Shown: in pieces, positions 1-37,210 of the stretch
Numbering within the stretch: position 1 is the stretch's first letter
How the letters are laid out: every line of letters begins with the position of its first letter
The notes under the pieces: generated by a model
The model's database searches: none
Seen by the model: only the letters and a program-made list of their open reading frames with translations
Told to the model about the DNA's origin: nothing
DNA from: Bacillota bacterium
Lineage (GTDB): Bacteria > Bacillota > Desulfotomaculia > Desulfotomaculales > Desulfallaceae
Assembly: GCA_022360435.1 (NCBI GenBank)
Contig: JAKSCU010000494.1
Span: 1-37,210 of the forward strand
Direction of reading: 5' to 3'
Length of the DNA stretch: 37,210 nucleotides
Translations under genes and position numbers: made by a program

Positions 1-12
1 AACTTTTGCCAT
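1..12 (-). CDS. Start of the next operon gene (partial)
   Basis: Just after the aldolase stop codon the minus strand shows GGAGGTG, a six-base spacer and ATG GCA AAA GTT, after which the window ends. This is a good ribosome binding site and start (M-A-K-V), so the catabolic operon probably continues to the left. Nothing can be said about the product from four codons. Confidence 0.55.
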
Positions 13-32
13 TTGAGGCACCTCCAATTGTT

Positions 33-860
33 TTAAACGCAAACACGTATTTTGCGGCGCGCTAATTCTTTTACGGCCGCACATGCCGCCGCGCTTAGTT
101 TCCAGGGTTCGGTTTCACCTTGGTTCAAGCAATCCTTTACCGCTTTGCTCCACGCTATTTTAAGCTCGGTTCCTATGTTAATCTTGGCAATACCCATCTT
201 TATGGTTTTTTTCAACATAGCGTCGGGGATTCCCGAACCGCCATGCAGCACCAGGGGCGCCTCCACCTGCTCGCGTATGGCTTTCAGCCTGGCAAAATCT
301 ATCTTGGGCGCACCCTTGTACAGCCCGTGGGCGGTACCTACGGCCGGGGCCAGGGCGTCCACGCCGCTTTCCCGAACCAGGCGGGCGGCCTCTGCGGGCT
401 CGGCCAGCCCCCCGGCCCCCCCGGTGCCGACCCCGTCTTCGACACCGCCGATATGTCCCAATTCAGCCTCCACCGAAGCTCCGGCGGCATGAGCAAAAGA
501 AGCCGCCAGCTTAGACAGGCGTATATTTTCCGCCAAGGGAAATTTAGAGGCATCCATCATCACCGATGTAAAGCCGTTAACCAAAGACCAGGCGATCCAC
601 CGCAGGTCCTCGCTGTGATCGAGATGAAGCGCGATCCTGACGGACGAAGCCCGGGCCCACTCCCTGGCCAGAGCGGTTATTTGGGGTGGATTTAATTTTT
701 CCAGGTAAAGGGGGGTTATTTCCAAAATAACCGGGGTCTTTTCAATTTCCGCCGCCTCTATGACCGAGCGGATAAAGTCGTAGCCGTAAAAATTGAAGGC
801 CGGCACGGCATACCCGTCTTTTTGCGCCTCCAGTAAAAGTTCCCTGGCTGTTACCAGCAT
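33..860 (-). CDS. Class II ketose-bisphosphate aldolase, GatY/KbaY-like
   Basis: This 275-aa zinc-dependent aldolase would cleave a ketose 1,6-bisphosphate into dihydroxyacetone phosphate and an aldehyde. Visible motifs are the zinc-binding HLDH near residue 80, GTAHG and LHGGSG for the other zinc histidines and phosphate, and KINIGTELK near the C-terminus. The TELK form resembles tagatose-bisphosphate aldolases GatY/KbaY (NVATELK) more than fructose-bisphosphate aldolase, which usually has NIDTD. A second, more FBA-like copy lies at 17103-17957, so this one is a specialised paralogue. It is the last complete gene of the operon in this window, 39 bases downstream of the SDR gene. The substrate (tagatose-, fructose-, sedoheptulose-bisphosphate or another) cannot be fixed from sequence. 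Confidence 0.85.
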   Translation of the reverse strand: MLVTARELLLEAQKDGYAVPAFNFYGYDFIRSVIEAAEIEKTPVILEITPLYLEKLNPPQITALAREWARASSVRIALHLDHSEDLRWIAWSLVNGFTSVMMDASKFPLAENIRLSKLAASFAHAAGASVEAELGHIGGVEDGVGTGGAGGLAEPAEAARLVRESGVDALAPAVGTAHGLYKGAPKIDFARLKAIREQVEAPLVLHGGSGIPDAMLKKTIKMGIAKINIGTELKIAWSKAVKDCLNQGETEPWKLSAAACAAVKELARRKIRVCV

Positions 861-899
861 TTATGCACCATCCTTTAGTCAGCAAGTAAATTAAAATAT

Positions 900-1673
900 T
901 CACCAAGCGGTATACCCGCCGTCTACCAAAAGAATGTGCCCGGTAATAAAACTGGCCGCGCCCGATGCGAGAAACACGGCGGCGGGTCCTATTTCCTCCG
1001 GGGCGGCAAATCTCTTCATCGGGGTAAGCTCCAAGGCTGCCTCACTCATGGCGGGATCGGCCATCCACTTATCGTTGAAGGGGGTAGTAAAATAACCCGG
1101 AGCGATTGAGTTCACCCGCACATTATAGCGCGCCCACTCGGTGGCCAAAGACTTGGTGAGCATGATCACACCGCCCTTGGAGGCGCAGTACGCCGAAATT
1201 TTCCTGTCCTTGTTCACAATGGTCCCGGACATGGAAGAAATATTGACAATACTGCCGCTTTTCCGCCGGATCATCTCCCGGCCAACTTTCTGGCAGCATA
1301 AGAAGACCCCTTTAAGATTCACCGCCATAACCTGTTCCCACTCTTGCGCCGCCAGGTATTCGGCGGCCACCTTCTTACCCACACCCGCGCTGGTGACCAG
1401 TATGTCAATACCCTTAAATTCATGTTTTACTTGGGCCACCATTTTTTCCACCTGCCGGGCCATTGACACATCGGTGCGGATAAAAATGGCCCGGCGGCCC
1501 AAATCATTAATTTTGGCTATTATGGAGTCGGCCTCGCCCCCGTCAATGTCCGCCACGGCTATGTCGGCGCCGGCCTGGGCCAGCGCTTGAGCAGCGGCCG
1601 CCCCCAGTCCCGAAGAACCGCCGGTGACAACAGCTTTCTTGCCGGCCAAAGAAAAGCTGGACATCACATCCAA
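900..1673 (-). CDS. SDR-family dehydrogenase/reductase
   Basis: This 257-aa short-chain dehydrogenase is of the classical type. It has the nucleotide-binding TGGSSGLG near residue 17, a D-x-D after the second strand suggesting NAD(H) preference, NISSM with the catalytic Ser, the YCASKGG active-site Tyr/Lys, and the terminal HILLVDGGYTAW. Relatives include gluconate 5-dehydrogenase, sugar-alcohol dehydrogenases and 3-oxoacyl-ACP reductases; the catabolic operon argues for a sugar, polyol or aldehyde substrate. The likely start is TTG, seven bases after a G-rich ribosome binding site; an ATG three codons later is the alternative. It lies 13 bases downstream of the PFK gene and is surely co-transcribed with it. 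Confidence 0.85.
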   Translation of the reverse strand: MDVMSSFSLAGKKAVVTGGSSGLGAAAAQALAQAGADIAVADIDGGEADSIIAKINDLGRRAIFIRTDVSMARQVEKMVAQVKHEFKGIDILVTSAGVGKKVAAEYLAAQEWEQVMAVNLKGVFLCCQKVGREMIRRKSGSIVNISSMSGTIVNKDRKISAYCASKGGVIMLTKSLATEWARYNVRVNSIAPGYFTTPFNDKWMADPAMSEAALELTPMKRFAAPEEIGPAAVFLASGAASFITGHILLVDGGYTAW

Positions 1674-1686
1674 AGAACAACCCCCC

Positions 1687-2886
1687 TTACAGGCTCAAGG
1701 CCAGGTATTCCGGAAAATCATACTCCAACAGCGGCTTAATCCAGCTTATAAAACATTCCGTCACATCATTATTAACAGCGTCGTAAAACTCAGGCGGCAT
1801 GGTCTTTTCTCCGGCGGCCACCTCGGCCAGGGCTATTGAACCGAACATACCGCCCCCACAGCCGGGGTGGTTTAATGTCACCATTTGCCCGCCGTCGCCG
1901 CGCAAAGCCAGTCCGACAGCCTCCCGGCCAAGCAGAAAAGCCTCTTTCCTGTCCCGGGGGGAGGGACAGGCGCCGAAACTGCGCTGCAGCATGCCCAGGT
2001 CCTGGGCCCTGGCCCGTAATTTCGTTCTGGCGGTAACCAGGCGGGTCAAGCATTCCGCGGCCCCGTGGCGCACAATATGCAGGTTGTCCCCCTGGATGTC
2101 TGAAAAAGGGGTTTGACCTAGATAGGCTCCGCTTTCATCCTTAATGCTTTCGCTCACCACCACCAGCACCCAGCCGTGGCGGCTGTAGACACTCTCCACG
2201 TCTCGCAAAAATTTGTCGGTGCAGAGGGCGTATTCCGGGATATAGATCAGGTGGGGGCCATCTCCCCGCTCCTGTCTCGCCAGCGCGCTGGAAGCCGCGA
2301 TCCAGCCGGCCCTCCGGCCCATGGTTTCAATAATCCTTACCTGCTCAAAAGTACGCATGGACTTGAGGTCCGCGGCCTGGGCCTTAACCGCCAGGGCCGC
2401 GTAAACCGCGGCGCTGGCAAAGCCAGGGGTATGATCGGTGCCGGTTATATCGTTGTCAACAGTCTTGGGTATGCCTATGATTTTCAAGTCCAAACCTTTT
2501 TCCCCGGCCAGCTTTTCGATTTTCGAGCAGGCCGCCATGGTGCCGTTGCCGCCGATACACAGAAGATAGCCGGCGTTGTGCCGGTTCAACACATCCAAAA
2601 CGGCGCGATAATCCTCTGCTTGCATTTCTTTCCGGCTGCCGCCCAGAACAGACCCCGGGGTGTTTTTCAACATCTCCAGGGCATCGGCGCCTAAAGAGCT
2701 TAATTTAATGATCCGGTCGGTCAAAAGCCCCTCAAAGCCGCAAGACGACCCGTAAATTTCATCAACCCGGTCATTATCCCGGCAGGCTTCAATAATACCG
2801 GCCAGCGTGCCATTTATCACCGCCGTCGGGCCTCCGGACTGCAAAACAAAAAGCGTTTTTGGAGTAGAATAATTCATTTGCGCCAT
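1687..2886 (-). CDS. Phosphofructokinase family, PPi-type-like
   Basis: This 399-aa PFK-family enzyme would phosphorylate fructose 6-phosphate or a related sugar phosphate at C1. Near the N-terminus it has SGGPTAVIN, and it has PKTVDND around the catalytic Asp; Lys in place of Gly before T[IV]DND is the mark of PPi-type and some atypical ATP enzymes. MGRRAGW and LGMLQRSFG match the sugar-phosphate binding parts of the family. The metal/cosubstrate loop reads GGNGT where ATP enzymes have GGDGS and PPi enzymes GGDD, so the phosphoryl donor cannot be assigned. In the operon it sits between a zinc dehydrogenase and an SDR and would feed the class II aldolase. A sedoheptulose-7-phosphate kinase role, known for some PPi-PFKs, is also possible. 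Confidence 0.82.
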   Translation of the reverse strand: MAQMNYSTPKTLFVLQSGGPTAVINGTLAGIIEACRDNDRVDEIYGSSCGFEGLLTDRIIKLSSLGADALEMLKNTPGSVLGGSRKEMQAEDYRAVLDVLNRHNAGYLLCIGGNGTMAACSKIEKLAGEKGLDLKIIGIPKTVDNDITGTDHTPGFASAAVYAALAVKAQAADLKSMRTFEQVRIIETMGRRAGWIAASSALARQERGDGPHLIYIPEYALCTDKFLRDVESVYSRHGWVLVVVSESIKDESGAYLGQTPFSDIQGDNLHIVRHGAAECLTRLVTARTKLRARAQDLGMLQRSFGACPSPRDRKEAFLLGREAVGLALRGDGGQMVTLNHPGCGGGMFGSIALAEVAAGEKTMPPEFYDAVNNDVTECFISWIKPLLEYDFPEYLALSL

Positions 2887-2925
2887 ATCTCCTGTAGAAC
2901 AAAGATGTCTGCTTGTTAAAGAGCG

Positions 2926-3939
2926 TTATGGTTTCAGTAAAACCTTGAGACTCTCCCCGGAAGCCATGGCGGCGTCAAACCCTGACTGCGCCGCCTCCAG
3001 GGGAAGCCGGTGGGTAATCACTTCCCGCAGCTCGCTTAGCTGGGGCATTAGGCTGACGGCGGTTTTGAAGTCGTTTGGGGTATACACCCTGCTGCCAAGA
3101 ATGTGCAATTCACGCAGGTTAACATCTTGCAGGTCAACTTGCGCCAACTGCCGGTGAACACCCACCACCACAGCGGTACCGCGCGTCCGCAGCAGCCCGG
3201 TCATCTGGGCCGATGTGGCGGCTGCCGCCGCCGCTTCAAACACTACATCCGCTCCGGCGCCCCGGGTTATATCCAACACCTGCTCTTTGACGGACCCGTT
3301 TTGCGGGTCAAGGGTTTTAAAACCCATTTTGCCGGCTTTTCCCAGCCTAAACGGGCTAACCTCACCCACCGCCACCATCTCAGCGCCGGCGGCCCTTGCC
3401 GCCAGGGCCACCATAAGCCCGATGGGCCCCCCGCCCAAAACCACCACCCGGTCGCCGGCTTGCGCGCCGGAACAGTTTACCGCATGCACCCCCACCGCCA
3501 AGGGTTCCGCCAGGGCCGCAACATCCAAACCCATTCCCTCCGGCACCCGGATAAGCTGGGACGGCCGCACTTTTACATATTCGGCAAAGGCCCCGTCGGT
3601 ATCTATGCCGATGAGCCCCAGTTTTTGGCATACATGCGTATACCCACGCCGGCAAGGGTCGCAGGCCCCGCACCAGAGCAACGGATTGACCGCCACCTGG
3701 TCGCCGGCTTTCCAGTCTCCGCCGCACTCGCCTCCCACATCCGCCACCCAGCCCGACATCTCATGGCCCATAACCAGCGGATACTTAACCCTGGGATTTT
3801 TACCGTGGTATATATGCACATCGCTGCCGCAAATACCGCCATAGCCGACCCGCAAAAGGATCTCGCCGGGCCGGGTGTCGGGCAGTGGCACGGTTTGCAT
3901 CTCCAGCTTGCCGGGAGCCGGAATTTTTAATGCTTTCAT
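2926..3939 (-). CDS. Zinc-dependent alcohol/polyol dehydrogenase (MDR family)
   Basis: This medium-chain dehydrogenase is about 337 aa from the ATG at 3939, which follows GGTGG by eight bases; the ORF track's earlier start adds MVGH. The catalytic zinc site is CGSDVH and GHE; the structural zinc site is the four-Cys CGACDPCRRGYTHVC loop. VVLGGGPIGL is the NAD-binding Rossmann motif. It resembles sorbitol, galactitol-1-phosphate, threonine and butanediol dehydrogenases and should oxidise a secondary alcohol to a ketone. It follows dctM by 29 bases. With the SDR it gives the operon two redox steps, which suggests a polyol or a sugar derivative that needs epimerisation or oxidation, or disposal of an aldehyde product. 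Confidence 0.87.
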   Translation of the reverse strand: MKALKIPAPGKLEMQTVPLPDTRPGEILLRVGYGGICGSDVHIYHGKNPRVKYPLVMGHEMSGWVADVGGECGGDWKAGDQVAVNPLLWCGACDPCRRGYTHVCQKLGLIGIDTDGAFAEYVKVRPSQLIRVPEGMGLDVAALAEPLAVGVHAVNCSGAQAGDRVVVLGGGPIGLMVALAARAAGAEMVAVGEVSPFRLGKAGKMGFKTLDPQNGSVKEQVLDITRGAGADVVFEAAAAAATSAQMTGLLRTRGTAVVVGVHRQLAQVDLQDVNLRELHILGSRVYTPNDFKTAVSLMPQLSELREVITHRLPLEAAQSGFDAAMASGESLKVLLKP

Positions 3940-3968
3940 GTGTCCTACCACCTTTTTTGTATTTTGAC

Positions 3969-5261
3969 TTAGCCCGCGTACCCGCCCAAAAGCCTGGGAA
4001 TCAGTAGAACCAGGTCGTCAAAATTCATCAACAAAAGAATCAACAGAATCAGGACTACCATGTACGGCAAGGCGCCCCTGGCCACCCGTTCCAGAGACAA
4101 CCCCGAAAGGTTCATGGCAATGAACAGGTTAACGCCAAGGGGCGGTGAAAGCAGGGCCACCTCATTGACCATAACCCAAATGATGCCGAAAAATATGGGA
4201 TCTATGCCCACCTGGGTTATAACCGGCATGAACACCGGCGCAAGAATAACAATGGTGGCCAGGGTTTCCATAAACATGCCGAGGAAAAAAAGAAGCGCGC
4301 CGATCATCAGCAAAATCAAATATGGCTCGCTGGTAAATCCCAGCATTAACTCCGCCAGTTTCTGCGGTATTTGGTACATGGTGATAAACCGGCCGAACAA
4401 AGTGGAAACACCCACCACGATTATTATCGTGGCCGTTGACATGTTAGTCAGCTTGATGGACTCCCAGAATTCCAGCGGGTTAAGCTTGCGGGTGATAAAA
4501 ATACCCACAAACAACGCGTAAAAAACCGCCACCACCGATGCTTCCACCGGCGTGCATATGCCGGCGTAGATACTGCCCAAAATGACCACGGGAGCCAGCA
4601 GGGACCAGATATTTCTCACCAGGGCCCGGCCAAAATCGGCCAAGGTTTGGGTTTCCATACTTCCTTTAAAGCCCGCGCGCCTGGCATAAATATAAGTGGT
4701 CATCATCAGCACCAGCCCCACCATAAAGCCCGGAAGAAACCCGGCCATGAAAAGAGTCGAAATGGATACATTGGCTATTACCCCGTACACAATCATGGGA
4801 TTGCTGGGTGGAATGAGGATGCCCAGCGTTCCGCCGGTGGCGGTTACTCCGGCCGCATACTCCCGCGAGTATCCTTTTCTTATCATGGAAGGTATCATCA
4901 GGCTGCCCATAGCCGCCACGGTACCGGGACCCGAGCCAATCATGGCGGCGAAAAACATGCATCCCAATATAGTGACCATACCCAGCCCGCCGCGAACACG
5001 GCCTACAATCATGGCGGCTATATCCACAATCTGCGCCGCCATACCGCTCCTTTCCATCAGGGCGCCGGCAAAAATAAATCCCACCACCGCCAGCAGGGGA
5101 AACATATCCGACACTTTCAGCAAGTCCACCGGTATAATACTCAGGGGTATCTCGCTCTGCACCAAGACAACCAGGGACGCAACCCCCAGGGAAACAAAAA
5201 TTGGAGCGCCCAGGGCAAGCATCACAAAAAGAGCAATCCAGATCAACCAGTCCAGAGCCAC
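3969..5261 (-). CDS. dctM: TRAP transporter large permease (DctM)
   Basis: This 430-aa protein is hydrophobic throughout, with roughly twelve membrane segments. It carries DctM motifs such as the early ALGAPIFVSLGVAS, GTLGILIPPSNPMIVYG in the middle and LSPPLGVNLF near the end. It forms the ion-coupled import channel of a tripartite TRAP system with the DctQ and DctP genes next to it. It starts with GTG directly after the dctQ stop codon, so the two are translationally coupled. Known TRAP systems carry organic anions (carboxylates, sialic acids, sugar acids, sulfonates) and some polyols, powered by a sodium or proton gradient. Confidence 0.93.
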   Translation of the reverse strand: MALDWLIWIALFVMLALGAPIFVSLGVASLVVLVQSEIPLSIIPVDLLKVSDMFPLLAVVGFIFAGALMERSGMAAQIVDIAAMIVGRVRGGLGMVTILGCMFFAAMIGSGPGTVAAMGSLMIPSMIRKGYSREYAAGVTATGGTLGILIPPSNPMIVYGVIANVSISTLFMAGFLPGFMVGLVLMMTTYIYARRAGFKGSMETQTLADFGRALVRNIWSLLAPVVILGSIYAGICTPVEASVVAVFYALFVGIFITRKLNPLEFWESIKLTNMSTATIIIVVGVSTLFGRFITMYQIPQKLAELMLGFTSEPYLILLMIGALLFFLGMFMETLATIVILAPVFMPVITQVGIDPIFFGIIWVMVNEVALLSPPLGVNLFIAMNLSGLSLERVARGALPYMVVLILLILLLMNFDDLVLLIPRLLGGYAG

Positions 5262-5762
5262 TTATGACACCCCCCCCAATGTGCCCTGGTCTCCGCCGCG
5301 AAAACGCAGGTACCAACGCTGCACAATCCTGACTATCATCAGCAAGAAAGCTATGGGCAAGGCCACGTAAACATACCGCATGTCCAGCATCAAAGCCCCC
5401 GACACCATCGGTCTCTGGCCCATGTCTTGAATCAGATGCACACCTTTGACCACCACCACAATACTAAAAACAATCCAGATCACATCGGTCAAAACCAGTA
5501 ATAAAGACTGCACTTTTTTGGGCAGCAGGGCTATGTGCGCGGTAACCCTGATATGAATCCCTTTTTGGGCGCCCAGGCTGGCCCCCAGGTAAACCATGTA
5601 CAGGAAAGAAAAGCGGGATACTTCTTCGGCCCAGGCTATGGATATACCCAGAAAATACCGGCATATGACCTGGAGCATCAGAAGGGTCATAATCCAGCAC
5701 AGGAGCGCGCCGCATAAAACTTCCTCAAGGTTATTGAAAAACCACGTCAGTCGCTTAACCAT
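5262..5762 (-). CDS. dctQ: TRAP transporter small permease (DctQ)
   Basis: This 166-aa protein has about four membrane segments and the family motif in which a segment ends ISIAWAEEVSRFSFLY (AWAEExxR), followed by GAQKGIHIRV. It is the small membrane subunit that pairs with DctM. The start is ATG, eight bases after AAGGAG. Its stop codon abuts the dctM GTG start. Between it and dctP lies a strong stem-loop that probably sets the ratio of binding protein to permease. Confidence 0.9.
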   Translation of the reverse strand: MVKRLTWFFNNLEEVLCGALLCWIMTLLMLQVICRYFLGISIAWAEEVSRFSFLYMVYLGASLGAQKGIHIRVTAHIALLPKKVQSLLLVLTDVIWIVFSIVVVVKGVHLIQDMGQRPMVSGALMLDMRYVYVALPIAFLLMIVRIVQRWYLRFRGGDQGTLGGVS

Positions 5763-5794
5763 ACTGTTTTCTCCTTAATTATTTTGCCGGCGAA

Positions 5795-5822
5795 GCCGGA
5801 GCGGCCCCTAGGCCGCTCCGGC
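5795..5822 (-). promoter_or_regulatory. Stem-loop between dctP and dctQ
   Basis: A perfect 12-bp GC-rich inverted repeat with a 4-base loop, GCCGGAGCGGCC and its complement, lies between the dctP stop and the dctQ ribosome binding site. There is no T-run on the minus strand, so it is not a classical intrinsic terminator. Such hairpins after binding-protein genes commonly protect the upstream mRNA from 3' exonucleases or cause partial termination, so that more DctP than permease is made. Confidence 0.7.
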
Positions 5823-5855
5823 AAGCAAAATGATTTGTTCATCACCTTTATCGGG

Positions 5856-6914
5856 TTAAGCTGTGGGCTTTTCCCGGCCCAGGGTATTCATCATTTGGTC
5901 AAGCAGGCGCACGTCTCCGATAGTGTCATAGAATTTGGGCCATATGGACATGGCGTTTTTCATCCACTGGTCTTCGTCCTCAGGGGTGCCGCTTAATATC
6001 ATGCCCTTTTCCTTAAGTAAATCAAGGGTCTCCTGGTCCATCTTCTGCATCAGCGCGCGGTTGTCCATGGTGGCGTCCCTGCCGGCTTGGATAATGGCTT
6101 CCTGGACATCCGCCGGCTGGCTCTTGAGCCACTGCTCGTTCACCACCACCGGGACGACCCACATTTTATAGTGGATATCGGTGACATATTTTTGCACCTC
6201 GTAAAATTTATTGGTGGCAATAACCGGATAGGGATTTTCCTGGCCGTCCACAACTTTTTGCTGCAGGGCGTTGAATGTCTCGTCCCAGGCAATGGGAACC
6301 GGCTCACAATCCCAGGCCTTAAATGTTTCCACCATGATGGGGTTAACCGGCACCCGAATTTTCAGTCCTTTTAAATCAGCCATGGTATTAACCGGCTTTT
6401 TGCTGTTGGTAAGCACCCGAAATCCTTGCTCAAGCCAGGCTATGGCTACGTTTCCGCTTTCCTCAGCCATAAGTTGGTTAATATCATCCCAGTTTTCATC
6501 GATAACCGTGTAAAACTCGTCCCGGTCCTTAAACAGGTAAGGGAGGTCGAAAACCCCCAGCGAAGGGCTGAAAACACTGGCATTGTTCACCGCCAGCGAA
6601 GTGGCCTGCACTATCTGCTGCTGAACGTCCTGAAAGCCCTTCTGCTCGCTGCCCAACTGGCCGGCCGGGAAAATTTGCACCTCAACCCGTCCCTCGGTGG
6701 CTTTTTCCACCGACTCTTTGAACTTTAACGCCGCCGCCTGGTGCGGATCCGTCATAGCAGTACCGGCGCTATGGGTGTATTTGATTACAATTTTTTCATC
6801 TACCGCGGCTCCCTTGTCCCCTTCTTTTCCATCCTTATCGCCGCCGCACCCGGCCAGCGCCAACACCGCCGCCAGCGCAACCACCAGAGCCGCTACCTGC
6901 CAACCTCTGCTCAT
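5856..6914 (-). CDS. dctP: TRAP transporter solute-binding lipoprotein (DctP)
   Basis: This 352-aa protein has a lipoprotein signal: a hydrophobic stretch, then LALAGC with the lipidated Cys at residue 23, followed by a charged Gly/Lys/Asp linker. The mature part has the DctP fold signatures GLKIRVPVNP, whose Arg binds the carboxylate or other acid group in characterised members, and ALQQKVVDGQENP. It captures the substrate outside the membrane and delivers it to DctQM. The conserved Arg argues for an acidic ligand, so a sugar acid or sulfonate is more likely than a neutral sugar. It follows the transketolase C-half gene by 81 bases. Confidence 0.92.
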   Translation of the reverse strand: MSRGWQVAALVVALAAVLALAGCGGDKDGKEGDKGAAVDEKIVIKYTHSAGTAMTDPHQAAALKFKESVEKATEGRVEVQIFPAGQLGSEQKGFQDVQQQIVQATSLAVNNASVFSPSLGVFDLPYLFKDRDEFYTVIDENWDDINQLMAEESGNVAIAWLEQGFRVLTNSKKPVNTMADLKGLKIRVPVNPIMVETFKAWDCEPVPIAWDETFNALQQKVVDGQENPYPVIATNKFYEVQKYVTDIHYKMWVVPVVVNEQWLKSQPADVQEAIIQAGRDATMDNRALMQKMDQETLDLLKEKGMILSGTPEDEDQWMKNAMSIWPKFYDTIGDVRLLDQMMNTLGREKPTA

Positions 6915-6995
6915 TGTCTTTACCTCCTCCTAATCAAGCTTAAAATTCCTGTCGTTTACGATAAAGAAACCCGGATACGCGCCATCGTTTTTTTG

Positions 6996-7937
6996 TCAGG
7001 CACGGCGCATAATTTTCCTGGCCAGCCCGGCGATATTTTCGGCCGTAAGGTTAAACGCTTTTAACAGTTCATCATAGCTGCACGCCGACTGCCCAAAGGA
7101 GTCTTTTACGCCTATGCTTTCCACCACCACCCCCGGCATGTTTTTTAAAGTCCCGCCAATTGCGTCTCCCAGCCCCCCAATCAAGCTGTGCTCCTCCACG
7201 GTTATTGCTCTGCCGGTCCCACCGGCCAGCGCGCGCACGACTTGCTCCTCAAGGGGCTTAATGGTGCTGACATTGGCCACCGTAAGGTCAATGCCTTCCG
7301 GGGCCAAGGATTCGGCCGCTTCAAGGGCCATGGCAACCATGGTCCCGCAAGCGAAAACCACAATATCCCGGCCCTGGCGGAGAACGTGGATCTTGCCCAC
7401 GGTAAAATCCCGGTCCCGGGGAAAAACCGCCGGCACCTCATCCCGGGGAAGCCGAATGTAAACAGGCCCGTGGTATTTGGCCGCCCACCGCACGGCCTCA
7501 ACAGCCTCCGCGGCGTCGCTGGGCACAATAACGGTCATTCCCGGCAGCGCCCGCATAAGAGCTATGTCCTCGGTTGACTGGTGGGTGCCTCCGTCGGGAT
7601 AATTGGAAAAACCGGCCGACGAGCCGACAAGCTTGACATTGGTGCGACTCAAGGCCACTCCCACCCTTATCTGGTCGTAGGCTCGGCCCACAAGAAAATT
7701 GGCGAATGTGTTAACAAACGGTGTTTTGCCGGTCAAAGCCAGGCCCACTGCCACCGACACCATATTTTGCTCGGCAATGCCCATTTCAAAAAAATTTTCC
7801 GGGTGCGCTTTCTGAACCATGGCCGACCTGGTACCGATGGAAAGGTCGGCATCCAGCACAACACAACTCGGGTTTTCTGCAACCAGTTCAACCAGGGCTT
7901 GCCCGTACGCGTCCCTTACACTTGGCGTTATGGCCAT
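6996..7937 (-). CDS. Transketolase, C-terminal half (pyrimidine-binding and C-terminal domains)
   Basis: This 313-aa protein is the second subunit of a split transketolase. It has the thiamine-activating Glu in GIAEQNM (residue 56), VNTFANFLVGRAYDQIR, PDGGTHQ, and IRLPRD near residue 170. In the region where E. coli transketolase has THDSIGLGEDGPTHQ, and ordinary split enzymes GSHAG before GEDG, this protein reads GSSAGFSNYPDGGTHQ. The His that contacts substrate phosphate (E. coli His461) is therefore Ser107. The activating Glu and the Arg residues remain, so the protein should be active but may accept a different sugar. It starts just after the N-half stop codon and shares its transcript. 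It could be a 1-deoxyxylulose-type or other ThDP enzyme, but the two-subunit arrangement fits transketolase best. Confidence 0.87.
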   Translation of the reverse strand: MAITPSVRDAYGQALVELVAENPSCVVLDADLSIGTRSAMVQKAHPENFFEMGIAEQNMVSVAVGLALTGKTPFVNTFANFLVGRAYDQIRVGVALSRTNVKLVGSSAGFSNYPDGGTHQSTEDIALMRALPGMTVIVPSDAAEAVEAVRWAAKYHGPVYIRLPRDEVPAVFPRDRDFTVGKIHVLRQGRDIVVFACGTMVAMALEAAESLAPEGIDLTVANVSTIKPLEEQVVRALAGGTGRAITVEEHSLIGGLGDAIGGTLKNMPGVVVESIGVKDSFGQSACSYDELLKAFNLTAENIAGLARKIMRRA

Positions 7938-7939
7938 TT

Positions 7940-8776
7940 TTATCTGCCTCCCCCGGAATTTAAGCCTTGGATGGCCTTTTGATATAGCTCGTCGGTTAAA
8001 AACACATGGTGGTAAGAGCCGTCGTTTTCGGCAAACGGAAAACCTTTTCCCTTTATGGTGCGGGCTATGACTGCTTTTGGGCGCCCGCTTACCGCGGCCA
8101 GGCCGTCCAGGGTATCGGCCAGCGCTTTTAGGTCATGCCCGTCTACCTCTGTGACAAACCACCCGAAAGCGGCAAGCTTTTCTTTTATGGAACCCATGTC
8201 CACCAGGTCGCATATCTTTCCGGTGCAGGCAAAGCCGTTGGCGTCAACCACAGCCACCAGATTATCCAGCTTGTAGGCCGAGGCGGCGATGGCCGCCTCC
8301 CATATTTGCCCTTCGTACATTTCACCGTCCCCAAGCAAAACATAAACACAATAAGATTTTTTATCCATTCTGGCCCCCAGGGCCATGCCCAACCCCACCG
8401 AAAGCCCCTGCCCCAGGGACCCGGTACAAACTTCCACCCCAGGCACCCTGTCGTTTTCCGGATGCCCCTGCAGATTGGCGCCCACTTCTTTGAATTTGCC
8501 AAGCTCTTGCCGCGGGAAATATCCCGCCTGGGCCAGAGTGGCGTAAAGCGCCTGGCTGGCATGGCCCTTGCTCAGCAAAAAACGGTCTCTGTCAGGCCAG
8601 TCGGGTTCGGATGGCCGGTGGCTCATCTTGTGGAAGTACAGTGCGGTGACGATATCCGCGCACGAAGCGGAACCGCCCAAATGGCAAGCTTTTTTGGTGC
8701 CGGCCATGTTTACTATGTCCAACCGCACTTGTTTGGCCTTTTCCTCCAGCTCCTTGACTTTTGCCAAAGATATCAT
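7940..8776 (-). CDS. Transketolase, N-terminal half (ThDP-binding domain)
   Basis: This 278-aa subunit carries the thiamine-diphosphate site GDGEMYEGQIWEA followed by VDANGF, plus the SKGHAS and GHPE histidine motifs and TGSLGQGLS. These are all usual for the first domain of transketolase, and the length is normal for the split form. It would move a two-carbon ketol unit between sugars together with its neighbour. A paralogous full pentose-phosphate transketolase is not present in the window, so this may or may not be the cell's only one. It lies about 80 bases downstream of the rpiB-like gene. Confidence 0.9.
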   Translation of the reverse strand: MISLAKVKELEEKAKQVRLDIVNMAGTKKACHLGGSASCADIVTALYFHKMSHRPSEPDWPDRDRFLLSKGHASQALYATLAQAGYFPRQELGKFKEVGANLQGHPENDRVPGVEVCTGSLGQGLSVGLGMALGARMDKKSYCVYVLLGDGEMYEGQIWEAAIAASAYKLDNLVAVVDANGFACTGKICDLVDMGSIKEKLAAFGWFVTEVDGHDLKALADTLDGLAAVSGRPKAVIARTIKGKGFPFAENDGSYHHVFLTDELYQKAIQGLNSGGGR

Positions 8777-8854
8777 TTTTTAAAAAACCTCCCGCCGGTA
8801 GAGCAGTTATTTGTTTGATTAATTAGAAAACAATACCGACTATTGCAATGCCGA

Positions 8855-9307
8855 CTATTGACCAAATCTGGATTCGATATCGGCAATTTTGGCCAGCTTG
8901 GGCAAAGTGGCTCCCCCGCCGTACTCCGTGGTCAAAAAAAGTTTAATTAACATTCTGGCGGCATCAATACCCGTGATCCATGAACCAAGGGCCATAATTT
9001 GGGCGTCATTGTTGAACCTTGACCGGTAGGCCGTGACAATATCCGGGCACTGGGCGGCCCTGATGCCCGGCACCTTGTTGGCGGTTATAGCCATGCCCAC
9101 TCCGGTGCCGCAGATTAGAACTCCGCGGTCGGCCTTGCCTTCCTTTACAGCCAGGGACACATTCAGGGCCACATCGGGGTAGTCCACGGGTTCTATGTTA
9201 TGACACCCGTAATCCTGGATAACAAAACCCAATTCCCGTATATAATCTTTCATATCCTCTTTTAAATTGAAACCAAACTGATCCGAACCAATAGCCACTT
9301 TTAGCAA
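8855..9307 (-). CDS. RpiB/LacAB-family sugar isomerase with altered substrate site
   Basis: I place the start at TTG 9307, not at the ORF-track start: AGGAGG lies seven bases upstream, and the resulting 150-aa protein aligns without gaps to E. coli RpiB. It keeps Asp9 and the catalytic-base Cys66 in LICGTGVGM. However, GSDQFGF has Gln10 where RpiB has His, SRFNND has Asn99 where RpiB has the ring-opening His, and GGATLPKL replaces GGRHxxR, so Arg133 becomes Ala and Arg137 becomes Lys. Those arginines hold the substrate phosphate in RpiB. Aldose-ketose isomerisation is therefore expected, but probably not on ribose 5-phosphate. Relatives with other substrates include LacAB, erythrose-phosphate isomerases and the sulfoerythrose isomerase SqwI. 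It lies beside the split transketolase genes. Confidence 0.85.
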   Translation of the reverse strand: MLKVAIGSDQFGFNLKEDMKDYIRELGFVIQDYGCHNIEPVDYPDVALNVSLAVKEGKADRGVLICGTGVGMAITANKVPGIRAAQCPDIVTAYRSRFNNDAQIMALGSWITGIDAARMLIKLFLTTEYGGGATLPKLAKIADIESRFGQ

Positions 9308-9556
9308 AACTTTTCCTCCTCCCTCATTAACTGAGATTTTTATTTTTAAAACCATGGCAGGCCAAAGGCCATTAGCAACACATCGGGGCATTTCTTTATC
9401 CACGAGGTCCCCCTGAAAAAAGTTTTGGTGAGCGGTTTGGTATTTTCCCAAATTGCCACTGGCTTTCATATCCGGTAACCCCAAACCCCGCCGCAAGTTT
9501 TTTTTGGGGGAGACGCTATGTAAAATGGCGGCCGGCAAAGCATGTCTTGGGATGAA
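9308..9556 (-). other. Gap between gntR and the isomerase gene
   Basis: The ORF track extends the isomerase through most of this stretch, but the 77 extra codons look non-homologous to RpiB and the good ribosome binding site is at the end. A long A-run and a small GGCCTTTGGCC palindrome are visible. I see no convincing promoter or terminator. Confidence 0.4.
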
Positions 9557-10345
9557 TTAGCCGCTAAAACTACCTGGGGGCTCTAAAATACCTTCACAAT
9601 TGTTGCTTTGATCCCGGGTTAATTTGACGCGATATTTATATCTGTCCGCCCTGTATACGTTTATGGAAAGTTCCACCGGCCGGCCTCCGGAGTAAAGCGT
9701 TCTTTCCATGATCAAAATTGGAAAACCAGTCTCCACCCGCAGGTATTGCGCCTCCTTATTGCCAGCGATACCAGCGGCAATAGTCTGTTCCGCCTCTTCC
9801 AGGTTAACGCCAAGCTTCTCCTCGGCCAGTTCGTAAAGGCCGTGCTGCGATATGTCAAATTCAGCCAAGCGTTTTCCATATTCAAAGGGCCAATAACTCC
9901 TTAAATATACAACCGGTTGGTCATTCATCATCTGCAGCTTTTCAACCAGGTACAGCTTTTGTCTGCCGAATACGCTAAGCTGGGGAATTTTTTCTATAGT
10001 TTGTAGCGTTAATTCCACCGGCTCGACGTTTAAAACTTTTGAACTGGGTTTATATCCTCTCTTTCTCATCTCCTCAAAAAAACCGGTCAGCTTGCTTAAA
10101 GTTTCCTCCACGTGCTCTTTTCTTACAAAAGTCCCCTTGCCGGGCAAACGCTCAAGCCAGCCCTCGTAAACCAACTCCGAAATCGCTCTTCTTACGGTGG
10201 TGCTGCTTACACCATATTGTTCCATCAATTGCTTATCGGTGGGAAACTGGTCGCCCAGATTCCATTTTCCCTCTTTTATATCATTGCGCAGATCATTGGT
10301 TATCTGAAAGTGAAGCGGTACAGGCCTTGAGCTTATGGTCCTCAT
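9557..10345 (-). CDS. GntR/HutC-family transcriptional regulator
   Basis: This 262-aa regulator has an N-terminal winged helix-turn-helix (residues about 10-75; GDQFPTDKQLMEQYGVSSTT and GTFVRK) and a C-terminal UTRA effector domain as in HutC, NagR and PhnF. It is the first gene of the catabolic operon, and the most likely effector is the imported substrate or an intermediate. A 14-bp perfect inverted repeat with internal octamer repeats lies immediately upstream and is a good candidate operator, suggesting autoregulation. A 249-bp gap separates it from the isomerase gene; I see no clear second promoter there. Confidence 0.88.
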   Translation of the reverse strand: MRTISSRPVPLHFQITNDLRNDIKEGKWNLGDQFPTDKQLMEQYGVSSTTVRRAISELVYEGWLERLPGKGTFVRKEHVEETLSKLTGFFEEMRKRGYKPSSKVLNVEPVELTLQTIEKIPQLSVFGRQKLYLVEKLQMMNDQPVVYLRSYWPFEYGKRLAEFDISQHGLYELAEEKLGVNLEEAEQTIAAGIAGNKEAQYLRVETGFPILIMERTLYSGGRPVELSINVYRADRYKYRVKLTRDQSNNCEGILEPPGSFSG

Positions 10346-10364
10346 TCTCCACCAACCTTTCTCA

Positions 10365-10426
10365 AATTATACAAAGTTACAAAGTTACAAAGTTACAATA
10401 TTACAATATTGCAACTTTGTATAATT
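10365..10426 (-). promoter_or_regulatory. Candidate GntR operator/promoter with octamer repeats
   Basis: AATTATACAAAGTT at 10365-10378 is the exact reverse complement of AACTTTGTATAATT at 10413-10426. Between them the octamer ACAAAGTT is repeated in tandem and followed by two copies of ACAATATT. On the minus strand the repeat contains TATAAT just before the gntR ribosome binding site, so operator and -10 box overlap. GntR proteins typically bind GT-N-AC inverted sites, which fits TTGTAAC. Autorepression is inferred. Confidence 0.6.
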
Positions 10427-10490
10427 ATATTTTTTGTATGGACTATTGTCAATAACTTTGATGTTATTTTTCTGCGAATTTATACAATTT

Positions 10491-10520
10491 AAAAAAGCGC
10501 GCCCATTCGGTTACTCTCTG
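10491..10520 (+). repeat. GCGC hairpin repeat, partial copy D
   Basis: AAAAAAGCGCGCCCATTCGG resembles the first half of the repeat seen in full at 12258, 12361 and 13543. The second stem arm and the downstream palindrome are missing. Confidence 0.5.
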
Positions 10521-10525
10521 ATGAG

Positions 10526-10700
10526 GTGTGCCGGAAGGATGCGACGGCGGAGATTATTGCTGATGAGGAAATGATGGTTTCCATCCGCAAAGCGGATGAA
10601 GCATACCGGGAAGGGAGGTTTGACAAGTTTGTCCCACTCTACAAAAGACTGCAACCAGATGCACGGAACAAAATATTTGAAGCTTTGAATTTGTTACGTC
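10526..10700 (+). pseudogene. Antitoxin-like C-terminal fragment (relic)
   Basis: The reading frame starting near 10526 begins with EIIADEEMMVSIRKADEAYREGRFDKF, which looks like the C-terminal toxin-binding part of small antitoxins of the Phd/YefM or RelB kind. There is no DNA-binding N-terminal domain in front of it, no toxin gene after it, and the frame soon runs into low-complexity basic sequence (to 10891) that resembles nothing I know. It starts immediately after a partial hairpin repeat, as if the 5' half was lost there. The family call is tentative. Confidence 0.35.
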
Positions 10701-10890
10701 AAGCTTTGTGTGGCGAACTTAAAGGCAGGTACCGCCTGAGCCTGAGACTTTTCAGTGGAACAAAGCAGCCACGGGTCCTTTCACCCAAGCAGGCTAACAA
10801 AGGCCCTAAGCGGTCAAAAAGTTGGTTATGCGGCTGTTTGAAAAGACAGTTCAAACTCTACCGGAGACATATAGCCAAAGGCTTAATATA

Positions 10891-10935
10891 AGCGTCTCGC
10901 ATTCGGTTTCCCTGGAATACGCGCTTTTTTATACC
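10891..10935 (+). repeat. GCGC hairpin repeat, degenerate copy E
   Basis: AGCGTCTCGCATTCGGTTTC, then CCTGGAATACGCGC and a T-run, keeps the CATTCGGTT-CCCT core and a GCGT/ACGC stem. It overlaps the last codon of the radical SAM gene and may act as a terminator for plus-strand transcription. Confidence 0.5.
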
Positions 10936-12167
10936 GGTCGGGAAAAGTTCCCCACCGCCAAACCGGGAATATCCCGCAGCATCCCCACAAGCTGCGGCAT
11001 ACCAAGAATTTCACCTTTAGCGGGCACCCGGCGCCAAAAAAAATCCGGGTCAATGTTAAGGTTGCGCAATTGCACTTGGTTGACACCGTTTTCGACAATG
11101 AACTCCCCCAGGGCTTCCATTTCCACGTCCCGGTCGTTCAACCCCGGCAGCGCCAGCAAATTCAAAGATACGTACACGCCCCGTTCCCGGGCCGCCTTTA
11201 TTGACCCGGCCACGTCCGCCAGACGGTATTCCCGGGGACGGTGGTAAGCGCGGTACACTTCCTCCCGGGCGCTCACCAGGCTGACCCGGATGGAATCCAG
11301 CCCGGCGTCGCAGATTTGGACCACGCCACGGGAATAACCGGCGTTGCTGTTCATGTTAATGGTGCCCTTCGGCGTTTCCCGGCGCACTGTGGATATTACC
11401 CTGGCCACGGTATCCGCCGCCAGGGAAGGTTCTCCCTCACAGCCCTGGCCGAAACTAATAATACCTTCGGGGGCGTTTCGTAGGTGATGCAGGGCCAACT
11501 CCCCGGCCTCGGAAACAGTGGGGCGGAATTCCAGCCGGGCCTGGGGAGAAGGACAACACTCGGCCGGCTGCAGGGATATGCAGCCCCAACAGCGGGCATT
11601 GCATAAAGGGGAAAGGGGCAAGCCGCCTTCCCGGCGGGCATAGAAAATATTTTGGGCGGTGTAGCAACTGTAATCCAGGGCACAATGCCCCAGGTGGGCC
11701 AACAAGCGGTTGCCCGGCGACCCGGCCCGGCGGTCCCGCACCAGTTGCGGCAGGTCTGCCGAGTTGTAATGCCGCGGGTCCCAGGGGTCGGGATCGTCGG
11801 TACAAGCTGCGGCCACGTATACCCGACCGTCACGCCAGGCCACCGCCGCGTAGCCCAGCAGGGGCAGCGGCCTTTTCCCCCGACGGCGATAACCGGGCAG
11901 AAGCGTACGGGTATATCCTTGGGGCAGCAGGGCGCCCACCGCCCGGGCAGACCCACCTTCAGGCACTTTTTCCAACAGTTTAAAAACACCGTTTTTATCT
12001 ATGCCGGCAGGAGTGCTTTCCGGCAAAAACACCAGGGAAGCGCTTGCCGGCAGCGGTATTACATCCTCGTCGAGGACCTCAGCCAAGCGGTCGCCGGTAC
12101 GTCCCACCGCCCCCAAAGGGTGGTCGCACATACGTCCGTTGTCATCGGAATAAAGCAGCCGGTACAT
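10929..12167 (-). CDS. Radical SAM protein
   Basis: This 412-aa protein has the radical SAM iron-sulfur motif CNARCWGC (CxxxCxxC) at about residue 190, followed by GQGCEGEPSL (an S-adenosylmethionine-contact GxGE-like motif) and the later strands typical of the TIM-barrel core (INMNSNAGYSRG, SIRVSLVSA, VYVSLNLLALPGLNDRD). The first 180 residues are an extra N-terminal region of unknown function with an HCALDYSCYTAQ segment. No partner gene identifies its substrate; it stands alone between repeat-rich intergenic regions. It could be a pyruvate-formate-lyase-activase-like or AmmeMemoRadiSam-like enzyme; I cannot assign a reaction. Confidence 0.8.
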   Translation of the reverse strand: MYRLLYSDDNGRMCDHPLGAVGRTGDRLAEVLDEDVIPLPASASLVFLPESTPAGIDKNGVFKLLEKVPEGGSARAVGALLPQGYTRTLLPGYRRRGKRPLPLLGYAAVAWRDGRVYVAAACTDDPDPWDPRHYNSADLPQLVRDRRAGSPGNRLLAHLGHCALDYSCYTAQNIFYARREGGLPLSPLCNARCWGCISLQPAECCPSPQARLEFRPTVSEAGELALHHLRNAPEGIISFGQGCEGEPSLAADTVARVISTVRRETPKGTINMNSNAGYSRGVVQICDAGLDSIRVSLVSAREEVYRAYHRPREYRLADVAGSIKAARERGVYVSLNLLALPGLNDRDVEMEALGEFIVENGVNQVQLRNLNIDPDFFWRRVPAKGEILGMPQLVGMLRDIPGLAVGNFSRPV

Positions 12168-12257
12168 ATTCTAAATCACTCCGGGATAGCAGCTTTTGCC
12201 ATATGTAGACTAACAAACTCATATCATTTTACCACCGCCGGAGATTGATTAACAGCA

Positions 12258-12362
12258 TAAAAAAAGCGCACTCATTCAGTTCCCTTTGCGTGCGCTTTTT
12301 AATACTCTTATCCTTAAATCCGGCCATTAATATGGACGGAAGTATACTTTCCTAAGAGTATA
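12258..12362 (+). repeat. GCGC hairpin repeat, copy A
   Basis: Two-part element. A first hairpin, AAAAAAGCGCAC to GTGCGCTTTTT, encloses the loop TCATTCAGTTCCCTTTGC. A second, longer inverted repeat runs from AATACTCTTA to TAAGAGTATA, with GGCCATTAATATGG in the middle. Copy B follows without a break. Confidence 0.75.
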
Positions 12363-12452
12363 AAAAAGCGCGCTCATTCAGTTCCCTTTGCGCGCGCTTT
12401 TGATACTTTAATCCTTAATTCCGGCCATAGATATGGCCCGGGTATACTTTCA
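12361..12452 (+). repeat. GCGC hairpin repeat, copy B
   Basis: Same layout as copy A with many point differences: GCGCGC stems, loop TCATTCAGTTCCCTTTG, then CCGGCCATAGATATGGCCCGG and GGTATACTTTC. The loop is better conserved than a simple terminator would need. Confidence 0.75.
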
Positions 12453-12525
12453 AAAAAACACCCTGGCACTTTGGTAAAAGAGCAACCCTCTAAAACCAAA
12501 ACAGGGAAAGGGTGTTTTTGTCTGT

Positions 12526-13455
12526 TTAGGCGTAGGTGCGCTTCAGGCACAGCAGCGGGTCAAAGGGGACACCGTTCATCAGCACCTCCAGGTGCAGGTG
12601 GGGTCCGGTGGAACGGCCCGTACTGCCCACCCGGGCAACCGGCTGCCCCGCCAGCACCCGCTGTCCCTCCCGCACCAGCAGGCGCGAGTTGTGAGCGTAC
12701 AGGGTGCGCAATCCGCCGCCGTGATTGATAATAACAGTCTGCCCGTACGTACCCCGGGGACCGGCAAAGACAACCCGACCTTCTCTTGCGGCCCGCACAA
12801 CCTGGCCGTGGTCGGCGGCGATGTCGATACCCTCGTGCATGACACCGTCACGAATACCGTAAGGCGAGCTGATCCAGCCCTGCACCGGCCACAACAGTTT
12901 ACCAACGGGCAGGGCCCGGGAGACAGTCAGGCTGCCACCGCCCTGACCGGCGGGAATAACCAACTGCCGCCCCTCCCGCACGTGGTCGGGGTTGTTGAGG
13001 TTGTTCAATTCCACCAGTTCCGCGTATCTCACTCCAAACCGGCGGGCAATACCGCCCAAAGTGTCACCGCTGCGTACCCGGTAATTGAATACCGTGCCCG
13101 GCAGCATCAGGGCTTGCCCCTGGAAAATATGGTTGTGATCCCGCAGGTGATTCATCCGGGCCAGTTTTTCCGCCCCGACGCCATATCTGCGGGCAATGTC
13201 GCCCAGGGTGTCGCCGTGGCGAACTACATAAACCCGGGGAGTCGCCGCCACCGCGGGCCTGTTGGTCTCAACTTCCTTAATTTCCGACGGCGGCGCGGGA
13301 TACGGGGCATCGGCCCACACCAGTTCGTCGAGCCGGGCCTGGACCGGGCGAGGTTCCGCCAGTGTCCAGCCAACTATCAACAATGCCGCCGCCAAAAATG
13401 GAATTATTCTATTTGTCGGCTTAAAAAACATCTTTATTAAACGACTTTTGCTCAT
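12526..13455 (-). CDS. LysM-M23 peptidoglycan endopeptidase
   Basis: From the ATG at 13455 (AGGAGAGG five bases upstream) this is a 309-aa protein; the ORF-track start adds nine residues. It has a membrane anchor or signal segment (residues about 15-35), two LysM peptidoglycan-binding domains (YVVRHGDTLGDIARRYGV and YRVRSGDTLGGIARRFGV), and a C-terminal M23 LytM-type metallopeptidase domain with HEGIDIAADHG and STGRSTGPHLHLEV (zinc H-x-H). It should cut peptide cross-links in the cell wall, in vegetative growth or sporulation. It is monocistronic by position. Confidence 0.9.
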   Translation of the reverse strand: MSKSRLIKMFFKPTNRIIPFLAAALLIVGWTLAEPRPVQARLDELVWADAPYPAPPSEIKEVETNRPAVAATPRVYVVRHGDTLGDIARRYGVGAEKLARMNHLRDHNHIFQGQALMLPGTVFNYRVRSGDTLGGIARRFGVRYAELVELNNLNNPDHVREGRQLVIPAGQGGGSLTVSRALPVGKLLWPVQGWISSPYGIRDGVMHEGIDIAADHGQVVRAAREGRVVFAGPRGTYGQTVIINHGGGLRTLYAHNSRLLVREGQRVLAGQPVARVGSTGRSTGPHLHLEVLMNGVPFDPLLCLKRTYA

Positions 13456-13542
13456 TTTTTCCTCTCCTGCCAATAATAACAAAGAGCATCACTCTAAATT
13501 ATACCCGCCGGAGAGCGTCATTATACCAGTTAATGCTAAAAA

Positions 13543-13650
13543 TTATAAAAAAAGCGCACTCATTCGGTTCCCTCTATGTGCGCTTTTTAATACTTTTTTC
13601 CTCTGCCCTTGCCATATATATGGCAAGGTATACTTTCCTTAAAGTATAAC
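13543..13650 (+). repeat. GCGC hairpin repeat, copy C
   Basis: The best-preserved copy: AAAAAAAGCGCAC, the loop TCATTCGGTTCCCTCTAT, GTGCGCTTTTT, then AATACTTT, the perfect 22-bp palindrome CCTTGCCATATATATGGCAAGG at 13607-13628, and the closing AAAGTATAA. It lies upstream of the minus-strand peptidase gene and before the mntA-hepT cassette. Confidence 0.75.
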
Positions 13651-13739
13651 AAGAGGGATTTAAACAGCGCACATTTGGGCACGCGATTAACACGCAATTG
13701 CTAAACGTTGGCGTTTTATTTATAATTAAGTAAGGAAAG

Positions 13740-13786
13740 GAGACACGTCTCCTGCGGAAGAATGTCCCTAACGTATGCACGTCCCA
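13740..13786 (+). repeat. 47-bp repeat, left copy, beside mntA
   Basis: GAGACACGTCTCCTGCGGAA to GCACGTCCCA. It matches the copy at 14722-14768 at 42 of 47 positions, and all five differences are transitions. The ends of each copy form an imperfect inverted repeat (GGGACACGC/GCATGTCCC), and CTCCTGCGGAG sits inside, as in REP/BIME-like elements. Confidence 0.8.
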
Positions 13787-13802
13787 ATTTGTGGTGGTGG
13801 GT

Positions 13803-14246
13803 ATGATAGTTACCAATAAGCAAAAGACTAATTTGGCTTCTTTCTTTGCAAACCAACCCGAGATTATCGTCGCATATTTATTCGGTTCCCAGGCCAAAGA
13901 TACGGCAGGTCCGATGAGTGACATCGATCTGGCGGTATTGGTGAACCCCGCCGTTTCGCATGAAAAAAAATATCCCTTCGGGTATCGTGCTCATTTGATT
14001 ACTGAATTAAGCAGGGTTTTGCATACAAACGAGCTTGACGTAATTGTTTTGAACGAGGTTCCCCCGCTGCTCAAGTTCCAGGTTATTTATCACGGGGAGG
14101 TTATTTTTTGCCGCTCCAAAAACAAGAGACTGGATTTCCAACTGCAAACTTTCAACGAATACCAGGACATTCGCCCCATGTTGGTCGTGCAGTATGATTA
14201 TATGTTGAAACGCCTGGAGAAAAAAAAACGGGATTTTTCATCTTAA
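13803..14246 (+). CDS. mntA: MntA-like nucleotidyltransferase antitoxin
   Basis: From ATG 13803 this is a 147-aa minimal nucleotidyltransferase. The motif GSQAKDTAGPMSDID matches the GS-x10-DxD metal/ATP site. In characterised HepT-MntA pairs the MntA enzyme transfers AMP groups to a tyrosine of the HEPN toxin and so silences it. The HEPN partner follows after 40 bases on the same strand, the usual order. The ORF track starts at GTG 13791, but no Shine-Dalgarno supports that; GGTGGTGGGT before the ATG is a weak one. The pair is framed by direct repeats and is the only sizeable plus-strand module in this part of the window. Confidence 0.88.
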   Translation: MIVTNKQKTNLASFFANQPEIIVAYLFGSQAKDTAGPMSDIDLAVLVNPAVSHEKKYPFGYRAHLITELSRVLHTNELDVIVLNEVPPLLKFQVIYHGEVIFCRSKNKRLDFQLQTFNEYQDIRPMLVVQYDYMLKRLEKKKRDFSS

Positions 14247-14286
14247 CACAGTAGCTTAAAACATGCTTGCCCGGGGAGGGCTGCCA

Positions 14287-14706
14287 TTGGTTGCTGACCG
14301 GCAAATGGTACTAGATAAATTGAATCAGCTGGAAATGTATGTTGAGGAATTGGAGTCATTACAAAAATATAGTATTGATGACCTCCAGCGTCACCTTGCC
14401 AACCTGTGGACAGTAACCCACGGGCTTCAGCTTTCCATCCAGATTATACTTGATGTGGGCAACCACCTGCTTTCAGACCTGGGTATCAAGGTTGGCGATT
14501 ACACCGAAATCATTGACAAAATGGGGGAAACAGGTATTATACCCGGACCCTTTGCCCAAAAAATTCGCGGCATGGCGGGTTTTAGAAATGTGCTGGTGCA
14601 CGGGTATATCACCTTGAACATTAATCAGGTATATCAAGTGCTGCAAAACAACCTTACTGATTTTATTGACTTTAATAATTACGTTAACAAATACTTGAAT
14701 GGTTAA
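14287..14706 (+). CDS. hepT: HepT-like HEPN ribonuclease toxin
   Basis: This DUF86/HEPN protein has the catalytic RNVLVHGY, an exact R-x4-H-x-Y match; Arg and His cut RNA and the Tyr is the site AMPylated by MntA. I choose TTG 14287 because GGGGAGGG lies seven bases before it, giving 139 aa beginning VADRQMVLDKL, which is the usual N-terminal helix of the family. The ORF-track ATG at 14263 is upstream of that Shine-Dalgarno. It forms a type VII toxin-antitoxin system with mntA. All key residues are intact, so the module is probably functional. Confidence 0.88.
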   Translation: MVADRQMVLDKLNQLEMYVEELESLQKYSIDDLQRHLANLWTVTHGLQLSIQIILDVGNHLLSDLGIKVGDYTEIIDKMGETGIIPGPFAQKIRGMAGFRNVLVHGYITLNINQVYQVLQNNLTDFIDFNNYVNKYLNG

Positions 14707-14721
14707 AAGTATAACGGAAAA

Positions 14722-14768
14722 GGGACACGCCTCCTGCGGAGGAATGTCCCCAACGTATGCATGTCCCA
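14722..14768 (+). repeat. 47-bp repeat, right copy, after hepT
   Basis: GGGACACGCCTCCTGCGGAG to GCATGTCCCA, the right partner of 13740-13786. It lies 15 bases after the hepT stop codon. The preceding TTAAAAGTATAAC also resembles the closing end of hairpin repeat C (TTAAAGTATAAC at 13639-13650). Confidence 0.8.
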
Positions 14769-14803
14769 CCTGAATAGGCGCGCGTTTTTTTAGCGGTAAG
14801 CAA

Positions 14804-16087
14804 TTACGGCAATTCGTTTTGCTGTTGTTTGCCGTTGCCGCGTTTGATGTTCCGGTAGGCCCTCACTAGGTCGGCGTTGGACCTGGTTTTTTTCAACCGC
14901 TCGGCGATGTATTCCAGCGCTTCAGCCTGCCCCATGCCTGCGGTGGCCCGGCGGAAGTACCAGTTCAACTCCAGTTCCTCCTTGGTAAGCAGCAGATCCT
15001 CGCGCCTGGTTCCGGAGCGCAGCACGTCCACGGCGGGAAATAGTCGCCGCTCCGCGAGGCGGCGGTCCAAAATCAACTCCATGTTGCCCGTGCCCTTAAA
15101 CTCCTCGAATATCACGTCGTCCATACGGCTGCCGGTTTCCACCAGCGCGGTGGCCAGTATGGTCAGCGAGCCCCCTTCCTCCAAGTTGCGGGCAGCGCCG
15201 AAAAACCGCTTGGGCTTATGGAGCGACGCCGGGTCGACGCCGCCGCTGAGAGTGCGCCCACTGGGGGGCACCAGCAGATTATGAGCTCTGGCCAGGCGGG
15301 TAATGCTGTCCATCAGAATGACCACGTCCCGACCGTGCTCCACCAGCCGCTTGGCTCGCTCCAACACCATGTCGGCCACCCGCACGTGGTTTTCCGGCGG
15401 CTCGTCGAAGGTCGAACTGACCACGGTGCCGTGGACCGACCTTTCCATGTCGGTGACTTCCTCGGGCCGCTCGTCAATTAACAGCACAATAAGGCTGATT
15501 TCTGGGTGATTGGCGGATACGCTGTTGGCTATGGCTTTCAGCAACACTGTTTTGCCGGCCTTGGGCGGAGATACGATTAATCCCCTTTGCCCCTTACCGA
15601 TGGGGGAAATTAAGTCTATAATCCGGGTGGACAGTTTTTCCTTGTCGGTTTCCAAGTTTATCCGCTCTTGGGGAAACAGGGGAGTGAATCCTTCAAAGTG
15701 CAGCCTTTTCGAGGTTTCCTCGGGGTCGGCCCCGTTAACCTGTTCCACGCGCAGCAGCGCCGAGTACCGCTCGCTGTCCTTGGGACCCCGAACCTGACCG
15801 GCCACCAGGTCACCGGTGCGCAGATCGAAACGCCTTATCTGGGATAACGACACGTAAATGTCGTCATAACTGGGCAGAAAGTGAAACGGCCTCAAAAAAC
15901 CATACCCGTCCGGGAGGATTTCCAGCACACCGCTGGAGAATTGCAGCCCGCTTTTTTCCGCCTGGGCCTTGATTATTTCCGCAATCAACTCTTTTTTGCG
16001 CAATCGTGAACAACCGGATAAATCCAATTCCCTGGCCAAGGTGTACAGCTCGGACAGGGTTTTGCTCTCCAGTTCCGGATGATTCAA
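14804..16087 (-). CDS. rho: Transcription termination factor Rho
   Basis: This RNA-dependent ATPase/translocase ends transcription. I place the start at TTG 16087, seven bases after AAGGGGG, giving 427 aa, the normal length; the ORF-track start adds 42 unrelated residues. The N-terminal Rho-N helix domain ([15 protein letters not shown]), the cold-shock RNA-binding domain ([12 protein letters not shown]), the Walker A loop SPPKAGKT, and the [10 protein letters not shown] and [11 protein letters not shown] motifs are all present. It is complete and should be active. Its location beside transaldolase and fba matches the gene order I recall in related clostridia. Confidence 0.96.
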
Positions 16088-16418
16088 GGGCAAACCCCCT
16101 TTCGGGTCTTTTATTATATTAATCTGTATTGCCACCCTTGCTGTATTTAATACCCCCGGCTGCAGTCTCCCGTCGTTTTTGCTTGGTCTCAGCAACACTT
16201 TGCGCTGCAGCAAGAATGACAGCTAAGGACGGGGCGGCGGCAAGGTCGTTGCCGTCACCGGCCAAACCATAACATAAGCAACGGAAATGCTGATTAATGG
16301 GATGGGCAAAAAGTTCGGGGCCAGTCCCGGGGTGATTTTAACGGGCGCTTGGGGTATGTTTGTTATCCGGCTTTAAACACTTTTCAGGCGCCCCAAAGGC
16401 CAAATGGAAATTGTCTCC
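16088..16418. other. Gap between transaldolase and rho
   Basis: This 331-bp stretch presumably holds the rho promoter and the transaldolase terminator. GGGCGCTTG at about 16341 pairs with CAGGCGCCC at about 16385 over a loop of roughly 35 bases, a possible terminator stem without a T-run. I see no gene and no clear -35/-10 pair. Confidence 0.4.
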
Positions 16419-17066
16419 CTAACTTTTGGGTACCCTGGCCCAGTCGGTTAAAAATTTTTCAATTCCCAGGTCGGTAAGGGGGTGTTTGAGCATTTGCATC
16501 AACACTTTATAGGGGACAGTGGCGACGTGTGCGCCCGCCAGGGCGGATTGGGTGACGTGCAGCGGGTGCCTGATGCTGGCGGATATTATCTGCGCATCCA
16601 GGTTGTGAATATCGAACACGGAGACTATTTGTTCCACCAGCGCTATCCCGTCATGGCCGATATCGTCCATGCGACCGACAAAGGGGCTGATATAGGCGGC
16701 TCCGGCCAGGGCGGCCATCAGGGCCTGATTGGCGGAGAAAACCAGGGTAACGTTGGTTTTGACACCTTCCCGCGACAATACGCTTACGGCTTTCAAACCT
16801 TCAGCATTCATGGGAATCTTGACCACAATGTTGGTGTGTATGGCCGCCAGTTCCCGAGACTCTTGGATCATGGGGCCGGCCTGGGTGCTGACCGCCTCGG
16901 CGCTCACCGGGCCGTCGATAATGGAAACAATCTCCCGGACCACTCCCACAAAGTCCCGGCCTTCCCGGGCAATCAGTGACGGGTTGGTGGTTACCCCGCT
17001 AATTACACCCAGTTCGGCTGCGGCTTTAATCTCAGCTACGTTGGCGGTATCGATAAACAGTTTGAT
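16419..17066 (-). CDS. tal: Transaldolase (TalC/FSA-type) with non-AUG start
   Basis: The ORF track begins at an internal GTG (16949), but the frame stays open upstream and reads [19 protein letters not shown] then [12 protein letters not shown], the conserved start of the TalC/FSA family. The family's initiator Met falls on ATC at 17064-17066, nine bases after a strong GGGGAGG; the only other in-frame choice in range is ATT at 17070-17072. There is no in-frame ATG, GTG or TTG. The 215-aa protein has the Schiff-base Lys in VVKIPMN and [11 protein letters not shown], with Phe where fructose-6-phosphate aldolase has Tyr, so transaldolase is more likely. It lies downstream of fba, in the non-oxidative pentose phosphate pathway. 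Confidence 0.88.
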
Positions 17067-17102
17067 GGCAATACACCTCCCCGGTGTGGAGATAACAGAT
17101 GG

Positions 17103-17957
17103 CTATACTCGTCCGGAGCTGCCGAAAAGCCTAATTTTTTCGCTGATCAGTTCCACCGCCGCTTCCCGGGCCGGGCCCAGTATCTTGCGCGGGTCAATTT
17201 CTTCGGGGTTGTCGGTAACAACCTGCCGGCAGCAATCAACGAAAGCTTCCCGGATGTTGGTGTCAATGTTGATTTTGCGTACCCCCAGGCGGATGGCCTC
17301 CCGGATGGCGTCGCCGGGAACGCCGGAGGAGCCGTGCAGCACAATGGGGATGCCGACCAGGGAGCGTATTTTCTCCAGCCGGGCGAAATCCAGTTTGGGT
17401 TCGCCCTTGTAACGCCCGTGGGCGGTACCTATGGCCACGGCCAGAGCGTCCACGCCGGTTTCCGCCACGAACCGGCCGGCCTCGTCGGGGTCGGTGAAGA
17501 AAGCGTCGGCGTCATCAACGTGGATATCGTCCTCGGTGCCGCCGATTTTGCCTAGTTCGGCCTCCACGGATACGCCAACCGGGCGGGCCGCCGCCATCAC
17601 CTGTTTGGTAAGGGCAATGTTGTCATCCAGCGAGTGTTTGGAACCGTCGATCATTACGGATGAAAAGCCGGACCGTATGCAGCGCATCACCTGTTCAAAG
17701 CTGGTGCCGTGGTCAAGGTGCAGGGCCACCGGCACATCCGCCATGGAAGCGGCCACATTGGCCATGGCGGTTATGTATTCAATGCCGGCGTATTTAATGG
17801 CGCCCTGGCTGGCCTGCATAATCACCGGCGCCCGCTCGGCCCGAGCGGCGGCGGCAATGGCTTGCACTATTTCCATGTTGTTGCAGTTAAAAGCGCCCAC
17901 GGCATAACCGCCGGCCTCGGCTTCCTTTAGTAAATCGCTGATGGGTACCAAACCCAT
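17103..17957 (-). CDS. fba: Class II fructose-1,6-bisphosphate aldolase
   Basis: This 284-aa zinc aldolase of central glycolysis/gluconeogenesis interconverts fructose 1,6-bisphosphate with DHAP and glyceraldehyde 3-phosphate. Zinc-site motifs are HLDHG (about residue 80), GTAHG and LHGSSG, and the phosphate/substrate loop is KINIDTNIR, as in FBA rather than GatY. The start is ATG after GAGGAGG. It precedes transaldolase by 36 bases, so the two are co-transcribed. The operon paralogue at 33-860 shares GTAHG-x-YKG but differs in the substrate loop. Confidence 0.93.
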   Translation of the reverse strand: MGLVPISDLLKEAEAGGYAVGAFNCNNMEIVQAIAAAARAERAPVIMQASQGAIKYAGIEYITAMANVAASMADVPVALHLDHGTSFEQVMRCIRSGFSSVMIDGSKHSLDDNIALTKQVMAAARPVGVSVEAELGKIGGTEDDIHVDDADAFFTDPDEAGRFVAETGVDALAVAIGTAHGRYKGEPKLDFARLEKIRSLVGIPIVLHGSSGVPGDAIREAIRLGVRKINIDTNIREAFVDCCRQVVTDNPEEIDPRKILGPAREAAVELISEKIRLFGSSGRV

Positions 17958-17994
17958 TTGCCCGCATCCTCCTCAATTAGGAAATATCCCCAAA

Positions 17995-18678
17995 CTATTT
18001 CCTTTTGCGTTTGGTATTTTTATCCGATTTGTCGACATTGGCCAGGCTGTCCAGGTACCCGAAACCGTTGCGAGTCAGTTCGATGGTGTCAACGCCTTTA
18101 ATTACCCGCAGATCATCTTCGGTTTCGGCATAGATAATGTTCACACTGTCACATTCCCGGCAGTGCAACTCCAGCCGGTCGGGGAAAATATCCACCTCCA
18201 CGTCCAGGTTGCCGCACTGGCAGTACAGGGCGTTCTGCTCGGCGATATCGTGCAGGCAGTTGAGGACCTCGTACATGATTTCCGAGTTATTGAAATACCT
18301 GTCTTCGCCCTCGAATTCACTGGTCAGTGATTCGATGTTTTCTTCCTGGGCTTCGGCCAGAAGCTTTACTTCCTTTTCAGATCCCAAGTAGCCCAACTCA
18401 AGGCCGGTTTCCTGGCAGAATAGGTAATTGACCTCGCTTGACCAAAATCGCCTGGCGCTGATGGACAGCAGGTGTTTTGATTCACAAACCACGCACGGGA
18501 ACTGCAGAACGTATTCCTTGCGGTCCCTTGTGTTAACCACCAGCTTGACATACCCGCAGGCGCAGTTTATTTCCATTTTTTTACGCAAACCAAATTCAAA
18601 ACGCGACAGTTTATGGTAATCAAGCTTGCCGCAGTCGGGGCATCGCATGGCCAGCAGCGCACCGGTTTCAATAATCAT
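17995..18678 (-). CDS. Uncharacterised Cys-rich (zinc-ribbon-like) protein
   Basis: This 227-aa protein of unknown function has several CxxC or CxC pairs spread along it: CPDC near residue 14, CACG, CVVC, CQCG and CREC near residue 180. They look like zinc ribbons at both ends joined by an acidic middle (EGEDRYFNNSEIM). The C-terminus is strongly basic (DKNTKRKRK). It lies between fba and the Spo0F-like gene on the same strand. I recognise no named family; the CpXC domain is a loose resemblance. A role linked to sporulation or stress regulation is only a guess from position. Confidence 0.7.
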   Translation of the reverse strand: MIIETGALLAMRCPDCGKLDYHKLSRFEFGLRKKMEINCACGYVKLVVNTRDRKEYVLQFPCVVCESKHLLSISARRFWSSEVNYLFCQETGLELGYLGSEKEVKLLAEAQEENIESLTSEFEGEDRYFNNSEIMYEVLNCLHDIAEQNALYCQCGNLDVEVDIFPDRLELHCRECDSVNIIYAETEDDLRVIKGVDTIELTRNGFGYLDSLANVDKSDKNTKRKRK

Positions 18679-18806
18679 GGCTTACCTCCTGCCATTGGTG
18701 TTGAAGACGTTTGTCAGCCGTAATCGAAACACCGGTAATGTCATTTCCGTCTTTTTGCAATTCGGCGCCAAAACCGGTTAATCCTTTTTTGCCGCCGGCT
18801 GCCGGT

Positions 18807-19211
18807 TCAGCTTATTACCCTGGCGGCGTCGCGCCGGGATGATGTCTGGGTGTACTGCCGGGCCAGGGAACGCAACTCGTTCAGGTCGAAGGGTTTGCAT
18901 AGGAAATGGGCAACTCCCAGTTTATCGGCTTCCTCTAACAGGTCCAGTTCTTCATAAGCTGTCATCAGCACCACAGGCACATCACGGTCGATTTTCCTGA
19001 TTTCGTGCAGCGTCTCCACGCCGCTCATCCCCGGCATTTTGACGTCGAGGATAATCAGCTGGTATTTTTTCTCTTTCAGCAAATCCAAAGCTTCACGGCC
19101 GTCAACAGCCTGGTCCACCAGGTAACCCGCGTCCAGCAACGCTTCGCTAATCAGCCTGCGCACGCCCATCTGGTCATCAACGACAAGCAAATCTCCAGTG
19201 TTATGGGACAT
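18807..19211 (-). CDS. spo0F: Spo0F-like single-domain response regulator
   Basis: This 134-aa protein is one receiver domain with no output domain. It has the acidic pair DD near residues 11-12, the phospho-acceptor Asp in LDVKMPGMSG, the Thr in VVLMTAYEE, and the Lys in CKPFDLNEL. Single-domain regulators of this length next to fba are Spo0F in Bacillus and related spore formers, where Spo0F passes phosphate between kinases and Spo0B. In clostridial lineages the phosphorelay is often reduced, so the actual partner is uncertain. A 255-bp upstream region has no clear promoter that I could read. Confidence 0.85.
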   Translation of the reverse strand: MSHNTGDLLVVDDQMGVRRLISEALLDAGYLVDQAVDGREALDLLKEKKYQLIILDVKMPGMSGVETLHEIRKIDRDVPVVLMTAYEELDLLEEADKLGVAHFLCKPFDLNELRSLARQYTQTSSRRDAARVIS

Positions 19212-19466
19212 ATATCCTTCCCCCCTGAAGATAATGGTCCAACTCGCTCATTAAAACGTTGGCCGCTACGAACTACCGTGTTATGGCGCTCCTTTTGGCG
19301 CGCTCTTGAAACCCTTGCTTGACACTACGACGTAACATTGCGACAGCCTTTATATTACACTGTGTTGTTAAAAGCCGCTTATGCAGGCCCTTTAGAGAGA
19401 GTACTTCGCCAACGGAATTTAATTCCCTTCCCCACCGGTTATTTTAAATAATTATTATACAAAAAT

Positions 19467-20288
19467 TTAATACAAGTCGCCGGTGTATAGTGTCGCCGCC
19501 AGGGAGCCGAACACGATCAACCCGATAAACAGTATCACAATCAGCGCCAGGACCGGCGTAAAAACGGTGAACGCGGCCCTGCCGGTACTAAAACCGTGCA
19601 CTTCCCTGATACCGATCACCAGCAGTATTACAAACCAAATAAACACGGCCAGGCTTAATAAGCCGCTGATAATGTTGACCCCGGCGCTGGATGGGAAAAA
19701 TGACACCAGTAATTGCAGCGGGATTATTAACGCCGCCGGCAGGCCGGCCAGACCGTAAACCGCGAAAACCCCCCGGGCCCGGCCCCGACCGCCGTACAGT
19801 TCGGCCAGCAGGTGCAACACCCCGGCCATGAAAAACCATTCCACAAACCCTAAAACAAACCCGCCGGCGGTGGCCAGCGGCATTAAAGCCTGCATAGCGT
19901 CTTGGGCCGGTATTCCGGGCAGTTGCAGCCCATTTAGATAATACGGAGTGTTAAACATACCCATCAAGGCTTGGGCCAAACTGAGCAACACCACGATTAT
20001 GACCGCGGCAAACACTGGAGGCTGCTGTGCAAAACCGGCAAAGGTGCGTACCGGATCGAAAAGCACCCCGTATATTAAATCCAGGATACCGTCCTTTACC
20101 AGCCCGCCGCCGGATGCCGTCTTAGGTCCTGCACCGGCTTGAATGTCCGGCAGTTCCTGTTGCCCGGCGCCGGGCGCGGCCGGTGCGTCTCCCCGAGCGC
20201 TATCCGCCGGTCGATCCGGAGCTTGGTCTTTATTATGGATACTTTCCCCTTCGGCACCGGGATATACATTTTCATCCTTATGATCCAA
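19467..20288 (-). CDS. Yip1-family membrane protein
   Basis: This 273-aa protein has a polar, low-complexity N-terminal tail (about 75 residues rich in Ala, Gly, Asp and Pro), followed by a Yip1-type domain of five membrane segments beginning DLIYGVLFDPVRTFAGFAQQP. Function is not known in bacteria. The start is TTG, eight bases after GGGGAGG. It lies 24 bases downstream of sppA and so probably belongs to the same operon; a link to membrane protein quality control would be inference only. Confidence 0.78.
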   Translation of the reverse strand: MDHKDENVYPGAEGESIHNKDQAPDRPADSARGDAPAAPGAGQQELPDIQAGAGPKTASGGGLVKDGILDLIYGVLFDPVRTFAGFAQQPPVFAAVIIVVLLSLAQALMGMFNTPYYLNGLQLPGIPAQDAMQALMPLATAGGFVLGFVEWFFMAGVLHLLAELYGGRGRARGVFAVYGLAGLPAALIIPLQLLVSFFPSSAGVNIISGLLSLAVFIWFVILLVIGIREVHGFSTGRAAFTVFTPVLALIVILFIGLIVFGSLAATLYTGDLY

Positions 20289-20312
20289 AGCGTGCCCCTC
20301 CCCGGCAATATT

Positions 20313-21230
20313 TTATTCCAGCATTGGCTTGTACACCAACCATGCGGCGGGGTACATTTCCAGGCCAACGATCCCCAGCCTGACATTGCTTAACGTCTCC
20401 CACCAGGGGATTACCGGCGTCAGGTCGATGACCCGGGCGCTGTCTTCCAGTCCGGCCAATTGTGCCGCCACACCGACGGCATCATAAAAATTGCCCAACT
20501 CGTCCACCAGGCCGTTTTCCACTGCCTGGCTGCCGGTAAAAATACGCCCGTCGGCCAGTCTGGCCACCTGTTCGCGGTCCATACCCCGCCCGTTGGATAC
20601 GGTATTGACGAATTGCCGGTATATATCATCGACCATTTCTTGGAAAATGGCTTGTTCCTCGGGGTCTATGTCCCGGGCGGGCGAACCCATGTCCTTGTGC
20701 GGGCCGCTTTTGAAAACTTTGGGGTCTATACCGATTTTATCATACAAACTTCGCATATTGGTAGTTTCCATAATCACGCCGATGCTGCCGGTGATGGTGC
20801 CGGGGTTGGCCACGATTTTGTCGCAGTGCGAGGCAATCCAGTAACCGCCTGACGCGGATACGTCACCCAGGGAGGCCACCACCTTTTTACCGGCCTCGCG
20901 CAAGCGTTCAATTTCCAGGGTTATCTCCTGGGAGGCCGCCGATGTGCCTCCGGGGGTGTTCATCCGGATTACCACCGCCTTTATATGCGGGTCGTCGGCG
21001 GCCCGTCTGAGCTGCTCCATGACGGTGTCGGAACCGGCCACCGCGCCGAACAGGCCGCCGGTGCTGTTACCGGCCATAATCAGGCCATTGATGTGAATAA
21101 CACCAATTGCGTCTCCTCCGGTCAGCCCGCCGCCGGCGACGGCGCCCCCGCGCTGCTGGTGCAGGGCGGCGATCACCAGGGATATAAAAGCCACACCGAT
21201 TATTACACCTGCTATTAATTTTCGTTTCAA
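20313..21230 (-). CDS. sppA: Signal peptide peptidase SppA (S49)
   Basis: This 305-aa membrane-anchored serine protease degrades leftover signal peptides. It has one N-terminal membrane segment (LIAGVIIGVAFISLVIAAL). The S49 core has the nucleophile Ser in GDVSASGGYW and the general-base Lys in the KSGPHKD region, the Ser/Lys dyad of short Gram-positive SppA; NTPGGTSAASQEI and TGSIGVI are also typical. The likely start is TTG. It has the usual length for the short form, about half that of the E. coli enzyme. Confidence 0.93.
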   Translation of the reverse strand: MKRKLIAGVIIGVAFISLVIAALHQQRGGAVAGGGLTGGDAIGVIHINGLIMAGNSTGGLFGAVAGSDTVMEQLRRAADDPHIKAVVIRMNTPGGTSAASQEITLEIERLREAGKKVVASLGDVSASGGYWIASHCDKIVANPGTITGSIGVIMETTNMRSLYDKIGIDPKVFKSGPHKDMGSPARDIDPEEQAIFQEMVDDIYRQFVNTVSNGRGMDREQVARLADGRIFTGSQAVENGLVDELGNFYDAVGVAAQLAGLEDSARVIDLTPVIPWWETLSNVRLGIVGLEMYPAAWLVYKPMLE

Positions 21231-21314
21231 GCTTAATCACTGCCTTTCATTGCTTCACTAAAGAAAAAGCTTTGGAATGTACCAAAGCTGCCAATTGCAT
21301 TAAGCTGTCCATTA

Positions 21315-22973
<1,659 letters not shown>

Positions 22974-22979
22974 TTAATA

Positions 22980-23007
22980 ATTCTATCATGCTCATTGGGC
23001 ATGTCAA
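22980..23007 (-). promoter_or_regulatory. pyrG promoter
   Basis: On the minus strand TTGACA (23007-23002) is followed by a 16-base spacer and TAGAAT (22985-22980), about 45 bases before the pyrG start codon. This is close to the vegetative sigma-A consensus. Confidence 0.7.
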
Positions 23008-23103
23008 TACAAAACAAGGTGTGTATGGGTCGTCGTTATGTTTGCCGTCGCTACCCGCGACTCCGGCAAGAATACCGTCCATAGCGAACCCGGGCTCGTA
23101 AAA

Positions 23104-23268
23104 TTAATCCCAGCCCAGCCAGCGAGTGGCCGCCACGTAACCGAGGAAAAGGCCCACAATACCCATCAGGCCCGCCAGCGTGGGCGGCGCGGGGGTGGGC
23201 AGCTTCAGGCGGGCAAACAACAGGCCGATGGCAACACCCACCAAGGTGGCCAATATTACTTCACGCAA
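23104..23268 (-). CDS. XapX-domain small membrane protein
   Basis: This gene is not in the ORF track (54 aa, TTG start). It reads MREVILATLVGVAIGLLFARLKLP, a PAPP segment and GIVGLFLGYVAA: two membrane helices joined by a proline-rich turn, the pattern of XapX (DUF1427) proteins. The TTG at 23268 has a GGGGGG ribosome binding site seven bases upstream that starts right after the argS stop codon, so the two genes are coupled. Function is unknown in the family; the original member sits in a xanthosine operon in E. coli, but most do not. Confidence 0.75.
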   Translation of the reverse strand: MREVILATLVGVAIGLLFARLKLPTPAPPTLAGLMGIVGLFLGYVAATRWLGWD

Positions 23269-23282
23269 AGGCAATCCCCCCA

Positions 23283-25007
23283 TTACATTTTTTCCGGCGC
23301 CTGCACACCCAACAGCCCCAGAGCGTTCCGCAGCACCACCCGGGTGGCTTCCACCAGCAGCAGCCGGGCGTTGCTCAGTTCCCGGTCGTCGGTGATTACC
23401 CGGTAGGCGTTATAAAAACTATGCAGCAAGCCGGCCACTTCGTGCACATAACGGGCTATACGGTGCGGGGCCAGTTGCCGAGCCGCCATGGCCACCTCCT
23501 CGGGGAAATCGGCCAAGCGGCGGGCCAGGACCAGTTCGGCCTCTTCCTTGAGCAATTCCAGGTTCACCTGGCCGGGGTCCGGTTTTGGCCGACCCTGTTC
23601 CGCCAATTGCCGGAAGATGCTGCAGATGCGGGCGTGGGCGTATTGAACGTAATAAACCGGGTTGTCGTTGGACTGGGTCCGGGCCAGGTCCAGGTCGAAA
23701 TCCAGGTGGCTGTCGGCGCCGCGCATGACAAAAAAATAACGGGCGGCGTCTCGGCCCACCTCTTCCACCAGCTCCTCCAATGTGACAAACCGGCCGGTGC
23801 GCTTGGACATACGCACTATTTCCCCGCCCCGGAACAGCCGCACCAGCTGCATCAGAACGATATGCAGCGCCTCGGGGTCATGCCCCAGCGCCTCCATGAC
23901 CCCCTTCATCCGGGGCCCAGGCCCGTGGTGGTCGGCTCCCCAGATATTGATTACCCGGTGGAAGCCCCGCTGGAACTTGTCCATATGATAGGCGATATCG
24001 GCGGCAAAATAGGTGGATATACCGTTCTTCCTAACCACCACTTCGTCCTTTTCCGTGCCGAAGGCGCTTGCCTTGAACCACAGGGCGCCCTCGTGCTCGT
24101 AAACGTAACCTCGTTCCCGCAGGCGGGAGACGGCTTCATCCACCTGTCCGCTGTCGTGCAGCGACTGCTCCGAAAACCACACGTCGTACTCTACGCCAAA
24201 CTCAGCCAGGGCTTCCCGGATGCCTTCGATTTTTTCCGCCAGAGCGTACCGGGCCAGGGTATCCAGCCTGGTGCGCCGCTCCGCATGCAGCAGGCCGTCG
24301 CCGTGCCCGGCTATGTACCGGCGCGCCGTGTCCGCGATATCCTCCCCGTGGTAGCCGCCCTCGGGTATCCGGCCTTCCCGGCCCAGCAGCTGAAAATAGC
24401 GGGCTTCCAGGGACAGGGCGAAATTTTCCACTTGGTTGCCGGCATCATTTATGTAGTACTCCCGGGTCACCCGCCAGCCGGCAAAATCCAGGATGGCGGC
24501 GATACTGTCCCCCAGCGCCGCCCCCCGGGCGTTGCCCATGTGCAGCAACCCGGTGGGGTTGGCGCTGACGAACTCCACCTGCACCCTTTCGTCCTCCACA
24601 AGCCGCGCCCGACCATAATCCCGCTGCTGCCGCGCCGCCAGAGGCACCGCGTCCAGCACCCAGCGGGAGTCCAAGTGAAAATTGACAAACCCGGGGCCGG
24701 CCACTTGCACCCGCTCCACCCAGCGCATGGCGCCGGTTTCGCGGCATAAGTCCTTGTTGCGCCTTGGCTGCGCCGGCAGATTTTCCAGCAGTATCTCCGC
24801 AATTTTGCGGGGCGCCAAGCGGGCTTGTTTGGGCAGCAGCATAGCCAGGTTGGCGGCAAAATCCCCGTGTTCCCGTTCCCGGGGCACCTCCACCACGAAG
24901 TCCGGCATATCCACCGGCGGGAGTTGCTCCGCCGCCACCGCCGCCGCCACCGCCTTCTCCAGCGCCTCCCGCAGCCCGGCACGCATCTCCTCAACAATGT
25001 TGCTCAT
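23283..25007 (-). CDS. argS: Arginyl-tRNA synthetase
   Basis: This class I synthetase charges tRNA-Arg. I use ATG 25007 (MSNIVEEM), five bases after GAGGAGG, giving 574 aa; the ORF-track start adds ten residues. The N-terminal additional domain is followed by the HIGH-type motif HMGN in ANPTGLLHMGNARG, the KMSKS-type MSKR in VRMSKRTGRFV, and the C-terminal DALR anticodon-binding domain ending RNALGLLGVQAPEKM. I see no T-box in front of it. Confidence 0.96.
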   Translation of the reverse strand: MSNIVEEMRAGLREALEKAVAAAVAAEQLPPVDMPDFVVEVPREREHGDFAANLAMLLPKQARLAPRKIAEILLENLPAQPRRNKDLCRETGAMRWVERVQVAGPGFVNFHLDSRWVLDAVPLAARQQRDYGRARLVEDERVQVEFVSANPTGLLHMGNARGAALGDSIAAILDFAGWRVTREYYINDAGNQVENFALSLEARYFQLLGREGRIPEGGYHGEDIADTARRYIAGHGDGLLHAERRTRLDTLARYALAEKIEGIREALAEFGVEYDVWFSEQSLHDSGQVDEAVSRLRERGYVYEHEGALWFKASAFGTEKDEVVVRKNGISTYFAADIAYHMDKFQRGFHRVINIWGADHHGPGPRMKGVMEALGHDPEALHIVLMQLVRLFRGGEIVRMSKRTGRFVTLEELVEEVGRDAARYFFVMRGADSHLDFDLDLARTQSNDNPVYYVQYAHARICSIFRQLAEQGRPKPDPGQVNLELLKEEAELVLARRLADFPEEVAMAARQLAPHRIARYVHEVAGLLHSFYNAYRVITDDRELSNARLLLVEATRVVLRNALGLLGVQAPEKM

Positions 25008-25020
25008 ATCCGCCTCCTCT

Positions 25021-25038
25021 GGTGTCAGGTGTTGCAAG
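25021..25038 (+). repeat. Short REP-like repeat, copy 1
   Basis: GGTGTCAGGTGTTGCAAG, followed after nine bases by a second TTGCAAGTTG. It lies just upstream of the argS start and 76 bases left of the RAYT relic. It is similar to the copies at 25432 and 29208. Confidence 0.55.
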
Positions 25039-25113
25039 ACTGTTTTGTTGCAAGTTGAAGGGTAGAATGTAAAATATAGTTATGCAAACCTTAGTATCCA
25101 GGAGGTGTTTCCA

Positions 25114-25341
25114 ATGGGTCGTCCTCCCCGTTATTACCCGACACCAGATACAGTATACCATGTTATCTCCCGGGGCAATAACCGGCAGCAAATTTTTTTG
25201 GACAACCGGGATTACCACGGATACCTCACTTGTGGCGCAAGCACAAGATGGAAATGGATTTGCATGTTTACGCCTATCACCCGGGAAGGGATTGACCGCC
25301 CCGATAAGGAAATGCCAATGCCCATCGATAATCGTCAATAA
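25114..25341 (+). pseudogene. REP-associated tyrosine transposase (RAYT) relic
   Basis: The first 38 residues, from ATG 25114 after GGAGGTG, read MGRPPRYYP then VYHVISRGNNRQQIFLDN. This is the N-terminus of Y1/IS200-like RAYT transposases, including the strand leading to the HUH region. After HGYL the frame shifts: a different frame continues HKMEMDLHVYAYH, the expected next strand. The HUH pair, the catalytic Tyr and the remaining 100 or so residues are missing. So the gene is broken by frameshift and deletion. The inverted short repeats on both sides fit the known link between RAYTs and REP sequences. Confidence 0.75.
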
Positions 25342-25431
25342 AAGCAACCATGGCCGTCACTATAAATATCCCGGCGGTCAAAAAAAAGAAAAACGGCAAG
25401 AAGCACCATTAAAAAGCAGTTCAACAAATTT

Positions 25432-25451
25432 AACTTGCAACACCCGGCACC
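25432..25451 (-). repeat. Short REP-like repeat, copy 2 (inverted)
   Basis: The reverse complement reads GGTGCCGGGTGTTGCAAGTT, 19 of 20 identical to the copy at 29210. It lies on the far side of the RAYT relic, in opposite orientation to copy 1. Confidence 0.65.
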
Positions 25452-25478
25452 AAAGCCAACCACCACTGACAGGACATA

Positions 25479-26771
25479 TTATCGGTTGTCGATAACACGT
25501 TTTATTTTGCCCTCACTGCGGGCCAAAGAGTGCGGCTCCAACAAACGCACCCGGCAGTTCAAGGAAAGGACGCTGAATATTTTCTGCCTCAGTTTATTTT
25601 CCAAGGCTTCAAGGTCCTTGAACGAGCCGGTGAAAACCTGATCGGTCAACTCCACCTGAACTTCCAGGTGGTCCAAATAGCCTTTCTTGCTGACCAAAAT
25701 CTGGTAGTGCGGGGACAGACCGGCCATATCCATAAGCACGGTTTCGATCTGGGACGGAAATACGTTAACTCCGGAAATAATCAGCATGTCGTCGGTGCGC
25801 CCGCACACCTTGCGCATCCGGGCCGTGGTGCGGCCGCAGGCGCATCTGGTTTCGTCAAGCACGGTGATGTCCCTGGTGCGGTAACGCAGGATGGGCAGCG
25901 CCTCCTTGGTCAAGGTGGTTATGATCAGTTCGCCCTCCCGGCCGGGTTCCGCCTTTTCCCCGGTGGCAGGGTCGATAACCTCCACCAGGAAGTGGTCTTC
26001 GTTGATGTGCAAACCGGCCCGCTGGAGGCATTCCCCGGAAACACCGGGACCCATTACCTCGCTGAGGCCGTAATTGTCGGTGGCTTTCATGTTCCAGGTG
26101 CGTTCCATTTCCCCCCGCATGCTCTCGGTCCAAGCCTCGGCCCCGAACAACCCCTTGCGGATACCCAGGTCCGCCGGATCCACTTGCATAGCCCTGGCCG
26201 CGTCGGCCAGGTGCAGCGCGTACGACGGGGTGCCAACCAAGGCGGTGGCGCCAAAATCCTGCATTAGCATAATCTGCCGGCCGGTGTTGCCCACCGAGGC
26301 CGGGACGATGGTGGCGCCCACTTTCTCCAGGCCGTAATGCAGGCCGAAGGCGCCGGTGAACAGGCCGTAACCGAAGGTAATCTGCACCACATCCTCGTCG
26401 TCGACCCCGGCCATGGTGACAATGCGGGCCACCAGATCAGACCAGGTTTCCAGGTCCCGCCGGGTGTATCCCACCACCGTGGGCTTGCCGGTGGTGCCGG
26501 AGGATGCGTGCAGCCGGTTGACTTCCTTCTTGGACACGGCCAATAGCCCGTAAGGATAGTTGTCCCGCAAAGCTGTCTTGTCAGTGAACGGGAGCTTGTC
26601 AATGTCATTCAAAGTGTTTATATCTTCGGGGCGCACACCGGATTCGTCCATGGCCCGGCGGTAAAACGGCACCCGTTGATATACCCGGGTCACGGTTTCC
26701 TTCAACCTTTCCAACTGCAGAAGGCGCAGTTCATCCCTGTCCATGCATTCATGCTGCGGGTCCCAAATCAT
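25479..26771 (-). CDS. paaK: Phenylacetate-CoA ligase family (PaaK)
   Basis: This 430-aa adenylate-forming enzyme would activate phenylacetate or a similar aryl acid to its CoA thioester with ATP. It has the phosphate-binding ASSGTTGKPTVVGYT (about residue 90), the adenine-site DNYGLSEVMGPG, the YRTRDI motif with its Asp, and the C-terminal MLIISGVNVFPSQIE. Length and motifs match PaaK. In anaerobes such ligases often recover aryl acids from aromatic amino acid fermentation. The adjacent aminotransferase operon would fit, but the two are separated by a 350-bp noncoding region and need not be co-regulated. No indolepyruvate oxidoreductase lies in the window. Confidence 0.92.
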   Translation of the reverse strand: MIWDPQHECMDRDELRLLQLERLKETVTRVYQRVPFYRRAMDESGVRPEDINTLNDIDKLPFTDKTALRDNYPYGLLAVSKKEVNRLHASSGTTGKPTVVGYTRRDLETWSDLVARIVTMAGVDDEDVVQITFGYGLFTGAFGLHYGLEKVGATIVPASVGNTGRQIMLMQDFGATALVGTPSYALHLADAARAMQVDPADLGIRKGLFGAEAWTESMRGEMERTWNMKATDNYGLSEVMGPGVSGECLQRAGLHINEDHFLVEVIDPATGEKAEPGREGELIITTLTKEALPILRYRTRDITVLDETRCACGRTTARMRKVCGRTDDMLIISGVNVFPSQIETVLMDMAGLSPHYQILVSKKGYLDHLEVQVELTDQVFTGSFKDLEALENKLRQKIFSVLSLNCRVRLLEPHSLARSEGKIKRVIDNR

Positions 26772-27122
26772 CTTGTTTACACTTCCTTGACCTGAATTCC
26801 GGTTTGATTTATTTTATTACCCATCACAACAGCGTAATTAAAGGTTAGCGGGGTCACAGAGAAGGATTATTGTTGGAAATAAAAATAACCAGGGCGTTGA
26901 AGGGTGATAAATACCTTTAACCCCGGCTTTGACGCCGGGCTTTCGAGACTCGGGCATAGCAACTGGTGTACAGCCCGGAGGTTATCTCCCGAGTACGCAG
27001 GACCCGGTTGAACCGGGGCCGGCAGTCAGCCCACCAACGTGTAGCCGAGCATAATTCAAAAGCCCGGATGTCCATAACTAATTCTCCCGTACTGCATAAC
27101 TTGATGTCTGATATAAGCAGTT
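26772..27122. other. Noncoding gap between paaK and the aminotransferase
   Basis: This 351-bp stretch has no gene that I can support. Its right-hand half is rich in inverted repeats and is described as a possible omega-RNA/IS605-type end. The left-hand part, 26772-26900, should contain the paaK promoter, but I see no strong -35/-10 pair. Confidence 0.5.
26905..27060 (-). ncRNA. Possible omega-RNA / solo IS200-IS605-type right end
   Basis: Read on the minus strand, this segment has in order CCCGGTTCAACCGGG (27017-27003), a pair ACTCGGG ... CCCGAGT (26994-26988 with 26954-26948) enclosing GAGATAACCTCCGGGCTGTA and further bases that could form a pseudoknot, then GAAAG and a terminal hairpin CCCGGCGTCAAAGCCGGGGTTAAAGG. 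This order, with GAAAGCCC-hairpin at the end, resembles as I remember it the 3' end of tnpB-bearing IS605 elements, which encodes the omega-RNA. No tnpB or tnpA reading frame is present. It may instead be another structured leader or a terminator. The resemblance is from memory only. Confidence 0.35.
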
Positions 27123-28366
<1,244 letters not shown>

Positions 28367-28370
<4 letters not shown>

Positions 28371-28858
28371 GGCGAAATCATCAACCTCCTGTCTTCTTCG
28401 CCGTCTTCCAGAATTACGCCGTCCTGTTTGTAAGTTTTCAGGACAAAATGGGTGGCGGTGCTGATTACTCCTTCAATGGTAGACAGCTTGGTGGAAACAA
28501 AATGGGATATTTCTTTCATACTGCGGCCCTCCACGAATACCGCCAGGTCGTAGTCGCCGCTCATCAGGCGCATGCTGCGCACCTCCGGGAACCGGTATAC
28601 CCGTTCGGCCACGCCGTCGAAGCCTACGTCCCGCTGGGGGGTGATGCGCACTTCGATTAACGCGCTCACTTTTTCTTCACCCAATTTTTCGTAGTTAACT
28701 AAGGTCAGGTATTTTAAGATGACTTTTTTTTGTTCCAGGCTTCTGATGGCGTCCTTTATTGTTTCCGCGTCCATATTCAGCATGACGGCTATTTCCCCGG
28801 CGGTGAGCCTGGCGTTGTCCTCAAGCAACTCCAGTATCTGCTTGGTGATGTCGTCCAT
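28367..28858 (-). CDS. Lrp/AsnC-family transcriptional regulator
   Basis: This 163-aa protein starts at ATG 28858 after AAAGGGG; the ORF-track start adds 24 codons that belong to the T-box leader. An N-terminal winged helix-turn-helix (MDDITKQILELLEDNARLT, AGEIAVML) is followed by an AsnC/RAM ligand domain (VSALIEVRITPQRDVGF, VRSMRLMSGDYDLAVFVEG) that senses amino acids. It is translationally coupled to the aminotransferase and sits right behind the T-box, so it is itself under tRNA control: a double layer of amino acid sensing. Confidence 0.9.
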
Positions 28859-28873
28859 CAATACACCCCTTTC

Positions 28874-29165
28874 GATAAAATAAAAGAACCCCGCCCCTGC
28901 AAAGGGACGAGGTTTTACTCGCGGTACCACCCTGGTTGACCGCTCCCGACAACCGGCCCAAAATTCGACCGGGCGCGGCAGGCGGCCCTCTCATAGCCTT
29001 TAACGGTGACAAGCCGGCATTAACCTACTGGCGCATAACGCTTTCAGCCCGCAGTTCCGGGGCGGCACAGGCGCTCCAACCCGCCGGGCTCACACCCTCC
29101 CCGGCTCGCTGGTGGATTATAACGGCACCTTTATTCCCCTTCAAAACCGTTCAATTTTTTAAAAA
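28874..29165 (-). promoter_or_regulatory. T-box leader (tRNA-sensing riboswitch), specifier probably CUG (Leu)
   Basis: The minus strand has the T-box sequence AGGGTGGTACCGCG (28933-28920) directly before a 12-bp perfect terminator hairpin, AACCTCGTCCCT and its partner, and a T-rich tail. Upstream are the stem I features AGCGAGCCGGGG and GGTGTGAGCCCGG, and AGTAGGTTAATGCCGG for stem III. The stem I 3' side reads GGAACTGCGGGCTGAAAGC, which fits the usual GAA-specifier-N pattern with CTG (29054-29052), a leucine codon. Flanking stems (GGGG/CCCC and CGGTTT/GGGCTG) support that placement, though the lower one is wobble-rich. Uncharged tRNA would stabilise the antiterminator and allow expression of lrp-aminotransferase. 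Confidence 0.9.
28887..28914 (-). terminator. T-box conditional terminator
   Basis: A 12-bp stem (AACCTCGTCCCT with AGGGGCGGGGTT) with a four-base loop is followed by TTCTTTTATTTTA. The 5' arm lies just after the conserved T-box sequence, as expected for the alternative to the antiterminator. Confidence 0.9.
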
Positions 29166-29174
29166 ATCAAACTC

Positions 29175-29203
29175 ATCTTAGCACGGGTTAGGGCCGGTGT
29201 CAA
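29175..29203 (-). promoter_or_regulatory. Promoter of the T-box operon
   Basis: TTGACA (29203-29198), a 17-base spacer and TAAGAT (29180-29175) on the minus strand form a near-consensus sigma-A promoter placed just upstream of stem I. Confidence 0.8.
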
Positions 29204-29207
29204 CCCT

Positions 29208-29230
29208 CCGGTGTCGGGTGTTGCAAGTTG
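29208..29230 (+). repeat. Short REP-like repeat, copy 3
   Basis: CCGGTGTCGGGTGTTGCAAG followed by TTGG, between the ypeB stop codon and the T-box operon promoter. It matches the inverted copy at 25432-25451 at 19 of 20 positions. Confidence 0.6.
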
Positions 29231-29253
29231 GCCGGGGGGTAAGCTTTGAGGCT

Positions 29254-30621
29254 TTACATAGTCAAAACACCGTCCTGGTTTTCGATCAGCCGGAGCACGT
29301 TTTCCTCCCGGCCGTTCATGGCGTTTATGTACACCAGGTAAGAATCTTCGCCCAGGGTGCCTTTGAACTCCCAGGTCAGCAGCTCCTTGTCCGGATCCAG
29401 GGGGATGAGGGCCAGCCTGCCGCGATCCTGAATCTGCAGCCTGCCGCTCACCAGTTCCCGGGCCTGCCGTTCCGTAACTTGGGGCTCGGACAGGTCGCGC
29501 CGATGGTGCGACATCAGGTAGGTACGAGTGTCCACGGCCACCACCCGCCCGTTATCCCGAGCCACGGTCACCTTGACCAGATCCGGGTAAATAATCACAT
29601 CATCCTGCATGTAGGCAAAGTTGAATGTGACCGTGTTGTCGTTGCGCTGGTGGTAACTGAGCTTCATCGGGCCGTAGCCGCGTTCTTCAAGGTAACCGGC
29701 AGCCAGCTTCCCGGCTTCGTTGATACTGACACCGGCACCGGGGATGTCACGCTGGTAAAGCATCCAGACCAGGTGCCCGCCCCGCCGGGTTATGTCGGCT
29801 ATCGCCGGTTCTCCCTGTTTTTCGCCTTCCCGGCGGAGGATCATCTCCACCCGGTAAGCCTTTATATCAGTTTCCACCGTCCCGGTAACGCGGGCCGTTA
29901 CATCTTCCCCTTTTTCAATGTCCAGGTACCGCAGGGCTGCCGCCTTGGCTTGGGCCGGCGTAATGTCGTCGCCGGTTACCCCGCGGGCATTGCCTTGCTC
30001 CAGGTGATCGGAAAAAGGACCGTCATATATTAGAGAAGGATATTTCTGCATTTGATTGTCCATGTCCTGAAAACCGGCGCCGGCCGGAGTTCGGCCTTCC
30101 TTGGCCAGTCTGCGGCTGCTGCTGACGGCAAGTTCGGTAAAGCTGAACCGCCCGTCGGCCACCTCGGCATGGATTCTGCCCAGTTCGGTGTTCAGACCGG
30201 AAGCTTGGTTGTATAGACGGTTCAATGTGTCCCATTGCTCGCCGGACACAGCTTTGCCCATGGCCACCTGTTCGGCAAGGGAATGGGAATAATCCCCCAA
30301 CTGAACAATAAATTTAGCCGTTCGCCCCAGCAGTTCGCCCTGTACCGGCAACTGGGTCAGACTATCCAAAGCCTGGCTGGACTGCTCCCGAACTTGCTCA
30401 AACAAGCTTTGGATCTGCACGGGGTCTGCTGTAACCAGGGCTTTTCCCAACAATACTTCGGCATTTTGCACTTGGTCCGCCAGATTGTAAAAAGCCCGCT
30501 GATAATTGTTATCCAGAGCGGTCCTTAGCATACGGTTTTCATTTTGCTGCCAGTTAAACCAGTAACCCGCCCCCAGCGCCAGGGCCAGCAATCCCAGCGG
30601 CAAAAGCCATTTTCTGTACAT
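29254..30621 (-). CDS. ypeB: Spore germination protein YpeB
   Basis: This 455-aa protein is needed to place and stabilise the cortex-lytic enzyme SleB in the spore. It has an N-terminal membrane anchor (WLLPLGLLALALGAGYW), a mostly helical central part, and a C-terminal half of PepSY-like repeats (AKAAALRYLDIEKGEDVTAR; EAGKLAAGYLEERGYGPMKL; RQARELVSGRLQIQDRG). It ends about 95 bases downstream of sleB, the classical sleB-ypeB operon order. Expression is expected in the forespore. Confidence 0.93.
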   Translation of the reverse strand: MYRKWLLPLGLLALALGAGYWFNWQQNENRMLRTALDNNYQRAFYNLADQVQNAEVLLGKALVTADPVQIQSLFEQVREQSSQALDSLTQLPVQGELLGRTAKFIVQLGDYSHSLAEQVAMGKAVSGEQWDTLNRLYNQASGLNTELGRIHAEVADGRFSFTELAVSSSRRLAKEGRTPAGAGFQDMDNQMQKYPSLIYDGPFSDHLEQGNARGVTGDDITPAQAKAAALRYLDIEKGEDVTARVTGTVETDIKAYRVEMILRREGEKQGEPAIADITRRGGHLVWMLYQRDIPGAGVSINEAGKLAAGYLEERGYGPMKLSYHQRNDNTVTFNFAYMQDDVIIYPDLVKVTVARDNGRVVAVDTRTYLMSHHRRDLSEPQVTERQARELVSGRLQIQDRGRLALIPLDPDKELLTWEFKGTLGEDSYLVYINAMNGREENVLRLIENQDGVLTM

Positions 30622-30716
30622 AGTATCACTCCCGGGGATAAAAATATAAAGTGTTCACCAAAGCCACAAACACGCCGGCAACGGCTTATCCGCCGCCAAA
30701 ACCGGCCGCCGGGCGG

Positions 30717-31457
30717 CTACCGCGCAAAAACGTGCCGGCCGATGCGTTGGATTATCTGCCTGCTCCAGATCCACGGGGTGACCTGTTTGGCCGGGTTCCA
30801 GAAAAATGTGGCTCCACCTGTGGGATCCCAGCCGCTCATGGCCTGCCTGGCCGCGTTAATGGACTCCTTGGTCAAAGGCCGGTTAATCTGGCCGTTGGAC
30901 ACCGACTCAAAGGCATGCGGTTGGTAAACAACGCTGGCCAATGTATTGGGAAACGCCGAGTTGCTCACCCGGTTCAGAACTACCGCCCCGACGGCCACTT
31001 TGCCGGCATAGGGTTCGTCGGCGGCCTCAGCCTCAATTACCCGGGCCAGCAGGGTAATGTCCCGGGAGCTGCTCACCGCGCCCGCAGTGGTTGTCTTAGT
31101 ACCGTCACCCTCAGAATCCGGGGGCTCGCTTGCCGCCGCCCCCCCGTAACCAAGGGCCGCCCAGGTCCGGGGGCCCACCACCCCGTCCGCCCGCAGCCCG
31201 TTCTGGCGCTGGAATTCGCGCACCGCCTGGTAAGTGGCGGAACCGTAATTTCCGTCATTAAAGCCATGATAGTAACCCCACTGCCTTAACTTATGCTGTA
31301 CGGTTACCACCTCGTCGCCCCGGCTACCCCAGTAAAGTGTCTTGTTTTGGGCAGCCGCCTGGCGGACAAACAGCGGAAACAGGGCGGTTGTCAAAAACAT
31401 CAATATAACCGTTATACAAACCGCCGGCTTTGCCAATGATGATATCCAACCGGACAA
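30717..31457 (-). CDS. sleB: Spore cortex-lytic enzyme SleB
   Basis: This 246-aa lytic transglycosylase opens cortex peptidoglycan at germination. It has a signal peptide (about 35 residues ending near RQAAAQ), a peptidoglycan-binding domain (GSRGDEVVTVQHKLRQWGYY; FQRQNGLRADGVVGPRTW), a short Ser/Gly linker, and a Hydrolase_2 catalytic domain with the active-site Glu in ARVIEAEAADEPYAGKVAVG. The start is TTG after GAGGTG. An inverted repeat lies upstream; no sigma-G promoter could be read with certainty. Confidence 0.93.
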   Translation of the reverse strand: MSGWISSLAKPAVCITVILMFLTTALFPLFVRQAAAQNKTLYWGSRGDEVVTVQHKLRQWGYYHGFNDGNYGSATYQAVREFQRQNGLRADGVVGPRTWAALGYGGAAASEPPDSEGDGTKTTTAGAVSSSRDITLLARVIEAEAADEPYAGKVAVGAVVLNRVSNSAFPNTLASVVYQPHAFESVSNGQINRPLTKESINAARQAMSGWDPTGGATFFWNPAKQVTPWIWSRQIIQRIGRHVFAR

Positions 31458-31479
31458 AAGGCCTGCACCTCACTTTTTT

Positions 31480-31509
31480 CATAGTTTTAGTCAAAAAGAG
31501 AAAACTATG
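31480..31509. promoter_or_regulatory. Inverted repeat upstream of sleB
   Basis: CATAGTTTT and AAAACTATG form a perfect 9-bp inverted repeat with a 12-base spacer, 23 bases before the sleB start. There is no T-run on either side, so a protein-binding site or a 5' mRNA hairpin is more likely than a terminator. Confidence 0.5.
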
Positions 31510-31638
31510 TGTTGACCGGAAATAGTTTTTGATTTGCCAGGAAAGGATTTGTTTTATTTTTGCGAGAATATATAACTGGGTAGGCAAATACAGGCAACCG
31601 GTCGGGGATATCTTTGTTTTGGTTACCCAAAGGGGGTG

Positions 31639-31905
31639 ATGACCCTGAGGAGGCGGATTGATGTTGATAACTTCGTGCAGGAACGGCAAAAAGAGATTGA
31701 GTATCTGGTAAACAAGGCGCTTAACCATGCCGGGGACGTGGTGAAAGAAAAAGTTTCCGGCGGCGAAATCAAAGCCAACATGCAGGAGGTGCTCCCCCTG
31801 TTGTTGTACGAAGCGCTGGTAACCAACACGGTGGCCGTGCTGCGACTGGTGGCGGAAATGCTTGAGCAGGACGAATCTCCGGAACAAAGTTGTACCGAGC
31901 ATTAA
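31639..31905 (+). CDS. Small conserved-looking protein of unknown function
   Basis: This 88-aa acidic helical protein (MTLRRRIDVDNFVQERQKEI ... VLPLLLYEALVTNTVAVLRL) lacks a signal peptide and Cys residues. AAAGGGGGTG lies just before the ATG, but with short spacing; GTG 31636 is an alternative start. I recognise no family. It is one of the few plus-strand genes here, divergent from sleB and followed by a small membrane protein, so the pair may be one transcript. Confidence 0.6.
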   Translation: MTLRRRIDVDNFVQERQKEIEYLVNKALNHAGDVVKEKVSGGEIKANMQEVLPLLLYEALVTNTVAVLRLVAEMLEQDESPEQSCTEH

Positions 31906-31970
31906 ATGACTGTTTGTAGGGGATTGCCATAGAATTAATTGTCATTAAATCAAAGCTGGAGGGCAGAACA

Positions 31971-32075
31971 TTGAACGAAAAAACCTTGGCGTTTCTTATT
32001 TTTCTGGCGGTAGCGGGGTTAGCGGCTTTTGTGTACGGGGCGTATGTGGAAAGACGTAAAAAGGACGGGGGGTAA
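31971..32075 (+). CDS. 34-aa single-helix membrane protein
   Basis: This is too short for the ORF track. TTG 31971 is seven bases after GGAGGG and opens a frame MNEKTLAFLIFLAVAGLAAF then VYGAYVERRKKDGG: one membrane helix and a basic tail, expected topology N-out/C-in. Good ribosome binding site, coherent hydrophobic pattern and clean stop make it likely real. Function unknown. Confidence 0.6.
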   Translation: MNEKTLAFLIFLAVAGLAAFVYGAYVERRKKDGG

Positions 32076-32094
32076 TCATCCGCCACAACGCAAA

Positions 32095-32278
32095 GGAGAC
32101 GCATCTATTTGTGTCTCCTGAATAAGCTTTGGCATGGGTTTTCAGGGGTTTGGTGTTATAAGTCGGGGCTTTCGCCAACACCAAACCCTGCCGCGACATC
32201 ACCGCGGCCACGGGACGGTTTCATCGTCTCACCCGGTTCCCAACGCTTTGCGTTCCGGGGACGTTCGAACCGTCCGCA
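32095..32278. repeat. Cluster of inverted repeats 3' of the amidase gene
   Basis: Three structures follow one another. GGAGAC/GTCTCC lies at 32095-32118. A perfect 12-bp stem GGGTTTGGTGTT/AACACCAAACCC lies at 32146-32188. A nested element at 32213-32275 has the outer stem GGACGGTT/AACCGTCC, a middle stem CCCGG/CCGGG and an inner stem AACGC/GCGTT. The last resembles GGGACGGTTC-type REP elements of Firmicutes. The second could terminate either the plus-strand small genes or cobB, although T-runs are poor. Confidence 0.6.
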
Positions 32279-32282
32279 TAGC

Positions 32283-33707
32283 TTAGTTTAGCTTCCTATG
32301 CCGGATCCCGGCGCGCACCAGACGTTTCGCCCAGTCCGGGGTGGCCAGGGCGTGCAGGTGGGTGTAGCAGGCCAGCACGTTTTTGTATATTATGCCGTCA
32401 CGTTCACCGTCCAGCCCGTATCCCCGGGTCACGCCGAAGGCAAAGCGTATTTTTTCCCGCTCCAGGTTCTCCAGGCGGGAGTGGTGAAATTCGTGCCCCT
32501 TTAACTCTTCGCCCTTATTATAGTAAAGGCTTTGGTTTTCCACCCGCAAAGTAATATAGCCGTGACCCTGGGGCCGGTCCATCATAACCACATCATAGGG
32601 CAGCGCGCCGGTCATGGGGTAGTCCCGGCCCCGCCAGGCAATCTTCCGCCCCAGGTACATCAGGCCGCCACACTCGGCGTATACCGGCAGTCCGGACTCA
32701 ATACGCTCCCGCAGGTGGGCGCGCAGCGTTTCGTTGGCCGCCAGCCCGTCGGCAAAAACTTCCGGGAAACCGCCGCCGATGTAGGCGGCGTCAAAGTCGG
32801 GCAGACGTTTGTCCGACAGCGCGTTCACCGGCACCAGTTCCGCTCCGGCGGCCACCAGGGATTCCAGGTTATCCGGGTAGTAAAAACTGAAAGCCCGGTC
32901 CATAAACACCGCCACCTTGGCCCGGGGCGTTTCCGGTTTCAGCCCGGCCAGCCGGGGCTCCCGCAGCAGGGGAATATCAAGCAGCGGGTGTTTTTTCACC
33001 TCCAGGGGCGCCGCGCTGCCGGCCACTTCCATTATGGCTGGCAAGTCCAGGTATTCTCCGGCGGCTCCGCCGGCCCCGTCGACAGTCAAAGCTTGTTCAT
33101 CGCTTTCCAGGGCCGGAACCAGGCCCAGGTGCCGGTCGGGGATGTTCAGCTTTTGCCCCTTGGGTATCACACCCAACACCGGGATGCCGCAGTAATGTCG
33201 GATAGCCGCACGAAGCATTTGTTCGTGGCGCGGGCGGGCCACTTTGTTCAGAATTACACCGGCCACGCGCACTTCGGGGTCAAAATGCCGGTAACCGGAA
33301 ACCATGGCCGCCACGCTCCGGGTCATCCGGGTGGTGTCGACCACCAGAATGACCGGCGCTCCGATGGCCTTGGCAATTTCAGCGGTGCTACCGCTGCCTT
33401 CCAGATCGACGCCGTCAAACAGGCCCATGGCCCCTTCCACCACGACGAGATCAGCGTCCCCGGCGGTTCGGGCCAAGGAGGCGCGGATGGTTTCCCGATC
33501 CATCAAAAAACTATCCAGGTTGCGGCAAAAACGCCCGGTAATCCTGGTCATCCAACTGGGGTCGATAAAGTCGGGGCCTTTTTTATACGGCTGTACGCGA
33601 CAACCGGCTTTTTTCAGCGCCGACAGCAGACCGATGGTGGTGATGGTTTTGCCGGAGCGCCCCTGGGGTGCGGCAATCACCAGCCTGGGAATACCGCAAT
33701 GCCTCAT
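32283..33707 (-). CDS. Cobyrinate a,c-diamide synthase family; DsrN-type siroheme amidase possible
   Basis: This 474-aa glutamine-dependent amidotransferase has an N-terminal ATP-binding domain (VIAAPQGRSGKTITTIGLL; KKGPDFIDPSW; VVVEGAMGLFDG) and a C-terminal class I glutaminase domain with the Cys in YAECGGLMYLG and the His in GHEFHHSR. CobB/CbiA enzymes convert cobyrinate to its a,c-diamide in B12 synthesis. In sulfate reducers a close relative, DsrN, is found with dsr genes and is thought to amidate siroheme for the sulfite reductase. Being next to dsrC makes DsrN likely, but it is separated by terminators and 300 bp, and no other cobalamin genes are present to decide. Confidence 0.85.
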   Translation of the reverse strand: MRHCGIPRLVIAAPQGRSGKTITTIGLLSALKKAGCRVQPYKKGPDFIDPSWMTRITGRFCRNLDSFLMDRETIRASLARTAGDADLVVVEGAMGLFDGVDLEGSGSTAEIAKAIGAPVILVVDTTRMTRSVAAMVSGYRHFDPEVRVAGVILNKVARPRHEQMLRAAIRHYCGIPVLGVIPKGQKLNIPDRHLGLVPALESDEQALTVDGAGGAAGEYLDLPAIMEVAGSAAPLEVKKHPLLDIPLLREPRLAGLKPETPRAKVAVFMDRAFSFYYPDNLESLVAAGAELVPVNALSDKRLPDFDAAYIGGGFPEVFADGLAANETLRAHLRERIESGLPVYAECGGLMYLGRKIAWRGRDYPMTGALPYDVVMMDRPQGHGYITLRVENQSLYYNKGEELKGHEFHHSRLENLEREKIRFAFGVTRGYGLDGERDGIIYKNVLACYTHLHALATPDWAKRLVRAGIRHRKLN

Positions 33708-33898
33708 TATGGTTTCACCGCCTTTAAGAGTTTTGGAGTTTTATATATAGTAGCCGGAATTCAGCGGCACTATAGCATTAAATGGTTCTTGTCTTCCCTG
33801 CGGCTCCTGCTCCGCGCTTCGGGGTCGCTCTAACCGCCGGTCCCGCGGCTTGCCAAGCTTTTGCGGCCATGACTCCTAAATAACGGCGAAAAACAACA

Positions 33899-33945
33899 GG
33901 CACGGTGGCTCCGGCGCCTGGAAGGCGCCGGGCGCAACCTGTGCC
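33899..33945 (-). terminator. Second terminator of the dsr operon
   Basis: GGCAC/GTGCC closes a stem that contains the perfect 9-bp hairpin CCGGCGCCT/AGGCGCCGG with a 3-base loop. On the minus strand it is followed by TGTTGTTTTTC. Confidence 0.7.
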
Positions 33946-33974
33946 CGGTCAATTCAAATCGGCAAAAACATGCC

Positions 33975-34009
33975 CTGCCGCGTACTGCAAACACCGGTTG
34001 CCGCGGCAG
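33975..34009 (-). terminator. First terminator after dsrC
   Basis: CTGCCGCG and CGCGGCAG pair directly after the dsrC stop codon; GGCATGTTTTTGCC follows. It is a weaker, long-loop stem. Confidence 0.5.
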
Positions 34010-34345
34010 CTACACACAGCCGGTGGGTTTGGGTAGTCCCGCCAGCTTGCAGGCGCCCTTGGCCGGTCCGGAGGGAAACAAGTCATAAATGTACTTCAGG
34101 CTGCAGCCCGTTTCCTTGCACAGCTTGCGGACCATGGGCGCGATGTGGTACTGTTTGAAGTACGCCCTCAGGTAGTTAATCACTTTCCAGTGGTATTCGT
34201 TCAGTTGGGTTATTCCCTCGGAGGCGGCGAATGCCCTGGCCACATCTTCGTTCCACAAGTCGGGATCAATCATAAAGCCGTCTTCGTCCAGCTCAATTTC
34301 CACGCCGTTAACGGTTATGCAAGGCACAGCTGCATGCACCCCCAT
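34010..34345 (-). CDS. dsrC: DsrC sulfur carrier protein
   Basis: DsrC carries sulfur from the dissimilatory sulfite reductase as a trisulfide and hands electrons and sulfide on to DsrMK. The body matches (GVEIELDEDGFMIDPDLWNE; YFKQYHIAPMVRKLCKETGC). The C-terminal arm GACKLAGLPKPTGCV has both conserved cysteines, ten residues apart with the second penultimate, so it is a true DsrC and not a one-Cys TusE relative. The start is unclear: the ORF-track TTG 34375 overlaps dsrK; ATG 34345 or GTG 34339 (CAGGA seven bases before the GTG) give the usual length of about 110 aa. It is the last gene of the dsr operon. Confidence 0.95.
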   Translation of the reverse strand: MGVHAAVPCITVNGVEIELDEDGFMIDPDLWNEDVARAFAASEGITQLNEYHWKVINYLRAYFKQYHIAPMVRKLCKETGCSLKYIYDLFPSGPAKGACKLAGLPKPTGCV

Positions 34346-34365
34346 TTCCTGACCAGCTGAAAAAT

Positions 34366-35748
34366 CTATTTCCAAACCAGGGCCTTACCCACCAGGTCGA
34401 TAAGACCCTTGACTTCGACGCCCAGTTCGTGTTCCTCCACCATCGGGTACAGTTGGGCCTTGCAGATGGAGCACGGGGCGCACAGGATGCCGTTGCCGCC
34501 CTTGCCCACGCCGGTGGCCCGCACCTGGTCGGCTTTCTTCTGGCTGAGCTGGATGCGCTTCTGGTACATTTCCGGGTCGTCGAACAGGATGCCCGAACCG
34601 CCGCCGCAACAGAAGTTATCCATACCATTGGGGGTCATTTCCCGAAAGTCCGTGGTAACGGCGTTCATAATGACGCGCATGTTCTCGTTCAGGCCGCAGG
34701 CGCGCACGTAATTGCACGGGTCGTGCAGTGTGGCGGGCTGCGAGTTGTTCTCGGGGTTCAGTTTCAACTCGCCCTTGCGGATCAGATCGGCGACTTCGTC
34801 ATGGATGTGGGTTATGGGCCAGCGCATCGGCCGGTCGGCCAGGGATGGAATGTACATCTTGGCCGCCCGCCAACCGTGGCCGCACTCACCCCAGACGATC
34901 TTCTTGGCGCCCAGTTCGTGCGCCGCGTTCAGCAAGCGATTGACATTGCCCCGCTGGGTATAGTACTGGTCAAACAGAAACCCGAAGTTGCCGGCCTCGG
35001 TAACGGTGCTGGGGATGGTCCAATTGGCGCCGATATATTTAAAGAACATGCCCGCGCCCATCAGGGTGTACTCGTTCAGCATAAAGTCCGCCGAGGATGG
35101 GATGTAAATAATATCCGAATCCGGCTTGTCGACGGGAAAGTCAACCTCGGCGCCGAAAATATCCATGATTTCCTCGGACATGAACTCCAAGGTGTCAACA
35201 ATGCCCGGCTTGGGCAAGGTCATATGGTTGCCCGTCTTTTCCATGCCGCCGCCGGTAGTGGCGTGCAGCTTGGGCGTAATGCCCAGCCAGTGCAGGATCT
35301 GGCGGCCGACGAAAGTCACCTCGCAGGTGTCGATGCCGAAGGGGCACACATGGGCGCACCGGCGACACTGACTGCACTGGTAGTAGTAAGAGTACCACTG
35401 TTCGATAACGTCCAGGCTGATATCCTCGGCGCCCACCAACTTGCCGAACCAGCGCCCTTCCAGGGTGAAGTAACGGCGGTAGATCTTGCGGATCAGTTCG
35501 GCCCGGTTGCCGGGAATGTTGTTTGGATCCTGGGTGCCCAGATAAGTGTGGCAATTTTCGGCACACTGGCCGCACTTGACGCAGGATTCCATGGCCACCA
35601 CGAAGGAGCGAAATTTCTTGCGAATATCATCCAGGTACTCCAGCGCTTTTTGCGGCTTTTGCTCGTCGGGCACCGGCTCGACAAAAATTTTGCGCAGTTC
35701 TTCAGGAGTAGCCCGAACCGGTTGTGTCATTCCATTATATTCTGGCAT
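34366..35748 (-). CDS. dsrK: DsrK, HdrD-like iron-sulfur subunit
   Basis: This 460-aa cytoplasmic subunit of the DsrMK complex reduces the DsrC trisulfide. It has two 4Fe-4S clusters of ferredoxin type (CVKCGQCAENC at about residue 55 and CSQCRRCAHVC at about 125). Two CCG-type regions follow (WGECGHGW with HDPCNYVRACG; NFCCGGGSG with CAPCSICK), which carry the special catalytic 4Fe-4S cluster in heterodisulfide reductases. The start is ATG after GGAGGGGG. It begins four bases after the dsrM stop and ends close to dsrC, so all are one transcript. Length is normal for Gram-positive DsrK. Confidence 0.96.
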   Translation of the reverse strand: MPEYNGMTQPVRATPEELRKIFVEPVPDEQKPQKALEYLDDIRKKFRSFVVAMESCVKCGQCAENCHTYLGTQDPNNIPGNRAELIRKIYRRYFTLEGRWFGKLVGAEDISLDVIEQWYSYYYQCSQCRRCAHVCPFGIDTCEVTFVGRQILHWLGITPKLHATTGGGMEKTGNHMTLPKPGIVDTLEFMSEEIMDIFGAEVDFPVDKPDSDIIYIPSSADFMLNEYTLMGAGMFFKYIGANWTIPSTVTEAGNFGFLFDQYYTQRGNVNRLLNAAHELGAKKIVWGECGHGWRAAKMYIPSLADRPMRWPITHIHDEVADLIRKGELKLNPENNSQPATLHDPCNYVRACGLNENMRVIMNAVTTDFREMTPNGMDNFCCGGGSGILFDDPEMYQKRIQLSQKKADQVRATGVGKGGNGILCAPCSICKAQLYPMVEEHELGVEVKGLIDLVGKALVWK

Positions 35749-35751
35749 AAT

Positions 35752-36576
35752 TTATACCCCCTCCCCGGCGGTATCGCCGGACGGAACCCCTATACCGGCT
35801 TTACGGGCCGCCGCTACGTCAACATCGGGTATGCCCGGGGCGGGATCTTTGTAAACCCGGTTGACAATCCAACGCTCGGCGAACATACCGAATAGATGCA
35901 TCAGTTTACTGAACGGGAGAATAATCAACATAATCTGCACCAGCAGGTAGTGGACCAGGAAAAAGCCGTTGTCCAGAAGGGACATGCCCATAACCGGCTG
36001 GAACGTGGCCAGGGCCAGCATGTAGTCCCGTACAGGCACATAGCCCACGTTTACGGCGGGGAACAAGCGCATAATGTTGCCCACACCCACCAGCGCAATC
36101 AGGTAAACCAGCCACAGGTTGTCGCTCAGCCTGGTTGTTTCCCTGACGGGTCTAATGCTTACGCGCCTATACAGCAGGTAAAGCAAAGCGACGAACAGTA
36201 AAATGCCGAATACCGTGCCCAGTATGTTGGACATGGCTTTGCTCAGTTCCGGGGTGATACCCAGGCCCGGGATCAAAGCAAACTGCTGGCCCAATAAGCT
36301 GAAACCCACCACATGCCCGGCGATGATGCTAAGCAGGGCAATGTGCATTAAAATGGCGCCGGCCCACAGGGCTTTATCAAATCTGAACAAGTTGCGGAAC
36401 AGGAAAGCTTCCGAGCCTATCCTTATAGCCACTTCGGTGTTGTTATTCAGCCAGGGTGAAAGTGTGATATTGTGAACAATCCGCGCTCCCACCCAGCGAC
36501 CCAGGCGGTACATTACACCCAGGGTAAAAAGGATTACCGTGATATACGGTAATATTTGTCCAATTAGTAATTGCAC
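35752..36576 (-). CDS. dsrM: DsrM, membrane cytochrome b subunit
   Basis: This membrane subunit of DsrMK is related to the gamma subunit of nitrate reductase; it takes electrons from menaquinol through two hemes b. I place the start at GTG 36576, five bases after GGGAGGTG, giving 274 aa; the ORF track adds 15 residues. It has about six membrane segments, with His residues in MHIALLSIIAGHVVGF and FLVHYLLVQ as likely heme ligands, and ends in a soluble tail. The gene pair lacks dsrJ, dsrO and dsrP nearby, which is usual in Gram-positive sulfate reducers. Confidence 0.94.
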   Translation of the reverse strand: MQLLIGQILPYITVILFTLGVMYRLGRWVGARIVHNITLSPWLNNNTEVAIRIGSEAFLFRNLFRFDKALWAGAILMHIALLSIIAGHVVGFSLLGQQFALIPGLGITPELSKAMSNILGTVFGILLFVALLYLLYRRVSIRPVRETTRLSDNLWLVYLIALVGVGNIMRLFPAVNVGYVPVRDYMLALATFQPVMGMSLLDNGFFLVHYLLVQIMLIILPFSKLMHLFGMFAERWIVNRVYKDPAPGIPDVDVAAARKAGIGVPSGDTAGEGV

Positions 36577-36645
36577 TAGTGCACCTCCCTGGAGCATAGC
36601 CCTTTTATCTTTAAGGGCCAATTAGTTAAATAAAAATGCAGCAAA

Positions 36646-36831
36646 TTAATTTTCCTCTACGGTGATAGCGCCGGTAGGGCACACGGAAACACAGGTTTCG
36701 CAACCAAGACACTCTTCGGGGTCGGTTACCACTGCTATCCCGTCCTCCATTTCTAAAATATCCGCGGGACAGGATTCGGTACATTCACCACAACCTTCAC
36801 ATTTGTCACGATCAATAGCAACCGTAAAAAT
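36646..36831 (-). CDS. 2[4Fe-4S] ferredoxin of the dsr operon, probable AUU start
   Basis: This small electron carrier has two cluster motifs, CEGCGECTESCP and CLGCETCVSVCP. The ORF-track start at 36915 would add 28 unrelated residues. A consensus AAGGAGGTG lies eight bases before ATT 36831, which gives MFTVAIDRDKCEGC, the normal N-terminus for such ferredoxins, in 61 aa. The in-frame GTG at 36840 lies inside the Shine-Dalgarno itself. A TTG near 36870 after AGGGGG is a weaker alternative. It is the first gene of the dsr operon, 69 bases before dsrM, and may supply low-potential electrons to sulfite reduction. Confidence 0.88.
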   Translation of the reverse strand: MFTVAIDRDKCEGCGECTESCPADILEMEDGIAVVTDPEECLGCETCVSVCPTGAITVEEN

Positions 36832-37210
36832 AAGGCTCACCTCCTTAAAAGACTTTTTAACTTGCGTGGACAATCCCGTCCCCCTAAAGCTATCTCCTCC
36901 CACGGACGGAAGCATCCTTAGAATTGGGTTGCTAAAAAAATTAGGGTAAAACAGATAAATCCCCCTTAAAATATTCGTTGTCCGCGCAATTATTCCTCCC
37001 GGCTCAAGGCATCAAGCGGCAATTTTTTCACAATTCAAAAGTAGCATGTAACGCCCGGCCTGTCAACGGACACAAAATGCCAAGCCGGGCCTGGTCTGGC
37101 TGCAGCGCATTTGACGGCTATTGAGCCGTGCTTTATACTAAAGCTTGAGGGGTGCGGCCAGCTGTCAACACCCCGGAGTCAAAACAGCAGAGGGGTAGAG
37201 AAAATTGCCT
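36832..37210 (-). other. Leader and upstream region of the dsr operon
   Basis: No full gene is visible here. The sigma-A promoter lies at 37038-37066. The roughly 190-base leader between it and the ferredoxin contains GGGAGG then TTG and a seven-codon frame ending in TAA, a possible leader peptide, and further purine-rich blocks (AAGGGGG, GGGAGGAG, AGGGGG). Beyond the promoter a second TTGACA near 37165 has no -10 at the right distance. Confidence 0.5.
37038..37066 (-). promoter_or_regulatory. Promoter of the ferredoxin-dsrMKC operon
   Basis: TTGACA (37066-37061), exactly 17 bases, then TACTTT (37043-37038) on the minus strand. The -35 box is perfect and the -10 keeps TAxxxT. Confidence 0.7.

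Follow-up and report, generated by a model that had tools for sequence, protein, structure and literature searches.

The stretch analysed here (the window; 37,210 nucleotides of a Bacillota contig) encodes on its minus strand, at 8855-9307, an RpiB-like isomerase that keeps the catalytic base of ribose-5-phosphate (R5P) isomerase and has a different substrate pocket. The locus raises the question of which substrate such a protein would accept, and how it might serve the operon in which its gene lies.

The window gene encodes a protein of the RpiB fold

The frame comprises 150 codons plus a stop and starts at TTG 9307, which is preceded by a strong ribosome site, GGGAGGAGGAAAAGTT. From this start, as the initial annotation had proposed, residues 1-147 align with residues 1-147 of E. 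coli RpiB. The protein belongs to the LacAB_rpiB family: it scores 154 bits in Pfam and has the family fold together with Asp9, Cys66 and Thr68. Structure prediction, suggested as a check at the outset, returned an RpiB fold: the AlphaFold model, built with 25 aligned relatives, has a mean pLDDT of 96.2, and its closest fold is C. thermocellum RpiB (3HE8; TM 0.96, 46% identity), with E. coli 2VVR also at TM 0.96. By sequence, too, the best solved-chain matches are C. thermocellum RpiB (3HE8/3PH3).

Curated models divide the family further. The NCBIfam rpiB score, 149.5 against a cut-off of 138.65, passes, and it is uninformative for the window protein because two tetrose-type proteins (defined below; L057 and L067, 164-169 bits) pass the same cut-off. 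LacA/LacB membership fails, the NCBIfam models giving 63-102 bits against cut-offs of 164-325 and the gene being single. Judged by the DerI model (NF051858), where it reaches 99.8 bits against a cut-off of 240, the protein should not be labelled DerI.

The pocket departs from that of canonical RpiB

The window protein retains Asp9, Tyr43, Cys66, Thr68 and Asn100. The initial annotation had correctly read Asp9 and Cys66 as kept and Gln10, Asn99, Ala133 and Lys137 as altered; three further linked changes are Arg95, Gln103 (canonical Asn) and Thr134 (canonical His), and the conserved histidines lost are three (10, 99 and 134) rather than the two first counted. In 41 canonical RpiBs, taken from genomes both related and more distant, His10, His99, His134 and Arg137 are each present in all 41 and Arg133 in 40; Asn103/Arg137, which in the window protein are Gln103/Lys137, occur in 40-41, and position 95 varies without ever being Arg. 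Because positions 10, 99, 134 and 137 are invariant in this set, we do not regard the changes as chance drift. With Asn in place of the ring-opening His99, and Gln, Ala and Lys in place of the phosphate clamp His10/Arg133/Arg137, the protein should not, on its residues, be filed as RpiB. The same genome encodes on contig C53 a canonical RpiB (203.8 bits) with all canonical pocket residues, which makes the window gene a paralogue with freedom to change.

Published work indicates what single changes of this kind do. His99 of E. coli and His102 of M. tuberculosis open the furanose ring (PMC3755991, PMC4783025), and E. coli H99N, the same substitution as Asn99 of the window protein, keeps its Km with a 26-fold lower kcat (PMC4783025). 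Leishmania RpiB, which also accepts D-ribose, holds the phosphate with His11, Arg137 and Arg141, equivalent to window positions 10, 133 and 137; its H11N mutant is near wild type and its H102N mutant inactive (PMC4783025). Two of the changes flagged initially are thus singly tolerated in some enzymes, so that their effect is not all-or-nothing.

A different departure was seen in canonical-like RpiBs of loci L045, L047, L048, L050 and L054 (at about 1501-1941 in each), where Asp stands in place of Cys66 and Ala in place of Thr68, with His10, His99, Arg133 and Arg137 kept; at least two of the genomes (G147 and G185) also encode a tetrose-type RpiB-like gene.

Tetrose-type relatives and the Coccidioides pocket

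A search of 399 genomes of the phylum recovered RpiB-like proteins that are 46-52% identical and have Ser99, Gln103, Ser134 and Lys137. We use the term tetrose-type for 24 RpiB-like proteins, the function being assigned by a curated model for the EryI/DerI members only and by neighbourhood for the others. They share the loss of His99, His134 and Arg137; Gln103, Ser99 and Ser134 are each present in 24/24, Arg95 in 23/24 and Lys137 in 20/24, position 137 being Lys or Asn and position 133 Arg, Asn, Gly or Pro. EryI/DerI proteins have Ser, Ser and Asn at positions 10, 99 and 137, and hence lack His10, His99 and Arg137; the DerI cut-off of 240 is passed by L074 (257.6 bits) and L073 (255.7 bits). 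Many of the 24 adjoin DhaK/DhaL kinases or EryH. The neighbourhoods, those of plasmid relatives among them, include three kinds: genes adjoining DhaK/DhaL kinases of the erythrulose-kinase type, EryI/DerI-type loci adjoining EryH (triose-isomerase type), and loci (L064, L065, L067-L070) with a split transketolase, a transaldolase-family protein, a PHP protein and an aldolase, not every gene being found in each. An RpiB-like gene and a split transketolase recur jointly at these last loci and at L099.

The third kind deserves its own description. The cluster at L064, L065, L067, L068, L069 and L070 combines a transaldolase-family protein of ~400 aa, a split transketolase, an RpiB-like protein with Ser99/Lys137 and a PHP protein, and some copies add a class II aldolase, a second split transketolase or an aldehyde dehydrogenase. 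It looks like an undescribed pathway.

Of the tetrose-type residue set, Gln103, Lys137 and Arg95 are present in the window protein, while Asn99 and Thr134 replace Ser, Thr134 being chemically akin to the invariant Ser134. That Asn99 and Thr134 match neither the canonical nor the tetrose group exactly speaks against a four-carbon (C4) substrate. The closest parallel in pocket among solved proteins is Coccidioides immitis RpiB (3QD5/3SDW), whose Asp17, Arg105, Ser109, Ala144, Ser145 and Lys148 align with window positions 10, 95, 99, 133, 134 and 137. This enzyme binds phosphate through Ser109, Ser145 and Lys148, possibly with a charge relay to Arg105, and its authors suspected a shorter-chain substrate (PMC3212906). 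By alignment, Arg95/Asn99/Gln103/Ala133/Thr134/Lys137 of the window protein is a variation on the Coccidioides pocket. A plain loss of the phosphate pocket was rejected, 3SDW binding phosphate with the same Ala/Lys pair. The initial annotation had also held that finding the same residues in a characterised RpiB would argue against a change of substrate, and the Coccidioides enzyme goes half of that way, having the equivalents of Ala133 and Lys137 along with Asp10 and Ser99. RpiB pockets reshaped for shorter substrates have been described before, and the window pocket has probably been rebuilt in this known direction, towards a four-carbon, acyclic substrate, rather than merely stripped of phosphate binding.

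Ancestry of the window protein

With all columns, the window protein groups with the tetrose-type proteins (94/98); without the seven pocket columns it falls on the canonical RpiB side (94/91). The second placement speaks against the C4 reading, but AU tests reject neither (p 0.23 and 0.38), and the terminal branch is long (1.45-1.49). A convergent, independent rebuilding of the pocket is possible. The search for homologues sharing the altered residues, also suggested initially, returned no orthologue in 100 relatives, 399 phylum genomes and 113 class genomes, and the combination Asn99/Ala133/Thr134 occurs in the window protein only, among the proteins compared. Scans for close relatives found only a Solobacterium RpiB with canonical residues in genome contigs and none in viral contigs. 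The exact residue set and operon are thus not found elsewhere in what was searched and, with no orthologue carrying its residues, no independent neighbourhood backs a C4 reading of the window protein.

The operon pairs the isomerase with a split transketolase

All genes of the operon lie on the minus strand in the order GntR, RpiB-like protein, transketolase N and C subunits, TRAP P/Q/M, zinc dehydrogenase, PFK, SDR and aldolase. The GntR/UTRA (HutC-type) regulator (9557-10345; profile match) comes first, 249 bp upstream of the RpiB-like gene, and the gaps 3' of the latter are 0-93 bp. Upstream of gntR, a consensus sigma-70 promoter on the minus strand (10424-10452; TTGACA-17-TATAAT, 12/12) overlaps AT-rich ACAAAGTT repeats; the tandem repeats, together with AT-rich imperfect palindromes, occupy 10363-10452 and are a possible GntR operator.

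The split transketolase consists of an N-terminal (ThDP) subunit (7940-8776; PF00456; PRK05899.2-5 positions 13-280) and, 2 bp after it, a C-terminal subunit (6996-7937), with a paralogue of 51% on contig C438 of the same genome. The TRAP importer comprises the solute-binding protein DctP (5856-6914; closest solved chains 4pfr and 24gg/24gh), the small permease DctQ (5262-5762) and the large permease DctM (3969-5261), the permeases by profile match. There follow a zinc dehydrogenase resembling Tdh, IolM and L-idonate 5-dehydrogenase (2926-3951; profile match), a PFK-family kinase of the PPi-type PRK14072 subfamily (1687-2886; 379.9 bits against a cut-off of 273), an SDR dehydrogenase (900-1673), whose closest solved relative, 1vl8, is annotated as gluconate 5-dehydrogenase, and a class II ketose-bisphosphate aldolase (33-860; profile match). 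The operon runs past the contig end, with a further ATG at position 12, and a contig-overlap search for its continuation found only the window itself. Because its G+C (0.548) resembles that of the rest of the window (0.557), there is no composition sign of recent acquisition.

Several observations accompany these genes. 4pfr and 24gg/24gh match the TRAP receptor with 256 and 236 bits, against 146 for the next chain, and the neighbouring PDB entries 24gc-24gf are labelled dihydroxypropanesulfonate TRAP transporter. The same genome (L079, G000:C13) and another one (L080, G157:C31) each contain a second TRAP, whose receptor is 63-65% identical to that of the window and whose neighbours are a short conserved ORF and an iron alcohol dehydrogenase; a TRAP-based search for sister operons yielded only TRAP paralogues adjoining iron alcohol dehydrogenases or other genes. 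The operon aldolase has no C-terminal GSxxR segment, which a second aldolase (17103-17957) does have; the missing tail may bear on the distal phosphate, and our literature search returned no paper backing Arg280 of class II aldolase as the reason for it. A transaldolase frame at 16419-17066 has its full length of ~215 aa only when read from ATC 17066 or another non-standard codon close by; the called ORF has 176 aa.

A proposed four-carbon isomerase serving transketolase

The intact base, the rebuilt pocket, the separate canonical RpiB and the split transketolase in the operon together support a substrate other than R5P. To this extent the substrate switch proposed initially is supported; the changes are not unique, other proteins sharing them. 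Both operon copies look specialised because the genome has a canonical RpiB and another transketolase of the same type. Our preferred reading, held tentatively and a little short of an even chance, is that the window protein is an acyclic C4 aldose-ketose isomerase serving transketolase. The paralogue's pocket would have been remodelled for an aldose/ketose pair that is acyclic, has four carbons and ends in an anionic group. As in known RpiB enzymes, Asp9, Cys66 and Thr68 would still drive isomerisation through a cis-enediol; His99 would be dispensable because, on chemical grounds, no furanose ring can form from a C4 sugar whose C4 is blocked. The alignments suggest that Arg95, Asn99, Thr134 and Lys137 bind the anionic end of the substrate at a site shifted inwards by one carbon, on the model of Ser109/Ser145/Lys148 (with Arg105) holding phosphate in Coccidioides RpiB.

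In the pathway that we envisage from the operon, an anionic substrate would be imported via TRAP and oxidised to a ketose by the zinc dehydrogenase and the SDR; the split transketolase would move a C2 unit to glyceraldehyde-3-phosphate, leaving a C4 aldose, which the RpiB-like protein would convert to the ketose for a second cut by transketolase. This double-cut logic would be that of SqwGH/SqwI in sulfo-TK. As to the end group, a sugar acid appears preferable to a sulfonate, one example being a 5-keto-hexonate that would yield a tetruronate and, in the end, glyoxylate.

Genome G195 contains a transketolase pair related to that of the window (57-59%), in an operon with TRAP, a Tdh/IolM/idonate-dehydrogenase-like zinc dehydrogenase, an FGGY kinase resembling gluconokinase and a tartronate-semialdehyde reductase that scores 525 bits (cut-off 397); by analogy this operon would point to sugar acids. 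The SDR and zinc dehydrogenase of the window resemble gluconate/idonate 5-dehydrogenases, among others. Cutting of a C4-keto pentonate by transketolase would yield tartronate semialdehyde; a C5-keto hexonate would yield a tetruronate, which would need an isomerase before the second cut, and this the window gene could supply. Tartaric-acid formation in Gluconobacter is a known case of 5-ketogluconate being cleaved by transketolase. We favour a carboxylate over a sulfonate, with a phosphate close, an end-group preference that comes mainly from one analogous operon. A complete carboxylate counterpart of sulfo-TK, in which a TRAP-imported hexonate becomes a 5-keto acid and two transketolase cuts, with isomerisation of the tetruronate, give two xylulose-5-phosphates and glyoxylate, the pocket having arisen from RpiB independently of EryI/DerI, is rather unlikely. 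The G195 operon is of interest in itself: at L090:6632-16256, TRAP, zinc dehydrogenase, split transketolase (57-59%), reductase and kinase genes form one operon, a candidate pentonate pathway via transketolase cleavage.

Other readings of the same data were weighed. The window protein could be an ordinary tetrulose-4-phosphate isomerase, taking erythrulose-4-phosphate to erythrose-4-phosphate in the manner of EryI/LerI and feeding the transketolase, PFK and aldolase of the operon, which are able to recycle sugar phosphates. Its residue pattern, with Arg95/Lys137 as in DhaK-linked and EryI proteins, and the binding of phosphate by the same positions in 3SDW/3QD5 make this a real, if minority, possibility, against which stand the DerI score far below its cut-off, a visible operon that encodes no DhaK, EryA or EryH partner, and a TRAP importer, which suggests that what is imported is an anion, as erythritol and erythrulose are not. 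The absence of a DhaK-type kinase from the visible operon counts against the preferred reading as well, and genes are missing where the operon runs off the contig. A slow or relaxed R5P isozyme in an operon of pentose-phosphate type would fit the rpiB cut-off, the E. coli H99N and Leishmania H11N data (PMC4783025) and the canonical-side placement once pocket columns are removed, but five pocket positions changed together, the dead Leishmania H102N, the canonical RpiB encoded elsewhere and the two tetrose-type proteins above the rpiB cut-off render it unlikely. Slightly less likely again is that the protein isomerises a hexuronate or an unphosphorylated sugar and binds no terminal tetrahedral anion: His10, Arg133 and His134 are lost, the uronate ketol-isomerase 4u8f, solved with tartrate, is a distant member of the fold, and Leishmania RpiB takes D-ribose, yet Lys137 is still basic, Arg95 is gained, and the Coccidioides protein binds phosphate with a similar residue set. 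A decaying, non-functional paralogue, suggested by the long end branch and the lack of an orthologue, is very improbable given the intact frame, strong ribosome site, kept catalytic residues, pLDDT of 96 and the place of the gene ahead of all other enzyme genes in a closely spaced operon.

For annotation, the curated rpiB model scores the window protein and some probable four-carbon isomerases as RpiB, so that pathways can be misread; in the compared set, positions 95, 99, 103, 134 and 137 separate canonical from probable C4 enzymes and could serve for re-annotation of the family. If the carboxylate transketolase pathway is true, the C2-by-C2 dismantling known for sulfoquinovose would be a more general route for acid sugars.

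Comparison with known systems

LacA/LacB galactose-6-phosphate isomerase shares Pfam family and fold with the window protein; it differs in its two subunits, another pocket, the LacB C-terminal helix and model cut-offs far above the window scores. RpiB (C. thermocellum 3HE8, E. coli 2VVR) is alike in fold, length and Asp9/Tyr43/Cys66/Thr68/Asn100, whereas the window protein lacks His10, His99, His134, Arg133 and Arg137 in a genome that already has an RpiB.

In sulfo-TK, the gene for the putative 4-deoxy-4-sulfoerythrose isomerase SqwI, a member of PF02502, immediately follows those for SqwGH (PMC11659671, PMC9594981), and the window likewise has a PF02502 gene beside a split transketolase. Sulfo-EMP2 uses PF00365 and PF01116 enzymes, and the operon has these Pfam families of SqiK and SqiA. 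Unlike sulfo-TK, import here is by TRAP and not ABC. The sulfosugar role considered initially appears less likely: the genome has no GH31 (YihQ, sulfoquinovosidase) gene, with control matches in E. coli and others, and the visible operon no SqvD-type gene. A genome search for SqvB (PF16161) gave no match, but neither did any control, and it carries no weight. With sulfoquinovosidase absent, a SqwI label would not be warranted. In our literature searches, papers naming SqwI gave no residue data, and those on DHPS TRAP receptors, apulose transketolase and split transketolases gave nothing usable.

Among C4 enzymes, a close known system is EryI/DerI D-erythrulose-4-phosphate isomerase (Rhizobium L074; closely similar PDB 5IFZ, Brucella). 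It resembles the window protein in lacking His10/His99/His134/Arg137 and in having Gln103, Arg95 and the catalytic Cys, and differs in Ser99/Arg133/Ser134/Asn137 (Asn/Ala/Thr/Lys in the window), 30% identity and an erythritol-locus context. Coccidioides immitis RpiB, a fungal protein without an operon that is 37% identical in the structural match and differs in Asp10, Ser99 and Ser134, shares with the window protein the equivalents of Ala133, Lys137 and Arg95, Gln103 and the absence of a ring-opening His.
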